Shown: in pieces, positions 1 through 64,000 of the stretch
Numbering within the stretch: position 1 is the first letter of the stretch
Layout: each line of letters begins with the position of its first letter
Assembly: GCF_017641085.1 (NCBI RefSeq)
Contig: NZ_JAEPPI010000001.1
Coordinates: forward strand, 372,001-436,000
DNA: 64,000 nucleotides
Direction of reading: 5' to 3'
DNA from: Gracilimonas sp.
Lineage (GTDB): Bacteria > Bacteroidota > Rhodothermia > Balneolales > Balneolaceae
Notes under the pieces: model-generated
Databases searched by the model: none
What the model was told of the DNA's origin: nothing
Seen by the model: the letters and a program-made list of their open reading frames with translations, nothing else
Position numbers and translations under genes: made by a program

Positions 1-2249
1 TTGAGTTTGTCCAGGTCAAAACCTGAAATTTCAATCTCAATAGGTGTTTTGAAAGAGAACAGGGAAGGGCGGGAGAATTTGTACTGCAAACCCGGAATTT
101 GTTGAAGGGAAGATCGCATCTGATCCATCGCTGCTTCTTCTTCTGTAGTGGAAGAACCGGATGCAAGCGTTACGCTGAGCTCTCCCCAGTTTTCGCCGCC
201 TTGTTCTGGATTGGCATCCATTTGGTTTCCAGTTCCTGCTACGGCAAAGGTGGTTCTTACATTATCCAGGTTCCTGGATTTGTTCTGAACCGAGCGCAGG
301 GCTTTATCGGTTTCTTCAATTGGAGTTCCGGGAGGCAACTTGAATTCCACGGCAAACTCACCCTGCGATAGCTGAGGTATGAGCTCAATGCCGATTTGGG
401 GAACCAATGCGAGTGACCCCACAAAAGACAACAAAGCAACCGTGAGGACAACAAATTTATGATTCAGAGACCAGCGAAGTAAGCCGGCATACACTTTTTC
501 CGTAGCCTGATAGGATTGATCAAAAACCCATACAAAGGGTGAAAACAGAGCTTTTGTAATTTTGCTAATCCAGCGGAAAATGAATTTAATTCCTTTTGTT
601 AAAGCAGTAGGGATGGTGTAAAACAAAAACATACGTACGGATCGTAGTCCGCGACCGGCCTTGGTTTTAGGCTCTTTTAAATTCAGGGGCTGAGATTCGG
701 TTTTCTTTCCTCCAATAGAAGAGAGCATAGGAATCAGCGTGATGGCTACAATCAGTGAAGCCAATAAGGAGAAGGTCACCGTCAGTGCCTGATCACGAAA
801 AAGCTGTCCGGCAATTCCTTGAACAAATACCAACGGAAAGAATACAGCGATGGTGGTGAGGGTGGAGGCGATTACGGCCATTCCAACTTCTCCGGCACCT
901 TCACGGGCCGATTCTACAATTCCTTTCCCCATTTCCCGGTGCCGGGCTATGTTCTCCAGCACTACGATGGAGTTATCCACCAGCATCCCGATACCAAGAG
1001 CAATACCACCCAAAGACATAATGTTTAGTGAAATATCGTTGCCGTACATCAGGTTGAATGTGGCTATAATGGATACCGGAATAGAAACAGAAATAATGAC
1101 GGTGGTCCAGAAATTCCGGAGGAATAAATACAGCACAAGTACTGCCAGAATACCACCAATGATTCCGGCATTCTTCACTTCATTCACTGCAGAAGCTATA
1201 AACACAGACTGATCATACACTTTTTCCAATTTCATGTTAGAAGGAAGGGCATCACGGATATTCCCCATTCGGGCGTTGACGGCCTCAGCCACAGCTACGG
1301 TGTTGGCATCCCCTTCTTTGTAAATGGCAATTTCCACGGCTTCAGCACCATTCAGGCGGGTGATGGCCTCACGTTCTTTATACGCCTGGGTTACATCGGC
1401 TACATCTTTCAGGTAAATGGTATTGTCCTGATTTCGGGCAACAACCACATTTCGAATTTGTTCTACCGACTTAAATTCATTCAGCGTCCGCACCAGATAC
1501 TGCTGGGTTCCTTCCTCAAGCCGACCCCCGGAAAGATTTACGTTTTCAGCACTTAAAATCTGTGTTACGCTTTCAATAGGGATGTTCAAATAAGCGAGTC
1601 GCTGCTGATCAATGTTTACCTGTATCTCTTCTTCAAGTCCACCACTGATTTTTACCGAAGCAACCCCAAGGGCGGATTCTAAATTCTTTTTGAGCTGTTC
1701 ATCCGCTAATACACGCAGGCCTTTCAATCGGGAAATTGCGTCCGGGCTTTCCAGGTCCTGATAGCCTGCGTAATCCACATTTACACCATCCCCGGAAGGA
1801 TTATCAGTCCCGCCTTCGTTGTAATAGAGGGCATACCGCATGATGGGATCGAGCGTGGGATCAAAGCGTAAGGTAACCGGTTTATCGGCGTCTAAAGGAA
1901 GCTGAACGGCATCCAGTTTGGCCATAACGTCCAGGTTCGCAATGTTCATATCGGTTCCCCAGGCAAATTCCAGCACTACATCAGACTGACCCGCACGGGA
2001 AATGGAACGTACTTGCTGTACGCCTTTCACAACTCCAACCGCTTCTTCAACGGGCTTGGTAATCAGGTTTTCAACTTCAACAGGAGCTGCACCTTCAAAT
2101 TCGGTTCGGATGGTGAGGGTTGGATAGCTGAGTTCAGGGAGCAGGTTTACATTAAGCCGGGAGAGGGAAACCATTCCGAACAGCAGAATCCCGACTGTAA
2201 ACATGGCAATGGTAACTTTCCGGCGTATAGAAAGGTCAATGATTTTCAT
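1..2249 (-). CDS. RND (HAE1/AcrB-type) efflux transporter, inner-membrane subunit, C-terminus outside window
   Basis: The frame is open from an ATG at 2249 to the left window edge (749 codons seen, no stop), so the C-terminal part lies outside. The protein would be the proton-driven inner-membrane pump of a tripartite efflux system. It begins MKIIDLSIRRKVTIAMF, followed by a first membrane segment and a large periplasmic porter domain. A cluster of membrane segments follows, with the family motif GIGMLVDNSIVVLENI near residues 415-430, whose Asp belongs to the proton relay. A basic cytoplasmic linker precedes TM7 and the second porter domain. It lies 12 bp after the membrane-fusion gene, so the two form one minus-strand operon. 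The substrate (drug, bile salt or other) cannot be told from sequence. No TolC-like gene is seen upstream; it may lie beyond the left edge. Confidence 0.93.
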   Translation of the reverse strand, partial: MKIIDLSIRRKVTIAMFTVGILLFGMVSLSRLNVNLLPELSYPTLTIRTEFEGAAPVEVENLITKPVEEAVGVVKGVQQVRSISRAGQSDVVLEFAWGTDMNIANLDVMAKLDAVQLPLDADKPVTLRFDPTLDPIMRYALYYNEGGTDNPSGDGVNVDYAGYQDLESPDAISRLKGLRVLADEQLKKNLESALGVASVKISGGLEEEIQVNIDQQRLAYLNIPIESVTQILSAENVNLSGGRLEEGTQQYLVRTLNEFKSVEQIRNVVVARNQDNTIYLKDVADVTQAYKEREAITRLNGAEAVEIAIYKEGDANTVAVAEAVNARMGNIRDALPSNMKLEKVYDQSVFIASAVNEVKNAGIIGGILAVLVLYLFLRNFWTTVIISVSIPVSIIATFNLMYGNDISLNIMSLGGIALGIGMLVDNSIVVLENIARHREMGKGIVESAREGAGEVGMAVIASTLTTIAVFFPLVFVQGIAGQLFRDQALTVTFSLLASLIVAITLIPMLSSIGGKKTESQPLNLKEPKTKAGRGLRSVRMFLFYTIPTALTKGIKFIFRWISKITKALFSPFVWVFDQSYQATEKVYAGLLRWSLNHKFVVLTVALLSFVGSLALVPQIGIELIPQLSQGEFAVEFKLPPGTPIEETDKALRSVQNKSRNLDNVRTTFAVAGTGNQMDANPEQGGENWGELSVTLASGSSTTEEEAAMDQMRSSLQQIPGLQYKFSRPSLFSFKTPIEIEISGFDLDKL

Positions 2250-2261
2250 AGGAGAGCCTGT

Positions 2262-3317
2262 TTACAGATTGGAGATAACGTTTACTTTGGTGCTGTCCTG
2301 AAGACTTCCTTGCCCAATGGTGACTACCATTTCGCCTTCTTCCAGTCCTTCGATCACTTCAACATTCACCCCGTTGGTGTAACCGGTTTTAATAGCTTTT
2401 TTGAAGGCCAGTGAGTCTTTGATCACATATACACTTTGGGCGAGATCTTCCGACATAACGGCTGATTTAGGAATCATGCGGGTGTTTTCACGGGTGTCGT
2501 ACACAATTTTCACACGCCCGAACATACCGGGGCGAAGCATACCTTTGGTTTCATCCACATACACAGTCACTTTAAACGTTCCGGTTTGGGAGTCCACAAC
2601 CGGGCTGATGCGTTCTACATGGCCGGCGAAGGTTTGATTGGGTAAAGCATCCACTTTGAGTTCCGCGCGCTGGTCATTTCTGATTTTTGCCATCTCATGC
2701 TCCGGGATGTGCAATATTGCCTGCAATGGACTAAAATCGGTAACCCGATACACCTGCTGATCTGTGCCGATCATATTTCCAACTTTCACAAATCGCTCAG
2801 AAATCACTCCGCCAATCGGAGATTTAATAGATGTATGCTCAAGATTCAGTTGAGCAAGCTCATAGGCTGCTTTTTGAGACTCATACTCGTATTGAGCATT
2901 TTGGTAGGCTTCGGCAGCAATCAGGTTCTTTTCATAAAGTTCTTTGTTACGGTCAAAGTCGTTTTTCAGTCGGTCTAAAGTTGCTTTGGCCCGGGCTGCT
3001 TCAATACGGTACTGGTCGTCTTCAATTTTCGCGATCACCTGTCCGGCTTTAACCTCATCGCCTTCCTCAACATAAATTTCCCGAACAATTCCGCGAACTT
3101 TAGCTACCACTGTAGCTTCTTGTTCGGCTTCAAGAGTGGCGGTGTTGGCATAGTAAGCAGAGATATCTCCCCGGCTCACGTTACTGACTTCCACCGGAAT
3201 AATCAGATCTTCGTCTTCACCATTTTGATTTTCTTCGTTTCCATTGTTACAAGCACTGGTGAATATCAAAGCTGTAATCATGACCAATAGCGGGAGGGAG
3301 TAGCGTAATGTTTTCAT
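2262..3317 (-). CDS. RND efflux periplasmic adaptor (membrane fusion protein), lipoprotein
   Basis: A 351-residue HlyD/AcrA-family adaptor that would join the inner-membrane pump to an outer-membrane channel. A lipoprotein signal peptide ends at the lipobox with Cys23 (TSAC), followed by an acidic linker. Next come a biotinyl-lipoyl-like hairpin (ATVVAKVRGIVREIYVEEGD), an alpha-helical coiled-coil hairpin of about 60 residues rich in Ala, Lys and Glu, the second lipoyl half (IKSPIGGVISERFVKVGN) and beta-barrel and membrane-proximal domains. The length is normal for the family. It is the first gene of a minus-strand pair with the RND pump. The upstream 231 bp to the PorV-like gene hold no further gene and no clear operator. 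Confidence 0.95.
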   Translation of the reverse strand: MKTLRYSLPLLVMITALIFTSACNNGNEENQNGEDEDLIIPVEVSNVSRGDISAYYANTATLEAEQEATVVAKVRGIVREIYVEEGDEVKAGQVIAKIEDDQYRIEAARAKATLDRLKNDFDRNKELYEKNLIAAEAYQNAQYEYESQKAAYELAQLNLEHTSIKSPIGGVISERFVKVGNMIGTDQQVYRVTDFSPLQAILHIPEHEMAKIRNDQRAELKVDALPNQTFAGHVERISPVVDSQTGTFKVTVYVDETKGMLRPGMFGRVKIVYDTRENTRMIPKSAVMSEDLAQSVYVIKDSLAFKKAIKTGYTNGVNVEVIEGLEEGEMVVTIGQGSLQDSTKVNVISNL

Positions 3318-3548
3318 CTGAGTGTATTAAAACCGTTTTGATTATTTGCAACGGTGTTGGCTTACGCCCGGATGAAATCTTTGTTTCGGGAAGGCTGAAG
3401 TTTCTATTGGCTTGTTCTATACAATCTGACCAATCCGAGTGCTATTCTTCGGGCTGTACGGCTTGTATAATTTGTACCACGAGGTTGGAGCTTATTCAAT
3501 GAGGCCGGGTCTCAGGATTAAGTAGTGAAGCGGAGCTTTGTTAAGAGG

Positions 3549-4724
3549 TTAAAACCCATATACGGATATGGAAAACTGATGGAAGGACGAGCCGGTAAGT
3601 GGATGATTGGTTTCGTTGACACTGTAAGTTGACCAGCTATAACTGAAATCCAAATGATTTGCTACGGACCTGATTACGGGGTGCTCGTTTTTGCTGAATA
3701 ATAGTTTAAGAATCGGTTTGGCACTCAAAGAAACACCGGATGTATTCACTGATTTCCTGTAACCGGGTCCATAGTATCGCCCAAGTCCGGCTGTAAAACC
3801 TTCAAGAATATGTAGTCTGAAACCCTGACTTATTTCTATATCGTCATCACTCTTGGAAAGCAATACATTGTCCAGCATGGGAATGATGCCCGGTTTTTTG
3901 TTATAGCTGACCGAATTTCCATGCACAGCAATTCGGAGGTCTTTGGCATCAACAGCCCAGTCAATTTTTACCAACTCCATACTATTGCCGGCTATCATAT
4001 CCTCATAAGCGAGTGAAAGTCCGTAACCAAAAATGGATTTTCGTGGCAAGGGGTCAGGTCTTACGGAGGCATCATACTGGATGAAGGCTCCATCATTTTG
4101 CAAGGCATACCCAATCGATGCTTCTGCTTTGAAACTATTGATAGAAAAGGGGTAACCGATCTGAATTCCGAAATCGTTGGCTTCAACTTTTGCCTGATAT
4201 AATCCCAGATCAGAGTCAATCTTTTTGAATGAATAGCCAATACTCACCCAGATCCCGAAATCATATCTGAGTCCAACCGAGTAAAGCTGATAATTTTCAA
4301 CGGGATTGTAGGTACTGTCAGGCATTGGGTTATTCAGATCAGAATATTGGATTTCTCCCAGTTCAAACCGGGTATTCATTACTCCAACACCAATACTAAG
4401 AGGAACATCATTAAACTTATATCCTGCAGCCAGAGAAGAGTTGTAAAGTCTGGGGTTATCATAGAGGTCAGGCAACCAGTTATTGCCATTTGGGTGAAAT
4501 TGATAAGAGAAATTTTTTGAGGCTCCAAAGTTTCCGAGCTGAGCAGGGTTGTAATAAAAGGCCACATTATAATTGGAAGGGAGAGCTACCAATGCTCCGG
4601 CATTCATGTTGGTTTGGGCATCCGGCCTGATCTCAAGAAAAGGAACTGCTGTCACGGCCACTTGGGCATTTACATTCAAACAAACTGAGAGGAGAATTAG
4701 GGTGATAGCGGAAAGAAATTTCAT
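3549..4724 (-). CDS. PorV/LptO-like outer-membrane protein
   Basis: A 391-residue protein with a Sec signal peptide (cleavage near VNAQ, residues 18-21). The N-terminal block reads PFLEIRPDAQTNMNAG, then YYNPAQLG. This layout (PFL.I.PDA..., then NPA.L) is that of the PorV/PorQ family, FadL-like outer-membrane barrels. The rest alternates aromatic and polar residues as in a 14-strand barrel and ends in Phe (SISVYGF), typical of barrel insertion. In Bacteroidota PorV shuttles T9SS cargo to the attachment complex. Such a role fits the T9SS-tagged protease at 20297-23950, but PorV-like paralogues with other tasks exist, so the T9SS link is inference. It stands alone between the efflux operon and a small membrane-protein gene. 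Confidence 0.72.
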   Translation of the reverse strand: MKFLSAITLILLSVCLNVNAQVAVTAVPFLEIRPDAQTNMNAGALVALPSNYNVAFYYNPAQLGNFGASKNFSYQFHPNGNNWLPDLYDNPRLYNSSLAAGYKFNDVPLSIGVGVMNTRFELGEIQYSDLNNPMPDSTYNPVENYQLYSVGLRYDFGIWVSIGYSFKKIDSDLGLYQAKVEANDFGIQIGYPFSINSFKAEASIGYALQNDGAFIQYDASVRPDPLPRKSIFGYGLSLAYEDMIAGNSMELVKIDWAVDAKDLRIAVHGNSVSYNKKPGIIPMLDNVLLSKSDDDIEISQGFRLHILEGFTAGLGRYYGPGYRKSVNTSGVSLSAKPILKLLFSKNEHPVIRSVANHLDFSYSWSTYSVNETNHPLTGSSFHQFSISVYGF

Positions 4725-4772
4725 CAGACCAGGTAATGACTTTAATATTTAGTGGATGACTGTTTTTAATAC

Positions 4773-5093
4773 TCAAATCTGAGATAACACAAAGATTATG
4801 CTGAATACAATAATGAATACGATAAACATGCCCATGCATCCTTTCTGTTCAGATTCGATGATCGGCGTACCTTCTTTATAAAGATCAAATACCACTCCAT
4901 TCATACCAAACCCAAACTGGATGGTGCATTCTACATCTCTGCCATCTTCCCTGACCGTGAACGTATGCTCTGCCCCCAGCATAGAATAGGTGGATGAGAC
5001 CACCTCACCATTTACCTTTACCGTTTCTTTGCCAAGCAGTGTATTAAAGAGCTCAATTTTGTTATCCCCAAGGTGAACGGTTGTGTATTTCAT
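4773..5093 (-). CDS. small C-terminally anchored membrane protein, function unknown
   Basis: A 106-residue protein without a signal peptide. Residues 1-80 are beta-rich and soluble, with short strands such as KVNGEVVSS and HTFTVREDGRDVECTIQF. The last 20 residues (MGMFIVFIIVFSIIFVLSQI) form one hydrophobic segment, so it should be tail-anchored. I do not recognise a family. It lies upstream of the PorV-like gene on the same strand with 48 bp between them and could be co-transcribed with it. Confidence 0.6.
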   Translation of the reverse strand: MKYTTVHLGDNKIELFNTLLGKETVKVNGEVVSSTYSMLGAEHTFTVREDGRDVECTIQFGFGMNGVVFDLYKEGTPIIESEQKGCMGMFIVFIIVFSIIFVLSQI

Positions 5094-5216
5094 AGTGCTG
5101 TACCCATTTGTTTAGCGATAAAAATTCAACTTTAGGCATAAGGTACTAATTTGTTGAGTTATTGAGTGAATAATTTCTTTCGTAGTAGTAGCCCGAATCA
5201 GATCCAGAAAAAACAT

Positions 5217-5252
5217 AAAAAAAGCCACAAACCATCTTTCAGATTTGTAGCT
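5217..5252 (-). terminator. intrinsic terminator of the MBL-fold hydrolase gene
   Basis: Read on the minus strand, AGCTACAAA pairs with TTTGTGGCT (nine pairs, one G-U) and is followed by a run of seven T. It starts about 20 bp past the stop codon of the hydrolase gene. Confidence 0.7.
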
Positions 5253-5274
5253 CAGGGAGGGGAAATTCAGAATA

Positions 5275-5979
5275 TCACCCCAGGAAATTAGCGCCTTTTT
5301 CAGGCACAACCACTTCCGTGTCGGTGATGTCTTCCAGTATTTCTTTGAATTCCTCAGGGTCTGCTTCAATAGGAGGCCACGTATTGTAGTGCATAGGCAC
5401 GGCCATCTTAGCCCCGATCAGTTCTACAGCATAAGCGGCTTCTTCAGGCCCCATAGTGAAATGATCCCCAATGGGTGCCAGTACCACATGCGGCCGGTAA
5501 AGCTCTCCATAGAACTCAAGATCAGCAAAAATGTTGGTATCGCCCATATGGTAAATGCAGATGTCATCTTCAAATGAAAGCACGAGTCCGCCTGGATCGC
5601 CGGCATACTTTCCTTTATAGGAAGAGCTGTGGTTGGCAGAGACCAGCGTTACGGAAAAGTCTTCAAAATGAACAGTTCCGCCTTTATTAAAACCAATGGC
5701 TTGTTCTTCCGGCAACCCTTCTTCCTGTAAGATTCCCATCAGTTCCAGAATGCCCACAACTTTGGCTCCGGTATTTTTGGCAATTTCCACGGTATCGCCC
5801 ACATGATCTTCATGCCCGTGGGTCAGTAAAATATAATCGGCTTCTTCTACTTCTTTAAGTTCATCCGGGGTGGAGGGGTTGTCTTTCAGAAACGGATCGA
5901 TATAAATAATCTTTCCACTTTGGCTCTCCAGCTTAAAGGCTGAATGCCCCAGCCAGTGTGCTTTAACTTGTGTATTCAT
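5275..5979 (-). CDS. UPF0173-type metal-dependent hydrolase (metallo-beta-lactamase fold)
   Basis: A 234-residue single-domain MBL-fold protein of the UPF0173 (YtkL-like) group. The metal-binding motif is H54-G-H56-E-D58-H59 (THGHEDHVGD). Further likely ligands are the His in SANHSSSY, the Asp in MGDTNIF and the His in PMHYNTW. It begins at the beta strand KAHWLGHSAFKLES, which is typical of the group, and has no signal peptide, so it is cytoplasmic. The physiological substrate of the family is not established. It is monocistronic, with a terminator directly downstream and a divergent ytxJ gene upstream. Confidence 0.9.
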   Translation of the reverse strand: MNTQVKAHWLGHSAFKLESQSGKIIYIDPFLKDNPSTPDELKEVEEADYILLTHGHEDHVGDTVEIAKNTGAKVVGILELMGILQEEGLPEEQAIGFNKGGTVHFEDFSVTLVSANHSSSYKGKYAGDPGGLVLSFEDDICIYHMGDTNIFADLEFYGELYRPHVVLAPIGDHFTMGPEEAAYAVELIGAKMAVPMHYNTWPPIEADPEEFKEILEDITDTEVVVPEKGANFLG

Positions 5980-6145
5980 GATCTCCTTAATTTAATTAGG
6001 TTAAATCTGTTATCGTAAACTACTTAACTAAATGAAAACCATGCAAAAATGATTCGGTCTTTATCAAATTGATGATTAAGCGGTGTGCACCCGGTTATTT
6101 CAAAGCATAAATACTTGTATATTTAGGAGAATTAAAAAAGGACAA

Positions 6146-6538
6146 ATGGGCATTTTAGATTCAATTGGCAATTTATTTGGAACGGAAAGCCAGCCGCAGA
6201 ATAAGTTTAACTGGAAAGAGTTGACTTCTGAGGAAGACGTGGCGGACGTTATGCATACCTCCAATGAAAAGCCCCAGGTGATTTATAAGCACAGTTCGCG
6301 ATGTGCCACCAGCTATTTTGCCCTGAAAAACGTAGAGTCCATTTCTGCTGAAGATCAACTAAAGGCCGATTTCCATATGGTGGATGTAATTAGTCGACGG
6401 CCTACATCTATGCATATTGCAGAGGAATTGGAAATCAGGCATGAATCTCCCCAGTTATTTGTGATCAAAGACGGGGAAGTGATATGGAGTGGCTCTCACA
6501 ATCAAATCCAGGCAGAGGTTCTGGAAAACATACTTTAG
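6146..6538 (+). CDS. ytxJ: bacillithiol-system redox protein YtxJ
   Basis: A 130-residue thioredoxin-fold protein of the YtxJ family, proposed to act as a monothiol bacilliredoxin. The active-site strand reads VIYKHSSRCATS with the single Cys53. The C-terminal half carries the cis-Pro region (ESPQLFVIKDGEVIWSGSHNQI). I place the start at 6146 (MGILDSIGNLF), preceded by a purine-rich AAAAAAGGAC tract. The frame is open further upstream, but that extension (MCTRLFQSIN...) does not resemble the family. Its presence implies that the organism makes bacillithiol. A small membrane-protein gene follows 65 bp downstream. Confidence 0.85.
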   Translation: MGILDSIGNLFGTESQPQNKFNWKELTSEEDVADVMHTSNEKPQVIYKHSSRCATSYFALKNVESISAEDQLKADFHMVDVISRRPTSMHIAEELEIRHESPQLFVIKDGEVIWSGSHNQIQAEVLENIL

Positions 6539-6603
6539 AGAGTTATTCAGGGCCAAAAAAGTGCCCGTAAATGACAGTTTTAGGTTTTGGAAGGACAAGA
6601 AAA

Positions 6604-6831
6604 ATGAAAAGTTTTTTAACGTGGATTACTGCGGTGGCTATCGGTGGATGCATCGGCTACGGAGCCAGCTTCCTGATGGAGATTGGATTAGCCCTGCCGA
6701 TTGGTATAGGCGTATTGATAGGAAGCTCAGTGGGCATCACTATTAATATTCACCGGGATGAGGACCTTGACATCCCGCCGGAAGAGAAACCGGCTGCAAA
6801 TTCTGATTCCGAAACAAAAGAAACTGTTTAA
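6604..6831 (+). CDS. small two-helix membrane protein
   Basis: A 75-residue protein with two hydrophobic segments joined by a short loop (FLTWITAVAIGGCIGYGASF and ALPIGIGVLIGSSVGITINI), then a charged tail rich in Glu, Pro and Lys. The start at 6604 is preferred over an in-frame ATG at 6571 because GGAAGGAC lies at a good distance upstream. The Gly spacing in both helices suggests tight packing, as in small hairpin membrane proteins. It follows ytxJ on the same strand and converges with mtnA. No family recognised. Confidence 0.6.
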   Translation: MKSFLTWITAVAIGGCIGYGASFLMEIGLALPIGIGVLIGSSVGITINIHRDEDLDIPPEEKPAANSDSETKETV

Positions 6832-6854
6832 GACCGAACTTTTAGACTAACCTC

Positions 6855-7901
6855 TTACTTCTCAAACAGCTTTTTGATGTTCTTCTTAAAGTCCGGTTCT
6901 ACTATTCCCTTATCTGTAATAAATCCGGTAATATACTTGTTAGGCGTTACATCAAAAGCCGGGTTGTAGGCATCTGTTTTCTTCGGGGTGATGGGAGTCT
7001 TAGCTAAATGTGTTACTTCTTCGGGTTCCCGTTCTTCAATTTCTATTTCATCACCGGTTTCGGTTTCAAGGTCAAAGGTTGAGAGGGGAAGGGCTACATA
7101 AAAAGGGATTTCATTTTCTTTGGCTAATACAGCAAGGGAGTATGTCCCGATTTTGTTTGCGGTATCTCCATTGGCTGTCACCCGGTCGGCCCCTACAACC
7201 ACCATATCCACTTTGCCTTGTTTCATTAATGAGCCGGCCATGGAATCTGTAATCATATGGAAGGGTATCTCTGCCTGTTTAAGTTCCCAGGCCGTAAGCC
7301 GTGCCCCCTGTAAGAGCGGACGCGTTTCGTCCACCCAAACATGGATGTCTTTGTCGTCATCATCGGCGTGTAAAATTACCGATAAAGCAGTTCCATAGGC
7401 TCCTGTCGCTAATCCTCCTGTGTTGCAATGGGTGAGGATATTCCAGCCTTTTTCAACCAATTCAGCACCGTTCTCCCCAATTTTTTTGCATACGCGTTTG
7501 TCCTCATCGTGAATGGTCTTGGCCGTCTTGAGGATGATTTCCTTAATCTCTTCAAGGTCTTTGTCTTTATTAGCATACACGGTTTGATTGATCCGCTCCA
7601 GAGCCCAGCTCAGGTTAACCGCTGTTGGCCGGGACGACTTCAGGTATTCAATCCAGCGATTCAGTTCTACATTGAAGCTGGTAAAGTTCTTCGATTCCAA
7701 ATCTCTGACGCCAAGATATAACCCATAAGCTCCGGCAATTCCGATAGCGGGTGCTCCGCGCACTTTCAGCTTTTTGATGGCATCCCAAACCTGCCCGATG
7801 GTATTCACATCAGAATATATTTCACGCAGCGGCAGCTGAGTTTGGTCCAAAATTACTAAATGATCGTCTTGCCAGGTAATTGATTGGTAGTTTTGTTGCA
7901 T
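6855..7901 (-). CDS. mtnA: S-methyl-5-thioribose-1-phosphate isomerase
   Basis: A 348-residue enzyme of the methionine salvage pathway that converts methylthioribose-1-phosphate to methylthioribulose-1-phosphate in the cytoplasm. Family motifs are present: KLKVRGAPAIGIAGAYGL (substrate binding), the catalytic-Cys segment THCNTGGLATGAYGTAL, DETRPLLQGARLTAWEL, and VVVGADRVTANGDTANKIGT with the catalytic Asp. The C-terminus (PAFDVTPNKYITGFITDKG) is typical. An insertion of acidic residues (LETETGDEIEIEEREPEEV) is expected in the MtnA group and helps separate it from eIF2B subunits. No other salvage gene (mtnK, mtnB, mtnC) is nearby and no SAM riboswitch is visible in the 71-bp upstream gap. Confidence 0.95.
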   Translation of the reverse strand: MQQNYQSITWQDDHLVILDQTQLPLREIYSDVNTIGQVWDAIKKLKVRGAPAIGIAGAYGLYLGVRDLESKNFTSFNVELNRWIEYLKSSRPTAVNLSWALERINQTVYANKDKDLEEIKEIILKTAKTIHDEDKRVCKKIGENGAELVEKGWNILTHCNTGGLATGAYGTALSVILHADDDDKDIHVWVDETRPLLQGARLTAWELKQAEIPFHMITDSMAGSLMKQGKVDMVVVGADRVTANGDTANKIGTYSLAVLAKENEIPFYVALPLSTFDLETETGDEIEIEEREPEEVTHLAKTPITPKKTDAYNPAFDVTPNKYITGFITDKGIVEPDFKKNIKKLFEK

Positions 7902-7921
7902 TACTTATCTTGGCTTTTTAA

Positions 7922-7960
7922 ATGGAACGCGGATGAACTCGATTGAGCTGATCTTCGCGG
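7922..7960 (+). repeat. left inverted repeat flanking the GxxExxY gene
   Basis: The plus strand here starts ATGGAACGC and matches the reverse complement of 8423-8461 at 29 of 39 positions without gaps (my hand alignment). The unit from 7922 to 8461 contains only the GxxExxY gene. Confidence 0.65.
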
Positions 7961-7972
7961 TTAAAAATGTAC

Positions 7973-8344
7973 TTAAGATTTGTTTGAAAATATTTTTCGT
8001 TTGAACTCGGGTTTCTTTCCAAAATTAAAAAGAAGTCCGACTTCAATATTAGTTGCTCTCAGGTAATTGATTAACTGAAATTCATGTTCTTGCATTAGTT
8101 TTCTGGATGCTTTCAGTTCTAAAATAACCTTCTCTTCTACTAAAACATCTGCAAAGAAAGTACCAACTTTTTGATTCCTATATTGTACTTCAATAGGCAC
8201 TTGATTTACTACATTCAACCCTTGTCTTTTTAACTCAATCAACAGAGCATTCTCATATACACTTTCCAAAAACCCATAACCCAGCTTGTTGTAAACCAGG
8301 TAGAAAGACTCAATGATTTTTTCAGTTAATTTTTCATGAAGCAT
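7973..8344 (-). CDS. GxxExxY protein (PD-(D/E)XK-like fold, PF13366)
   Basis: A 123-residue protein with the eponymous motif G24-F-L-E27-S-V-Y30 (YGFLESVYENAL). A PD-(D/E)XK-like core follows: D66 in FFADVLVEE and E76-x-K78 in VILELKAS. The C-terminal part (EHEFQLINYLRATNIEVGLLFNFG) is also typical. The fold is related to nucleases, but no activity is established for the family. The gene is isolated and lies inside a pair of imperfect inverted repeats (7922-7960 and 8423-8461), which suggests that it travels or spreads as a unit. It is more AT-rich by eye than its neighbours, consistent with transfer. Confidence 0.93.
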   Translation of the reverse strand: MLHEKLTEKIIESFYLVYNKLGYGFLESVYENALLIELKRQGLNVVNQVPIEVQYRNQKVGTFFADVLVEEKVILELKASRKLMQEHEFQLINYLRATNIEVGLLFNFGKKPEFKRKIFSNKS

Positions 8345-8422
8345 AAAGGCATTCCGTGATTAATACTTCTAAATATATAAAAACCACCAATATCTAATAA
8401 ATTTCAGGTATTTAACTTAAAT

Positions 8423-8461
8423 CCGTGAAATTCTGCCCAATCTGTTTTATCAGCGTTCCAT
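8423..8461 (-). repeat. right inverted repeat flanking the GxxExxY gene
   Basis: Reverse-complement partner of 7922-7960 (29 of 39 positions identical, the outer nine bases perfect). On the plus strand it reads as degenerate units of about 10 bp (ATCCGTGAAA, then related steps ending GCGTTCCAT), so it may itself derive from a dispersed degenerate repeat. Confidence 0.65.
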
Positions 8462-8470
8462 CATAAAAAA

Positions 8471-10168
8471 TCAGTAACCGGAAGCCCAGCCGTCTCCGCG
8501 GGGATCAACGCCGGCGCTTAGGTCACCGTTTTGTTCAACAAAAATGTTATGAGCACGACCCACATTGGGTATTTCAAATATCTTGTGCCCTTTGGCTTCC
8601 AGTAGTCTTTTTGTGTCGGGACTCAACCCAAACTGTCCGGGCATCAATACATCTGGCATCCATTGGTGATGGAAGCGAGCTGCTGAAGTTGCCTGCTGAG
8701 CCCTCATCCCAAATACAGCACGGTTCAGGAAACTCTGCAGGGTGGCTGTAATAATTCTCGGGCCTCCGGCGGCTCCGAGTACCATGTCCACTTTGCCGTC
8801 TTTGGTTACAATGGTGGGAGTCATGCTGCTGAGCATTCTCTTGCCGGGTTCAATAGCATTGGCTTCAGCTCCTATAAGTCCATAGGCATTCGGTTCACCG
8901 GGCTGAGCGGAGAAGTCATCCATTTCATTGTTAAGTAAAAAACCGCCGTTGGTTACCGAAACATGACTTCCGAATGAACCATTAAGTGTGGTAGTTACGG
9001 CAACCGCATTCCCATCGTTATCTATTATGGAAAAATGAGTGGTTTCCATGGATTCTGTATATCCCTGAATTTGTCCGTGTGATAGTGAAGTTGAAGCAGT
9101 CGCAGAATCCATTGAGAAACTGTCCATACGGCGGTCACTATAACTTTCACTTGTCATCTCTTCGATGGGGATATCCACGAAATCCGGGTCACCGAGGTAA
9201 TAAGAACGATCAGCAAAGGCCCGGCGCATGGCTTCGGCCAGTACATGCACATAATCGGCGGAATTATGGCCCATTTCGGCCAGCGGATAATTATCAATCA
9301 TTTCCAGAATTTGGGCTATCGCCACGCTACCGCTGCTGGGAGGAGGCATGATATGCAATTTATACCCAAGGTATTCGGCTACAATCGGCTCACGCCATTT
9401 ACTTTCATAATTCCGCAGGTCACGATAGGTGATAAGTCCGCGATATCGCTCCATTTCATTTACGATGGCATCGGCAACCGGTCCCGAATAAAACCCTTCA
9501 CGGCCAAATCGTGAGATTCGTTCCAGGGTTTCTGCTAAGTCTGTCTGTACAAATACATCGCCTTCTTTAAAGAAAGTTGTATCACCGGTGGTGAAATAGT
9601 TGCTCGATGCCTGATATTTCAGAAAGGTATCCTTGTGATTATTGAGATCCTCAGCTTGCGAATAGGAAAGCGAATATCCATCGCGGGCAAGTTTAATAGC
9701 CGGTTGAATAACTACATCCAGCGGCATGCGCCCATATCTTTCCAGGGCTTTGATCATTCCATCAACGGTACCGGGAACGCCCACGGCTAAAATTCCTTCC
9801 CAGCTTAAATCTGATTTAAATTCCCCATTCCGGATATACATATCCCGCGTAGCTTTTTGGGGCGCTTTTTCCCGAAAATCCAGAGCAGCTGTTTCGCCAT
9901 TTGCCAGGTGAACAACCATAAACCCGCCGCCTCCGATATTCCCGGCCCTCGGTAAAGTAACCGCCAGCGCAAACTGAACAGCCACAGCAGCATCAACTGC
10001 ATTTCCGCCTTTCATTAGAATCTCTTTTCCTATTTCTGAGGCGTATTTATCAGCGGTAACCACAAGTCCGTTCTCGTAGGTCTTGGAATTGAGAATCTGG
10101 GCCGATAACGCATGAGAGGTGAAAACAACAGTGAGCAGAAGGAGGAGCAAGCGTACGATGTAAGTCAT
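8471..10168 (-). CDS. ggt: gamma-glutamyltranspeptidase / glutathione hydrolase precursor
   Basis: A 565-residue secreted Ntn-hydrolase that cleaves gamma-glutamyl bonds of glutathione-like compounds. A Sec signal peptide covers residues 1-23 (LLLLLLTVVFTSHALSAQ). Early motifs are GGNAVDAAVAVQFALAVTLP and GNIGGGGFMVVHL with the substrate-binding loop (DFREKAP). Autocatalytic cleavage would occur before the Thr of METTHFSIID, near residue 375, giving the small subunit with its N-terminal Thr nucleophile. The small subunit also carries the oxyanion motif (MLSSMTPTIV) and the GAAGGPRIITA glycine loop. Normal length. It would act in the periplasm or outside the cell. It appears monocistronic. Confidence 0.96.
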   Translation of the reverse strand: MTYIVRLLLLLLTVVFTSHALSAQILNSKTYENGLVVTADKYASEIGKEILMKGGNAVDAAVAVQFALAVTLPRAGNIGGGGFMVVHLANGETAALDFREKAPQKATRDMYIRNGEFKSDLSWEGILAVGVPGTVDGMIKALERYGRMPLDVVIQPAIKLARDGYSLSYSQAEDLNNHKDTFLKYQASSNYFTTGDTTFFKEGDVFVQTDLAETLERISRFGREGFYSGPVADAIVNEMERYRGLITYRDLRNYESKWREPIVAEYLGYKLHIMPPPSSGSVAIAQILEMIDNYPLAEMGHNSADYVHVLAEAMRRAFADRSYYLGDPDFVDIPIEEMTSESYSDRRMDSFSMDSATASTSLSHGQIQGYTESMETTHFSIIDNDGNAVAVTTTLNGSFGSHVSVTNGGFLLNNEMDDFSAQPGEPNAYGLIGAEANAIEPGKRMLSSMTPTIVTKDGKVDMVLGAAGGPRIITATLQSFLNRAVFGMRAQQATSAARFHHQWMPDVLMPGQFGLSPDTKRLLEAKGHKIFEIPNVGRAHNIFVEQNGDLSAGVDPRGDGWASGY

Positions 10169-10517
10169 GTATCAGGTCTTGTTTTAAAATTTCCGTGTTA
10201 AAATAACAGAACTAAGGCTTAATGCGGAACGAAAAGAATGTAAATTTATTAAGGAGATTGGGATATCGTATTTCAGGATCTGAGTTTGATGAACGGGTCA
10301 ATCGTTACCGACTGAAATAAGGACACTTTATAGTTAACGATTTGTTTGTCAACCGAAATACCTGTCTATGCATCTCACAGGTAATGCTGACACGTAATTT
10401 TTCCAGTTTGCAAGCGAAGAGGTTCAGCCCTTCGATATTTGGAAGCAGGAGCTTCTGTCTGGTATTCCGAACGAGAAGTTCGGATCGAGTATGCCGTAAC
10501 TGCCGATTGGAGGTACT
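10169..10517. other. 349-bp intergenic region without a recognisable gene
   Basis: It lies between ggt (its upstream side) and the beta-propeller-like lipoprotein gene (its downstream side). Two small perfect hairpins occur near the lipoprotein end: GAAGC/GCTTC at 10442-10455 and TCCGAAC/GTTCGGA with loop GAGAA at 10466-10484. Neither is followed by a T run on either strand, so they are not convincing terminators. I see no ORF, tRNA or riboswitch in the rest; it should hold the ggt promoter. Confidence 0.5.
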
Positions 10518-11639
10518 TTAATTTACATCTTTAAGGTACAACGATCGATCATAGAGAAAAAGCAGCTGAGATCCATCCGAAGAGAACCTCTGATCGCGGG
10601 CAATGTTTGTCTCATCGGAATTATCTACAACCTGTTTTGTCGCTTCCCCCTTCATAGTATCATACACCCAGAGCGTCCACTGATAACCACCGTCGCAGCT
10701 ATAAAGGGTCGCTTCAAGACACGTACGTTCCCAAAAGGCAAGCCGGGTGTTGTCATCCGACCAGCGAAAAGGCCCTTCAATGGTTTTTTCGGGTCCGCCT
10801 GAAGTTTCCCAAAGCTTTTCTTCCTTGGAGTCGGGATAGTGGTTAAGCCAAAGCGAAACCCGGGCGTTATTGTCAAAATCCCGTTTCATGTAGAGGATCC
10901 GGATTCCGTTTAAATCCCAAAGGGGAGGATAGAGTGGCAGGTGGGTAGAAGGGTTGCTGTAAAGTTGCCAGGTGTCATTAATCATTCCATCCAAAGAGAC
11001 AAAAGCAAGCTGGTAGATATCCTCTTCTTCGGTATGCACCGTTTCATCCAGCTGGTAAACCAACACTTCTGAACGGTTGGGGGATAATGTTTCGGGAATG
11101 CCCTCAGCTAGCCGGGTACTGTCTCCGGAGGCTTGATCATACAGATAGGTAGAAAGAACGGAAGATAGTGGGTCTAATTTCACAAATAAAAACTGATTTG
11201 ATGATACAGGAATAACAGGGCTACCGCCCGAAACCTGTATTTCAAGATCGGGGATTCTTTCCGGGGTCCCTCCGTCAATATTGACCTTGTAAACAGGAGC
11301 AGAGCAACCTGACAGGCAGGATGTCGGGAGGTAATAAATTGTTTCAGAATCAGGTTCATAAGCAGCATAATAACCGGGCTGATTATCTGTATTTGTTGCA
11401 TTACCATCCGGAACTGAAATTCCATACAAGCCATGGCCACCATACCAGAAAGCTGTTCCATCTTCCGGCCATAGAAGGGTGCCGTAATAGAAACTGTGAG
11501 AAGGCGGGAAAGTATAGAAAGGAGATTCCAGCCCAAATTCTTTTACAGTACCGGGACCTGCCGGATCTTTTTTGCAGCTTGTAAAGAAGAACAGACCGCA
11601 AAGAAATACTATAAAGCTCCTTGAATGTACCATATACAA
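10518..11639 (-). CDS. lipoprotein with WD40/TolB-like beta-propeller blades
   Basis: A 373-residue protein with a lipoprotein signal peptide (lipobox Cys22, FFFTSCKKDP). The mature part shows repeated blade-like units, such as GTAFWYGGHGLYGISVPDG, RSEVLVYQLDETV, RWSDDNTRLAFWERT and RFSSDGSQLLFLYDRSLYL. The last two resemble TolB/WD40-like (PD40) blades, where S-x-D-x-x-x-L-x-F recurs. It would sit on the periplasmic or outer face of a membrane. The start may be Met1 or Met3. No enzymatic residues are recognised and no neighbour points to a pathway. Confidence 0.7.
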   Translation of the reverse strand: MYMVHSRSFIVFLCGLFFFTSCKKDPAGPGTVKEFGLESPFYTFPPSHSFYYGTLLWPEDGTAFWYGGHGLYGISVPDGNATNTDNQPGYYAAYEPDSETIYYLPTSCLSGCSAPVYKVNIDGGTPERIPDLEIQVSGGSPVIPVSSNQFLFVKLDPLSSVLSTYLYDQASGDSTRLAEGIPETLSPNRSEVLVYQLDETVHTEEEDIYQLAFVSLDGMINDTWQLYSNPSTHLPLYPPLWDLNGIRILYMKRDFDNNARVSLWLNHYPDSKEEKLWETSGGPEKTIEGPFRWSDDNTRLAFWERTCLEATLYSCDGGYQWTLWVYDTMKGEATKQVVDNSDETNIARDQRFSSDGSQLLFLYDRSLYLKDVN

Positions 11640-11769
11640 CTCACTTGATTAATTAAGGGTGAGTCAGATAATCAGAACTAATAAAAATATAATCAGACCG
11701 GAATTTATTACCTAAATCAAAAAAAAGCTGTTGTGCTTCGTTTCTCTTTCTGTTAACAAGTAAAAACCA

Positions 11770-12681
11770 TCAAGCGCGCGGGTGAAATTCCTTGTGAACC
11801 TGGTGTAGAAATGATCGGTCTATGTGGGTATAGATTTCAGTAGTCAGGATAGAGGAGTGTCCCAGCATTTCCTGCACGGCCCTTAGATCAGCACCACCCT
11901 CCAGAAGGTGAGTGGCAAAGGAATGGCGGAAAATATGCGGATACACGTTTTTCTTGATTTCGGCTTTCTCCGCTGCTTTTTGCACAATATTCCAAATACT
12001 CATGCGCGATAGTGCGCTTCCCCGCATACTGAGAAATACTTTATTCTTGGCTTTGTGAGCCTTCTCCGGATTAAAGAACTGTGGGCGCACATGCTCGGTG
12101 TAGTGCGATATGGCATCCTGGGCAATTTCTCCCACCGGAACAAGCCGCTCCTTGTTTCCTTTTCCAATCACACGAATAAACCCTATTTCGAAGATCAGGC
12201 GATCTTGCTCGAGTCCGGTTAGTTCGCTCACCCTCATTCCGGTTCCGTATAAAGTTTCAAGGATGGCTTTGTCGCGAATGCCGGCCGGGGTGGTCAAATC
12301 AGGCGTTTCTAGGATGGCGTCAATTTCATCCCGGTCTAATACTTCGGGAAGCTTGGATGCTTTTTTGGGTAACTCCACCAGTTCAGCCGGATTGGCTTTC
12401 GTGATGCCTTCTACCACAGCAAATTCATGAAACCCGCGAATGCTGGAAATATTCCGGGCCAGGGAGCTGGCTGATAGTAATTCTTCATCCACCAAAAAAT
12501 TGAGAAAGTCTTCTATATGAGAAAGGGTTACGCCGGCAAGGTCATTGATTTTTTTCTCAGAAGTGAGGTATCGAAAATATCGCTCAAGGTCGTTTTTGTA
12601 GGAGACTACGGAGTTTTCGGTCAGGCCTTTTTCAAGCTTCACAAACTGCAGATATAAATCCAGTTCCTGCTTGAAGGCCAC
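11770..12681 (-). CDS. xerD: site-specific tyrosine recombinase XerD-like
   Basis: A 303-residue XerC/XerD-type integrase expected to resolve chromosome dimers at dif. An N-terminal SAM-like core-binding domain (DLYLQFVKLEKGLTENSVVSY) covers about 1-90. The catalytic domain carries Arg in YGTGMRVSELTGL, Lys in IRVIGKGNKERLVPVG, HxxRH in HIFRHSFATHLLEGGADL, His in QEMLGHSSILTT and the nucleophile Tyr in EIYTHID. It resembles XerD more than XerC in length and in the C-terminal block. The start is GTG, only 2 bp after the stop of the 7TM-HD gene, with no clear Shine-Dalgarno sequence, so translation is probably coupled. No phage genes adjoin, so this is a housekeeping recombinase. Confidence 0.92.
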   Translation of the reverse strand: MAFKQELDLYLQFVKLEKGLTENSVVSYKNDLERYFRYLTSEKKINDLAGVTLSHIEDFLNFLVDEELLSASSLARNISSIRGFHEFAVVEGITKANPAELVELPKKASKLPEVLDRDEIDAILETPDLTTPAGIRDKAILETLYGTGMRVSELTGLEQDRLIFEIGFIRVIGKGNKERLVPVGEIAQDAISHYTEHVRPQFFNPEKAHKAKNKVFLSMRGSALSRMSIWNIVQKAAEKAEIKKNVYPHIFRHSFATHLLEGGADLRAVQEMLGHSSILTTEIYTHIDRSFLHQVHKEFHPRA

Positions 12682-12683
12682 GT

Positions 12684-15092
12684 TTATTCGCCGGTTTCTT
12701 CTTGTTCTTCGGTTTGTTCTGAACCGTTTTCAGATCCGGCTCTTTCAGCTTCGGCTGCTTTTTCTTTGGCTTTCTCTTCTTTATCCCGCTCCTTGTCCTC
12801 CGGATATTCTACACGGCTGTGATACACGCCAACCAAAATATTCAGGAAGGTTTCCTTGATCACCTGGAGGTGTCGGAAAGTTAATGGACAATGACTAAGC
12901 TGACCTTCAGCTACCCGGTCATCTACCATTCGGTTCACCAGGTTTTCAAGCTTACTGTAAGTTGGATTCTTCATAGCTCTGGAAGCGGCTTCAATGCCAT
13001 CAGCAAGTAAAAGAATACCGGTCTCTTTTGTGGAAGGAAGAGGCCCTTCGTACCGGAATTGGTCTTCCTGAAGCATACTCTTCATATCATCGTCTTCTTT
13101 CGCCTTCTCAAAGAAATAGCGGATAACAGAGGTGCCGTGGTGAGTTCTGATAAAGTCGATAATAATTTCCGGTAGATCTTCGTCTTCGGCCATTTTTACC
13201 CCTTCGCTAACGTGCGCCTTAATGACCATAGCGCTCATCTGGGGTTTCAGTTTGTCGTGTTCGTTAGCCCCTTTGGTTTGGTTTTCGACGAAATATTCGG
13301 GTTTCACCATTTTTCCGATATCATGATAGAGGGCTCCGACCCGGCATAAGAGGGAGTTAGCTCCAATAGCCGATGCAGCTGCCTCAGAAAGGTTGGCAAC
13401 CTGCAGGCTGTGATGGAAAGTGCCCGGGGCTTTGTTCATCAGTTCTTTAAGAACCGGTTGGTTGGTATCCCCAAGCTCAATTAGGGTGAAGTCGGTGGTT
13501 ACGCCGAAAATGGTTTCAAAAAGAAGAATTATAGGGTAGGTAAATAAGATGAACACTGAGCTAATGGCAATGTACATCAGGTCGGAGGCAAACATCTCCC
13601 AGCCGCTCAGCGTGGCAATATTAAAAGAGCCAACCACCAATATATATGTTATGAATACAATGCCGGGGGTTGTGAAGAAAAACTGGGAACGATCTTTGAT
13701 ATCCCGAACAGAAAATACACCCAGGCTACAGGCAGCAAAAGTAGCTACCACAAACTCAAAGCTGTTCCCGTTTACCAATCCCAGTAAGCTGGCGAGGGTG
13801 ATAGAGGAGACCAATCCCACGCGTGAATCAAAAATGATAGTCAATACAATAGGGGCAATTGCAATGGGGATGATGTAAGGGTCAGCTATATCGAGATAGT
13901 TGACCAGGCCGGCGCCAAATGAAACAAGACCCATAGTAAGAAAAACCAGCAGAAATAGAGCGTTGTCGGAAGTGATGTTTCTTCGGTATAAATAGATATA
14001 CATAAAGAAAACAAAGGTGATGGCAACAATGATGACCAACTGACCTGCAAATCGCACCCATTTTTCAATATTCGTGGCATTTTCAGAACGGGCTTCGGCA
14101 AGGCTTCTAAGTATATTCGCTCGTTCGGGAGTTACCAGGTCACCACGACGGATGATTACCTGCCCTTGCGCAATGGCTCCTTTTGTTTCAGAAATGGTGG
14201 CAAGAGCTTCTTCCAGCCGGGCCTGGGTGTCTTCTTCGCTATACTTGTAATTTGGTATGATCACTTTGTTATACAGCTCCATGGCAAGCCGCATTCTCTG
14301 TTCATCAAAAGTACGGTTTAGCTGAAATTGCATAAACTCGTTGGCTTCCCGGAGGTCCCGGACTCTCGCCAGATCTATAGATTGTTCGGTGCTTTCAAGA
14401 GTATTTCGTACAGTGATTTTGTCGGTGTCCAGGTTGCCCTTATTCCTGTTAATAATCCCCTGGTTCATCAGCTGGTCTATCAATTGCTCGAGCTGCTGCT
14501 TTACTGATACCCCCACAAACTGATTGGAAGGCAGGTTTTGACTTTGCACCTGTTCATAACTGTTAAAAAGCACCTGCCAGGAGGGTTCGGTAAGCTCAAC
14601 ATCGGTGATGCTCAGCTCCCGGGCAAAGCGCACGCTGTCATCATACGCCGAAGGCATATCATTCTTCTCTGCAATTTGCCAGTCGGCATAGGCTTCCAGC
14701 ACGGGCTGAATATCCCGGTAAATAGAATCGATACGAGCCTGAATAGTAATGGGCACACTGGTATCAATCCGGAAGATAGGTGCTGTTTTATTGCGAATTT
14801 CCTGCCGTTCCTGCTCCAGTTCTTCAGCCGTTTTATTAAGTGCGAAGGTAAAAGGGGCGGTTAAATCAGGATTTCTCCATGGCTGGCCGGGGGTGTAATT
14901 TAAGCCAGAATTAACGGGGTTCTGCGGCAGAGAAAAAGCTGTGATGGCAATAAAAAACAGCAAAATCGCTATCCGTATGTATGGATTGCGTTTCAGCGAG
15001 TACTTTTCCTGCTCTTTTTTCTTTTTCTCGCCAATAAGAGGGGTAAGCTCTTTTTTCTTTTGGCCTAATCCGATTTTTTCAAGAAAGCTCAT
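12684..15092 (-). CDS. 7TM-HD (PgpH/YqfF-type) cyclic-dinucleotide phosphodiesterase
   Basis: An 802-residue membrane phosphohydrolase of the 7TMR-HD family, whose studied members hydrolyse c-di-AMP. Layout: a short basic cytoplasmic N-terminus, TM1 near 40-60, an extracytoplasmic 7TMR-HDED domain to about residue 340, a 7TM bundle of about 200 residues, then the cytoplasmic HD domain. HD residues are visible in FHHSLQVANLSEAAA, GALYHDIGKM (HD pair near residue 587), MVIKAHVSEGV, RTHHGT and ILLLADGIEAASRA. The C-terminal tail is an acidic Glu/Lys-rich low-complexity stretch. It heads a two-gene operon with xerD and is divergent from rsmA. Confidence 0.93.
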   Translation of the reverse strand: MSFLEKIGLGQKKKELTPLIGEKKKKEQEKYSLKRNPYIRIAILLFFIAITAFSLPQNPVNSGLNYTPGQPWRNPDLTAPFTFALNKTAEELEQERQEIRNKTAPIFRIDTSVPITIQARIDSIYRDIQPVLEAYADWQIAEKNDMPSAYDDSVRFARELSITDVELTEPSWQVLFNSYEQVQSQNLPSNQFVGVSVKQQLEQLIDQLMNQGIINRNKGNLDTDKITVRNTLESTEQSIDLARVRDLREANEFMQFQLNRTFDEQRMRLAMELYNKVIIPNYKYSEEDTQARLEEALATISETKGAIAQGQVIIRRGDLVTPERANILRSLAEARSENATNIEKWVRFAGQLVIIVAITFVFFMYIYLYRRNITSDNALFLLVFLTMGLVSFGAGLVNYLDIADPYIIPIAIAPIVLTIIFDSRVGLVSSITLASLLGLVNGNSFEFVVATFAACSLGVFSVRDIKDRSQFFFTTPGIVFITYILVVGSFNIATLSGWEMFASDLMYIAISSVFILFTYPIILLFETIFGVTTDFTLIELGDTNQPVLKELMNKAPGTFHHSLQVANLSEAAASAIGANSLLCRVGALYHDIGKMVKPEYFVENQTKGANEHDKLKPQMSAMVIKAHVSEGVKMAEDEDLPEIIIDFIRTHHGTSVIRYFFEKAKEDDDMKSMLQEDQFRYEGPLPSTKETGILLLADGIEAASRAMKNPTYSKLENLVNRMVDDRVAEGQLSHCPLTFRHLQVIKETFLNILVGVYHSRVEYPEDKERDKEEKAKEKAAEAERAGSENGSEQTEEQEETGE

Positions 15093-15186
15093 TAAGATGA
15101 TTATATGAGAATTTACTTAGTTAGAAGTATACCAAGCGACAGTTAATTTACAAATCTTTTTGCAGTTTACTGTGATCCGATGTTAT

Positions 15187-15325
15187 GAATGACGAGCGAC
15201 CAGCGACGAGTGACTAACGGTCAGTTAACAGTGAACAGGAATCAGAAACTCCTACAGATTTTAATTTTGACTTTAGGCTTAGTAAACCCAACCTTCTGTC
15301 AATCGTCAATCGTCAATCGTCAATC
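15187..15325. repeat. paired 7-bp-period degenerate repeats upstream of rsmA
   Basis: From 15187 eight consecutive heptads follow NNGACNA or a close variant (ATGACGA, GCGACCA, GCGACGA, GTGACTA, ACGGTCA, GTTAACA, GTGAACA, GGAATCA). After a spacer of about 55 bp, four perfect copies of GTCAATC fill 15298-15325, which on the other strand are GAC-type heptads. The two halves are therefore inverted relative to each other. The block ends 6 bp before the rsmA start codon. Confidence 0.7.
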
Positions 15326-15331
15326 CACTGA

Positions 15332-16105
15332 ATGTCTTTTAGAACCAAGAAAAGTCTGGGTCAGCATTTTTTAACTGACAACACCATCATCTTCAAAATC
15401 ATAGATGCCATAACTGCAGGCAAAGGTGACCGGATTATTGAAATTGGTCCCGGTACCGGAGCTTTAACCAAATGGTTGCTGTCGGGATGTGACGACGTGC
15501 ACGCGATTGAGATCGATCAGCGGGCGGTAGAAGTATTGAAGGAGAAGTTTGATGACCTGAGGGTTCACCAAAATGACATTCTGAAAGTGAACTGGAAGGA
15601 AGTGATAGATCCGGATAAGAAGAATATTGTGGTCGGTAACCTGCCTTATTATATCACGTCTCCTATCTTATTTGACCTGTTGGAACACCGCCGGCTCTTT
15701 ACCGAGGCCACGCTGATGATGCAAAAAGAGGTGGCTGAACGACTGGTGGCCGACCCTTCCTCCAAACAGTATGGAATACTGAGCGTACAAACCCAGCTTT
15801 TTTGTACGCCCGAGTTATTGTTTGATGTGCCGGCACATTCTTTTTCTCCGCCTCCCAAAGTTACCTCTTCCGTTATCAAACTTACTTTTGATAAGGAGCC
15901 GCTTTCGGTTTCGGATGAAAAAATAAAAGAAGTGGTTCGGACAGCTTTTAACCAGCGCCGAAAAAAACTAAGCAATTCTTTAAAACCGGTGCTGGGGGAT
16001 TACCAACCCGATGGTTTCAATTTTGATGACAGGGCCGACCACTGGTCTCCCGAAACCTATGCAAAGTTGGCAGAGCATCTCGAGCAGTCTGACAACTTAT
16101 CTTAA
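15332..16105 (+). CDS. rsmA: 16S rRNA (adenine1518-N6/adenine1519-N6)-dimethyltransferase
   Basis: A 257-residue SAM-dependent enzyme (KsgA) that dimethylates two adjacent adenines in helix 45 of 16S rRNA during 30S maturation. Motifs: the N-terminal KKSLGQHFLTD, SAM-binding motif I IIEIGPGTGALT, motif II IEIDQRAV, motif IV VVGNLPYYITSPILF (the NLPY catalytic motif), and the C-terminal helical domain with PPKVTSSVIKL and FNQRRKKLSNSL. Full length. It is transcribed divergently from the 7TM-HD gene, and the heptad repeats at 15187-15325 occupy its leader. Confidence 0.97.
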   Translation: MSFRTKKSLGQHFLTDNTIIFKIIDAITAGKGDRIIEIGPGTGALTKWLLSGCDDVHAIEIDQRAVEVLKEKFDDLRVHQNDILKVNWKEVIDPDKKNIVVGNLPYYITSPILFDLLEHRRLFTEATLMMQKEVAERLVADPSSKQYGILSVQTQLFCTPELLFDVPAHSFSPPPKVTSSVIKLTFDKEPLSVSDEKIKEVVRTAFNQRRKKLSNSLKPVLGDYQPDGFNFDDRADHWSPETYAKLAEHLEQSDNLS

Positions 16106-16160
16106 CCCGGGAACCCTTCCTTCCTTAAAAGTGCTGTTAGTGATCAATTACGTCCGCTAT

Positions 16161-16176
16161 TCGATTTTTTAATCGA
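16161..16176. promoter_or_regulatory. perfect inverted repeat next to the groES -24 element
   Basis: TCGATT-TTTT-AATCGA, a perfect 6-bp inverted repeat ending 2 bp before the -24 element. It could be an operator or a curved AT-rich spacer. No CIRCE element (TTAGCACTC-N9-GAGTGCTAA) is seen in this leader. Confidence 0.35.
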
Positions 16177-16178
16177 TT

Positions 16179-16195
16179 TGGTACGGAACTTGCAT
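16179..16195 (+). promoter_or_regulatory. putative sigma-54 (-24/-12) promoter of groES-groEL
   Basis: TGGTACGGAACTTGCAT fits the sigma-54 consensus TGGCACG-N4-TTGCA with one substitution in the -24 block. The GG at 16180-16181 and the GC at 16192-16193 are exactly 12 bp apart, the invariant spacing. A start near 16205 would give a leader of about 70 nt to groES. It is seen directly in the sequence; its use by RpoN is inference. Confidence 0.65.
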
Positions 16196-16273
16196 ATCCC
16201 GTAGCGAAACAACGAATGGGCTCAGCCCTCAAAAAATTTAAACCATAAACTAAAACTAACAGGAGTCATAAAA

Positions 16274-16561
16274 ATGGCTAAGATTCAACCTTTAGGCGAC
16301 CGCGTGTTGGTACAGGCAGAACCTGCCGAAGAGAAAACCAGCTCCGGGATTATCATTCCAGATACGGCTAAAGAAAAACCGCAACAAGGTACTGTGATAG
16401 CGGTAGGTGCCGGTAAAGTGGAAAACGGCAATAAAATTGAAATGAGCGTTAAGGAAGGAGACAAAGTTCTCTACGGGAAGTACGCAGGTACAGAAGTAAC
16501 TCTTGAAGGAGAAGAGTACCTGATTATGCGCGAATCTGACATTATGGGAATTGTTTCGTAA
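16274..16561 (+). CDS. groES: co-chaperonin GroES
   Basis: A 95-residue 10-kDa chaperonin that forms the heptameric lid of GroEL in the cytoplasm. It starts [21 protein letters not shown]. The mobile loop is [21 protein letters not shown] with the hydrophobic III contact, and the C-terminal strand is [15 protein letters not shown]. An AGGAG Shine-Dalgarno at 16261-16265 supports the start. It is the first gene of groES-groEL (49 bp apart) and probably expressed from the -24/-12 element at 16179-16195. Confidence 0.98.
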
Positions 16562-16610
16562 CCCACCTTTTGAAAAAAATTAAATCATAAACTTAAAATT
16601 ATAGATAATT

Positions 16611-18281
<1,671 letters not shown>

Positions 18282-18306
18282 ATCATTTCCTAACCTAACT
18301 TCCTCG

Positions 18307-18355
18307 CTCCAACGCTCTGCGTTGGAGTGAATGTTACGACGCTGAGCGTCATAAC
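18307..18355. repeat. REP-like double hairpin downstream of groEL
   Basis: Two adjacent stem-loops: CTCCAACGC-TCT-GCGTTGGAG at 18307-18327 (nine perfect pairs) and GTTACGACGC-TGA-GCGTCATAAC at 18333-18355 (ten pairs, one mismatch). Neither has a T run. The paired-palindrome form between a gene and its terminator resembles REP/BIME elements. Confidence 0.55.
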
Positions 18356-18367
18356 AAGAAACTTAAG

Positions 18368-18400
18368 AAACCCTGCGCATTTAGTTGTGCGGGGTTTTTT
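18368..18400 (+). terminator. intrinsic terminator of groES-groEL
   Basis: CCCTGCGCA pairs with TGTGCGGGG (two G-U pairs), flanked by AAA on the left and six T on the right. Confidence 0.85.
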
Positions 18401-18456
18401 ATTGCTTTCCGGTTTCAGTATAATCCTCTGTCTTCCAGCTAATTAAAGAAACCAAT

Positions 18457-18882
18457 ATGAAACCAATAGTCAGAAATATACTCGCTCTTATCACAGGACT
18501 TGTGGTCGGGGGATTTGTAAACATGGGAATTATTATGGTCAGTGGTTTCATCATTCCACCACCGGCTGGTACAGATGTTACCACTATGGAAGGGTTACAG
18601 GAATCCATGCATCTTTTCAAGCCCATCAACTTTTTAATGCCATTTCTGGCTCATGCTCTTGGCACTATGGTAGGGGCGTTATTAACGGCGTTCATTGCGA
18701 CATCATCCCAAAAGAAATGGGCGCTGGGTGTAGGTGCTTTCTTTTTGGTAGGAGGAATTGCCAATGTGTCTATGTTGCCGTCACCGCTTTGGTTTAATAT
18801 TGTGGATATTGGGGGTGCTTATCTACCGATGGCTTACCTGGGGGCTGTGTTAGCTGCTAAATTCCAAAACAAAGATTCATGA
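18457..18882 (+). CDS. four-helix integral membrane protein, function unknown
   Basis: A 141-residue protein with four predicted membrane segments: ILALITGLVVGGFVNMGIIM, FLMPFLAHALGTMVGALLTAFI, WALGVGAFFLVGGIANVSML, and the C-terminal AYLPMAYLGAVLAAKF. The loop between TM1 and TM2 holds a Pro-rich IIPPPAGTD stretch and an amphipathic segment. It resembles small uncharacterised membrane proteins common in Bacteroidota; no catalytic residues are evident. Its stop overlaps the start of the DUF3224 gene (ATGA), so the two are translationally coupled. Confidence 0.75.
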   Translation: MKPIVRNILALITGLVVGGFVNMGIIMVSGFIIPPPAGTDVTTMEGLQESMHLFKPINFLMPFLAHALGTMVGALLTAFIATSSQKKWALGVGAFFLVGGIANVSMLPSPLWFNIVDIGGAYLPMAYLGAVLAAKFQNKDS

Positions 18883-19268
18883 AGATATCCGGCGAATTTG
18901 AAGTAAAACTGAATCCGATCAAGGCTTATGCCGAAGGAGCAGAAGGGATTTCATTAAACCGAATGTCAATCGACAAAACTTTTTATGGGGATTTGAATGC
19001 CACCAGTAAAGGAGAAATGTTGAGTGCGATGACGCCCGTAAAAGGATCAGCCGGATATGTAGCAATGGAGCAGGTAACCGGTACTTTATCCGGGAAGAAT
19101 GGGAGTTTTGTGTTGCAGCATTATGGAATCATGAATAAGGGAGAACAACAATTGATTTTAGAGGTAGTGCCAGATTCCGGCACGGATGAACTGGAAGGGT
19201 TGAAAGGCAAGATGGCGATCAACATTGCCGACGGCAAGCATTTCTACGAGTTTAAGTATTCACTCTGA
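18879..19268 (+). CDS. DUF3224 domain protein
   Basis: A 129-residue cytoplasmic protein with the DUF3224 pattern: G-E-F-E-V-K-L at the start, DKTFYGDLNATSKGEMLSAMTPVKGSAGYVAMEQVTGTLSGKNGSFVLQH broken over the central strands, and the C-terminal Gly-rich VVPDSGTDELEGLKGKM with YEFKYSL. The fold is an allene-oxide-cyclase-like barrel; no activity is established. The start ATG overlaps the preceding membrane-protein stop by 4 bp, which suggests a functional pair. It converges on the LapA-like gene 23 bp downstream. Confidence 0.85.
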   Translation: MKISGEFEVKLNPIKAYAEGAEGISLNRMSIDKTFYGDLNATSKGEMLSAMTPVKGSAGYVAMEQVTGTLSGKNGSFVLQHYGIMNKGEQQLILEVVPDSGTDELEGLKGKMAINIADGKHFYEFKYSL

Positions 19269-19291
19269 AAGAGTTCCCCATTTGATGTAAA

Positions 19292-19519
19292 TCATTCAGC
19301 GTCTGTGGAAGGTTTTTGGGGCTCTTTACCTTTAATAAGAAATCCAAGTATCAGGCCTGATACCAAACCAATAACTCCAGTTAAAAATAAGAGAACCACC
19401 AGCGACATATCCGTTGAAAACCATAGAAAATGGGCCTCAACAGAAACCGTATTTTGTATGATTATCAATATCAGGATAAGACATAGCACCGCAACGAGTG
19501 AGAGTTTTAATTTCTTCAT
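19292..19519 (-). CDS. LapA-domain (DUF1049) small membrane protein
   Basis: A 75-residue protein with two membrane helices. The first runs from about residue 6 and ends in the conserved QNTVSVEAHFLWF, where the Q-N motif is typical of LapA/YciS. The second is LVVLLFLTGVIGLVSGLILGFL, followed by a basic, then acidic tail. In E. coli LapA works with LapB in control of LPS synthesis. Proteins of this size elsewhere may only share the domain. The gene is isolated and converges with the DUF3224 gene. Confidence 0.8.
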   Translation of the reverse strand: MKKLKLSLVAVLCLILILIIIQNTVSVEAHFLWFSTDMSLVVLLFLTGVIGLVSGLILGFLIKGKEPQKPSTDAE

Positions 19520-19691
19520 TATATATCACCAATTTGTTAGGTTAATTCGAACAGCAATCGGGTAAATCTATTGCATATAAAGCATTAAGATTAATTTAGC
19601 CGGAAAAACTACAACTGCAAATGGATATGGCTAGTTATGGGAATAAGAAGAAATTACTTAAAGAGGGTTATGATATATGTTAAAAATTTAA

Positions 19692-20285
19692 CTACTTCTG
19701 ATACTTATCACTTAACCCGATTCCCTGTTTAATCATCGGGATGATTTTATCCAGCCGGCGTTGTTTGGTAGCTTCTTGTTTGGCTTCGGAAATGTATTGG
19801 GCATATTCCCGCTGCCTGCCCGGAGTCAGCTTCCCGAATTGTGCTTTTAAACCTTCATCTTTTGAAAAAGCCGTTGCCAGCAGGGGAGGAATCTTGGGTT
19901 TTCTCTTGGTATCGATTTTAACTTCTTTACCGGCTTTCTGATTCTCGATGGCCTGATGCAGAAACTCAGTAATAATTTTGTCGTCCATTTCTTCAAAAGC
20001 ATGGTACCTGAGCTGTCGCATAGCCTTCGTTTTTCCTTCCTGGGCATTGTGAAGATGTCTCTCAGGGTCGTCCAGCAAAGCTCCATGGAAAAACCAAAGT
20101 CCGAAGTGCTCCTTAAAAGCCCCGATTCCTACAACGTTTTTTCCCTTCAGGGAATACACGGGCTGCCCCCATTTGATGGACATATCCAGTTCGGTCTCCG
20201 ATATTAATTTGTGAAGGTGCCTGAGACTTTTTTCCCAGCGTTCATGCTTTTCTATGTATGCTTCAATAGACTTGATTTTGGCCAT
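19692..20285 (-). CDS. YdeI/OmdA-type protein (DUF1801 plus YdeI C-terminal domain)
   Basis: A 197-residue cytoplasmic protein with a DUF1801 domain in residues 10-110 (WGQPVYSLKGKNVVGIGAFKEHFGLWFFHGALL) and a C-terminal bacteriocin-resistance YdeI/OmdA segment (FGKLTPGRQREYAQYISEAKQEATKQRRLDKI broken by helices), with the family's R-x-R-x-x-x-I end. Its biochemical role is unknown. It lies 11 bp downstream of the T9SS metalloprotease gene on the same strand and may be co-transcribed, though a functional tie is not obvious. Confidence 0.85.
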   Translation of the reverse strand: MAKIKSIEAYIEKHERWEKSLRHLHKLISETELDMSIKWGQPVYSLKGKNVVGIGAFKEHFGLWFFHGALLDDPERHLHNAQEGKTKAMRQLRYHAFEEMDDKIITEFLHQAIENQKAGKEVKIDTKRKPKIPPLLATAFSKDEGLKAQFGKLTPGRQREYAQYISEAKQEATKQRRLDKIIPMIKQGIGLSDKYQK

Positions 20286-20296
20286 AGCAGTTGAGC

Positions 20297-23200
20297 TTAT
20301 TTCATTAAGAGCATTTTTCGGGTTTGCACAAATTCTCCGGCCTCCAGGCGGAACAGATAGACGCCACTGGAGAGCTGATCAGCTTCAAATTTCACGGTAT
20401 GAAAGCCGGCTTCCATCGGTTCATTAACCAACAGTGCAACCTGCTGCCCAAGAATATTATACACGGATACAGTTACTACCCGGGCTGAAGGTAGTCCAAA
20501 CTGAATGGAGGTGGATGGATTAAACGGATTTGGATAATTTTGAAGTAATTCGAATTTAGTTGGGACATCAGGATTTTCAATGGAAACGAGTTGTTGTTTA
20601 CTCAGAATCAATTCATAACGGTTATCCTCGTTACCCGTGTTTTGCAAAGTGAATCCATTCTTTTGGGGGCTGTTTTCTGAGCTGATATCCAGCTCTATTT
20701 GTTTCCCCGGCTCAATGTGTTGTTCCCAGTCTCCCTTTCTTAGAATGAAATCTACACCTGATAAGCCTTCAGTATCTGTAAGAGAGAATTGTACATTTCC
20801 GGAAGTATTAGACTGTATATTTAACGGAATGCTGAGTTCCTGCTCAAATTGAGGGAGAGCATTGATGTCGAAGTTAAGATCGTTTTCACCTATGGTAGAG
20901 AGTAACAGATAATTTTCGGCAAGCGGACTCATTTTAACAGCGTCCAGAGGGTCTTTACCGGAGAGCGCCCCGTCTTTAAATAATAGGTATGTGCTATTGG
21001 TAAGACCGGTTTGGTTGCCGGTAACCTCAAATCGGGCGTAAGAGAGATTTTCTGATTTTCCGTAGAAGTCACCGCCGGTTGTTATATCATCAGACTTGAA
21101 AGCAAGAGTCGCATCATTAGAAACGGTAGATGCTGATTGCACAAAAAATGCCTGAAAGGGTTTGATTAAGCCGTTGGTTAAATCGCCGACTCCACTGCTG
21201 TAGCTTTTCCAACTGCCAGAATTTACGTCATAAGCATAAACCGGGTTGTTTAGCTTGTTACTTCCGGTGTTGGCCAGAATGTCATCCCAATCTACCGTAG
21301 AGGGAAACGGGTTCCCTATAAGAGTATATCCATCTGCATTTTGGTTGATGCTGCCGGTCCCTAAAGTAGTTGTGCTTAAGCTGGATGAGCCCTCAACAGT
21401 AAGCAGCTTCGGGAAACCTCTGCTGGTAGAATCACCATACACCGATTCATCAAAAACATACATTAGGAAAGCATCGCCGGTCTGAATGGTGGTATCCAAA
21501 TCCGCAACGGGAGTCCAGCCTTCGTTCGTGGAGCCTGCAAAGGTTTCATCCCACGTCCATACATTGGGGCTGCCGGTGGTTACATCTGCGTTGGTGGCTC
21601 CCTGTGTATGCAGCGGCTCAAGAAAATCCTTCAGGTTAATGGCAGTAGGTGCAGAAAGCATGCGATAGCCTTCTTCTCCGGTCAGCTCGATAGCAAACTG
21701 ATCATTTGAATATAGATTATTGGGATCGATGCGAAGGTCTATGGGAATGGTCAAAGAATCATTATTGGGATCGTTGGTTTCCAGGTAAATGGTACCTTCA
21801 TAGTTCCCTTCATCATTTTCATTGCCATAAAAGGTGACGGTCATCGTGTCTTTTTCTCCGGGGCGGATAGTCACGCGGTCATCACTGATGGTTAGAGCCG
21901 GTCCATATAAATCTTCAGCTGTGATGTGAATATCATCCACATAGATGTCATAAGAGGAAGAGCTTGGTAAAGATATCTCAAGCCTGGCAGGAATATTATA
22001 GCCTACATTGGTGGTAGTCCTTTCGATACTTTCATAACTGTAATTTACCGTACCATTGTTCTCGGTAGTAATTTCAATACCAACATCGGCCCAGTCATTA
22101 GTAAGTTGTACATCACTAAAAAAATAACGGTAATAACGGCTTCCGCTATAATTGCCATAGAAGCCGACATATCCGTCATTTTGTTCAAGAAAAACGCCTG
22201 CCGCCCGGTATTCATTGGGTGAGTAATAGCTTAAAAAAGCCCGGGGATAGCTTCCTGCAGAATAGATTTTCATTGAAATGTTATAGGTGCTATAGCGAGA
22301 TGTATTAGCGAAATAGGGTGAGGATATATACAGAGAGCTTGAACCTGAAGGTATTCTAAGTGACTGTGAACCAGATGCTGCTTGTGAGGTGGTTATTTCG
22401 AACGTTTCTGTATCGTCATAAGTCACCCAATCATTAACTGCCGAATAAGAGCCGGCATCAAAACCTTCTGACTCTTCAAAGCCATAAAAAATATCCAATG
22501 GTTGCTTAATATTTTCTGTCTTTCTCATTTTCAGGCTGGATGAGTAGGCCATTTCTCCATCCAATTTAATTTCTAAGTCGGAGTTGCCGGTATTCTCAAT
22601 GATAATATCTCGTTTTGATACTCCGGAAGGGAAAACGGTATCAGCAATAGAAGTGGTGGTTAGAGTTAGCGAAGGAGGGTCAATAACGGTTTCCCGGTAG
22701 TCGGCAATCCAGTTTTTGGTTAATGTCATTGAAAGGGCATTATCTGCAGGTGCACCGGCTCCATTATAGGTTCCTGAAGCACTGTCTATATACGTAACCC
22801 TTGGATTGGAAAAGTAAGGAATTTCAGAGGAGTTAGAATCCCCATAGTGCATAACGGTATTGTAATTATTTCCGTCAGAGGCTTCAAAATAGTGCCCGGT
22901 TGAAAACTGGAACATAGCTCCAGATTTATCTGCTGCAGACGAACTTTGGGTTCGGCCATGGCCATTTCCAAAATTATGACCAATCTCATGCATCAACGTA
23001 TAGCCAAAAGATAATTGTTGAACACGATTTACGGAATGACTGTAAACGGGAGAACCACCAATGTCATCAGGAACATAGCCCAGCCCGCCGGTATCTTGAA
23101 TTGAGTCGACCAGAGCGACTAAGTCGGCTCCAAACTGGTCTCTCAGGCTGTGTATATCAACAGTGTCGGAGGTGTGGGTGCTTCCGGCGTACGTGTTATC

Positions 23201-23950
23201 AGCCATGTTCGACAACACATCTGAAGTGCTTGAAGCCGTCGGATCATCAATCTCTACATATCCCAAATAGCGGATTTTAAGGGGCAGAGCCGAGTTTTCT
23301 ATAATGTCTTCTTTAAAATTCTCATTCAGGGCAAAGATTTCATCTATATCGTTTGTGACACTGTTGTTGGGTCCGGATGCCCAGGCTTTTGCTGAAGAGG
23401 TATAAAGAATCAGGACATCAACGGTGGTAGTATCAGAGAATTGATCGAGATCATAAACCGGGTTGGCATAATTCCCACCGGGGGAGGTGGTCTTTGCCAT
23501 AGCGGCAGAGACGGATGTCATCTGATCAACTCCGCATGCATGAACTTCTTCACTGATCTCAAAAAACTGATAAGCTCCGTTCTCATAACGAAGCCGGTAA
23601 GGTTTACCTTCAAAATGCAATATCCCGGAGAGCTTGTCATCTTTAATCATTAGGTGGCTGTAGCTGTTCTTCCCATTCAGTGGATATCCGGATACACCTG
23701 TATAACCAAAATTAAGCTTCTTCCTCTTTTTAATGGTTTGAAAGTACTGTTGGCCATCAAACTCAAGCTCTAAGGTTTCTCCCTGTCTTATGGAATGAAG
23801 AATTCTCTGCTCTTTTACTTCCGCCGTGTATGTTGCTGCAACACCGATCTTGGCTTTGGTTTTTGTGAACGAGAAATCCTGTGCAAAGGTGGGAATACTG
23901 AGAAATAAAGACAGACTCAGAATGAATAGAAATGATACGATCGATCTCAT
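20297..23950 (-). CDS. secreted zinc metalloprotease with T9SS C-terminal sorting domain
   Basis: A 1217-residue exported protein. It has a Sec signal peptide (FLFILSLSLFLSIPTFAQ), a propeptide-like region to about residue 170, then a reprolysin-type catalytic domain (VDVLILYTSSAKAW onward). The zinc motif HEIGHNFGNGH lies near residue 320 and the Met-turn segment is YNTVMHYG. An Ig-like or choice-of-anchor segment (SLTLTTTSIADTVFPSG), a carbohydrate-binding-like jelly-roll region and long beta-rich domains follow. The last 85 residues are a type A T9SS sorting domain: NYPNPFNPSTSIQFGLP, VYNILGQQVA, GVYLFRLEAGEFVQTRKM. It should be secreted and anchored at the cell surface or released to degrade extracellular protein. 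It precedes the YdeI-like gene. Confidence 0.92.
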   Translation of the reverse strand: MRSIVSFLFILSLSLFLSIPTFAQDFSFTKTKAKIGVAATYTAEVKEQRILHSIRQGETLELEFDGQQYFQTIKKRKKLNFGYTGVSGYPLNGKNSYSHLMIKDDKLSGILHFEGKPYRLRYENGAYQFFEISEEVHACGVDQMTSVSAAMAKTTSPGGNYANPVYDLDQFSDTTTVDVLILYTSSAKAWASGPNNSVTNDIDEIFALNENFKEDIIENSALPLKIRYLGYVEIDDPTASSTSDVLSNMADNTYAGSTHTSDTVDIHSLRDQFGADLVALVDSIQDTGGLGYVPDDIGGSPVYSHSVNRVQQLSFGYTLMHEIGHNFGNGHGRTQSSSAADKSGAMFQFSTGHYFEASDGNNYNTVMHYGDSNSSEIPYFSNPRVTYIDSASGTYNGAGAPADNALSMTLTKNWIADYRETVIDPPSLTLTTTSIADTVFPSGVSKRDIIIENTGNSDLEIKLDGEMAYSSSLKMRKTENIKQPLDIFYGFEESEGFDAGSYSAVNDWVTYDDTETFEITTSQAASGSQSLRIPSGSSSLYISSPYFANTSRYSTYNISMKIYSAGSYPRAFLSYYSPNEYRAAGVFLEQNDGYVGFYGNYSGSRYYRYFFSDVQLTNDWADVGIEITTENNGTVNYSYESIERTTTNVGYNIPARLEISLPSSSSYDIYVDDIHITAEDLYGPALTISDDRVTIRPGEKDTMTVTFYGNENDEGNYEGTIYLETNDPNNDSLTIPIDLRIDPNNLYSNDQFAIELTGEEGYRMLSAPTAINLKDFLEPLHTQGATNADVTTGSPNVWTWDETFAGSTNEGWTPVADLDTTIQTGDAFLMYVFDESVYGDSTSRGFPKLLTVEGSSSLSTTTLGTGSINQNADGYTLIGNPFPSTVDWDDILANTGSNKLNNPVYAYDVNSGSWKSYSSGVGDLTNGLIKPFQAFFVQSASTVSNDATLAFKSDDITTGGDFYGKSENLSYARFEVTGNQTGLTNSTYLLFKDGALSGKDPLDAVKMSPLAENYLLLSTIGENDLNFDINALPQFEQELSIPLNIQSNTSGNVQFSLTDTEGLSGVDFILRKGDWEQHIEPGKQIELDISSENSPQKNGFTLQNTGNEDNRYELILSKQQLVSIENPDVPTKFELLQNYPNPFNPSTSIQFGLPSARVVTVSVYNILGQQVALLVNEPMEAGFHTVKFEADQLSSGVYLFRLEAGEFVQTRKMLLMK

Positions 23951-24044
23951 AAGATATGTTTTGTGAATATTGCCCCGATAAATGGTCTATACTGACCTTA
24001 ATAAAAATGGGGGCTACTTACAAACCATCGGAAGGAGTACGGCA

Positions 24045-24081
24045 ATAAAAAAGCCCTGCACAAATTAATGGGCAGGGCTTT
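24045..24081 (-). terminator. intrinsic terminator of kgd
   Basis: On the minus strand AAAGCCCTGC pairs perfectly with GCAGGGCTTT around a 12-nt loop and runs into TTTTTTATTG. Confidence 0.85.
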
Positions 24082-24103
24082 CAAATAATTTTGAAGAACG
24101 TGC

Positions 24104-27100
24104 CTAAACTTTCATGGCATCTTCGATCAGCTTATTCTGCTCGGCTTCGTGAATCTTCTTCTGTCCCGCCGCGGGCGAAGCAGATGCCTGTCGGCCGGCA
24201 TAGCTGAGTTTCTGTCCGTCTTGCAGGAGCTCCATAAATCGCGGAGCAACAAAATTCCAGGCTCCCATATTTTTGGGTTCTTCCTGACACCACACAATGT
24301 CTTTCACATTGGTGAAGTCTTTAAGCTGCTCCTGGATCTCATCGTCAGCAAATGGGTAGAACTGCTCCAGCCGGGCAATAGCCACATTTTCGACCTCATT
24401 CTCTTTTCTGTACTTGAGAAGATCGTAATAAACCTTACCGGAACAGATAACCAGGCGCTTCAAATCTTTAGGATCTGTGAAGTCTTTATCCACAATAAAC
24501 GGCTGGAATTTGCCATCAGCCAGTTCATCTCTGCTGGAAGTGGCCATAGGGTGTCGCAACAGGCTTTTCGGCGTCATTAAAATAGCCGGACGCTTATTCT
24601 CCTGAAGGGCCTGACGACGCAGCATATGGTAATACTGAGCCGGAGTGGTCAGGTTCATAACCTGCATGTTATCTTCTGCACAAAGCTGAAGGAATCGTTC
24701 AAGTCGGGCCGAGGAGTGCTCGGGCCCCTGACCTTCATAACCGTGCGGGAGATTCATAACCAGTGCAGATTTCTGTCCCCACTTCGCTTCACTTGAAGAA
24801 ACAAATTGATCAATAATCACCTGGGCGCCGTTGGCAAAATCACCAAACTGTGCTTCCCAGATCACCAACGCATCCAGCTTTTCCGCACTGTAACCGAATT
24901 CAAAGCCGAGCGCTGCAAATTCACTCAATAAACTGTTATGAACATGAAATTTGGCCTGATCATCAGAGAGATTATTCAGGGGGGTGAACTTCTGATTGGT
25001 TTCAGTTCCGTGTAACACGGCATGGCGGTGAGAAAAGGTTCCCCGCTCTACATCCTGTCCGGTAAGGCGAATGGTAGTACCGGTTTTGAGGAGCGAACCA
25101 AAGCACAAGAGTTCAGCAAATCCCCAATCGATTTTCTTTTCATTTTTATCGACAATTTCCGCTCTTTTAGCCAGCTGCTTCAACAGTTTGGGGTTGGCGT
25201 CAAAGTCTTTAGGTACGGTGTTCAGTTTAACAGCGATTTCTTTGAGCTCTTCGGCCGGGTAGGTTGTATCCGGGTAGGCTTTCCATTTGTCCTGAGGTGT
25301 TTCCGTACGGTCAATCAGGTTTTCTGTAATTTCAAGATTTGGTGCTTTTTTGGCATCCTCAAAAGCTTCCTGCAGCAGCTGATCAAACTCATCAAAAATC
25401 TGCTGGGTTTCTTCTTTGGTGAGCTCGCCGTTTTTCACCAGGTGCTCGGTGTAAAGGTCACGCACCGGCGCATGATCGTTAATTTCTTTGTACATGCCCG
25501 GTTGTGTGAAAGCAGGTTCGTCGCCTTCGTTGTGCCCATGCTTACGGTAACCGATAAGGTCGATAATAACATCCTTACCAAACTTCTGGCGGTAATCGAG
25601 CGCCATTTTCATGGCATGAACGGCTGCTTCCGGGGTATCTCCATTAACGTGGAAGATGGGGGCAAGAATCATTTTTGCCAGGTCGGAAGCGTATTCCGTT
25701 GATCGGCCGTCTTTAGGCAGAGTGGTAAAACCGATTTGGTTGTTGATGATGATATGCATCGTACCGCCGGTTTTATATCCTTCCAGCTGCGACATATTCA
25801 GGGTTTCGGCAACCACACCTTGTCCGGCAAAAGCGGCATCGCCATGCATCAATACGGGAACTACGTGCTTCTCGGCATCTTCTTTCTCATGATGATCCTG
25901 CATGGCACGAACGGCGCCTTCCACAACGGGATTTACCGCTTCAAGGTGAGAAGGGTTTGGCATGAGCTGAAGATCAATTTCCGCTCCATTGGCCGCTTTA
26001 TGAACTCCCCTGGCACCCAGGTGATATTTAACATCACCGGAGCCCTGAATAGAATCAGGATCTATGTTTCCTTCAAACTCGGCAAATACGCGGTGATACG
26101 GTTTGTTCATGATGTTCACCAGCATATTCAATCTGCCCCGGTGGGCCATACCCATAAACATCTTCTCAATTCCATGTTCACCGGCTCGTTCCAGCATAAA
26201 GTGAATCATTGGAATCAATGTGTCGGCACCTTCAAGAGAAAAGCGTTTGTGCCCGATATATTTCTTATGCAAGAACTCTTCAAAGGCCATAGCCTGATTG
26301 AGCTTGTGCAGGATTTCCCGCTTGTCATTTTTCTCAAGCTGGGCATTGTTTCCGGTAGATTCCATGGATTCACGGAGCCACTTACGCTCTTCGAGATCCA
26401 GCAGGTGCATATATTCAACACCGATATTTCCGCAATACGTATCACGGAGCAAGCTGATGATTTCACGCAGCGTAGCTCGCTCTTTACCACCGAGTCCGCC
26501 ACAATAAAACTCACGGTCCAGATCCCACAACGACAATCCGTAGTATTCCAGATCCAGTTCCGGGTTTTTACCGGGTTCTTTTTCAAGGGGATCAAGATCG
26601 GCAAGTACGTGTCCGCGCATGCGGTACATATTAATCAGTCTCCATACACCAACTACACGACTGTCGTGTTCCAGTGTAGGTGAGCCGCCGCCAAATGGAC
26701 CGGAATAGGTATCCTGTCCGTATGGGAGAGGCTCATAAGGGATATCCAGATCAGCAAAAATCTGCTCATAGAAATCTTCCTGACCGCTGAGCAGGTCATC
26801 CATTTTCTTCAGGAACATGCCGGATTCGGCCCCCTGAATAACGCGATGATCGTAGGTGGAAGTCACCGTCATCACCTTGCTGACACCCAGCTGATTGAGT
26901 ACGTCTTTAGACATCGCGCGGTACTCAGCCGGGTAGTCAATAGCACCGGTTGCAATAATGGCACCCTGGGTTTTCATCAGTCGGGGAACGGAAGAAACCG
27001 TTCCTATAGTCCCCGGATTGGTAATACTAATGGTGGTATTCTGAAAGTCTTCAATCTGAAGCTTCCCGTTCCGCGCTTTGTTAATAAGTTCCGCATAGGC

Positions 27101-27766
27101 ATGCAGGAACTCTTTGAAATTCATTTTGTCAACGCCCTTGATGTTCGGCACCACTAAGTTGCGGGAACCGTCTTTACTTTCAAGGTCAACAGCTACCCCC
27201 AGGTTCACAGAATCAGGAACCACACGGTAGTGATTGTCGTCTTTGTACAGGTAGGAGCTGTTCAGGTTTGGAAATTCTTTCAGCGCCCTGATAATAGCCC
27301 AGGCGATAAAATGGGTAAAGGAAGCCTTGGGTTCATTTCGTTTAAGCAGATGACGATTAATGATCGTGCGGTCTTCAACCATCATTTTAACCGGAAGCAC
27401 GCGAAGTGAGGTAGCCGTGGGCACTTCCAGGCTCTCATCCATATTCTCTACAATCTTGGTAGCCACGCCTTTAATTTTCTCGAGCGTGGCATTTTTTGGC
27501 GCCGCCACATCTTTCTGTGGCTTTTTCTGCTCTTTAGCCGGGGCTTCCTTGGCTTCAGCGGTATCTGCGCCATTGGCTTGAACCGTGGTTGTACTTTCAG
27601 ACGGCTGAAGTTCTTCGGGCTCGGTAGCATCTACCGGTTTGCCTTCAAGCTCGTCAAAATAACGTTTCCAGTGGGCAGGAACCGATTGCGGCTCATTTTT
27701 ATATTGATCGTATAATTCTTCTACGAGTGCAGAGTTAGGGCCAAATACGGCTTCAAGTGATTTCAA
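24104..27766 (-). CDS. kgd: multifunctional 2-oxoglutarate dehydrogenase E1 / succinyltransferase-like E2 fusion (Kgd/OdhA type)
   Basis: A 1220-residue TCA-cycle enzyme. Residues 1-45 match the E1 N-terminal helix (LVEELYDQYKNEPQSVPAHWKRYF). A Pro/Ala/Lys-rich linker follows, then an E2 catalytic domain at about 100-340 without any lipoyl domain: SFTHFIAWAIIRALKEFPN, the ITNPGTIGT strand, and the active-site HxxxD in TYDHRVIQGAESG near residue 305. The thiamine-diphosphate E1 follows (HRGRLNMLVNIMNKP, GDAAFAGQGVVAETLN near 645, YRKHGHNEGDEPAFTQP) with the transketolase-like C-terminus. The same layout is known from actinobacterial OdhA/Kgd. It is monocistronic, with a strong terminator. Confidence 0.96.
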   Translation of the reverse strand: MKSLEAVFGPNSALVEELYDQYKNEPQSVPAHWKRYFDELEGKPVDATEPEELQPSESTTTVQANGADTAEAKEAPAKEQKKPQKDVAAPKNATLEKIKGVATKIVENMDESLEVPTATSLRVLPVKMMVEDRTIINRHLLKRNEPKASFTHFIAWAIIRALKEFPNLNSSYLYKDDNHYRVVPDSVNLGVAVDLESKDGSRNLVVPNIKGVDKMNFKEFLHAYAELINKARNGKLQIEDFQNTTISITNPGTIGTVSSVPRLMKTQGAIIATGAIDYPAEYRAMSKDVLNQLGVSKVMTVTSTYDHRVIQGAESGMFLKKMDDLLSGQEDFYEQIFADLDIPYEPLPYGQDTYSGPFGGGSPTLEHDSRVVGVWRLINMYRMRGHVLADLDPLEKEPGKNPELDLEYYGLSLWDLDREFYCGGLGGKERATLREIISLLRDTYCGNIGVEYMHLLDLEERKWLRESMESTGNNAQLEKNDKREILHKLNQAMAFEEFLHKKYIGHKRFSLEGADTLIPMIHFMLERAGEHGIEKMFMGMAHRGRLNMLVNIMNKPYHRVFAEFEGNIDPDSIQGSGDVKYHLGARGVHKAANGAEIDLQLMPNPSHLEAVNPVVEGAVRAMQDHHEKEDAEKHVVPVLMHGDAAFAGQGVVAETLNMSQLEGYKTGGTMHIIINNQIGFTTLPKDGRSTEYASDLAKMILAPIFHVNGDTPEAAVHAMKMALDYRQKFGKDVIIDLIGYRKHGHNEGDEPAFTQPGMYKEINDHAPVRDLYTEHLVKNGELTKEETQQIFDEFDQLLQEAFEDAKKAPNLEITENLIDRTETPQDKWKAYPDTTYPAEELKEIAVKLNTVPKDFDANPKLLKQLAKRAEIVDKNEKKIDWGFAELLCFGSLLKTGTTIRLTGQDVERGTFSHRHAVLHGTETNQKFTPLNNLSDDQAKFHVHNSLLSEFAALGFEFGYSAEKLDALVIWEAQFGDFANGAQVIIDQFVSSSEAKWGQKSALVMNLPHGYEGQGPEHSSARLERFLQLCAEDNMQVMNLTTPAQYYHMLRRQALQENKRPAILMTPKSLLRHPMATSSRDELADGKFQPFIVDKDFTDPKDLKRLVICSGKVYYDLLKYRKENEVENVAIARLEQFYPFADDEIQEQLKDFTNVKDIVWCQEEPKNMGAWNFVAPRFMELLQDGQKLSYAGRQASASPAAGQKKIHEAEQNKLIEDAMKV

Positions 27767-28050
27767 TGGTTGTTAACCTCTACAGGGTTTTTGGCAGCGA
27801 TTTAAATAGGTAATGAAAATTCGGCTCCAATGGTTCAGATTTTGAAGCATTGGCATATATTTTTTAGTAACCCGAAAATTAAGGATTACATTCTTAAAAA
27901 ACGATATTTTCTGAAGGGTGTAAGTTACAAATACGCAAAGAGTAAAAAGGAATAATTATAAAGATAGAGGTGACGATAATTACGTCTCACATTTCATTTT
28001 CTTGCGGGCAACTGTTTGCTGTTTTTCTATACTAACTTTTAGTTGGAAAG

Positions 28051-29934
28051 ATGTCTTTAATTCGCTTTCAGCAACCCCTATATTCAGGTTCTCAAAAACA
28101 CAAAGCGACAGACTCAAAAAATCAGGAAATGAGCGAGAATTCATCAAAGAAGAAAGAAACAGGGGCTGAAAGTATAAACTGGGATCTCACCGACCTTTAT
28201 TCATCCAACGAAGACCCACAACTGGCTAAAGATAAAAAGCAGGTTGTGGAACAGGCGGAAGCTTTTGGGGAAAAATACCGAGGCCGGGTTGCTGAACTTT
28301 CACCGGGTGAATTCAAAAAAATGCTGGATGAGTATGAAGAAATTTTAGACCGGTCCGGTAAAATTGGCTCCTTTGCTTATTTACAATGGTCAACGGATAC
28401 TACCAATACCGCTTACGGAAAGTTGGTGGCAGAGTCGAATGAGCTGTCATCAGAAGTAAGCCAAAAACTGGTTTTTCTGGATGTGGAATGGATGCAGGTA
28501 CCGGATGAGGAAGCTCAAAAAATGATTGAAAGTGAAGAGCTGAGCAAGTACAAACACTACCTGGAAAGTTCCCGAAGGTACAAAGAGCACGTGCTGGAAG
28601 AAGGTCAGGAGAAGATTATGTCAGCCAAATCTGTAACCGGCCGAAGTGCGTGGGTCCGCTTTTTTGATGAAACGCTGGGGGCGGCAAAGTTTGAGCTGGA
28701 TGGCGAGGAACTGAGCGAGCAGGAAGTGTTGAGTAAACTGCATGAAAGCGACCGTGATTTACGAATCCGGGCCCATAAATCGCTCACGGATAAATTCAAT
28801 GATCTGAGCCGGCAGCTTACATTTGTATTCAACACCATACTTGCCGACAAATCTACAAACGATAAACTTCGCAAGTACGACAGCTGGATTGATTCACGAA
28901 ACCTGTCTAACCAAACCGATAAGGAAACGGTGGATGCCCTTGTTGAGTCTGTGACCTCAAAATACGAGCTGGTTCAGCGATACTATAAGCTAAAGCGCGA
29001 TTTGCTTGGGCTGGACGAAATGAAGGATTATGATCGCTACGCACCCATCATGGAGAATGAGGCTACGATCGACTGGAATTCTGCCAAGGAAATGGTGCTG
29101 GATTCCTACACTAATTTTCATCCGGAGATGGGGGAAATCACCTATAAGTTTTTTGAGAAGAACTGGATTGATGCCGCCATAAAACCCGGTAAAAGAGGCG
29201 GGGCTTATTCCGCAGGTACGGTTCCCTCGGCTCACCCTTATGTATTCATGAATTTTGACGGGAAAATCCGAGACGTACAAACACTGGCTCATGAACTGGG
29301 GCATGGAGTGCATCAGTACTTGTCTCGCCAGCAAGGAGTTTTGCAATCATCAACGCCGCTGACCACAGCCGAAACGGCTTCTGTATTTGGTGAAATGCTG
29401 GTATTTCAAAAGCTGATGAAAGAGCTGGATGACCCCAAAGAAAAACTGGCATTACTGATTGGCAAAATTGATGATACCATCGCTACCGTTTTCCGCCAAA
29501 TTTCTATGAACAGATTTGAGCATGCCATGCATACGGCACGGCGGGAAGAAGGAGAACTCACCAAAGAACGGTTCTCAGAGCTTTGGATGGAACAGCAAAA
29601 AGCGTTGTATGGAGATTCGGTGACTTTAACGGATGAGTATGGCATTTGGTGGAGTTATATCCCGCATTTTCTGCATACTCCCGGTTATGTGTATGCCTAT
29701 GCATTCGGTGAACTGCTGGTGCTGGCTTTATATGAAGAATACACGCAGCGCCCGGAAGGATTCCCGGAAAGATATATGGAGCTTCTGAGTGCCGGTGGGG
29801 CTGAGTGGCCGCATGATTTAGTAGCTAAAATGGGACTTGATATCACCCAGCCTGACTTTTGGAACAAAGGTCTGGCATCTTTCGAACGCATGGTAGAAGA
29901 AGCTGAGGAAATGGCTAAAGAGCTGGCTAATTAA
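28051..29934 (+). CDS. pepF: oligoendopeptidase F (M3 family)
   Basis: A zinc metallopeptidase of family M3B that cleaves oligopeptides in the cytoplasm. The zinc site is HELGH in TLAHELGHGVHQYLS near residue 413, with the downstream Glu in TAETASVFGEMLVFQKL. PepF-type features include INWDLTDLYSSNEDPQL at the start of the family homology, FFDETLGAAKFELDGEELSEQ and RGGAYSAGTVPSAHPYVFMNF. Length 627 from the first ATG at 28051 (preceded by GGAAAG). An internal ATG at 28129 (MSENSSKKKE, preceded by AGGAA) would give 601 residues and drop a poorly conserved extension, and is equally possible. Confidence 0.95.
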   Translation: MSLIRFQQPLYSGSQKHKATDSKNQEMSENSSKKKETGAESINWDLTDLYSSNEDPQLAKDKKQVVEQAEAFGEKYRGRVAELSPGEFKKMLDEYEEILDRSGKIGSFAYLQWSTDTTNTAYGKLVAESNELSSEVSQKLVFLDVEWMQVPDEEAQKMIESEELSKYKHYLESSRRYKEHVLEEGQEKIMSAKSVTGRSAWVRFFDETLGAAKFELDGEELSEQEVLSKLHESDRDLRIRAHKSLTDKFNDLSRQLTFVFNTILADKSTNDKLRKYDSWIDSRNLSNQTDKETVDALVESVTSKYELVQRYYKLKRDLLGLDEMKDYDRYAPIMENEATIDWNSAKEMVLDSYTNFHPEMGEITYKFFEKNWIDAAIKPGKRGGAYSAGTVPSAHPYVFMNFDGKIRDVQTLAHELGHGVHQYLSRQQGVLQSSTPLTTAETASVFGEMLVFQKLMKELDDPKEKLALLIGKIDDTIATVFRQISMNRFEHAMHTARREEGELTKERFSELWMEQQKALYGDSVTLTDEYGIWWSYIPHFLHTPGYVYAYAFGELLVLALYEEYTQRPEGFPERYMELLSAGGAEWPHDLVAKMGLDITQPDFWNKGLASFERMVEEAEEMAKELAN

Positions 29935-29989
29935 ATTCCCTTAAATTTCATACACTCCAATAGCTTAACACACTTATAAATTACCGAGA

Positions 29990-31453
29990 ATGTCTTTAGA
30001 CCGACAAGAAAAAGCCTTACGGGAATACAAGCAGATCCTTCAGGATTTGGTGCATTTATTGCGAACATCCACGAAAGTTCAACTCTCTTACTTATGCTGG
30101 GTGAACCGCGCCCGGCAACAATTTGTGTGGGAAACCAACAGCACGGGACTTCCCAATGTGATGTTTCAGGATCGAGTAGCATTTGAAAATCATTTCCTGA
30201 ATGAATTTAAAGATACCGATGAAATCATTCAGTTGATGGTGGGGGAAGACATCGAGAAAGCAAAACTCATCCACTATTTTGATTTTGTACAGGCCAAAAA
30301 CATTCTGATTGTACCCTTTATAAACAAAGGGGAAACGGTAGCACTCACAGTTCTTGAAAGTGAGCAGGAGATAGATCAGGAAGCTATACAGGATCGCATC
30401 ATGGCCTATAATAATGCCTTGGTAAATGTGCTGGATACCTATCTTGAAGTGGTTGATTTACACGAGCAGCAGCAGGAGTGGGAAGATTACGAAGAATCTC
30501 TGAACAAATTGGATTACCGGGGACATAAGGTCGAGATTTTTGCCACGATGATGGAAGAAATGCAAAAAAACCTGCCGAATGGCGGGGCAGTACTTCTGGC
30601 ACCCGGCATGGAATCCTGGAATGTTATATTGCGTACTCAAAACTCAAAAAATCCTCCGAAATTAGGTCTTCAGCTGGAAGAAAAAAGCGTGGCCTATGAA
30701 GCCCTTGAAAAGGGAGAACCTATTTTCACGATGCATTTCAACAACAATCCCCGGAGGATAACCTCAGCAGAAAAAAGAACGGAAGGGGCTACCTTTGCTA
30801 TCCCGGTGATGATCCACGACCGGCGGCAGGGAGTGGTGGTTTGCTATGATAACGATCCGCTGACCTTCAAAGAGTCCACCAAGCACAAGTTGTCGAATAT
30901 GGTGCGGATAGCCGCTTTGAGTGTGCAATCTTCGGTGAAGAAATCCGGAATAGTGCAGGAAATCCTGACGCAGAATTTCGGCGCTTTTACTCCCGAGCTT
31001 TGGGAAATTGCCCTCAATAACGAGTTGGCAAAGCTGAAAAAGGGATCACCGGAAAACACCTGGCTGGGTTTGGTTGCCCCGGATGATGTTTCGGCACTTC
31101 GGACAAAATTCAGGCTGGAAGACCTCCAAAAAATCCAGACAGATTTTGTCACAAACCTGAACCCCTCCAAATATGGAATCCCGGGTTTTGTAGGCTATAA
31201 CTCTGATTACGTATATGCGGTTCTGATTCAAAGCGATGACGAAGAAGCTGTGTCGTTCTGGATGGAAAAAATGAAGTCGAAACTGGAAGCAGGACTCAAT
31301 CTATCCATCGGTGGAACGATGCGTCCTCAATTCAAGGTCGGCTATACAAAGCTTACCGATCAATCGGTGAACGCGTACCAGGTGATGGAGAAAGCGAAGA
31401 AAGCCTTAGCTAAAGTAATGAACGATAAGGAAGCTGAACTGGTGGAAGCATAA
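29990..31453 (+). CDS. GAF-like two-domain protein, function unknown
   Basis: A 487-residue soluble protein. Residues 1-160 look like a GAF fold (VQLSYLCWVNRARQQFVWET, NILIVPFINKGETVALTVLE), followed by a helical linker (LEVVDLHEQQQEWEDYEESLNKL). Residues 190-320 look like a second GAF (NGGAVLLAPGMESWNVIL, TFAIPVMIHDRRQGVVVCYDN). The last 150 residues have the size and helix-strand order of a GGDEF-like domain (DYVYAVLIQSDDEEAVSFW, AYQVMEKAKKALAKV) but lack a GGDEF signature, so cyclase activity is unlikely. Its TAA overlaps the deoB ATG by one base, so expression is coupled to the nucleoside enzyme. No certain family match. Confidence 0.65.
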   Translation: MSLDRQEKALREYKQILQDLVHLLRTSTKVQLSYLCWVNRARQQFVWETNSTGLPNVMFQDRVAFENHFLNEFKDTDEIIQLMVGEDIEKAKLIHYFDFVQAKNILIVPFINKGETVALTVLESEQEIDQEAIQDRIMAYNNALVNVLDTYLEVVDLHEQQQEWEDYEESLNKLDYRGHKVEIFATMMEEMQKNLPNGGAVLLAPGMESWNVILRTQNSKNPPKLGLQLEEKSVAYEALEKGEPIFTMHFNNNPRRITSAEKRTEGATFAIPVMIHDRRQGVVVCYDNDPLTFKESTKHKLSNMVRIAALSVQSSVKKSGIVQEILTQNFGAFTPELWEIALNNELAKLKKGSPENTWLGLVAPDDVSALRTKFRLEDLQKIQTDFVTNLNPSKYGIPGFVGYNSDYVYAVLIQSDDEEAVSFWMEKMKSKLEAGLNLSIGGTMRPQFKVGYTKLTDQSVNAYQVMEKAKKALAKVMNDKEAELVEA

Positions 31454-32616
31454 TGGGAAATGCCTACATCATTGTTGTAGATGGATTGGGAGTCGGTGCG
31501 CAGGAAGATGCTGATCAATATGGCGATGCCGACATGAATACGCTGGGCCACGTAAGTGAGCAGACCGGAGTTAAGCTTCCAAACCTGCAAAAAATGGGAA
31601 TTGGAAATATCATTCCTCTGGCTTCGGTTCCGGAAAATGAACAACCGTTGGCTGCCTATGGCAAACTTCGTGAAGTTTCAGCAGGCAAAGATTCTACCAC
31701 CGGGCACTGGGAAATAGCGGGTATTCAACTCGAAAAACCTTTTCCTACTTATCCGAATGGTTTTCCTGAAAAAGTAATCAAGGATTTTTGCGATGGAATA
31801 GGGGTGGAAAAAGCCCTGTGTAATAAACCCTATTCAGGCACTGATGTAATTCGGGATTATGGAGAAGAACACCTCGAAACCGGATATCCCATTGTATATA
31901 CTTCGGCCGACAGTGTATTCCAGGTGGCTTGTCATGAAGATGTTGTTCCGGTAAAGAAACTGTATGAGTGGTGTGAGTTTGCGCGTAATAAAGTCTGTAT
32001 AGTAGACCATGAAGTGGGGCGGGTCATTGCCCGTCCGTTTACCGGAAAGCCCGGGAATTTTGAGCGTATCTCCGATAAACGTCACGATTACTCGTCGGTT
32101 CCTCCGGAAAATAACCTGGTGCAAAAATTGAATGATTCCGGAGTAAAAACATATTCCATTGGTAAGGTGGCCGACCTGTTTGCCGGAAAAGGATTCACCC
32201 AATATCGCCCCACTAAAAGCAATGCAGAAGGTATTTCCCAGCTGTTGAGCTTGATGTCGGCTCAACTTGATAACAGCTTCGTATTTGTAAACCTGATTGA
32301 TACCGACCAACTATTCGGGCACCGGTTAGATCCCGAAGGGTATGCAGGAAGTTTAGAGGAATTCGACCGGGCTATTCCGGCGATTGTCTCTAAAATCAGG
32401 AAAGATGATTTACTGATTATTACCGGAGATCACGGAAACGATCCATGTTCGGACAGCACCGATCACTCCAGGGAATTTGTGCCTTTACTTGTATTCCCAA
32501 AGGGCAGAGCTGAGGCTGAGAATCTTGGAACAGGAGAAACCTTCTCAAATATAGCCTGCAGTGTGGTTGAATTTTTTGAGCTTGAGCATGATTTTCCCGG
32601 GAAATCATTTGTCTGA
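31453..32616 (+). CDS. deoB: phosphopentomutase
   Basis: A 387-residue alkaline-phosphatase-superfamily enzyme that interconverts ribose-1-phosphate or deoxyribose-1-phosphate and the 5-phosphates in nucleoside salvage. The N-terminal metal site is VVDGLGVGAQEDADQYGD followed by NTLGH. The phospho-acceptor Thr lies in GKDSTTGHWE, the cap domain has NKPYSGTDVIRDYGEEH and YTSADSVFQVACHE, and the C-terminal metal ligands are in LIDTDQLFGHRLD and ITGDHGNDPCSDSTDHSRE. Normal length. Its ATG overlaps the upstream stop (TAATG), so it is the second gene of a two-gene operon. The primary sigma factor gene follows with its own 189-bp leader. Confidence 0.97.
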   Translation: MGNAYIIVVDGLGVGAQEDADQYGDADMNTLGHVSEQTGVKLPNLQKMGIGNIIPLASVPENEQPLAAYGKLREVSAGKDSTTGHWEIAGIQLEKPFPTYPNGFPEKVIKDFCDGIGVEKALCNKPYSGTDVIRDYGEEHLETGYPIVYTSADSVFQVACHEDVVPVKKLYEWCEFARNKVCIVDHEVGRVIARPFTGKPGNFERISDKRHDYSSVPPENNLVQKLNDSGVKTYSIGKVADLFAGKGFTQYRPTKSNAEGISQLLSLMSAQLDNSFVFVNLIDTDQLFGHRLDPEGYAGSLEEFDRAIPAIVSKIRKDDLLIITGDHGNDPCSDSTDHSREFVPLLVFPKGRAEAENLGTGETFSNIACSVVEFFELEHDFPGKSFV

Positions 32617-32805
32617 TTTAATTAGAGGATGATAATACTGCTGCATCCATTTAATATTCAGCGAGAATTTCGTATATTGTTCAATTGTAAAATTCATGAA
32701 GTCGCAGACGCAATATTTAAGCTTTTCACGCGTGTTTACACAAAGCTTATAACACATATCATCTGCGCATTAGCGTACGCAAACATTCATTAAACGGTAT
32801 TTACA

Positions 32806-33660
32806 GTGGCAAAAAGTTCTGGAATCTCTACCCGCGAGTCAGAGTCATTAGATCGGTATCTGCACGAAATTGGAAAAGAGAAACTAATTACCCCGGATGA
32901 TGAAGTCCGGCTGGCCAAAGAAATTCAGAAAGGGAGTCAGAGAGCACTCGAAGATCTTACCAAAGCAAACCTTCGATTCGTAGTTTCAGTAGCAAAACAA
33001 TATCAGAATCAGGGCCTATCTCTCGGTGATTTGATCAACGAAGGAAACCTCGGTTTGATTAAAGCTGCCAAGCGATTTGACGAAACCCGTGGTTTCAAAT
33101 TCATTTCATACGCGGTATGGTGGATTCGTCAGTCTATTCTGCAGGCGTTGGCCGAGCAGTCCCGTATCGTTCGTTTGCCGCTCAACCGTGTGGGTGCCCT
33201 CAATAAAATTGGTAAAGAGCTTTCTAAACTGGAGCAGGAATATGAACGCGTTCCCTCCGCTCATGAGCTTGCGGAAAGCCTCGAAATGACGGTTGGCGAA
33301 GTTGCTGACACATTGAAAATTTCGGGCCGACACCTGTCGATGGATGCGCCGTTTGCCCAGGGTGAAGATAATCGCCTGTTAGACGTTCTTGAAAATGAAG
33401 AGATTCCCAACCCTGATTTCGATCTGATGGGTGAATCTCTGAAAGTGGAAATTGAACGAGCACTTTCAAAACTAACAACCCGTGAAGCGGAAGTAATTCG
33501 GCTGTATTTTGGAATTGGACGTGAGCACTCCCTTACACTGGAGGAAATCGGAGAACGCTTCGATCTTACCCGTGAGCGTGTACGTCAGATTAAAGAAAAA
33601 GCACTTCGTAAATTACGACACCATAACCGAAGCGCTGCATTAAGAGCCTATCTCGGATAA
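32806..33660 (+). CDS. rpoD: primary RNA polymerase sigma factor (RpoD/SigA type)
   Basis: A 284-residue sigma-70 factor of the short form found in Bacteroidota and relatives, lacking most of region 1.1. Region 1.2 is [25 protein letters not shown], regions 2.1-2.4 run through [38 protein letters not shown] broken over helices to [17 protein letters not shown], region 3 covers [13 protein letters not shown], and region 4 ends with the -35-recognising helix-turn-helix [20 protein letters not shown]. The start is GTG at 32806 with no earlier in-frame ATG, which may limit its translation. It ends in a strong terminator. Confidence 0.95.
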
Positions 33661-33690
33661 TATTCGGGTAGTTTTATTCGTGAGATATAA

Positions 33691-33724
33691 GTCCCGCACA
33701 GATTTTTTTGTGCGGGACTTTTTT
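33691..33724 (+). terminator. intrinsic terminator of the primary sigma factor gene
   Basis: GTCCCGCACA pairs with TGTGCGGGAC (ten perfect pairs) and is followed by six T. Confidence 0.9.
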
Positions 33725-33778
33725 ATATCCGGTATTTCTGCCTACTAATCTCCGATGGTTTGCGTTACATTTACTGCG

Positions 33779-36655
33779 ATGAAAAGATTACTGCTCATAG
33801 TTTTAGTTATAGTAGGCTTCACGGAACTACTCGAAGCACAGCGCTACCCGTTCAGAACTTTCTCAATTGAAGAAGGACTTAGCGAATCGGTTGTTTATGA
33901 CCTTGCCCAGGATGATGAGGGATATGTTTGGCTGGCTACAGGTTATGGACTGAACCGTTTTGACGGCATCCGGTTTCAGAATTATTTTGAAGAACATGGG
34001 CTCAACAGCAGCCGGATCCGCTCTTTATTTAAAGACAGTGAAGGTAAAATCTGGATTGGTTCAGAAGCGGGGGTAAATTACTGGCATGCCGATAGTATTC
34101 ACTCGGTTCCCGCACTCTCATCCCTCCGTAATATGACGGTGATAAGTATGTATGAAGACCGGCTGGGAGACTTCTGGTTTGGAACAGATGGTAACGGGGT
34201 TTGGCAGTATTCCGAAGGCCAGCTACTAACGCAATACTCCACATCTAACGGGATGGTGGATAATCGAATCCGGGCTATAGCGGAGCGTGATAACGGTGAA
34301 ATTTGGTTCGCGACAAGAGAGGGTATTACCATATTGCGGGATGGCAATTTCGTAAATATCACAGAGGATGATGGTTTACCAAATCAGCGAATTCGTGACC
34401 TGAAAGTAGATGAGAATAATACAGTTTGGATAGGTACACGGGGAGGACTTATTAAATATGAAGGAGATCAGTTCATCCAACTGAATAAAGAAGACGGACT
34501 TGTGAACGACCTCGTACAAACACTGTCAGTTACCAAAGATGGGGGTATCTGGGTTGGCACTGAAGAGGGAGCCAGTTTTTACGATGGAAATGCATTTCAA
34601 AACTACACGGTTGAGTCTGGCTTGTCAACAGAAATGATGTTTTCATCGATGCTGGACCTGGAAGGAAATATATGGTTGGGATCGTACGGTGGGGGAGTAA
34701 ATCTTTTTTTGGGTAATTATTTTGCCAATTATGATGTGGAACATGGGCTGCCAAGTAAGCTGGTTACCTCGTTTGCTAAAGACGGAGAGGGCAGGTTTTG
34801 GATCGCAACTTATGGCGGAGGCATCACCGCTCTTGAAAACGGTACGTTCAATGATCATAACGTTAATAGCAGGCTGCCGGATAATCAGGTGTACACTCTT
34901 TTCACCGATTCCAAGAAGCGTATGTGGATTGGAATGGGGGAAGGGCTGGCTTATATAAAAGATGGCCGGTTGAAGGTATTCAGCGACCGTGAGTTTCCGT
35001 ATCCAAGAGTTCGGAATGTGATGGAGGCTTCGGACGGGACGTACTGGATCAGCACCTACGATGATGGCATCATCCATTACCGAAATGGAGAGTTTTCCCA
35101 AATTACCTCAGACGATGGACTGGCAAGTAATCGCGTTTTGATTTCCATTGAAGGGGATGATGGCTCGGTCTGGATTGCTACTTATGGGGGAATTACCCGG
35201 TTTAAAGAGGGCGAATTTCAAAGTTTTGCCATTCAGGAAGGCCTTCCGAATAATGCAGTCATGAATCTTCTGAAAGATGACAAAGGCAGGATTTGGGCGT
35301 CTACCTTTGGCGGCATAGCCTGGTTTGACGGCCTCAAATTTCAGAGTATCACCCAAGACGACGGATTGCCGGACCGTGTTTGCTATTTCATTCACCAAAA
35401 TGAAAATGGGTTATACTGGATCGGTACTACGGAAGGAGTGGTCAGGTTTGATGCTGATGAATACTTTAACGGAGATCCTGATGAACAACGGCAGGCTTTC
35501 AAGGTATTGAACAAGGAACTGGGGCTTATTGCGAATGAATTGAACCTGGGGGCCGTCTATGAGGATGAGCAGGGATACCTTTGGTTCGGTACGGTAGAAG
35601 GGCTTAGTCGGTTCAACCCAAAAGCCTATAAAGGAAATCAGGTTCCTCCTAAAGTTCATATTGTTGGGGTGAATGTATCAGGCAGAGAATACCGGCCGGA
35701 TGAGCGCTTCTTGCTTTCCCATGAAGAGAATAACATCGAGTTTCAGTATGCGGGGCTTAACTTTACCGCGCCGAATCAGATTCTCTATGAATATAAGTTA
35801 AACGGAATTGATAATGGTTGGCAGCAAACTTCAGCCCGGTCGGTGAAATACCCTTCCTTGCCACCGGGGGAGTACACTTTTCAGGTGCATGCCCGGAATA
35901 TTAATGGAGCCTGGAGCCCGGATATTGAGAAAGTTAAGTTTACAATCACAGCCCCGTTTTGGATGCAATGGTGGTTCTGGATATTGATGCTGGCTGTGGT
36001 GGTCGGTATCATATCGCTTTTCTACAATTATTATCGGGCCCGTAAAATGATAGACATTGAGCGTATGAGAGTACGAATTGCCAGTGATTTACACGACGAT
36101 GTAGGTGCCAGTTTAACCGAGATAGCTCTCCAGTCAGACTTTCTTCAGGCCGGAGATGCAGATACCGAATTCAAAAAATCGTTGGAGCAGATTGGGAAGC
36201 AATGCCGGAAAATTGTATCGAGCCTGGATGACATCGTATGGTCGATTGATGCACGGAATGACACTCTCGGAGATTTGACGGATCGCATGCAGGATTATAT
36301 CCTTCATACGCTGGAATCAAAAAACATGCAGGTGAACTATGATTTTGATAACCTGAATATGGAGAACAAGCTTCCGGTGTCGGTGAAAGAGAATGTGTAT
36401 TTGATTTTTAAGGAAGCCGTTAACAACATCGCCAAGTACTCCAACGGAGATCGGGTGGATATAAAAATGGAAAACCAGAATGGCTATTTTGAATTTTTGA
36501 TCGCCGATAATGGTACTTCCGGTAAAGGCACGAAGAAAACCGGGCATGGATTACGTAACATGGATATGCGAGCAAAAAGAATTGGCGCAGATATTACTAT
36601 CAATACGGAGGATGGGTACTCGATTAAAGTTGAGGGAAAATTAAATACTAACTAA
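33779..36655 (+). CDS. Reg_prop/Y_Y_Y sensor histidine kinase (HisKA_3 type)
   Basis: A 958-residue membrane sensor kinase. I start at 33779 because MKRLLLIVLVIVGFTELLEAQ is a clean signal peptide, and the short extension before it is not. About 14 two-component-propeller blades follow (VWLATGYGLNRFDGIRF, IWIGSEAGVNYW, WIATYGGITRF and others), then a Y_Y_Y Ig-like domain (EYKLNGIDNGWQQTS to YTFQVHARNINGAWS), one TM helix (WWFWILMLAVVVGIISLF) and the kinase. The phospho-acceptor is His in ASDLHDDVGASLTEI near residue 771; the ATP domain has FKEAVNNIAKYS and TGHGLRNMDMRAKRIGA. There is no receiver or DNA-binding domain, so it should signal to the next gene. In relatives the propellers sense carbohydrate or envelope ligands. 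Confidence 0.94.
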   Translation: MKRLLLIVLVIVGFTELLEAQRYPFRTFSIEEGLSESVVYDLAQDDEGYVWLATGYGLNRFDGIRFQNYFEEHGLNSSRIRSLFKDSEGKIWIGSEAGVNYWHADSIHSVPALSSLRNMTVISMYEDRLGDFWFGTDGNGVWQYSEGQLLTQYSTSNGMVDNRIRAIAERDNGEIWFATREGITILRDGNFVNITEDDGLPNQRIRDLKVDENNTVWIGTRGGLIKYEGDQFIQLNKEDGLVNDLVQTLSVTKDGGIWVGTEEGASFYDGNAFQNYTVESGLSTEMMFSSMLDLEGNIWLGSYGGGVNLFLGNYFANYDVEHGLPSKLVTSFAKDGEGRFWIATYGGGITALENGTFNDHNVNSRLPDNQVYTLFTDSKKRMWIGMGEGLAYIKDGRLKVFSDREFPYPRVRNVMEASDGTYWISTYDDGIIHYRNGEFSQITSDDGLASNRVLISIEGDDGSVWIATYGGITRFKEGEFQSFAIQEGLPNNAVMNLLKDDKGRIWASTFGGIAWFDGLKFQSITQDDGLPDRVCYFIHQNENGLYWIGTTEGVVRFDADEYFNGDPDEQRQAFKVLNKELGLIANELNLGAVYEDEQGYLWFGTVEGLSRFNPKAYKGNQVPPKVHIVGVNVSGREYRPDERFLLSHEENNIEFQYAGLNFTAPNQILYEYKLNGIDNGWQQTSARSVKYPSLPPGEYTFQVHARNINGAWSPDIEKVKFTITAPFWMQWWFWILMLAVVVGIISLFYNYYRARKMIDIERMRVRIASDLHDDVGASLTEIALQSDFLQAGDADTEFKKSLEQIGKQCRKIVSSLDDIVWSIDARNDTLGDLTDRMQDYILHTLESKNMQVNYDFDNLNMENKLPVSVKENVYLIFKEAVNNIAKYSNGDRVDIKMENQNGYFEFLIADNGTSGKGTKKTGHGLRNMDMRAKRIGADITINTEDGYSIKVEGKLNTN

Positions 36656-36670
36656 GGAGCAGGTTTAGTC

Positions 36671-37303
36671 ATGGCTGTCATTGGAATTGTAGAAGACAAC
36701 AAGAAGATCAGAGATTTAATACAGCGGTATTTGGATATGCAGAAAGACATGGAGTGTCCGGTTGCGGTCGATTCCGTTGAAGAGATGCTGGATTATCTCG
36801 AAGAACATCAAAAGCCTGAAGTGATACTAATGGACATTCAGTTGCCCGGAATGTCGGGGATTAAAGGCATGGAGGTTATCAAATCGAAGTACCCTGAGAT
36901 TGAAATCATCATGCTTACGGTTTATCACGATTCACACAAAATCTTTGATTCGCTGAAGGCGGGAGCTTCAGGGTATTTGCTAAAGCACACTTCACTCCCT
37001 GAAATAAAAGAGTCTATAGAAAACCTGTTGAAGGGTGGAGCACCGATGTCGCCACAAATTGCCCGGAAAGTGATTTCTCATTTCAACGAAGAAGCACCCA
37101 AGAAAAATGAAGACAGCATGCTCACTAATCGGGAGCAGGATATCGTAAACGGGTTGGTTGATGGACTCAGCTATAAAATGATCGCAGACCGCTTCGATAT
37201 TTCCATTGATACTGTCCGGGCCCATATCCGAAACATTTACAAAAAGCTTCATGTTAATTCGAAAGCAGAAGTGATAGCTAAATCGTTACGTGGTGAGATA
37301 TGA
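36671..37303 (+). CDS. NarL/LuxR-family response regulator
   Basis: A 210-residue two-domain regulator. The receiver has the acidic pair E8-D9 (IVEDNKKIRD), phospho-acceptor D55 in VILMDIQLPGMSG, the Thr switch in IIMLTVYHD and the Lys in GYLLKHTSL. The C-terminal LuxR-type helix-turn-helix is LTNREQDIVNGLVDGLSYKMIADRFDISIDTVRAHIRNIYKKL split over its helices. It lies 15 bp after the sensor kinase, the cognate partner by context. HisKA_3 kinases normally pair with NarL-type regulators. The lipoprotein/barrel modules that follow on the same strand are plausible targets, which is inference from position only. Confidence 0.96.
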   Translation: MAVIGIVEDNKKIRDLIQRYLDMQKDMECPVAVDSVEEMLDYLEEHQKPEVILMDIQLPGMSGIKGMEVIKSKYPEIEIIMLTVYHDSHKIFDSLKAGASGYLLKHTSLPEIKESIENLLKGGAPMSPQIARKVISHFNEEAPKKNEDSMLTNREQDIVNGLVDGLSYKMIADRFDISIDTVRAHIRNIYKKLHVNSKAEVIAKSLRGEI

Positions 37304-37331
37304 TAGTTAGCATTATCATGTTATTTTTTTT
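37300..37331 (+). terminator. weak AT-rich terminator after the response regulator
   Basis: ATGATAGT pairs with ATTATCAT (one G-U, loop TAGC), overlapping the stop codon, followed closely by a run of eight T. The stem is AT-rich, so read-through into the lipoprotein gene is possible. Confidence 0.4.
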
Positions 37332-37382
37332 GGCAGATTCACCAGATAAGTTATTTTAAATTGTTGAACAAAATCCGGTGCA

Positions 37383-38195
37383 ATGAAATATTTGGATACT
37401 AAGAACTTCATTATAATACTGATGCTTTTCTTTGTGAGTGTAGGTTGCGTTACACAGTTAAAAGTATCCGACTCAATTTCAAAGTCCTATGATAACTATA
37501 TGGCTTTGGAAGCATCCGGTATCTACTATAAAAGCTATGAAGTTCAAGACTGGTATGATGAGCATTATCTTACCGGTTATCAGGGGGAGGCGGTTGCTCA
37601 TAAATCTACTGAGAAAAGCGAGATAGAAGCTGAATCGCCTGATTCTGAACCAGATGTTCAGGAAGATTACGATTTCCCAGATCTGAAAGATCCCAGACTT
37701 CATTATAATCACCGTCATTACATTTGGGGGGAAGGATTTGGTGTTTATTTTGCATTTCAACTTGGCCGTTCTAACTCATTTTATCATAACAGAGGTTTAA
37801 GCGCTGCCGGCCATTGGTATTTTAGCCCTACCGGCCATTGGTTCTATAACTGGTATCCTTTTTATGGTTCCTTTGTCAATACAAATCCATACGACAGTTA
37901 TTGGGGTGCTACCGATTATGCATATGCTGACCTCTATAATAGCTACACCCATGCTGAGAAGTACCGAGATCGATACAGAAACAGGAGAGGGTATATTCCT
38001 TCATTCACAACAGAAAGCCACAGGTACAGAGTAAACTCATCTGCCGTGGAACGATCCAGCACCAGAAAAAGAAGCAGCTCAGTTGATAACGCCAGGGTTA
38101 GAAGTACCGGGCGTTCTTCTGCCGGCGATGGTTCAACGGGTCGCTCAAGAGGTTCATCTGAAGGCGGTGATTCACGCTCACGTGGAGGCAGTTAA
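37383..38195 (+). CDS. Ser/Arg-rich lipoprotein, module copy 1
   Basis: A 270-residue lipoprotein (lipobox Cys22 in FFVSVGCVTQ). The N-terminal part of the mature protein carries LEASGIYYKSYEVQDWY, which recurs as LEEDGIYYIDYETEQWY in the lipoprotein at 39939-41273, marking paralogy. A short acidic stretch and a Tyr/Trp/His/Gly-rich middle follow (WYFSPTGHWFYNWYPFYG). The last 80 residues are a low-complexity tail rich in Ser, Arg and Gly (RSSTRKRSSSVDNARVRSTG, ending RSRGGS). It would be anchored in a membrane with a basic, disordered end. I recognise no family. It precedes an outer-membrane barrel gene on the same strand by 73 bp. Confidence 0.7.
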   Translation: MKYLDTKNFIIILMLFFVSVGCVTQLKVSDSISKSYDNYMALEASGIYYKSYEVQDWYDEHYLTGYQGEAVAHKSTEKSEIEAESPDSEPDVQEDYDFPDLKDPRLHYNHRHYIWGEGFGVYFAFQLGRSNSFYHNRGLSAAGHWYFSPTGHWFYNWYPFYGSFVNTNPYDSYWGATDYAYADLYNSYTHAEKYRDRYRNRRGYIPSFTTESHRYRVNSSAVERSSTRKRSSSVDNARVRSTGRSSAGDGSTGRSRGSSEGGDSRSRGGS

Positions 38196-38268
38196 TTGCT
38201 AAAGAAAGTCACATCCGACTGTGCTTCTTTACTAACCCTTGGCCTAATCTAATCTATATCTTCTTTAT

Positions 38269-39789
38269 ATGAGAAAGCATTCTCTGATACTGATACTATG
38301 CCTGTATTTATTCTCAACTTTTGAAGTTTATGCTCAGGATCAGCTCAAGCCAACCAGTTTCCAGAACCTGGCTCTGCAATTTACCGGGTCGGATATAACG
38401 GCAAGCTCTTCGCCAGTAATGCCGTCTGTAGCAAATGCATATGGGCACGGCAGCTATATGGATAATCCTGCTTCCATGGCTTTGATGCCAAATAGTGAAT
38501 TTTCGCTCAGTTTTTATCAGCAAAATGCTTCTACAGAAAGCTACTATCTGGGAAACAGCGTGGATTCAGAAGCTGCCATAAACAGACTCGGAAACATCGG
38601 CCTGACCTATAGCCTCCCTACCCTTGAAGGAAGTATGGTGATCGGAGTCGGATATAGCAGGGTGATATCTGAGAACCGAAGTTTCGGATTTTCGGGAAGA
38701 AATTCAGATAATACCATTACAGATTCTTTTCTGGATGAAGGGAATGAATTCCATGACCTCGCTTTCGATACCTATGCCATCGACTGGGGAGATGTAGATC
38801 GAACGTACCTGGAATCAATTTTTAGAATCGGGTTTGAACCGGGTACGTTCCCGGGAATTAATCAGGACGGGAAGATAAGTTCTGAGACGTTATCAGGAGA
38901 GTATTCAGCTTTCTTTGCTACAGAATTTAGGCGAAATTTATTCATTGGCATATCTGCCGGATATATGCTTGGAGACTTTAACTATGAAAGAAGTTTTCTG
39001 GAGATAGATTCCCGAAATGACTACGACGGAGACTTTATTGAAGGAAGTGATATTGATAACATTTTGGTTCGAAATCAGCTCGATTCAGAATTTAGTGGTT
39101 GGATTTTCAGGGGCGGAGCGGTTTACAAATTTAATGGAGGGATTAATGCAGGCATAAGCTATGTGCTTCCCTCAACGTTTGATATTTCAGAGCTATTCTA
39201 CTATTCCATTCAAACCTCACTGGATGATAATTCCGAGCCATTTTTCTCTGAAATAGAGCCTTCAGGTAGTTTCAGGTACAGGATTAAGAAACCGGGCATA
39301 CTAAGAGTTGGGGTAGACTATGAAATCAAAAAGTGGATAAGGCTTGCAGCTTCGGCCGAATACATCGACTACTCGAAGGTCAGCTTTGATTTTGTATCTG
39401 ACAGGGATGCACGGCTTACTGATATCGAATTCTGGAGAAATGAACAGCAAAGGCAGAATAACTTTGCTGAGAATAACAACAAGGCTGTTTTGAATGTGAA
39501 AGTAGGAGCCGAGCTTTCAATTAATGAAAATATGAAGGGTAGTTTGGGGTATTCTTACTTACCGGGTAAGTCAGAGCTTGAATACAGTGATGCTCATGAA
39601 TTTTCAGGGGTATTCTCTGTTGGTTTACTGAATAATTTGCAGCTTAATGTGAGAGGATCGTATCTGCTGAAGGAGAATCAAACAACACTTTACAACTTCA
39701 TTGATTTTGATAATGAGGCTCAAACTTCCAAATTCACAGCAGATGTACAAAGATTTAGAGTAATGGCAGGGCTAAAACTTCAATTTTAA
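38269..39789 (+). CDS. FadL/OMPP1-like outer-membrane barrel, module copy 1
   Basis: A 506-residue protein with a Sec signal peptide (ILILCLYLFSTFEVYAQ). The N-terminal hatch-like part has the DNPASMAL motif seen in FadL/OMPP1-type porins, followed by beta-barrel strands and a C-terminal aromatic end (GLKLQF). It is paralogous to the protein at 41314-42849. Both share FDTYAIDWGDVD, then TYLESIFRIGF, and the order of all strands, with identity I judge moderate over the full length. It probably exports or imports a hydrophobic or polymeric compound, or serves as assembly partner of the adjoining lipoprotein; the cargo is unknown. Confidence 0.78.
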   Translation: MRKHSLILILCLYLFSTFEVYAQDQLKPTSFQNLALQFTGSDITASSSPVMPSVANAYGHGSYMDNPASMALMPNSEFSLSFYQQNASTESYYLGNSVDSEAAINRLGNIGLTYSLPTLEGSMVIGVGYSRVISENRSFGFSGRNSDNTITDSFLDEGNEFHDLAFDTYAIDWGDVDRTYLESIFRIGFEPGTFPGINQDGKISSETLSGEYSAFFATEFRRNLFIGISAGYMLGDFNYERSFLEIDSRNDYDGDFIEGSDIDNILVRNQLDSEFSGWIFRGGAVYKFNGGINAGISYVLPSTFDISELFYYSIQTSLDDNSEPFFSEIEPSGSFRYRIKKPGILRVGVDYEIKKWIRLAASAEYIDYSKVSFDFVSDRDARLTDIEFWRNEQQRQNNFAENNNKAVLNVKVGAELSINENMKGSLGYSYLPGKSELEYSDAHEFSGVFSVGLLNNLQLNVRGSYLLKENQTTLYNFIDFDNEAQTSKFTADVQRFRVMAGLKLQF

Positions 39790-39938
39790 GTTGATGGGGC
39801 TACCGAGATACTATTTTTATCTGAAGGGAAAACGATTTAGCCAATAATTATATTAGCATTAACATGTGATAAAATTTGGGCTGTAAAAGTTTCATCTTTT
39901 TCGTGTAATTTAAAATGTAGTCTTGAAAAGGTGCCATC

Positions 39939-41273
39939 ATGAAATATTCGAAAGCAACAAACCGGTTTTTTCTACTTCTTTTGCCGTTCTTATTCACAGG
40001 CTGCTACACTCAATTTCAGACCTTCGATCAGTATCCTTTAGAGAACGACCGATATTCGGATTACTATTCCTGGAGTAGGTTCGAAAAAGGAGCTTCAGCA
40101 GATGCTGATGATACCGGTACTTCTTACTACAATAATGGGGATGAGGAATACCTTGACGAACAACTGGCGCTGGAAGAAGATGGTATTTACTACATAGACT
40201 ACGAAACAGAGCAGTGGTACAAATCACACTTCGCAGATAAAATGTACTGGAAAGGATACAGTGCCGGTTATAACGATGGTTTCTATGATGGGTCGTTTCA
40301 TCACCCATATAGTTCATGGTTCAGCTATAACAGGTATGGATATGGTTACGGCTATGGATTCTATGACTACTACTATCCACGGTACGGATCTTCAATCTGG
40401 ATAAGTTTTGGCGGGTTTCATCACCCACGGTTTTATGCCGGCTATTTTGGTCACTGGGGATATTACGGCCCGTATTATGATGGCTACTGGGGGCATCCTT
40501 ACTATTCCTACGTACGGGTTTATAATAATTATCACCGATCAAATAAATATCGCAGAAGCGCAGATCTTTATTATAAAGGTCCCCGGGGCAGTGGTTTTGC
40601 CAATGGTAGTGACTACAGAACCCGATCTGGTAACGGCATAACCCGAACAAGAAATTCCGGGCTTACACGGACACGAGGCACTAATAATGGAGTAAGGGTC
40701 AGAGGTACAGGCTCATCAACCAAAAGAGGTTCATCGGTTGGACGAAGCAGCGGTACCCGAACCAGAGGCTCTTCAGTTGGCAAAAGTCGTTCAGGCTCCA
40801 AAAATAATGGCAAGAGCAGAGGGAGCGGATCTTCGGTTGGCCGTGATCGTGGCAGTAAGGGAAGTGGCAGCAGCGGCACCCGGTCAAGATCCCGCGGAAA
40901 CGATAGTGCTTCATTAAGCAGTACTTCAGTCAGAACCATTGACATTTCTGATTTTAATGGCCGCTCTTATACTATTCCGGCGCGTAAAGTCAGAACAAAT
41001 GGGTTGAACCGATCCTCTTCTTCCAGATCAGCATTCAGCAGTTTTGGGAATTTATTGAACCGGTCTATCTTCAAATCAACTTCATCTTCATTTGACTTCA
41101 ATTCGCGCAGTCGGATAAATACAAGCAGCTCCAAGGGCAATTACTCCAGAAGTACGCCCCGAAAAAGTTCCGGCACTAAGGTGACGCGAAGTTCATCTTC
41201 CAGTCGTTCTTCCGGTACCCGAAGCAGAGGTTCTTCAAGCAGCTCCAAAAAGAGAAGTCGCGGCGGAAACTAA
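39939..41273 (+). CDS. Ser/Arg-rich lipoprotein with Tyr/Gly-rich core, module copy 2
   Basis: A 444-residue lipoprotein (lipobox Cys22 in FLFTGCYTQ). The mature N-terminus is acidic and shares LEEDGIYYIDYETEQWY with module copy 1. Residues about 105-205 are extremely rich in Tyr, Gly, His and Trp (YGYGYGYGFYDYYYPRYGSS, GYFGHWGYYGPYYDGYWGHP). Residues about 205-445 are a low-complexity Ser/Arg/Gly/Thr tail with short repeats such as RTRGSSVGKSRSGSK, interrupted by one ordered-looking stretch (VRTIDISDFNGRSYTIPARK). It ends KKRSRGGN, like copy 1. It would be a surface or periplasmic, highly basic, aromatic-rich lipoprotein. Its composition suggests matrix- or polymer-binding, but that is speculation. 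Confidence 0.72.
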   Translation: MKYSKATNRFFLLLLPFLFTGCYTQFQTFDQYPLENDRYSDYYSWSRFEKGASADADDTGTSYYNNGDEEYLDEQLALEEDGIYYIDYETEQWYKSHFADKMYWKGYSAGYNDGFYDGSFHHPYSSWFSYNRYGYGYGYGFYDYYYPRYGSSIWISFGGFHHPRFYAGYFGHWGYYGPYYDGYWGHPYYSYVRVYNNYHRSNKYRRSADLYYKGPRGSGFANGSDYRTRSGNGITRTRNSGLTRTRGTNNGVRVRGTGSSTKRGSSVGRSSGTRTRGSSVGKSRSGSKNNGKSRGSGSSVGRDRGSKGSGSSGTRSRSRGNDSASLSSTSVRTIDISDFNGRSYTIPARKVRTNGLNRSSSSRSAFSSFGNLLNRSIFKSTSSSFDFNSRSRINTSSSKGNYSRSTPRKSSGTKVTRSSSSSRSSGTRSRGSSSSSKKRSRGGN

Positions 41274-41313
41274 GCTACCGAAATAACCAACTTTAAATTA
41301 TTAATGATCATCT

Positions 41314-42849
41314 ATGAAGAGGATTCTATTTTTTCTCTTGGTACCCTCGCTGTTTATTTCATCGAAATTATATGCGCAGGATGGCAACACACAAGTATCT
41401 TACTCAAACCTGGCCCTGCAGTTTAGTTCGTGGGATTTTAATGGTGATGCCGGTACCGGTTTATTCCCCTCGGTTGCTTCCCCCAACGGGTATGGAAGCT
41501 TCGCAGATAACCCGGCAAGTATAGCCTTTATTGAAAACGGATATGTAAGCTTCAGTCTGTTCAACAACCGTTCAGATTACGAAAACAGCTACCTGGGAAA
41601 TACCATAAAGGCCGAAGACCAAAGTACAAAACTGGGAAATCTTGGCTTTGTGTATAAAATGCCTACCGAGCAGGGGAGCTTTGTTTTGGGAGGCGGGTAC
41701 AATCAGATAAGTAATGAACGAGAAGTGTACCGGGTGGGAGGGCGTAATTCGCAAAGTACGATTACGGATGTTTTCAGAGAGCCTTCCAGCGACTATTACG
41801 ATATTGCTTTTGACACCTACGCCATAGACTGGGGAGATGTTGATTCAACTTATCTTGAATCTATATTCAGGATTGGATTTCAGGAATACCCGGGCATTAC
41901 CCAGGATGCTGAAATTACACATACTACCAATGTCGGAGAGTACTCGTTCTTCTTTGGAACCGAATTTCAAAAAAATCTATTTGTAGGGATTTCAGCCGGT
42001 CTGACAGCCGGAAATTATACCTACAGGCGAGATTTCCTGGAGCTGGATGACCGTAATGATTACAACTTCAATTTCATCCCCTCGGATGTTTCGGATGAAG
42101 GAACGGACATTCACAGCATTTTAACGCACGATGAAATTGATGCCGAAATCTTGGGTTTCTCACTCCGGTCGGGACTTATTTACAAGGTGAACCCTAAACT
42201 GAATATTGGTATCAGTTATTTACTTCCATCCACGTTGGTGGTCAGGGAAAGCTATTATTCTTCTATACGAACCGAGCTGGACGATAACTCAACTCCGTTC
42301 GAAGCAGATTTTGCCAGCAGTCAGGATTATGAGTACCGGATTAGTAAACCCGGGGAACTGAAAGCAGGGATTGCTTTGAACAATATTGGTAAGTTCAACT
42401 TTTCCGTTTCCGGTGAGATGATAAACTATTCCAATTTAGAGCTGGATCTTGTTTCCGGGAACGATCTGGATTTTGACCAGGAAGTTGAACTCAGGGATGA
42501 AGAAGAAAGCCTGGAAAGCTTTATGGGTTCTTCCTACCAAAGAGTGATTAACCTGAAAGGCGGGATAGGCTTTGATGTAAATGATGATGTAACCCTGAAG
42601 GCCGGCTATGGATACCTGCCGGGCAAAAGTAATATTTACGAAGCCGATCGAAATATATTTTCAGGTGGATTCTCTGCGCGGGTTTCTGAGAATATCGTGC
42701 TGGATGTGATGGGGCAATATTCGTTTTGGAGCGACCGTTCAACACTGTACAACTATTTCGATTACTCAGATAATGTGCCCCGATCAGAAGTAGTTGATTA
42801 TCAAATAAACACATTGAAGATATTGGCCGGAATAAAATTTCTGTTTTGA
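41314..42849 (+). CDS. FadL/OMPP1-like outer-membrane barrel, module copy 2
   Basis: A 511-residue paralogue of the barrel at 38269-39789. It has a signal peptide (FFLLVPSLFISSKLYAQ), the conserved SNLALQFSSWDFNGDAGTG opening, DNPASIAFIENG, FDTYAIDWGDVDSTYLES and FRIGFQ, LPSTLVVRESYYSSI (LPSTFDISELFYYSI in copy 1) and a terminal aromatic residue (AGIKFLF). It lies 40 bp after its partner lipoprotein and ends in a bidirectional terminator. The strict pairing lipoprotein-barrel, lipoprotein-barrel points to duplication of a two-gene unit. Confidence 0.8.
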   Translation: MKRILFFLLVPSLFISSKLYAQDGNTQVSYSNLALQFSSWDFNGDAGTGLFPSVASPNGYGSFADNPASIAFIENGYVSFSLFNNRSDYENSYLGNTIKAEDQSTKLGNLGFVYKMPTEQGSFVLGGGYNQISNEREVYRVGGRNSQSTITDVFREPSSDYYDIAFDTYAIDWGDVDSTYLESIFRIGFQEYPGITQDAEITHTTNVGEYSFFFGTEFQKNLFVGISAGLTAGNYTYRRDFLELDDRNDYNFNFIPSDVSDEGTDIHSILTHDEIDAEILGFSLRSGLIYKVNPKLNIGISYLLPSTLVVRESYYSSIRTELDDNSTPFEADFASSQDYEYRISKPGELKAGIALNNIGKFNFSVSGEMINYSNLELDLVSGNDLDFDQEVELRDEEESLESFMGSSYQRVINLKGGIGFDVNDDVTLKAGYGYLPGKSNIYEADRNIFSGGFSARVSENIVLDVMGQYSFWSDRSTLYNYFDYSDNVPRSEVVDYQINTLKILAGIKFLF

Positions 42850-42893
42850 AAATGAATTATTGAATCCCCAATAATACCTCCGTAGTTAGTTAG

Positions 42894-42923
42894 AAAAAGG
42901 TCTCGTGATTGAGACCTTTTTTT
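42894..42923. terminator. bidirectional intrinsic terminator between the barrel gene and corA
   Basis: AAAAAGGTCTC, a 6-nt loop, GAGACCTTTTTTT. The A and T runs on either side allow termination of both the plus-strand barrel gene and the minus-strand corA. Confidence 0.85.
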
Positions 42924-42930
42924 ATGGTTT

Positions 42931-44031
42931 CTACAACCAGTCTTTTTTTCTGAAATAGACCACCATTCCCATGGTAGCTACAATCATTAGCCCCCAAACC
43001 GTTGGGTAAGCCCACTTCCATCCAAGCTCGGGCATATACTCAAAATTCATTCCATAAATACCGGCTATGAATGTAAGCGGAATGAAAATAGTAGCGATAA
43101 TAGTCAGCACTTTCATCACCTCATTCATTTTGTTACTGACCTGAGACATATACATATCAAGCATACCCATGGCCATATCCCGGTAGTTTTCTATTCCGTC
43201 AATAATTTGAACGAGGTGATCATAAACATCCCGAAAGAAGATCTTGTTATCCTCATGGATCAGATGAGATTCTTCTCTTAGCAACGAATTCAGGCTGTCG
43301 CGAAGCGGCCATACGGATCTTCGGAAGAAAATCAGTTTGCGACGCAGAGCATGAATTTTTTCAGGAATTGATTCGTCGGATTTTTGCAGGATTTCATCTT
43401 CAAGCTCTTCAATTTCATTGCCGATTTTCTCCATCACCTTCATGTAATGATCCACGATGGTATCGATAAGGGCATAGGCAAGATAATCGGGACCGTGCTT
43501 TCGAAGGCGGGGTGCCGCATTTCTAAGTCGATGTAATACCGGTTCATATATAGGGTAATCGTCTTCCTGAAAAGAAAGAACCGAGTTTGGTGATAACACA
43601 ATGCTTACCTGCTCCACTTTCAGTTCACCGGTTTCATCCTGGATTCTCATCATCCGCAATACAAAAAACATATGCTCGGAATATTCCTCGATTTTCGGCC
43701 GCTGCTGGGTATGCAGAATATCTTCCTGAATGAGAGGATGGAGATTAAAATAGTTCCAGATTTCCTTTAGTTTTTCAATATCGTGAAGGCCGCAAACATT
43801 AATCCAGGTTTTTGAGGGAGAGTCGAGATAGGGCTTGCTGTCATCAATTTCAGAGATATCGTGCTCTGACAGATGCTCTACATCATAGTCATATAGGTGC
43901 ATCAAGACGTTTTCCAGTCGCTTCTCTCCAGTAAAAAGGAGTGTCCCCGGAGCCTGCCCGGGCTTTTTGGAACTTTGCTTGAGTCTTAAAAAAGAGGGTA
44001 TAGGAAGTCTGTTCTTGATTTTTTTCATCAT
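42931..44031 (-). CDS. corA: CorA-family magnesium/cobalt transporter
   Basis: A 366-residue divalent-cation channel. A large N-terminal cytoplasmic domain (TWINVCGLHDIEKLKEIWNYF, HPLIQEDILHTQQRPKIEEY) is followed by a long stalk helix and two C-terminal membrane helices. TM1 ends in the signature Y-G-M-N (AGIYGMNFEYMPELGWKWAY) that forms the ion selectivity filter, and TM2 is GLMIVATMGMVVYF followed by a basic KKDWL end. Length is at the upper end of the CorA range. It would form a homopentamer in the inner membrane. No Mg riboswitch is visible in the 62-bp gap to the upstream permease gene. Confidence 0.96.
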   Translation of the reverse strand: MMKKIKNRLPIPSFLRLKQSSKKPGQAPGTLLFTGEKRLENVLMHLYDYDVEHLSEHDISEIDDSKPYLDSPSKTWINVCGLHDIEKLKEIWNYFNLHPLIQEDILHTQQRPKIEEYSEHMFFVLRMMRIQDETGELKVEQVSIVLSPNSVLSFQEDDYPIYEPVLHRLRNAAPRLRKHGPDYLAYALIDTIVDHYMKVMEKIGNEIEELEDEILQKSDESIPEKIHALRRKLIFFRRSVWPLRDSLNSLLREESHLIHEDNKIFFRDVYDHLVQIIDGIENYRDMAMGMLDMYMSQVSNKMNEVMKVLTIIATIFIPLTFIAGIYGMNFEYMPELGWKWAYPTVWGLMIVATMGMVVYFRKKDWL

Positions 44032-44093
44032 ATGGCCTGATTAAAAACTTACTTCAAGAATAGTTCAGAATTAGGTTTTCAGCAAACAGGAAA

Positions 44094-46646
44094 TCAGGCT
44101 GCCTCAGCCCTCAAAACCTCAAGCGGTGGTTTATTGTGAACGCCCCGGGTATTAAATAGCCCGATGAGGAGTACGAGAGCGGTGAGAATCAGAATCTCAA
44201 CTCCGATAATGAAGAAGTTCGGAACGAACTCAATATCAAAATAGAAGTACCCGATTAAAGTACTTGCTCCCAGAGAAAGAATAAGCCCGGTGATGGAGGC
44301 CATCACACCCAGCAGAACATATTCAATAACCTGAATCTTGATGACCTGTTTTTTAGCTGCTCCTAAGGTTCGGAGCAAAACAGCTTCCCGTATCCGCTGA
44401 AAACGACTGGTAGCAGCCGAGCCGGCCAATACAATTAGTCCGGTAATGATGCTAAAGAGCCCGATAAACTGGATCACAAAAGTTACTTTATCGATGAAAT
44501 TTCGAACGGTTTCTATTACCTGTCCAATATCTATAGCTGAAACGTTTGGATAACTTTGTACAAGTTCCTGCTGCAGTTCCAGGGAAGCCTCCCGGCTGGA
44601 GGTGTTAACGGTGGTTGCAAAAAACTGGGGGGCCGATTCCAGCACTCCGGCCGGAAACACCACGAAGAAATTCGGCTGAGGCTGATCCCATTTTACCGTG
44701 CGCGTACTGGCTACATAAGTTTGAATGGGAATTCCCTGCACGTTCCAGGTCAAGGTATCACCAATATCGATGGCAAGATTGTCTCTTTGGTCTTCTTCGA
44801 TGGAAATAGGAAACGGCTCATTCATGTCGGCAGCATTTCCAATCCATTCTCCTTTAACTAATTCTTCGGATGGCAGCAAGGAATCCCTGTAGGTAGATCT
44901 GTATTCACGATTCAAGGCCCAGCCACTTGCATCTCGGGTGGTATCCTGGTCCCATTCCGCATTTGTGTATCCATTTATCCCTTGAATACGCATGGTAACG
45001 ATAGGGACGTTCTGAAGAATTTCGTGCCCGTTGGATTGAATAATTTCATTAACTCCCTCATTCTGATCATACTGAATATCATACAAAGCAAGATTCGGCA
45101 GGTCTTGATCCCCGCCAAAGTCGATTTGATCAAGCAGCATATCCTGAGTGAGATATAAAGAGCTGATCATGGTAACGCCCAAACCAAAGGTGAGCAGGAG
45201 CGTTGTGGTTTGATTGTTGGGCCGGTACAGATTAGCCAGCCCTTGCCGGAGTTCATAACTGAAACCGGCTCGCAGAAACTTGCGGGAGCCTTTCATAATG
45301 AGTTTGGCAAATCCGGTCAGTAACAGCAGGCAGACAGCCAGTCCCAGCGTAAAGAATAAAGCAGGTACAAGCTCACCAAGCATCAGCCAGGCATAAGCGG
45401 TGATGAATACGGCCAGTATCAACCCTAAAATAATCTTGGTGGATTTTTGCAGGAGACCGGACAAATTCACATCCACTGTACGCAAGGAGAATAAAGGCGA
45501 TATTTTCTTAACCGCGAGCAATGGGAAAAGGGCAAAAAGAATAGAAATAATCACACCGGTTCCAACTCCTATTAAAATAGAAATCCAGGAAATGTAGAGT
45601 TCGATATCTACCGGAAGAAAATCCTGCACCAATACCGGCAGGTACAACTGAACCACGGACCCAAGTACGGCCCCAAGAACAGAACCGACCAGTCCCATAG
45701 CCGTAGCCTGAATTAGATAAATAGCCATCGCCTGATTGGAGGATACCCCTACGCAACGAAGTACAGCTACGGTATTTATTTTTTGCCTGATGTACACGAA
45801 AATGGAGCTGGCAACTCCAATACCACCAAGCAATAAGGCAATAAAGCCGATAAGGTTCAGGAAGTTGGAAAGGTAAAGGATGGCTTCCCCAACTTCTTCC
45901 TCCCGTTCGTCCACCGTATCGTAACCAAAACGCAGATTTTGTTCATCGCGGAGCTGGTCAAGCCGGTCATCCACATACTCCATGTCAGTTCCTTCAGGGA
46001 ACTTATGGTAGGAGATGTATTCCAGCCGGCTGCCTCTTTGGAGAAGTCCGGTTTCTTCTACGTTACTTTTAGGGATGAAAATACGCGGCCCGAAAAAAGA
46101 GGCCGCCACCGGTTGACCCGGAACATCAATAATGGCCCCTTCAATTTTGTAGGTCACCTGCCCTATTTTTACCGAGTCTCCGGGTTCAATGTCAAACAGC
46201 CTCATGATGGGCTCATCAACCAAAGCAGATTGATTTTGCTGGTACACATCGGCTGCAGATGCAGGTTCGGTAACCAAGTCGCCGTAATAGGGGAAATCCC
46301 CTTCAAAAGCGGTGATTTGAGAAAGCCGGGTCGTCCCATTTTTTGGGAAAAAAGCCATGGAGTTGAAGCCCAGTCCGGTAGTAACCTCACCACCTAATGA
46401 ATCAAGTACTTGTTGCAATTCAGGCTGAAAGGGGGCGTTTCGTTCCACCTCAAGATCGGCCCCGAGGAGTTCTTTGGCCTGGTTCTCGATACTGGTGTTC
46501 AGGTTATCGCGGAACGAAGTAATGGCAACCTGAGCTGCGACTCCAACAATGATTGCCGCCATAAAAAGGAACAGCTTGGATCGGTTGGAGCGGGAATCCC
46601 GCCAGGCCATTTTAAATGTCCACCACATAGAATTTTTATTACTCAT
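44094..46646 (-). CDS. ABC exporter permease with two FtsX domains (YbbP type)
   Basis: An 850-residue permease of the MacB/FtsX superfamily in the YbbP architecture. TM1 (KLFLFMAAIIVGVAAQVAI) is followed by a first MacB-like periplasmic domain and a first FtsX triplet (LNLIGFIALLLGGIGVASSIF). A central pair of helices follows, then a second TM start, a second periplasmic domain and a second FtsX triplet (FIGLFSIITGLIVLAGSAAT). Such proteins work by mechanotransmission on periplasmic substrates, and the substrate here is unknown. It starts 3 bp after the ATPase stop, so the two are one operon. Confidence 0.93.
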   Translation of the reverse strand: MSNKNSMWWTFKMAWRDSRSNRSKLFLFMAAIIVGVAAQVAITSFRDNLNTSIENQAKELLGADLEVERNAPFQPELQQVLDSLGGEVTTGLGFNSMAFFPKNGTTRLSQITAFEGDFPYYGDLVTEPASAADVYQQNQSALVDEPIMRLFDIEPGDSVKIGQVTYKIEGAIIDVPGQPVAASFFGPRIFIPKSNVEETGLLQRGSRLEYISYHKFPEGTDMEYVDDRLDQLRDEQNLRFGYDTVDEREEEVGEAILYLSNFLNLIGFIALLLGGIGVASSIFVYIRQKINTVAVLRCVGVSSNQAMAIYLIQATAMGLVGSVLGAVLGSVVQLYLPVLVQDFLPVDIELYISWISILIGVGTGVIISILFALFPLLAVKKISPLFSLRTVDVNLSGLLQKSTKIILGLILAVFITAYAWLMLGELVPALFFTLGLAVCLLLLTGFAKLIMKGSRKFLRAGFSYELRQGLANLYRPNNQTTTLLLTFGLGVTMISSLYLTQDMLLDQIDFGGDQDLPNLALYDIQYDQNEGVNEIIQSNGHEILQNVPIVTMRIQGINGYTNAEWDQDTTRDASGWALNREYRSTYRDSLLPSEELVKGEWIGNAADMNEPFPISIEEDQRDNLAIDIGDTLTWNVQGIPIQTYVASTRTVKWDQPQPNFFVVFPAGVLESAPQFFATTVNTSSREASLELQQELVQSYPNVSAIDIGQVIETVRNFIDKVTFVIQFIGLFSIITGLIVLAGSAATSRFQRIREAVLLRTLGAAKKQVIKIQVIEYVLLGVMASITGLILSLGASTLIGYFYFDIEFVPNFFIIGVEILILTALVLLIGLFNTRGVHNKPPLEVLRAEAA

Positions 46647-46649
46647 GGA

Positions 46650-47363
46650 CTATTTGGCTACGGCTTCAGGTTGTTGTTTAGCAAAACTGTCTTCGTTAAC
46701 ACGTCCGTTTCTCAGCTTGATAATCCGGTCACACTTTTTGGCAAGTTCCAGGTCGTGGGTTACCAAAACCAGGGTAGTGCCTTGTTGTTCGTTCAGATCA
46801 AAGATCAGCTTTTCAATATACTGTCCGGTTTCGGTGTCGAGGTTGCCGGTGGGCTCATCAGCGAAGAGTATCTTAGGCTGATTGATGAATGCCCTGGCAA
46901 TGGCCACACGCTGCTGCTCTCCCCCCGAAAGCTGGGTAGGGTAGTGATGGGTTCGGTCACCGAGTCCAACGCTGGTAAGTAATTCTATGGCACGTTCCCG
47001 CACTTCCTGCGTGGCTTCTCCGCGTAACTCCAGAGGAACCATCACATTCTCCACTGCTGTGAGCGTGGGTACCAGCTGAAAAGTCTGGAATACAAAACCC
47101 ACATGGCGGTTTCGAACCTGTGCACGTTCGTCTTCGTTGAGTGGATTTAACGGAATTCCATTCAGGGAGACACTTCCCGAGGTGGGCCGGTCTAATCCGG
47201 CGCATAATCCCAGCAGGGTGGTTTTTCCTGAGCCGGAAGGGCCGACAATAGCGCAAGAGATGCCCTCTTGAATAGAAAAGTTTATGTCGTCAACGACGGT
47301 TAATATTTTTGAGCCGCTTTCGAACTTGCGGTATAACTGATGAACTTCGAGTATATTTGACAC
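46650..47363 (-). CDS. ABC transporter ATP-binding protein (YbbA/LolD type)
   Basis: A 237-residue ATPase of the LolD/MacB family. Walker A is GPSGSGKTTL, the Q-loop is FVFQTFQLVP, the signature is LSGGEQQRVAIARAF, Walker B is ILFADEPTGNLD and the H-loop is LVTHD. It is coupled with the permease downstream (3 bp) and divergent from a TesA-like esterase, the same arrangement as tesA-ybbA-ybbP in Escherichia coli. It would couple ATP hydrolysis to extraction or export of an envelope substrate. Confidence 0.95.
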   Translation of the reverse strand: MSNILEVHQLYRKFESGSKILTVVDDINFSIQEGISCAIVGPSGSGKTTLLGLCAGLDRPTSGSVSLNGIPLNPLNEDERAQVRNRHVGFVFQTFQLVPTLTAVENVMVPLELRGEATQEVRERAIELLTSVGLGDRTHHYPTQLSGGEQQRVAIARAFINQPKILFADEPTGNLDTETGQYIEKLIFDLNEQQGTTLVLVTHDLELAKKCDRIIKLRNGRVNEDSFAKQQPEAVAK

Positions 47364-47468
47364 GTTACTTGTATTTGGTTATACCGAAACAAACAAGGGT
47401 ATTGCCTTCTAACATTCCGTATAATTTTTTAAAAAAAGTACGAGATATAATCCAAATAGTTATCTGAA

Positions 47469-48089
47469 ATGAGAATATTAATAACAGCTCTTTTTTTATG
47501 TACCATTTTTTCAATTTCATTACCTGCACAAAATGCTGACTCAAAGACTATTCTTATTTTTGGAGACAGTATTACAGCCGGACTTGGTGTTCAGCAGGAA
47601 CAGGCCTTTCCGGCCATTATCCAGGAAAAAATTGATTCACTGGGTCTGAATCATGAAGTCATAAATGGGGGGCTAAGCGGTGAAACTTCAGCCGGAGGAG
47701 TACGGCGTATTGATTGGATTCTTCGCCGGGATATTGACATTATGGTGCTTGAACTCGGAGGAAATGACGGGCTTCGGGGAATTGATTTAAGTTCAACCAA
47801 AGACAACCTCCAGCAAATCATTGACAAGTACCGGGCAAAGAATCCGAACGGACAAATTATTCTGGCCGGGATGCAGGTGCCGCCCAACCTGGGGCAGGAA
47901 TACACATCTCAATTTCAGGAGATTTATCCTGAGCTGGCTGAAGAAAACGATCTGCCTTTGATTCCGCTCATCATGAATAAACTGGGGGGTGAAGAAGAGC
48001 TGATTCAGGGAGATGGCATTCACCCTACTCCCAAAGGGCATGAAGTAATCGCCGAAACCGTATGGGATGTTTTGAAAGAGTATCTGTAA
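47469..48089 (+). CDS. TesA-like SGNH arylesterase/lysophospholipase, exported
   Basis: A 206-residue SGNH hydrolase with a signal peptide (ALFLCTIFSISLPAQ). Block I holds the Ser nucleophile (IFGDSITAGLG), block II Gly is in GGLSGETSAGGV, block III is LELGGNDGLRGID, and block V carries the Asp-His pair (GDGIHPTPKGH). It closely follows the periplasmic multifunctional esterase TesA in length and order. It is divergent from ybbA-ybbP homologues 105 bp away. The conserved neighbourhood suggests that the esterase and the exporter act on the same lipid-like substrate, though this is not proven in any organism I can name. Confidence 0.93.
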   Translation: MRILITALFLCTIFSISLPAQNADSKTILIFGDSITAGLGVQQEQAFPAIIQEKIDSLGLNHEVINGGLSGETSAGGVRRIDWILRRDIDIMVLELGGNDGLRGIDLSSTKDNLQQIIDKYRAKNPNGQIILAGMQVPPNLGQEYTSQFQEIYPELAEENDLPLIPLIMNKLGGEEELIQGDGIHPTPKGHEVIAETVWDVLKEYL

Positions 48090-48154
48090 AACCTGAGAAG
48101 TTCATTCTCCTGTTTTATTTTAAGTGTATCCATTTTATCAAAAAAAACCTATTC

Positions 48155-49051
48155 ATGAAAAAGCTACTTATCGCTTTCGCTGCATTTTTGATTGTATCTG
48201 TCAATGCCAGTGCACAGGATTCTCTTCTCGATTACGAACCAAAAGTATTGCTGGTAACGGCTCACCCCGATGATGACGCCTTGTTTTCGGCTACCATTTT
48301 TAAGACCACCCGGTTACTGAATGGAGCGGTAGATCTGGCCTTGCTGACTAACGGAGAGGGCGGATATACCTATTCAACCCTTGGAAATTATATTTATGAC
48401 AAGGAGCTGGATAAAGAAGAAGTGGGCCGAAAGTGGCTGCCCGGAATCCGTAAGAAGGAGCTTATGGCCGGTGGCGACATTGTAGGAATTCGAAATTATT
48501 TCTTCCTCGATCAGCCGGATTTTGAGTACACCGAGGATGTAAATATCCCATTGGCGAAGTGGAATACAGATTGGGCGCGGGAAAAGCTGGCTTCAATTAT
48601 GGAAAAGGGATCGTATGATTTTCTGTTCCTGATGCTGCCGTATGAAACTACCCATGGACATCATAAAGCATCGGCGGTGATTGCCCTCCAGGCTTTACAA
48701 ACACTGCCTGAAGGGGAGCGCCCGATTGCCCTGGAAGCATTTATCCGAAGGGGAGAAGAGGATCCGGGAGTTTCATTCACAGAGCTGGAAGGATATCCTG
48801 AAACCAAAGTAATGCCGGGAAAAACATTCGAGTTCAATCGAAATCAGACTTTTGGAGTGAATGACCGAATGAATTATAACATCATCGGAAACTGGGTGAT
48901 TGCCGAGCATAAATCCCAGGGAACCATGCAGCTGCTCATGCAAAACGATACAGGGGTGATTGAACAATATTGGTACGTGGCCCTGAACGGCGAGGAAGGC
49001 CTGGAAAAAACAGCTGAGTATTTTGAAGCGGTTAATATCGTTGAACCGTGA
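48155..49051 (+). CDS. exported PIG-L family deacetylase
   Basis: A 298-residue zinc N-acetylglucosaminyl-type deacetylase with a signal peptide (MKKLLIAFAAFLIVSVNASAQ). The start at 48155 is preferred to an upstream in-frame codon for that reason. The metal/catalytic motif is TAHPDDDALFSATIF, followed by ALLTNGEGGY, RKKELMAGG and the second metal site THGHHKASAVIALQAL. The family also includes MshB and BshB. BshB enzymes of bacillithiol synthesis are cytoplasmic, so the exported form here more likely acts on periplasmic amino-sugar conjugates. It follows the TesA-like gene on the same strand by 65 bp and ends at a heptad-repeat stretch. Confidence 0.9.
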   Translation: MKKLLIAFAAFLIVSVNASAQDSLLDYEPKVLLVTAHPDDDALFSATIFKTTRLLNGAVDLALLTNGEGGYTYSTLGNYIYDKELDKEEVGRKWLPGIRKKELMAGGDIVGIRNYFFLDQPDFEYTEDVNIPLAKWNTDWAREKLASIMEKGSYDFLFLMLPYETTHGHHKASAVIALQALQTLPEGERPIALEAFIRRGEEDPGVSFTELEGYPETKVMPGKTFEFNRNQTFGVNDRMNYNIIGNWVIAEHKSQGTMQLLMQNDTGVIEQYWYVALNGEEGLEKTAEYFEAVNIVEP

Positions 49052-49062
49052 ATTCGGCTGAG

Positions 49063-49118
49063 GACCGACGACCAATGACCAATGACCGGCGATTAACGAT
49101 TAACGAAAAACCAATAAC
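49063..49118. repeat. 7-bp-period degenerate repeat between the PIG-L and SIMPL genes
   Basis: Eight consecutive heptads in strict phase: GACCGAC, GACCAAT, GACCAAT, GACCGGC, GATTAAC, GATTAAC, GAAAAAC, CAATAAC. It fills the gap between two convergent genes and has the GAC-heptad character of the block at 15187-15325. Confidence 0.7.
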
Positions 49119-49122
49119 GAAC

Positions 49123-49872
49123 TCACTCAATAGAAAAGGAGATGTTGATGTTGGCGGTTACGGAAACCGTTTGGCTGAAATCCATCATTGAGGCATCACT
49201 TCTCATGGCCTCCATAGACATTACATTCGATTTTGCCGGAAACCCGATTTGATGGTCCGAGTAATTTATGGTTTGAACCGGCCCCAGAGAAAAGCCGGAA
49301 GTCTTGGCAATCAGCTGAGCTTTTTGCTTAGCTGACTCTATGGCGCTAACCAATGCCTGCTCTTTTCCTTGAGAGATTTTCGTGGAAGAAAACTGCCCGT
49401 TAAAAGAATCAAAGCCATTTTCGATGAGCGCTACCTGAATCTCTTCATACATCCCAAAATCGTTGAAGGTCAGGCTAATGGATTGGTTGGTCCGGGTTAC
49501 CCTGGAATCGTTGTTGTTGCGATAATTTGAACTCACCCGGCTCATGCGGATAGGCTGATAGTCAATATTTTCTTCGGTGATGTTATTTTGTTTCAACAAT
49601 TTTGCCAGAAGGGATTCGCGTTCTTTGTGCAGGTTATAAGCTTCTTGTGGAGTTTCAGCTTCGGCATTTATGTTCACGTTGAAAATAATAAGGTCGGCCG
49701 GCAGCAGTTCTGAGGCACTCATGTTAATAGTGATCGTGCGCTCATTGGTTTGATTCTGGGCGGAAGTCTTTTCACTAAAACCCAAAAACATCATCGAAAC
49801 GACAAGGGTGATTTTAGTAAGCTTTCTACCAGCCGATACCATACTCGGCTTTGATTTTTTGAATGTCTGCAT
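49123..49872 (-). CDS. SIMPL-domain (DUF541) periplasmic protein
   Basis: A 249-residue exported protein with the SIMPL domain: ITINMSASELLPADLIIFNV, AETPQEAYNLHKERESLLAK, a central VTRTNQSISLTFNDFGMYEEI strand and the segment VSAIESAKQKAQLIAKTSGF. It ends in SVTANINISFSIE. The start at 49872 has a good AGAGG sequence 8 nt upstream and gives a long basic n-region before the hydrophobic core (ITLVVSMMFLGFSEKTSAQ). A start at 49842 would give a more usual signal peptide but has a weaker site. The family has been linked to stress and to interaction with signalling proteins. It overlaps the upstream membrane-protein gene by 47 bp. Confidence 0.88.
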   Translation of the reverse strand: MQTFKKSKPSMVSAGRKLTKITLVVSMMFLGFSEKTSAQNQTNERTITINMSASELLPADLIIFNVNINAEAETPQEAYNLHKERESLLAKLLKQNNITEENIDYQPIRMSRVSSNYRNNNDSRVTRTNQSISLTFNDFGMYEEIQVALIENGFDSFNGQFSSTKISQGKEQALVSAIESAKQKAQLIAKTSGFSLGPVQTINYSDHQIGFPAKSNVMSMEAMRSDASMMDFSQTVSVTANINISFSIE

Positions 49873-50446
49873 ATGATTTTCCTCTATCTAATTTAAAAAT
49901 CCGGCTTCCGGAAATGTCGTATTCCTCTAAAGAATATCCGCCTCTGTACCAACCCTCTAACAACTCCAAATATTGCTCTTTGGTTTTTTTGTTCCCTAAT
50001 TTTATGGTGAATTCATGGGTCTGATCTTTATTGGATACAGAGAATTGTAAGATAATTTTGGGGGTAAACCAGTTGAGTTTTTGAACTACATAAATTTTGA
50101 TATCCGAATTTTTAGTTATTTCAATAGGAGAATCAGGGAAAGCTTCTTTTTTCTTTGTTGGATATAGTTCAATTTTCTGTTCTGATACTTCAGCTTTTCC
50201 TGCACTCCGTCTGAACAACACTCCCATAAATGCGAATCCATAGCCAATTACCATGCCTGCTGCAAGGAGCATCTGCTGCCATCCAGCTAATTCAAAATCC
50301 AGCATATCAACAACGTATATACTGGTAAAACAGCAGACAGCAACAAACATCCAAAGTCGGAATTCGATGGTTTCGGTGAATGTAATTCTGTCCGTCAACG
50401 GATCTTTGGAGGCAGAAAGGTGTGTCAGGTTAAATTCGGCTTTCAT
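49826..50446 (-). CDS. membrane protein with two N-terminal helices and a PH-like cytoplasmic domain, function unknown
   Basis: A 206-residue protein. After a polar N-terminus come two membrane helices (LWMFVAVCCFTSIYVVDML and MLLAAGMVIGYGFAFMGVLF). The rest is a soluble beta-rich domain (KIELYPTKKKEAFPDSPIEI, IKIYVVQKLNWFTPKIILQFSV, HEFTIKLGNKKTKEQYLEL), shaped like a bacterial PH domain or the YcxB-like group. I cannot assign a family. Its start overlaps the stop of the GDSL lipoprotein gene (ATGA) and its end overlaps the SIMPL gene, so the three form one operon of envelope proteins. Confidence 0.68.
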   Translation of the reverse strand: MKAEFNLTHLSASKDPLTDRITFTETIEFRLWMFVAVCCFTSIYVVDMLDFELAGWQQMLLAAGMVIGYGFAFMGVLFRRSAGKAEVSEQKIELYPTKKKEAFPDSPIEITKNSDIKIYVVQKLNWFTPKIILQFSVSNKDQTHEFTIKLGNKKTKEQYLELLEGWYRGGYSLEEYDISGSRIFKLDRGKSYADIQKIKAEYGIGW

Positions 50447-51156
50447 GGTTCCAGAATGTGAGTTACAGTTGGCAACATCTCCTCAACCCACATGCTGTAC
50501 ATTTTTGCGGATGGATGGAGTTCATCGGAAGCCAGGAGTGAAAGATCCTCTTCAGCCACCTCTGAGATAGGCGTAATATTAATAAAAGGAATATCATATT
50601 CGCCACTGATATCTTCAGCAATAGAATTATACTCACTGATTTTTCTGCGGATTGTCTCCGGCTCTTTAGACTGAGCAAATGGCGTAACCCCATAATTGGG
50701 GATGGATATGACGAAAACATTCCGGCTGTCTCCACCCGCAAATCCGATAGCCTGTTCCAGCAATTCACGGAATTCTGTTTTATACAACTCTATATCAAGC
50801 CACTGATACTGGTTGTTAACTCCGATCAAAAGGGAAACAAGGTCGAAATCAGACGAAGGATTATGCTCAGCAATTCCATTTTTAAGGTCAGAGGTTGTCC
50901 AGCCATTGGTGGCGATAATCAGGGTGGTATCCATTTGAAAGCCGAGGGTTGCAAGAGAATCAGCCAACTGGTTGGGGTAGTTATTTTTCTGCTCAATTCC
51001 CGTACCGATTGTATATGAATCGCCAAGCGCAAGATAGGAAACAGGCTCGGCTGATTCGCTGGCAGTCTTTTTAACCTTTGTGTCGCAATTGGATAACAGC
51101 AGCACAAAAAAGAATACAGGAAAAAATTTAAAACCAGTTTTTACTGAAACATTCAT
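50443..51156 (-). CDS. SGNH/GDSL-hydrolase lipoprotein
   Basis: A 237-residue lipoprotein (lipobox Cys24 in LLLSNCDTK) with an SGNH esterase domain. Block I is LALGDSYTIGTGIEQ (Ser nucleophile), block II Gly is in TNGWTTSDL, block III is LLIGVNNQYQWLD and block V has Asp and His in ASDELHPSAKMYS. It should be an envelope esterase acting on acyl groups of lipids or glycans. First gene of a minus-strand operon with the PH-like and SIMPL genes, and divergent from the TonB-dependent receptor. Confidence 0.92.
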   Translation of the reverse strand: MNVSVKTGFKFFPVFFFVLLLSNCDTKVKKTASESAEPVSYLALGDSYTIGTGIEQKNNYPNQLADSLATLGFQMDTTLIIATNGWTTSDLKNGIAEHNPSSDFDLVSLLIGVNNQYQWLDIELYKTEFRELLEQAIGFAGGDSRNVFVISIPNYGVTPFAQSKEPETIRRKISEYNSIAEDISGEYDIPFINITPISEVAEEDLSLLASDELHPSAKMYSMWVEEMLPTVTHILEP

Positions 51157-51236
51157 GATGAAAGTGCTTAAAGGGGGTTGTTAAAGTTCTGCTAAGGATA
51201 CAAGAAGCAAAGCATTCATGCATAAATAAAAAGTAG

Positions 51237-51250
51237 TGAAAGCGCTTGCA
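51237..51250. promoter_or_regulatory. putative LacI-family operator upstream of the TonB-dependent receptor
   Basis: TGAAAGCGCTTGCA differs by one base from the perfect palindrome TGAAAGCGCTTTCA and fits the general LacI/CcpA-type operator pattern with a central CG. It lies 136 bp before the receptor ATG and 81 bp before the divergent GDSL gene start. Confidence 0.4.
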
Positions 51251-51385
51251 TTTATCCCAAAAACAGACTTTTATTTGGTGTTATATAAAAGTTCGGCCGA
51301 AATACGAGTTTCCATATATATGGGCTTATTTTACAGACGGTATAAAAAGTTGGCCTCTCTAACCATAATCAAAAGGATCAATACA

Positions 51386-54319
51386 ATGAGCAACATGATT
51401 CAGCGAGTATTTACCTTGTGTATGATACTTACCTTTTGCGTGTGTAGCACAATTACGTACGCATCGAACATAGAAGATGAAACAGTAATATCAGGAATAG
51501 TCACTGATGTGGATGGTGAGCCATTAGCCGGGGTTAACATCCGGGTTGACGGTAAAGTAATCGGGACTTCTACACGCCCTGACGGCACGTTTAGCTTAAC
51601 TGTGCAGCAAGACCCTCCAATAACGCTTATTGTATCTATTGTTGGATTTACATCTCAGCGAGTAGAAATAACCGAAGCCGTAGTTGACGACCTTGAGATT
51701 GTTCTGCAAGAACAAACCATTTCGGGGGGCGACCTCGTTGTTTCGGCTTCCAGGGTTGAGGAAAGTATCTTAGAAGCACCGGTTACCATCGAGCGTCAGG
51801 ATGCTATTCAGATCAGAACAGCCGCTTCCGATGATTATTATAAAGCGCTTAGCACGCTCAAAGGTGTTGATATGACAACCAGTAGTATCAATTTTCAGAT
51901 TGTGAATGCAAGGGGATTCAACTCTACCGGTAACACACGAATGGTTCAGTTAACCGATGGAATGGACACCCAGGCACCGGCGCTAAACTTCCCCATCGGG
52001 AATTTGAACGGTCCTTCTCAATTAGATGTAGAAAGCATGGAATTTATCCCGGGTGCTTCTTCTGCACTGTACGGACCAAATGCTTTTAACGGTATTCTGC
52101 TGGTGAACAGCAAGGATCCTTTTAACTATCCCGGCTTAAGCGTTATGGTTAAATCGGGTGTGAATCATGTTGACAGCCGTCCAACATTAGGTGAGCCGGA
52201 TGATGCACAGCCGCTTTTTGAAACGGCGATACGCTATGCTAAATCATTTAATAACAAATTCGCTTTTAAAGTGAATTTCTCTTACTCGAAGGCCGAAGAC
52301 TGGAGAGGTATTAATTATTCCGACAAAAATTCATCCCTGAATAACGGTTTTGCGAATAACCCGGCCTATGACGGAGTTCATACTTATGGAGATGATGGTA
52401 CCTTCAATATTGCATTGTTGGGCCTGCCCGGACCTACCCGAACACAAATCGCTCAAAACGTTTCGGCCCAAACTGGCGTACCGGAAAGCGAAGTTGAACA
52501 ATATTTAGCGGCATTGCCTGCCCAACCTGTTGCCCGAACAGGATATCGTGAAGAATACCTGGTTGACAGTGGAGCTGAAAACCTGAAGCTCGGAACATCT
52601 TTACACTACCGATTAAATGATGCTGTTGAAGCCAGCTATACCTTTAATTACGGTTACGGAACTTCGGTTTACAGTGGTGCTCAGCGTTACAGCCTGAAGA
52701 ACTTCAACATCTCCCAGCACAAGATTCAGGTCGAAGGAGATAACTTCATGGTGAAAGCTTACGGAACTTTTGAAAATTCAGGAGATTCTTACATCGCTGA
52801 TTTCGTTGGATTTTCTATTAATGATCAGTACCTGAATACCTCACAGTGGTATGGAGCCTATGGCGGTACGTTTGCAGGCGGGCTTATTCAAGCGGCAGCC
52901 CAGGCTCAGGGAGGCGACCCTTCGTACAACCAAGCTACGGTTAACGCTATCCTGAGTAATACGGCAGTAGTGAGTCAGTTCCATGCAGCAGCCCGGGCAG
53001 CAGCCGATGCCAACCGTTTTGCACCCGGTTCTGATGCTTTTGAAAACGCCAAGAACACGGCCCTTCAAAACGTAGTACCTAATGGTGCTCTTTTCGATGA
53101 TCAGTCCCGCTTCCTGCATACTGAAGGTCAGTATAACTTCAAGAATGAAATTGATTTCATGGATCTTCAGGCCGGAGTGAGCTTCAGACAGTATCAACTG
53201 CGCTCTAATGGAACCATCTTTGATGATGACGGCGGCGTAGAGATTAACGAGTTTGGTGGGTTTGTTCAGGGTTCTAAATCCTTCATGGAGGATCGCATTA
53301 AGCTGATCGGTTCTCTGCGTTATGATAAGAATGAGAACTTCGATGGGCAGTTTAACCCACGTATTTCAACGGTGATTAACACCTTTGATAATCAAAACCT
53401 GCGGGCTTCTTATCAAACCGGTTTCCGTAACCCGACTACACAGGGGCAATACATCGACTTGAATGTACTTACGGCCCGATTATTAGGTGGTCTGCCTTTC
53501 CTTGCTGATAAGTATAACATTACTCAGAGTGCTTTTACTTTGGAAAGTGTTCAGGACTTCACCACGCAAGTATTAGCAGGAAATCCTGCTGCTGCGGGAG
53601 AGCTGGTACCTTACAATAACTTTGAGCCCGTAAAGCCAGAGCAAATCCAGACGTTTGAGATTGGATATAAAGGTCTGTTAGGAGATAAATTATTCTTCGA
53701 CATGGCTTATTACTACAATATCTATAACGACTTTATTGCTCAGTTCCGCGTACGTCAGATCAACCAGGATCAGAACAGTGATGGAGTTATACAGGATAGT
53801 GAAATTCTGCCATTGACAGCACAAACGGCGCCACTGCTATTGTCCGGTTCAGCACTTAACACCTTCCAGGTGTATACCAATGTTGACAACGAGGTAGAAT
53901 CGCAAGGTGCTGTAGTCGGGTTCGACTATAGCCTGCCAAGCAACTTTAAGGTAAGTGCAAACTACAACTGGAATAAACTGATTACCGATCAGAATGAAGG
54001 TTTTATCTTCGACTATAACACTCCGGAGCATAAAGTTAATGTTGGTTTAAGCAACAGAAGTCTGACCGAAAGTCTGGGTTTCAACGTGACCTGGAGATGG
54101 CAGGATGAGTTCAGATGGGTTTCCTCTTTTGCAGATGGAACCGTTCCTGCGGTATCCACAATCGATGCCCAGGTATCTTATAAGCTGAATAGCCTTAACT
54201 CGATTGTTAAAGTTGGAGGAAGCAACATCACCAACAACCGACATATTCTGAACTACGGCGGACCAAGTTTGGGTGCCATCTATTATGTCTCATTGACATT
54301 TGACGAGTTCCTGAACTAA
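51386..54319 (+). CDS. TonB-dependent outer-membrane receptor with CarboxypepD_reg-like N-terminus
   Basis: A 977-residue outer-membrane transporter powered by TonB. The start at 51386 (MSNMIQRVFTLCMILTFCV) gives a clean signal peptide and has AAAGGA upstream; the longer frame adds 50 unlikely residues. Domains: a CarboxypepD_reg-like beta sandwich (VISGIVTDVDGEPLAGVNIR) at 30-115, the plug (ISGGDLVVSASRVEESILEA, with NARGFNSTGNTRMVQLTDGM and SSALYGPNAFNGILLVNSKD) and a 22-strand barrel ending in YYVSLTFDEFLN. SusC-like carboxypeptidase repeats are usual in Bacteroidota. No SusD partner follows, so the ligand is open. A possible LacI-type operator lies upstream and a strong terminator downstream. 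Confidence 0.95.
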   Translation: MSNMIQRVFTLCMILTFCVCSTITYASNIEDETVISGIVTDVDGEPLAGVNIRVDGKVIGTSTRPDGTFSLTVQQDPPITLIVSIVGFTSQRVEITEAVVDDLEIVLQEQTISGGDLVVSASRVEESILEAPVTIERQDAIQIRTAASDDYYKALSTLKGVDMTTSSINFQIVNARGFNSTGNTRMVQLTDGMDTQAPALNFPIGNLNGPSQLDVESMEFIPGASSALYGPNAFNGILLVNSKDPFNYPGLSVMVKSGVNHVDSRPTLGEPDDAQPLFETAIRYAKSFNNKFAFKVNFSYSKAEDWRGINYSDKNSSLNNGFANNPAYDGVHTYGDDGTFNIALLGLPGPTRTQIAQNVSAQTGVPESEVEQYLAALPAQPVARTGYREEYLVDSGAENLKLGTSLHYRLNDAVEASYTFNYGYGTSVYSGAQRYSLKNFNISQHKIQVEGDNFMVKAYGTFENSGDSYIADFVGFSINDQYLNTSQWYGAYGGTFAGGLIQAAAQAQGGDPSYNQATVNAILSNTAVVSQFHAAARAAADANRFAPGSDAFENAKNTALQNVVPNGALFDDQSRFLHTEGQYNFKNEIDFMDLQAGVSFRQYQLRSNGTIFDDDGGVEINEFGGFVQGSKSFMEDRIKLIGSLRYDKNENFDGQFNPRISTVINTFDNQNLRASYQTGFRNPTTQGQYIDLNVLTARLLGGLPFLADKYNITQSAFTLESVQDFTTQVLAGNPAAAGELVPYNNFEPVKPEQIQTFEIGYKGLLGDKLFFDMAYYYNIYNDFIAQFRVRQINQDQNSDGVIQDSEILPLTAQTAPLLLSGSALNTFQVYTNVDNEVESQGAVVGFDYSLPSNFKVSANYNWNKLITDQNEGFIFDYNTPEHKVNVGLSNRSLTESLGFNVTWRWQDEFRWVSSFADGTVPAVSTIDAQVSYKLNSLNSIVKVGGSNITNNRHILNYGGPSLGAIYYVSLTFDEFLN

Positions 54320-54341
54320 ACATCTGTACAACAGAACTTTG

Positions 54342-54377
54342 AAGCCCCCGCTCATGCATATGAGCGGGGGCTTTTTT
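54342..54377 (+). terminator. intrinsic terminator of the TonB-dependent receptor gene
   Basis: AAGCCCCCGCTCAT, loop GCAT, ATGAGCGGGGGCTT: fourteen perfect pairs, followed by a run of six T (54372-54377). Its stem closely resembles the terminator at 56778-56811. Confidence 0.92.
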
Positions 54378-54444
54378 ATGCCATTTACTAAAAGGGATGT
54401 CATAATGAAGTAACTTTGTCATTTCATGGGAAGAGATAGATTGA

Positions 54445-54461
54445 TGGCATACTATTTGCTC
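54445..54461 (+). promoter_or_regulatory. putative sigma-54 (-24/-12) promoter of grpE-dnaJ
   Basis: TGGCATACTATTTGCTC fits TGGCACG-N4-TTGCA well: TGGCA and TTGC are intact. The GG at 54446-54447 and the GC at 54458-54459 are exactly 12 bp apart. A start near 54471 would leave a leader of about 42 nt before grpE. Confidence 0.65.
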
Positions 54462-54512
54462 TGATCATTACAAACAAAGAAAATCCAAAGTATTAATACT
54501 GACTACAAGTAG

Positions 54513-55094
54513 ATGAGCAAAGAAAAGATTTCAGAAGAAGATATCTCGACTCAGGAAGAGGTCGCTGAAGAAGTTCAAGATAATGAAACGGCTTCTGAGG
54601 CTGGCAATGAAGAACAAGAATCAGCCAGGAACGATAAAGATGCGAGAATTGAAGAGCTGGAGCAGGAACTGGCGAACACTAAAGATGGTCTGCTTCGTAA
54701 AGCGGCTGAGTTAGAAAACGTTCGCAAGCGTGTACAGCGCGAACGCGTTCAGCTTTTTGAAGAAGCGAAGGCCGGCGCCCTTGAAGACTTTATGCCCATC
54801 AGTGACGACCTGTTACGAACCCTTAAGGCAGCCGAAGAATCAGAAATAGAAGACAGCTTTCTGGAAGGGGTGAAAATGGTTGCCGATAAATTTGAGAAGG
54901 TGCTGGAAAAGCACGGCGTTGAACGCATCAACGAGACAGGTGTGCCCTTTGACGTGAACCTACACGATGCCATGATGAAACAACCCGCCCCGAATGAAGA
55001 AACCGGAAGTGATGTGGTTCTTCAGGTACTGGACAGTGGCTACAAAATTGGCAATCGCACAATCCGTCATGCTAAAGTTATAGTGAGCGAATAA
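54513..55094 (+). CDS. grpE: nucleotide exchange factor GrpE
   Basis: A 193-residue cochaperone that releases ADP from DnaK. Residues 1-50 are acidic and disordered (EEDISTQEEVAEEVQDNETA), followed by a long dimerising helix (ELEQELANTKDGLLRKAAELENVRKR split over heptads) and the C-terminal beta wing: GVERINETGVPFDVNLHDAM, VLQVLDSGYKIGNRTIRHAKVIVSE. Length is normal. It lies 3 bp before dnaJ and begins an operon with a -24/-12 element upstream. dnaK is not in this window. Confidence 0.97.
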   Translation: MSKEKISEEDISTQEEVAEEVQDNETASEAGNEEQESARNDKDARIEELEQELANTKDGLLRKAAELENVRKRVQRERVQLFEEAKAGALEDFMPISDDLLRTLKAAEESEIEDSFLEGVKMVADKFEKVLEKHGVERINETGVPFDVNLHDAMMKQPAPNEETGSDVVLQVLDSGYKIGNRTIRHAKVIVSE

Positions 55095-55097
55095 GAC

Positions 55098-56285
55098 ATG
55101 TCTACCCAAAGAGATTATTACGAAATATTAGGAGTTGATAAAGGTGCTTCAGAGTCGGAGATAAAAAAGGCCTATCGAAAAATGGCCATGAAGTACCACC
55201 CCGACCGTAACAAGGGAGATAAAGAAGCAGAGAAGAAATTCAAAGAGGCGTCTGAGGCGTACGAAGTACTCAAAGATTCTGATAAAAGAGCCCGGTATGA
55301 TCAGTTTGGTCACCAGGGAGTGAATGGAAATGGTGGCTTTGGCGGCGGAGCCGGAGTGGACTTTGACAATATGGGCTTCGAAGATATTTTCAGCCGTTTT
55401 GGGGATATCTTTGGTAGCGGATTTTTTGGAGAAGAAGCTTTCGGGGGTGGAGGCCGCAGAGGTCGCTCCCGAAGCAGGAAAGAACCCGGACAACCCGGTT
55501 CTGACATGAAAATCAGAATGCCTTTGACGCTTGAAGAAATTGCTTTTGGAGCCGAGAAGAAGCTCAAAATCAAAAAGCAGATCAAATGTGATGAGTGTAA
55601 CGGTACCGGTGCAGAAACTAATTCCGACTTTGAAACATGCGGAACCTGTAATGGAATGGGTGAAGTACGGCAGGTAACACGAACCATGCTTGGACAAATG
55701 GTGAACGTTCAGGCTTGTCCGAATTGTGCAGGTGAAGGCCGCATCATCAAGAGTAAATGTAAGAAATGTGGTGGTGAAGGCCGTGTGAAAGGGGAAGAAA
55801 CCATTAAAGTTAATATCCCTTCCGGTGTTTCCAATGGAAATTACATCACGCTGCGCGGACAGGGTAATGCCGGTCGTCGTGGTGGCTCAGCCGGGGCGTT
55901 AATTGTGCTTATAGAAGAGAAAGAGCACGAGCATTTTGACCGCGATGGGAACAATATCTATTACAACTTAACCCTGAGCGTGCCTGATGCAATTTTGGGA
56001 ACCGAAGTACAGGTTCCTACACTGAAGGGTAAAGCCAAGCTTAAAATCGATCCCGGAACACAGCCCGGAAAAATGTTGCGTATGCGCGGGCGTGGGATTA
56101 AAGGGTTGAATAATTCAGGCGATGGCGATCAGTATGTACGCCTAAATGTGTACATCCCTGAAGAATTGACGGACAAGCAAAAAGAAGCCGTCAAGTCATT
56201 TAAAGACGAAGAGAATTTTGACCCATCTAACCTGGATGGTAGCGAGAAGAATTTCTTCTCTAAAATGAAGGACATGTTTGGTTAA
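55098..56285 (+). CDS. dnaJ: chaperone DnaJ (type I Hsp40)
   Basis: A 395-residue type I J-protein that stimulates DnaK. The J-domain has the HPD motif ([20 protein letters not shown]). A Gly/Phe-rich region follows ([20 protein letters not shown]), then four CxxCxGxG zinc-binding repeats ([40 protein letters not shown]) and the two C-terminal substrate-binding beta domains ([25 protein letters not shown]). The last residues carry Asp/Phe ([10 protein letters not shown]). It follows grpE by 3 bp in one operon. Confidence 0.98.
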
Positions 56286-56303
56286 AACCCACAAAATTAA
56301 ATT

Positions 56304-56337
56304 ACCGTAGAGACGCAAGATTTTGCTTCTCTACGGT
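56304..56337. repeat. palindromic hairpin downstream of dnaJ, repeat-like
   Basis: ACCGTAGAGACGCAA, loop GATT, TTGCTTCTCTACGGT: a 15-bp stem with one mismatch. There is no T run, so it is a poor intrinsic terminator. The long GTAGAGACGC-type palindrome resembles dispersed elements seen in cyanobacteria and Bacteroidota. Confidence 0.6.
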
Positions 56338-56354
56338 TTACCAATTTTGGAAAT

Positions 56355-56675
56355 CTATTCAGCAGAAACGGCTGTTCCGCTTACCGAAACCATGAGCATG
56401 CTTCCATTGGCCCCGATGGTTTCATAGTCAATATCAATGCCGATAATTGCGTTGGCACCAACGCTGTTGGCTTTCAATTCCATTTCTTCAAAGGCCAGTT
56501 TACGTGCTTGCTGCAGTTCTTTTTCGTAAGCACCGGAACGTCCGCCAACGATGTCTCTGATCCCGGCAAAGAAGTCCTTAAAGATATTGGCTCCCAAAAT
56601 GGCTTCCCCGGTAACAATACCCAGATATTTTTGTACTTCTTTTCTGTCCAGGTGATTGGTGGTGGTCATAATCAT
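56355..56675 (-). CDS. YbjQ/UPF0145 heavy-metal-binding-domain protein
   Basis: A 106-residue homopentameric-fold protein of the UPF0145 (YbjQ) family. Typical segments: [32 protein letters not shown] broken over its strands, [35 protein letters not shown] and the last strand [14 protein letters not shown]. Start may be Met1 or Met3 (56669). The family is predicted to bind metals; the function is unknown. It converges on dnaJ, with the palindrome at 56304-56337 between them. Confidence 0.92.
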
Positions 56676-56777
56676 GGTAATAGCTCCCTGAGTTAGTTGA
56701 ATTTAAATGACTTAGTTATGTACTGATCCGGATCAAAAAAGTTACTTCAAAAACCGGATCCGGAGAAAAAAATTAAT

Positions 56778-56811
56778 AAAAAAACCCCCGCCCATATACA
56801 TGAGCGGGGGC
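56778..56811 (-). terminator. intrinsic terminator of the RRM gene
   Basis: On the minus strand AGCCCCCGCTCAT pairs with ATGGGCGGGGGT (a G-U and small end mismatch), followed by seven T. The stem nearly matches that of the terminator at 54342-54377. Confidence 0.85.
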
Positions 56812-56834
56812 TGAAAATTTCATAACCCGAAGTA

Positions 56835-57080
56835 TTAGTTGCGGGGTTTGGCTTCATTCACCTTTACAGGGCGACCGTCAATTTCGGCACCGTCAAGTTG
56901 TTCGATAGCGGCTTCAGCTTCAGCTTTGTTATCCATCTCAACAAATCCAAAACCTTTTGAACGGCCTGAACCTCTGTCGGTAATAACTTTGGCTGAACTT
57001 ACTTCACCATAAGCTTCGAAAACTTCTTTGAGTTGGTCGCTGGAAACATCATAACTAAGGTTTCCTATATAAATATTCAT
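56835..57080 (-). CDS. RRM-domain RNA-binding protein
   Basis: An 81-residue single-RRM protein. RNP2 is IYIGNLSY, RNP1 is KGFGFVEM (the two surface aromatic residues present), with VSSDQLKEVFEAYGEVSSAK and AEAAIEQLDGAEIDGRPVKV completing the fold. It ends in a short basic tail NEAKPRN. Such small proteins are widespread in Bacteroidota and cyanobacteria, bind RNA and are often cold-inducible. The 154-bp gap to purE holds an AT-rich inverted repeat (CTAAAA/TTTTAG, 57176-57195), and a leader-based control is possible. Confidence 0.95.
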   Translation of the reverse strand: MNIYIGNLSYDVSSDQLKEVFEAYGEVSSAKVITDRGSGRSKGFGFVEMDNKAEAEAAIEQLDGAEIDGRPVKVNEAKPRN

Positions 57081-57234
57081 AGTATCAAAATGTGGTTAAA
57101 AATTATCGGATATAGGAGAAATCAGAGCTAAAATCTGAATGAATTCAAAAGTCTAAGTATCAACGTAAATCCATTCTAAAAGTACGTTATTTTAGGCCTT
57201 TCACAAAGGATTCAGGGTAATAAATTTTCGCGGA

Positions 57235-57720
57235 CTACTTCAGGTTCTCCGTCTTCCTAATCGACTCTTCGGCCATTTCTCTATGGTAGGCTTCCAGCTT
57301 TTGAGCCAGAGCTTTATCATTCATTCCGAGCATACGGGCGGCAAGGAGTCCGGCATTTTTCGCTTTTCCAATGGCTACCGTAGCTACCGGAATACCGTTT
57401 GGCATTTGAACGATAGAGTAGAGACTATCCACACCGCCGAGCGCAGTCGTCTTAACGGGAACACCAATTACCGGTAGTGTAGTATGGCTGGCAAGCATGC
57501 CGGGAAGGTGAGCGGCACCACCTGCACCTGCTATAATGACTTTAATTCCCCGACTCCGGGCCTCTTTGCCATAATCAGCCATAACATCGGGTGTACGGTG
57601 AGCAGAAACCACGCGTTTTTCATAAGGCACGCCAAAGTGATCAAGGATTTCAGTGGCTTCTTTCATGGTGGGCCAGTCGCTGTCGCTGCCCATTACTACT
57701 CCGACGATTGGTGTGCTCAT
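57235..57720 (-). CDS. purE: N5-carboxyaminoimidazole ribonucleotide mutase
   Basis: A 161-residue class I PurE of purine synthesis that converts N5-CAIR to CAIR. The phosphate and substrate motifs are [27 protein letters not shown] (catalytic His), [19 protein letters not shown] and [20 protein letters not shown]. It lies 65 bp after purK, the upstream partner, on the same strand. The gap holds heptad-type direct repeats (57763-57790). Confidence 0.97.
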
Positions 57721-57762
57721 TGCTCAGATTTTTTGATTTGTTTGTTGTTGAGAAATATAGAG

Positions 57763-57790
57763 TTCAGAATTCATAATTCAGAATTTCAAA
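57763..57790. repeat. 7-bp-period direct repeat between purE and purK
   Basis: TTCAGAA, TTCATAA, TTCAGAA, TTTCAAA: four heptads in phase, reaching into the last codons of purK. It is a different heptad from the GAC-type repeats at 15187 and 49063 but shares the 7-bp period. Confidence 0.5.
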
Positions 57791-58946
57791 TCTCTATATT
57801 TCGTGTCACATGCATGGCTTTCTTATATGTTTCCTCCAGGTTATCACCCAATAAAGTATAATGTGCCATCTTCCGGCCAACTTTGCTATCTACCTTACCA
57901 TATACGTGAAGGTGTCCGTTTTCTTCCGCCAAAGCTTCTTTAATATAATCAGTTTCGGCCAGACGTTTATGTGTGCCCAGCAAGTTGATCATGGCAACGG
58001 CCGGTTTATTCAATCGGCTTGAACCGAGGGGAAGTCCGAGAACCGCCCGAACATGATTTTCGAATTGGGAGGCCACGGTTCCTTCAATGGTGTAATGACC
58101 GGAATTGTGAGGCCGGGGTGCGGATTCATTCAGGATTAGAGAGCCTTCTTCTGTCAGGAAAAACTCGTAGGCGAAGATCCCCTTGCCGTCAATAGCTTCA
58201 GTGGCTTTCACGGCCAGTTCCTGGGCCATTTCCCGAACAATATTCTCTACAGGGGCCGGTGATAAAACAGCCACACAGATATGATCTTTCTGAACTGTTT
58301 CGCAGCAGGGATAAACAACCGTACCGGTTTCGTTTCGGGCTACCTGAACGGCCAGTTCTTTTGTGAAATCCACAAAGGCTTCGGCTAAAATGTCTTGTCC
58401 TTCTTCGCCGCCCAGGTTTGAGAATGCTTCTTGAGCCTCTTCCATGTTGTTTACGGTTTCATTCCCATATCCGTCATATCCCCCTTTGGAAGACTTCAGC
58501 ATATACGGCCAGCCATGATCTTCCCCAAATTGTTCCAGGTCCGATTCATTTCTGACCAGCTTGTAAGGAGTCACCGGAATTCCCGCAGCTTCGAAGGTTT
58601 GCTTTTCAATCAGCTTGTTTTCAATCAAGGCGAAGCTTTCCGGGGAGGGATAGATCGGAGTGCCACTTTTCTCCTGTACTTCTTTCAGGATATCTGAACT
58701 GATAAATTCATTTTCCAGAGTAATGACATCACATTCTTTGGCAAATTCCACCATGTCATCAACAGAGTCAAACGAACCGGAGGTGGAATAAGGAGTCATA
58801 AACTGAACAGGCTCATTCTCAGTCCGGTCCGAGAAAACGGCAACCTGAATACCAAACCGAAAGGCTTCAAGAGAACTCATCCGGGCCAGCTGACCGGCAC
58901 CTAAAAATCCAAGTTTAAGATTGGCGGGTATAGAAGTACGGGGCAT
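57786..58946 (-). CDS. purK: N5-carboxyaminoimidazole ribonucleotide synthase
   Basis: A 386-residue ATP-grasp enzyme that makes N5-CAIR from AIR, bicarbonate and ATP. The N-terminal Rossmann part is KLGFLGAGQLARMSSLEAF, followed by EFISSDILKEV, ATP-grasp strands (PYMLKSSKGGYDGYGNETV, DILAEAFVDFTKELAVQVAR), GIFAYEFFLTEEGSLILNESAPRPHNSGHYTI broken over the metal-binding loop, and the C-terminal PurK domain (LLGTHKRLAET). First gene of purK-purE. The last codons run into a direct repeat but no truncation is evident. Confidence 0.97.
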   Translation of the reverse strand: MPRTSIPANLKLGFLGAGQLARMSSLEAFRFGIQVAVFSDRTENEPVQFMTPYSTSGSFDSVDDMVEFAKECDVITLENEFISSDILKEVQEKSGTPIYPSPESFALIENKLIEKQTFEAAGIPVTPYKLVRNESDLEQFGEDHGWPYMLKSSKGGYDGYGNETVNNMEEAQEAFSNLGGEEGQDILAEAFVDFTKELAVQVARNETGTVVYPCCETVQKDHICVAVLSPAPVENIVREMAQELAVKATEAIDGKGIFAYEFFLTEEGSLILNESAPRPHNSGHYTIEGTVASQFENHVRAVLGLPLGSSRLNKPAVAMINLLGTHKRLAETDYIKEALAEENGHLHVYGKVDSKVGRKMAHYTLLGDNLEETYKKAMHVTRNIEI

Positions 58947-59080
58947 GGCGGGGTTTTTCTTTTAAAGGTAAGGATGATTGGGGAGTGAATCTATTTATAG
59001 AAGTAAAGCTTTTCATAAAACCGGTATTAATACTGATTCTTAATCCTTAATTTCAGGGCTGAAATAATATCAGCTCTACA

Positions 59081-60160
59081 ATGGATATAGAAGAAAAGCT
59101 AAAGCAAATTAAATCAAGGTTCGAAGAAGTGAATGCGGCGATGAGTGACCCGGCCGTCTTCGATGATCCTGATAAATATACCGAGCTCACCAAAGAACGC
59201 AGCGATCTGGAAGAACTGGTTCAGGATTACGATACCTGGAAAGACCTTAAAAACCGGCAGGAAGGCAATAAAGAACTCATTGAGATGAATGAGGATGCCG
59301 AGATTACGGAGATGGCTCGCGAAGAAAATGCTGAGATCAAGAAGGAATTAGCAGAGCTGGAAGAGGAAATCAAAATGAAGCTGATTCCTAAAGACCCTGA
59401 AGATTCCAAGAATGCCATTATTGAAGTGAGAGCGGGAACCGGTGGTGATGAAGCTGCTATTTTTGCCGGAGATTTGTTTGAAATGTATCGCCGCTATGCC
59501 GACAAGCAGGGCTGGAAGATGAGTATCATGAGTATCGCTCATTCCGAGAAAGGCGGATACAAGGAAATTGTATTTCAGCTGGAAGGAGAAGAAGTGTTTG
59601 GTAAGATGAAGTACGAAAGCGGGGTTCATCGTGTACAACGGGTACCTGAAACCGAAAGCCAGGGAAGGGTTCATACCTCGGCTGCAACGGTAGCTGTGCT
59701 TCCGGAAGTTGAAGAAGTGGATATCCATATCAACCCGGCTGATATCCGTGTGGATACTTTCCGTGCGAGTGGAGCCGGTGGGCAGCACGTTAATAAAACA
59801 GATTCTGCTATACGTTTGACCCACGAACCGTCCGGCATTGTAGTGGAATGTCAGGAAGAGCGTTCTCAGCATCAAAACAAAGAAAAAGCTATGACGATGC
59901 TTCGGGCCAAGATGTATGATATTGAGCTGGAGGAAAAGCAGAAGGAGAGAGCTGCCGAACGAAAAAGTCAGGTTTCTACGGGCGACCGTTCCGCTAAAAT
60001 CCGTACCTATAACTTCCCTCAGGGGCGGTTTACGGATCACCGCATCAATCTTACGCTTTATGATTTAGATAACATCATGAAAGGCGGAATCGATGAAGCG
60101 ATTGAAGCGCTCCGGGTTCAGGATAACCTTGAGAAACTGAATGCTCTGGCAGAGGATTAA
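59081..60160 (+). CDS. prfA: peptide chain release factor 1
   Basis: A 359-residue RF1 that terminates translation at UAA and UAG. The codon-recognition tripeptide is P-E-T in RVQRVPETESQGRVHTS (PxT, the RF1 type). The catalytic GGQ is in FRASGAGGQHVNKTDSAIRL, with VECQEERSQHQNKEKAM after it. Domain I is a long acidic coiled coil. The start is preceded by a 134-bp gap to purK, divergent. Its TAA overlaps the end of the convergent glycosidase-like gene by 4 bp. Confidence 0.98.
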   Translation: MDIEEKLKQIKSRFEEVNAAMSDPAVFDDPDKYTELTKERSDLEELVQDYDTWKDLKNRQEGNKELIEMNEDAEITEMAREENAEIKKELAELEEEIKMKLIPKDPEDSKNAIIEVRAGTGGDEAAIFAGDLFEMYRRYADKQGWKMSIMSIAHSEKGGYKEIVFQLEGEEVFGKMKYESGVHRVQRVPETESQGRVHTSAATVAVLPEVEEVDIHINPADIRVDTFRASGAGGQHVNKTDSAIRLTHEPSGIVVECQEERSQHQNKEKAMTMLRAKMYDIELEEKQKERAAERKSQVSTGDRSAKIRTYNFPQGRFTDHRINLTLYDLDNIMKGGIDEAIEALRVQDNLEKLNALAED

Positions 60161-61221
60161 TTCCGGCTGCTTATGGTACCTAACACTTTCCAGTGCTCTT
60201 CACTCAAGGCATTAATATCAAACACGGAAATTCCTGTAGCCCCGCCAGCTTTAGCTTTTTGAACAGCTGTTTGCAATTCGTCAGGGTTCAGAGCCGGAAT
60301 GTAAAGTCCGGCCACGATATCAAAACGGTTGTGGGCTTCTCGAACACCTTGCTCGGTTGAAAACTGAATCCACTCCAGGTTCTGGCGGTAGAAGTTTTGG
60401 TACAGCATGGGGAGGGCGATATCTAAATCCCAGCTGGCCCAGTCTTGCCGAACCATCTGCCGGCTCATTTCCGGAAATGGAAATACAGCAGCTGTAAGCA
60501 TCTTGTCTTCATTATGTACAATTTCGGCAATCTCATTCACCAAGCTGGTTACGGCGTTTAATCGAAACTGCAGCCATTCCATACTCAACTCGGGATGCTC
60601 CATTTCCAACGGGTCCACCCCGAAAAGGTCTTTAAATTCCCGGCGAGCATTGGGATGATAACCATAATCATACTCTGGAAACTGCCGGTCCTGAACCAGG
60701 TCGTATTTAGGCTGAAGATCTGCCCCAAGAATAACATCTACATATCTTACATAGTCGAGATGAACGGAAGTAAGCCCGGGAATTTTAGCGTATTTGGACA
60801 TATTGGATTTGATATACTCTCTTGCACCTTCAGAGAAGGGGGAGAGCCACTGGTAGTAATCCACATAAGCTCTGTAATCGTATGAGTTGTCGCCGTTTCT
60901 GTTTACAGCGTACCATTCAGCGTGTTGGGCAGCTGTGGTGTCTCCGGGGCGGTTTAGCGTCCATACCCAGGCATGAATGTTCATGTTATAATCATCGGCA
61001 ATATTAACCACGGTTTCAGTCTCTTCGGGACTGGTAGAAAGAAAAAGATCGGTGAGCCCGTTTGACGAAAAATGATCAAGTTGTTTATGCCACTCTTCTT
61101 CGGTTTCTGCGATATCACCTCCGGTCCAGGCGGCAATTATAAAGGAAGTTTCAGGAGTTTTTTCACTGCAACTAAGAAGCAAAAAGGTGTTGGCTATTAA
61201 AAAGAGAAGCAGTTTTTTCAT
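60157..61221 (-). CDS. lipoprotein of the GHL10 (family 10-like glycosyl hydrolase) type
   Basis: A 354-residue lipoprotein (lipobox Cys18 in FLLLSCSEK). The mature part looks like a TIM barrel of the GHL10/putative glycosidase group: WTGGDIAETEEEWHKQLDHF, MNIHAWVWTLNRPGD, EYIKSNMSKYAKIPGLTSVHLDYVRY broken at the barrel strand (HLDYVRY is the family hallmark), ALPMLYQNFY and AGLYIPALNPDELQTAVQKA. The candidate catalytic residues are the Asp of HLDYVRY and a later acid, but activity is unproven. Its ATG overlaps the stop of the CBM9-like gene upstream (4 bp), so both are co-translated. Confidence 0.85.
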   Translation of the reverse strand: MKKLLLFLIANTFLLLSCSEKTPETSFIIAAWTGGDIAETEEEWHKQLDHFSSNGLTDLFLSTSPEETETVVNIADDYNMNIHAWVWTLNRPGDTTAAQHAEWYAVNRNGDNSYDYRAYVDYYQWLSPFSEGAREYIKSNMSKYAKIPGLTSVHLDYVRYVDVILGADLQPKYDLVQDRQFPEYDYGYHPNARREFKDLFGVDPLEMEHPELSMEWLQFRLNAVTSLVNEIAEIVHNEDKMLTAAVFPFPEMSRQMVRQDWASWDLDIALPMLYQNFYRQNLEWIQFSTEQGVREAHNRFDIVAGLYIPALNPDELQTAVQKAKAGGATGISVFDINALSEEHWKVLGTISSRN

Positions 61222-62294
61222 GGTGATTTTACAATATATCCGTCTTGATTGATTATCAGTGAAGTATTATCTGAATTTACAACCGTGAGCTCAAATCCCA
61301 GCTTGGTTAAATGAACGGAGGCTGAAACAGGCTGTCCATTTACTGAAAAATCAGGCCCGCCTAAATCTTTAATATCGTCGGTAAATGTCCCGTTCGTATT
61401 TTTCCAATCCAGTTGATTTCGATACAAATGGAATAGCAGCTGGTACTCATTCACTAACTTATCTTTATGGATCTCTTCATCCCGGCTTTCCGCAAAGTAG
61501 AGGTAACCCCAATGTTCCGGCCGGTGCATATCAACAGCCGATTGTTGGGTCCATACCCAGTTATTTTCAGGAAGCCGGTTTCCGTCCGCGTCAGTTTTCT
61601 TTTTATAAATACCATTAACGATTTGATGCTGCCACTGCACCCTCGAAAAATTAATTCTCCACATGCTTCCGGCTCCGAACTGAGCCCCACGATCGATGGC
61701 AGTAACAGGCTTAATGGGGATGGCCATTTCAACACTCCAGCTTTCATCTATATCGGAAGGGTCATTTACTGTGCCGTCAACATCAATCCCAATTTTTGTT
61801 CCATTTAGATCCCAGTGATCTAAAACCGGGCCGTTTCTGCGATAGGGACGAGCCAGGAATAAATCCCAAAGTGTGCCCAGAGTGTTTACTTCAAACTCTG
61901 CATAGTAAGGCTGGAACTGGTTGGGCTTGATAAATATTTCAAAATCATTGTTGTAAAAAATAACCGCATCCCGATCGGTTATATCTCCCCAAACATGCTC
62001 CTCTTCCATCTCAGCAAAGAAATAGATGTACTCCTTATCCCACAGCATTTTTACCCGGGTATCAAAATATGGGCTTCGCTTAGCATCGCCTTCAATATCA
62101 ATAAAAGGGTCGGTCCATTGAGCGAGCTCCCAGCTTGCTTCATCAGCCACACCGTCTATAGTAAGTGACTCCGGGCTTTTCAGGATGGTATAAGACTTGG
62201 GTATAACGAGTTCAAGAGTGTTGGTCTGAGCCTGATTTGAATCACAACCGACAAGCCATAGCGCAACAAGTAAAAGCGAGATGAAAAATTTCAT
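61218..62294 (-). CDS. lipoprotein with CBM9-like (family 9) carbohydrate-binding domain
   Basis: A 358-residue lipoprotein (lipobox Cys17 in LWLVGCDSN). A CBM9-like fold covers about residues 40-250: LTIDGVADEASWELAQWTDP, TRVKMLWDKEYIYFFAEMEE, NNDFEIFIKPNQFQPYYAEFEV broken over strands, SWSVEMAIPIKPVTAI and SMWRINFSRVQ. The remaining 100 residues are a beta-rich C-terminal domain. It is usually found with sugar-active enzymes. It is translationally coupled to the GHL10-like lipoprotein downstream, which suggests that the two bind and process the same glycan. No upstream sugar-transport genes are seen. Confidence 0.85.
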   Translation of the reverse strand: MKFFISLLLVALWLVGCDSNQAQTNTLELVIPKSYTILKSPESLTIDGVADEASWELAQWTDPFIDIEGDAKRSPYFDTRVKMLWDKEYIYFFAEMEEEHVWGDITDRDAVIFYNNDFEIFIKPNQFQPYYAEFEVNTLGTLWDLFLARPYRRNGPVLDHWDLNGTKIGIDVDGTVNDPSDIDESWSVEMAIPIKPVTAIDRGAQFGAGSMWRINFSRVQWQHQIVNGIYKKKTDADGNRLPENNWVWTQQSAVDMHRPEHWGYLYFAESRDEEIHKDKLVNEYQLLFHLYRNQLDWKNTNGTFTDDIKDLGGPDFSVNGQPVSASVHLTKLGFELTVVNSDNTSLIINQDGYIVKSP

Positions 62295-62376
62295 TCCCGA
62301 TTATACAAAAATAACCTTCACTCCGAAATTCAGATTCGGAATTGACTCGGTATCGATCGTTTTAGGGAGGACAAAT

Positions 62377-62410
62377 AAAAAAGCCTGCATCCTATGGATA
62401 CAGGCTTTTG
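62377..62410 (-). terminator. intrinsic terminator of pckA
   Basis: On the minus strand AAAAGCCTGTATCC pairs with GGATGCAGGCTTTT (one mismatch), followed by a run of T. Confidence 0.85.
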
Positions 62411-62436
62411 GTTAAGAAACTATATGCTGAGTATTA

Positions 62437-64000
62437 TTAAGCCTTTGGAGCAGCAGCAAGCAATTCATCACTTGCTTCGTCTTTAAACTGCTCAAAGTTG
62501 TGGATGAACATTTCAGCCAGCGTTCTAGCTTTCTGATCGTAAGCTTCTTTGTCTTTCCAGGTATTTCGCGGGATCAGCACTTCTGAAGGCACTCCGTCAA
62601 CCGAAGTAGGTATCTGGAATCCGAAAACCGGATCGGTTTGATATTCTACCTTTTCTAGGTTCCCGGCAATGGCTTCGCTCAGCATTTGTCGTGTGTGCGG
62701 GAGTTTCATTCTGTGACCTTCTCCATACTCACCGCCGGTCCAGCCGGTGTTAACCAGCCATACGTTTGCGTCGTGCTTACGGATTTTTTCGGCAAGCAAC
62801 TCGGCATACACAGTAGGGTGCAAGGGCATAAAAGGAGCTCCGAAACATGCTGAGAATGTAGCCTGAGGCTCAGTAACTCCGCGCTCGGTACCGGCTACTT
62901 TAGCAGTATATCCACTGATGAAGTGGTACATCGCCTGATCCGGTGTCAGTTTGGAAATAGGAGGGAGTACACCGAAAGCATCACAAGTTAAAAAGATGAT
63001 ATTTTCCGGGTGACCGCCTTTGCCTGTTTCACTTGCATTAGGAATATAATCCAGCGGATATGAGCAGCGGGTATTCTGGGTCAGGCTAACGTCGTCAAAG
63101 TCAGGTTCGCGATTTTCATCCAGCACCACATTCTCCAGGATGGTTCCCGGCATCTCGGTGGTGGCATATATCAGCGGCTCATTTTCTTTAGAAAGATTGA
63201 TGGTTTTAGCATAACAACCGCCTTCAAAGTTGAAGGTGCCTTCATCGCTCCATCCATGCTCGTCATCACCAATCAGTGTCTTGTCGGGATCAGCAGATAG
63301 CGTCGTTTTCCCGGTTCCTGAAAGGCCGAAGAATATAGCTGTTTTGCCATTTTCATCATGGTTGGCTGAGCAGTGCATAGCCATCACGCCTTTTTTGGGA
63401 AGCAGGTAATTCATTACAGAGAAAATGCCTTTCTTCACCTCTCCGGAATAAAGCGTACCACCAATAAGGATAATTTTCTTGTCAAAGTTGCACAGTATGA
63501 ATGTGCTGGTACGTGTGCCGTCTTTGTCGGGATTAGCTTTAAGATGTGGAGCAGCCAATACCGTAAATTCAGGCTCATGATTCTCCAGTTCTTCAGCAGT
63601 AGGGCGGATAAACATGTTATGCGCAAAAAGCCCGTGATAAGCGGCTTCACTTACAACGCGTACGTTCAGTCTGTTCTTTTCATCCGCACCGCAAAACAGG
63701 TCTTTCACAAAAAGGTCTTTGTCTTGCAGGTAGTTAACGGCTTTTTCGTACAGGTTGTCAAAAACATCTTCCGAAATTGGCTGGTTCACATCACCCCAGT
63801 CAATGTCATCGTGGATAGATGGTTGATCTACAATGAATTTATCCATTGGAGAGCGCCCGGTGAACTCACCGGTTAAAACCCTAAGGGCATAGTCTTTGGT
63901 GAGAACAGCTTCTTTTCGGAGAATAGCCTGTTCATAAAGTTCGGTAGGTGAGAGATTCCAAAACACATTTTCGTTGTCACCCAATCCAAGGTAATCGAGG
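62437..64000 (-). CDS. pckA: phosphoenolpyruvate carboxykinase (ATP), N-terminus outside window
   Basis: An ATP-dependent PEPCK that converts oxaloacetate to PEP in gluconeogenesis. The frame is open to the right edge (five more codons before residue GDNENVFWNLSP), so the true start lies outside; the TTG at 63984 is not the start. Visible motifs are TGEFTGRSPMDKFIVD (substrate), the P-loop FFGLSGTGKTTLS, DDEHGW (metal-binding region), NFEGGCYAKTINLS, FLTCDAFGVLPPIS and the C-terminal NTGWTGGEYGEGHRM. About 520 residues are present, so only some 10-20 are probably missing. It ends in a strong terminator. Confidence 0.97.
   Translation of the reverse strand, partial: LDYLGLGDNENVFWNLSPTELYEQAILRKEAVLTKDYALRVLTGEFTGRSPMDKFIVDQPSIHDDIDWGDVNQPISEDVFDNLYEKAVNYLQDKDLFVKDLFCGADEKNRLNVRVVSEAAYHGLFAHNMFIRPTAEELENHEPEFTVLAAPHLKANPDKDGTRTSTFILCNFDKKIILIGGTLYSGEVKKGIFSVMNYLLPKKGVMAMHCSANHDENGKTAIFFGLSGTGKTTLSADPDKTLIGDDEHGWSDEGTFNFEGGCYAKTINLSKENEPLIYATTEMPGTILENVVLDENREPDFDDVSLTQNTRCSYPLDYIPNASETGKGGHPENIIFLTCDAFGVLPPISKLTPDQAMYHFISGYTAKVAGTERGVTEPQATFSACFGAPFMPLHPTVYAELLAEKIRKHDANVWLVNTGWTGGEYGEGHRMKLPHTRQMLSEAIAGNLEKVEYQTDPVFGFQIPTSVDGVPSEVLIPRNTWKDKEAYDQKARTLAEMFIHNFEQFKDEASDELLAAAPKA

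Follow-up and report, generated by a model that had tools for sequence, protein, structure and literature searches.

Chaperone genes are usually described as targets of sigma-32 or of HrcA, a repressor acting at an inverted repeat (CIRCE), and sigma-54 is usually described in connection with nitrogen, flagella and the cell surface. The available part of one study of Flavobacterium psychrophilum (PMC9723704) describes a sigma-54 regulon, SM4, with mapped starts and -24/-12 elements before groESL, dnaK, grpE-dnaJ, clpB, lon and htpG, and, under SM5, lists lptE along with a gene for a probable sigma-54 activator. According to the accessible portion of a 2025 study (PMC12316311), the genes behind sigma-54 promoters in Bacteroidota and Planctomycetota are enriched in those for GroEL, GroES, IbpA, GrpE, DnaJ and DnaK, and the study names FliS as well as the GrpE and GroES of B. 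thetaiotaomicron; its main text, as far as available, contains no occurrence of 'Balneol', 'Rhodotherm' or 'HrcA', and the accessible text of PMC3162934 contains none of groE or dnaK. Among the matches listed, mostly open literature and main texts, none dealt with sigma-54 and chaperones in Balneolota.

Here we describe a window of 64,000 nt from Gracilimonas sp., in which grpE-dnaJ and groESL are each preceded by a candidate sigma-54 promoter. As in SM4, -24/-12 elements are found at groESL, dnaK and grpE-dnaJ, and clpB has a variant in which the -12 is altered; F. psychrophilum belongs to Bacteroidota, however, not Balneolota, and what is available of that study assigns no activator to the chaperone genes and describes no upstream box (PMC9723704). 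On the evidence of the available parts of both studies, a sigma-54 chaperone regulon is already published for Bacteroidota (PMC9723704, PMC12316311), and the Balneolota case is new to the literature searched. The less familiar features here are the exchange with HrcA and a close, apparently phased box.

The -24/-12 element before grpE-dnaJ

The sequence TGGCATACTATTTGCTC was found at 54445-54461 on the + strand, where the earlier note had placed it, with the TGGCA and TTGC context present and a GG-to-GC distance of 12 bp (GG-N10-GC), as is standard for sigma-54 promoters. The distance to grpE, previously given as about 50 bp, is 53 nt from the last C of TTGC (54459) to the ATG at 54513, and transcription of grpE-dnaJ would start at about 54471. 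Since the gene upstream seems to end with a hairpin and T-run, grpE should start a transcript of its own. The nearest named relatives of its product are the GrpE proteins of Gracilimonas, Balneola and other Balneolaceae.

Features of the window discussed in the text (position 1 is the first letter of the window)
Feature	Position	Strand	Basis or remark
Possible groES activator box TCAATTACGTCC, 10/12	16144..16155	+	23 nt upstream of TGG; best within 70 nt
Predicted -24/-12 sigma-54 promoter element of groESL, TGGTACGGAACTTGCA	16179..16194	+	genome scan, family comparison
groES	16274..16561	+	PF00166
groEL	16611..18281	+	sequence search
Hairpin and T-run, probable terminator of the gene upstream of grpE	54344..54377	+	read by eye
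Putative activator box GTAACTTTGTCA	54410..54421	+	23 nt upstream of the -24 TGG
Predicted -24/-12 sigma-54 promoter element of grpE-dnaJ, TGGCATACTATTTGCT	54445..54460	+	position, window statistics, conservation
grpE	54513..55094	+	PF01025
dnaJ	55098..56285	+	PF00226, PF00684, PF01556

Taken alone, the grpE element is at chance level. TGGCAN6TTGC occurs once in the window against 0.64 expected, at least one match being found in 41 of 100 shuffles, and the genome as a whole (3.49 Mb, 7 contigs) holds 32 matches, the reversed pattern giving 22. Of the 30 genome matches that were classified, 24 fall inside ORFs according to a mechanical longest-ORF rule. All of this is in keeping with a chance match to a loose consensus. 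The argument of the earlier note, that two such sites in one window were unlikely to be chance, is unsound by itself: window-only statistics are weaker than it stated, and conservation decides instead. When both strands of the window were scored with weights built from the sigma-54 consensus, the groES site ranked first and the grpE site third. The second-ranked site, TTGGTACTTTCTTTGCA at 8150-8166 on the - strand, lies within a 123-aa ORF (7973-8344) and is probably chance.

Conservation was assessed at 110 grpE loci, made up of 80 named loci and 30 from a set of 37 genomes (grpE was found in 34 of these; the 30 loci examined include the window's own). The element was present at 57 of 66 loci without hrcA, again counting the window's own, versus 0 of 44 with hrcA, and at 48 of 55 versus 0 of 39 after removal of near-duplicates; the loci share descent and orthologous promoters are not independent observations, so no P value is claimed. 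Among the nine hrcA-less misses, five have TTGT for TTGC, two are contigs cut at grpE, and two, L229 and L245 (Ignavibacteriae), lack any such element before grpE. Absence from close relatives had been named beforehand as an outcome that would speak against the site; the element precedes grpE in all nine other genomes of the genus, reading [AG]TGGCAT[AG]CTATTTGC[TA], while the flanks diverge. Among the 80 named loci, 29 also have it as the top-scoring position of the entire locus; this scoring omitted the final 60 nt ahead of the match and so excluded six further positives (L181, L186, L191, L192, L196 and L228). Because the element is conserved at grpE in hrcA-less loci, we take chance to be refuted for the family, and as an account of this site we consider it extremely improbable. 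It is this comparison across relatives, rather than the count in the window, that makes the element real, and it is very probably a genuine sigma-54 promoter kept across Balneolaceae. In L238, which has a promoter similar to that of genome G012, the -12 is altered to TTGT.

Genes sharing the element and the sigma-54 machinery

A strict pattern, TTGGYAYN5TTGCW, gave five matches in the genome and one for the reversed control. Three of the five are intergenic and precede groES, hsp20-dnaK and a second hsp20, and the other two fall inside ORFs; the second hsp20 precedes a trypsin-like protease gene, about 2 kb before clpB. The looser TGGCAN6TTGC adds grpE, ftsH and fliS, its six intergenic matches being those before hsp20-dnaK, grpE, the second hsp20, ftsH, what we take from its sequence to be fliS, and one unclear case (L023). 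Flagellar genes are classical sigma-54 targets. At the fliS-like gene the element stands 130 nt upstream (L011, C1:746136) and the box described below is absent at 12 or 23 nt; this gene is therefore probably served by another activator. At clpB the -24 and the spacing are kept, with TGGT or TGGC at -12 in most loci of the family and TGGT replacing TTGC in the genus.

The -24/-12 element is thus present at groESL, at grpE-dnaJ and, through the hsp20 in front of it, at dnaK. Of the further genes that the earlier note named for checking, hsp20 and, behind it, dnaK do carry the element, whereas clpB has only a variant with an altered -12. A genome filled with equally good sites before unrelated genes would have counted against the proposal; instead, the scan singled out chaperone genes.

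Genes for the sigma-54 machinery were identified as well. The genome encodes rpoN (2.8e-55), and rpoN matches above the cut-off were obtained in 34 of the 37 genomes; there was no match in G036 (82% complete) and only a weak one in G017 (78% complete). Nor was there a match in G012 (98% complete), though elements at grpE and groES (L047, L073) are present there. G012 is a small family genome with an open activator frame (L282), in which the absence of rpoN would be an assembly gap or a loss.

The sigma-54 reading comes from sequence, and TGGCAN6TTGC might instead be the site of some other DNA-binding protein. Against this, GG-N10-GC is kept while the middle varies, rpoN is present, and sigma-54-type starts have been mapped at the homologous genes of F. 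psychrophilum, as reported in the available part of that study (PMC9723704); we regard such a protein as very improbable. Taken together, the genome scan, the relatives and the presence of rpoN with four activators support the shared sigma-54 chaperone regulon that the earlier note suggested. We estimate at about 0.87 the probability that the element belongs to a sigma-54 chaperone and protease regulon, its sigma-54 dependence being a prediction.

Distribution of HrcA and CIRCE among families

The genomes were grouped into the family of the window, Balneolaceae (f1), and four other families (f2 to f5). hrcA was found in nine of the 37 genomes (f2, 1/1; f3, 5/5; f5, 3/4) and in none of the 22 f1 or the five f4 genomes. 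Upstream of groES, examined at 30 loci out of 33 genomes with groEL, the -24/-12 pattern is present at all 18 f1 loci, with TTGC at 17 of them and TTGT at the other. CIRCE was found at none of these 18; it precedes groES in f2 (1/1), f3 (5/5) and f5 (2/3). The f2 locus has, besides CIRCE, a -24/-12-like match at 183 nt. Three f4 loci and G033 showed neither -24/-12 nor CIRCE by the patterns used; the f4 groES upstream region shows TTGGCACGGTTTTTTCT, ending TTTTCT. HrcA/CIRCE is therefore present at groES, and as hrcA beside grpE, in the neighbouring f2, f3 and most of f5, whereas neither hrcA nor CIRCE was found in the Balneolaceae genomes and loci compared. In the f4 groES promoters L085, L086 and L091, TTTGGCACGG is kept and TTTTTTCT replaces TTGC at -12.

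In f3 and f5, dnaK or hsp20-dnaK has -24/-12-like elements although hrcA is retained. In a tree built on the GroEL, DnaK and ClpB sequences of 30 genomes, HrcA-bearing families separate f1 from f4, the placement of f4 beside f3 and f5 being weakly supported. A likely history is that sigma-54 control of dnaK came first and was followed by separate losses of HrcA in f1 and f4, sigma-54 likely taking over grpE and, in f1, groES. Although f3 retains HrcA, and CIRCE at groES, its loci L117, L119 and L122 have -24/-12-like elements at dnaK, with a full copy of the box described below at 12 nt in L117 and at 23 nt in L122.

The upstream box, a candidate activator and proposed control

A short motif recurs at a set distance upstream of the element. 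Of 43 non-redundant grpE promoters, 37 have YGWCA at 22 or 23 nt upstream of the T of TGG, compared with a maximum of three at any one distance in 300 shuffles; four of the six promoters without the box are f4-like (of the TTGGTATG type). At hsp20-dnaK it stands at 23 nt in 11 of 22 promoters, with further copies at 43 and 31, and at clpB it stands at 12 nt in 7 of 11. Each pattern was applied to 30 loci, with 12 matches for clpB and 24 for hsp20; the six loci that the hsp20 pattern missed are L102, which is cut, three f3 loci without an hsp20 ORF before dnaK, and two f4 loci. The logo of the grpE box is GYAASTTTGWCA, its YGWC part being the selection rule, and in combination with hsp20-dnaK and clpB it gives the consensus GYMANTNYGWCA. 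The spacings of 12 and 23 nt are one helical turn apart.

A scan for the box combined with -24/-12 covered the window together with 298 loci, or 3.14 million positions when both strands are counted. Matches were obtained at spacers of 12 (9), 22 (18), 23 (40), 24 (3) and 49 (1), and none at the remaining 51 spacers from 5 to 60. Because these counts include orthologs and repeated loci and the box was derived from the same promoters, the weight of this result rests on three operons with a common geometry. Without the geometry the box is not rare (three in the window versus 1.69 expected), and a genome scan with YGTCAN3YGWCAG was rejected as a means of listing the regulon, with four matches against five for the reversed control; the four include two expected ones, at hsp20-dnaK and at the activator gene considered below.

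Operons outside the definition of the box were also scored over 12 positions, two of them free, although they had been seen before scoring and the comparison is not blind. The best box within 70 nt at the second hsp20 of the genome is 11/12 at 23 nt. The near box at groES is not kept at a fixed place in the genus, nor was one found across the relatives compared. At groES, YGWCA is commonest at 84 nt (6 of 16, compared with at most 3 in shuffles). This site falls within the last part of the preceding gene, and the coding of that gene could account for the recurrence. At ftsH a tied 9/12 box at 12 nt is no better than the 9/12 boxes of fliS at 56 and 30 nt. Tandem copies of CGTCAAT in the window (15304-15324), just before the ORF upstream of groES, vary in number among close relatives. 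They were considered as a remote groES enhancer and dropped; among the loci examined they occur only at the groES region of this genome, G001, G005 and G006.

The box might instead belong to a vegetative promoter of grpE, with TAACTTTG (54411-54418) as its -7 element and the -24/-12 element as a second, minor promoter. TAACTTTG does fit TAnnTTTG, the sigma-A -7 consensus given in the available part of PMC9723704. The T of TA, however, is conserved in just 24 of the 37 box-bearing promoters (which were chosen by YGWC, so that this part is invariant by selection), the hsp20-dnaK version of the box, GTCAATACGTCA, departs from TAnnTTTG, and a fixed distance to the -24 is unexpected for an independent promoter. 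We therefore find this explanation unlikely, and prefer to read the box as an activator site of the sigma-54 promoter; both grpE promoters could also be working, at different times.

Four proteins in the genome have a strong Sigma54_activat domain and HTH_8. Receiver domains were found in three of these and none in the fourth, a 430-residue protein adjoining lptE that consists of an AAA+ domain and a Fis-type HTH, with about 120 residues between the AAA+ lid and the HTH. Enhancer-binding proteins of the PspF type likewise combine AAA+ with a Fis-type HTH and lack a receiver domain; the lptE-linked protein differs in its stretch of about 120 residues and in its neighbour, lptE. It occurs in 34 of the 37 genomes at 58-100% identity, and was not found in G016, G031 and G034 (71%, 88% and 88% complete). 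Among the four activator genes of the genome it alone has a full box, GTCATTCTGACA, within 300 nt upstream. A full box precedes it at 11 of the 30 loci examined and in 9 of 10 of the genus, and was not seen in the distant families among those 30 loci. Because its own gene carries the same box, the lptE-linked activator probably regulates itself.

A sigma-54 regulon served by another activator (an NtrC-like protein of the L132 type, adjoining folD, or that of L134), or by an unrelated regulator at the box, is a serious competitor, to which we give roughly a one-in-three chance in our own weighing. The genome has four activators to choose from, L132-type sequences recur across the family, L134 has an 11/12 box upstream, and strict spacing is unusual for activators that act by looping. 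Only the lptE-linked protein, on the other hand, both shows no receiver domain and has a full box upstream, and on balance we lean towards it as the activator of the chaperone regulon. The activator gene L134 encodes a response regulator and neighbours a gene for a probable histidine kinase; its 11/12 box and a sigma-54-like element, TGGTATGATATTAGCT, stand upstream of 1039.

Sigma-54 RNA polymerase waits at its promoters in a closed complex. We propose that grpE-dnaJ would be transcribed from the -24/-12 core of such a promoter, within a regulon that would comprise groESL, hsp20-dnaK, grpE-dnaJ, the second hsp20, ftsH and, with a variant -12, clpB. An AAA+ activator, most likely the receiver-less lptE-linked protein, would bind the box, which precedes the TGG of the -24 by 12 or 22-23 nt, and open the closed complex, presumably in response to protein-folding stress. 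PspF is held by PspA in enterobacteria; chaperones or an envelope signal may keep the lptE-linked activator inactive. The sigma-54 regulon would thereby replace HrcA/CIRCE in Balneolaceae, other families of the order keeping HrcA/CIRCE. In its full form the proposal is tentative, and we hold it at somewhat less than even odds: HrcA/CIRCE would have been lost in Balneolaceae, and separately in f4, and the proteostasis genes would have passed to the lptE-linked activator, acting from a site fixed on one face of the helix, at about -62 to -50 or a single turn closer, where sigma-54 enhancers are usually remote and freely placed.

These findings would extend the published Bacteroidota sigma-54 regulon to Balneolota. 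They offer a switch from HrcA/CIRCE to sigma-54 that can be followed by setting families of a single order side by side, with a candidate activator and a candidate site, and the fixed, close position of that site would make it a helpful example of sigma-54 activators contacting the polymerase with no long loop in between.
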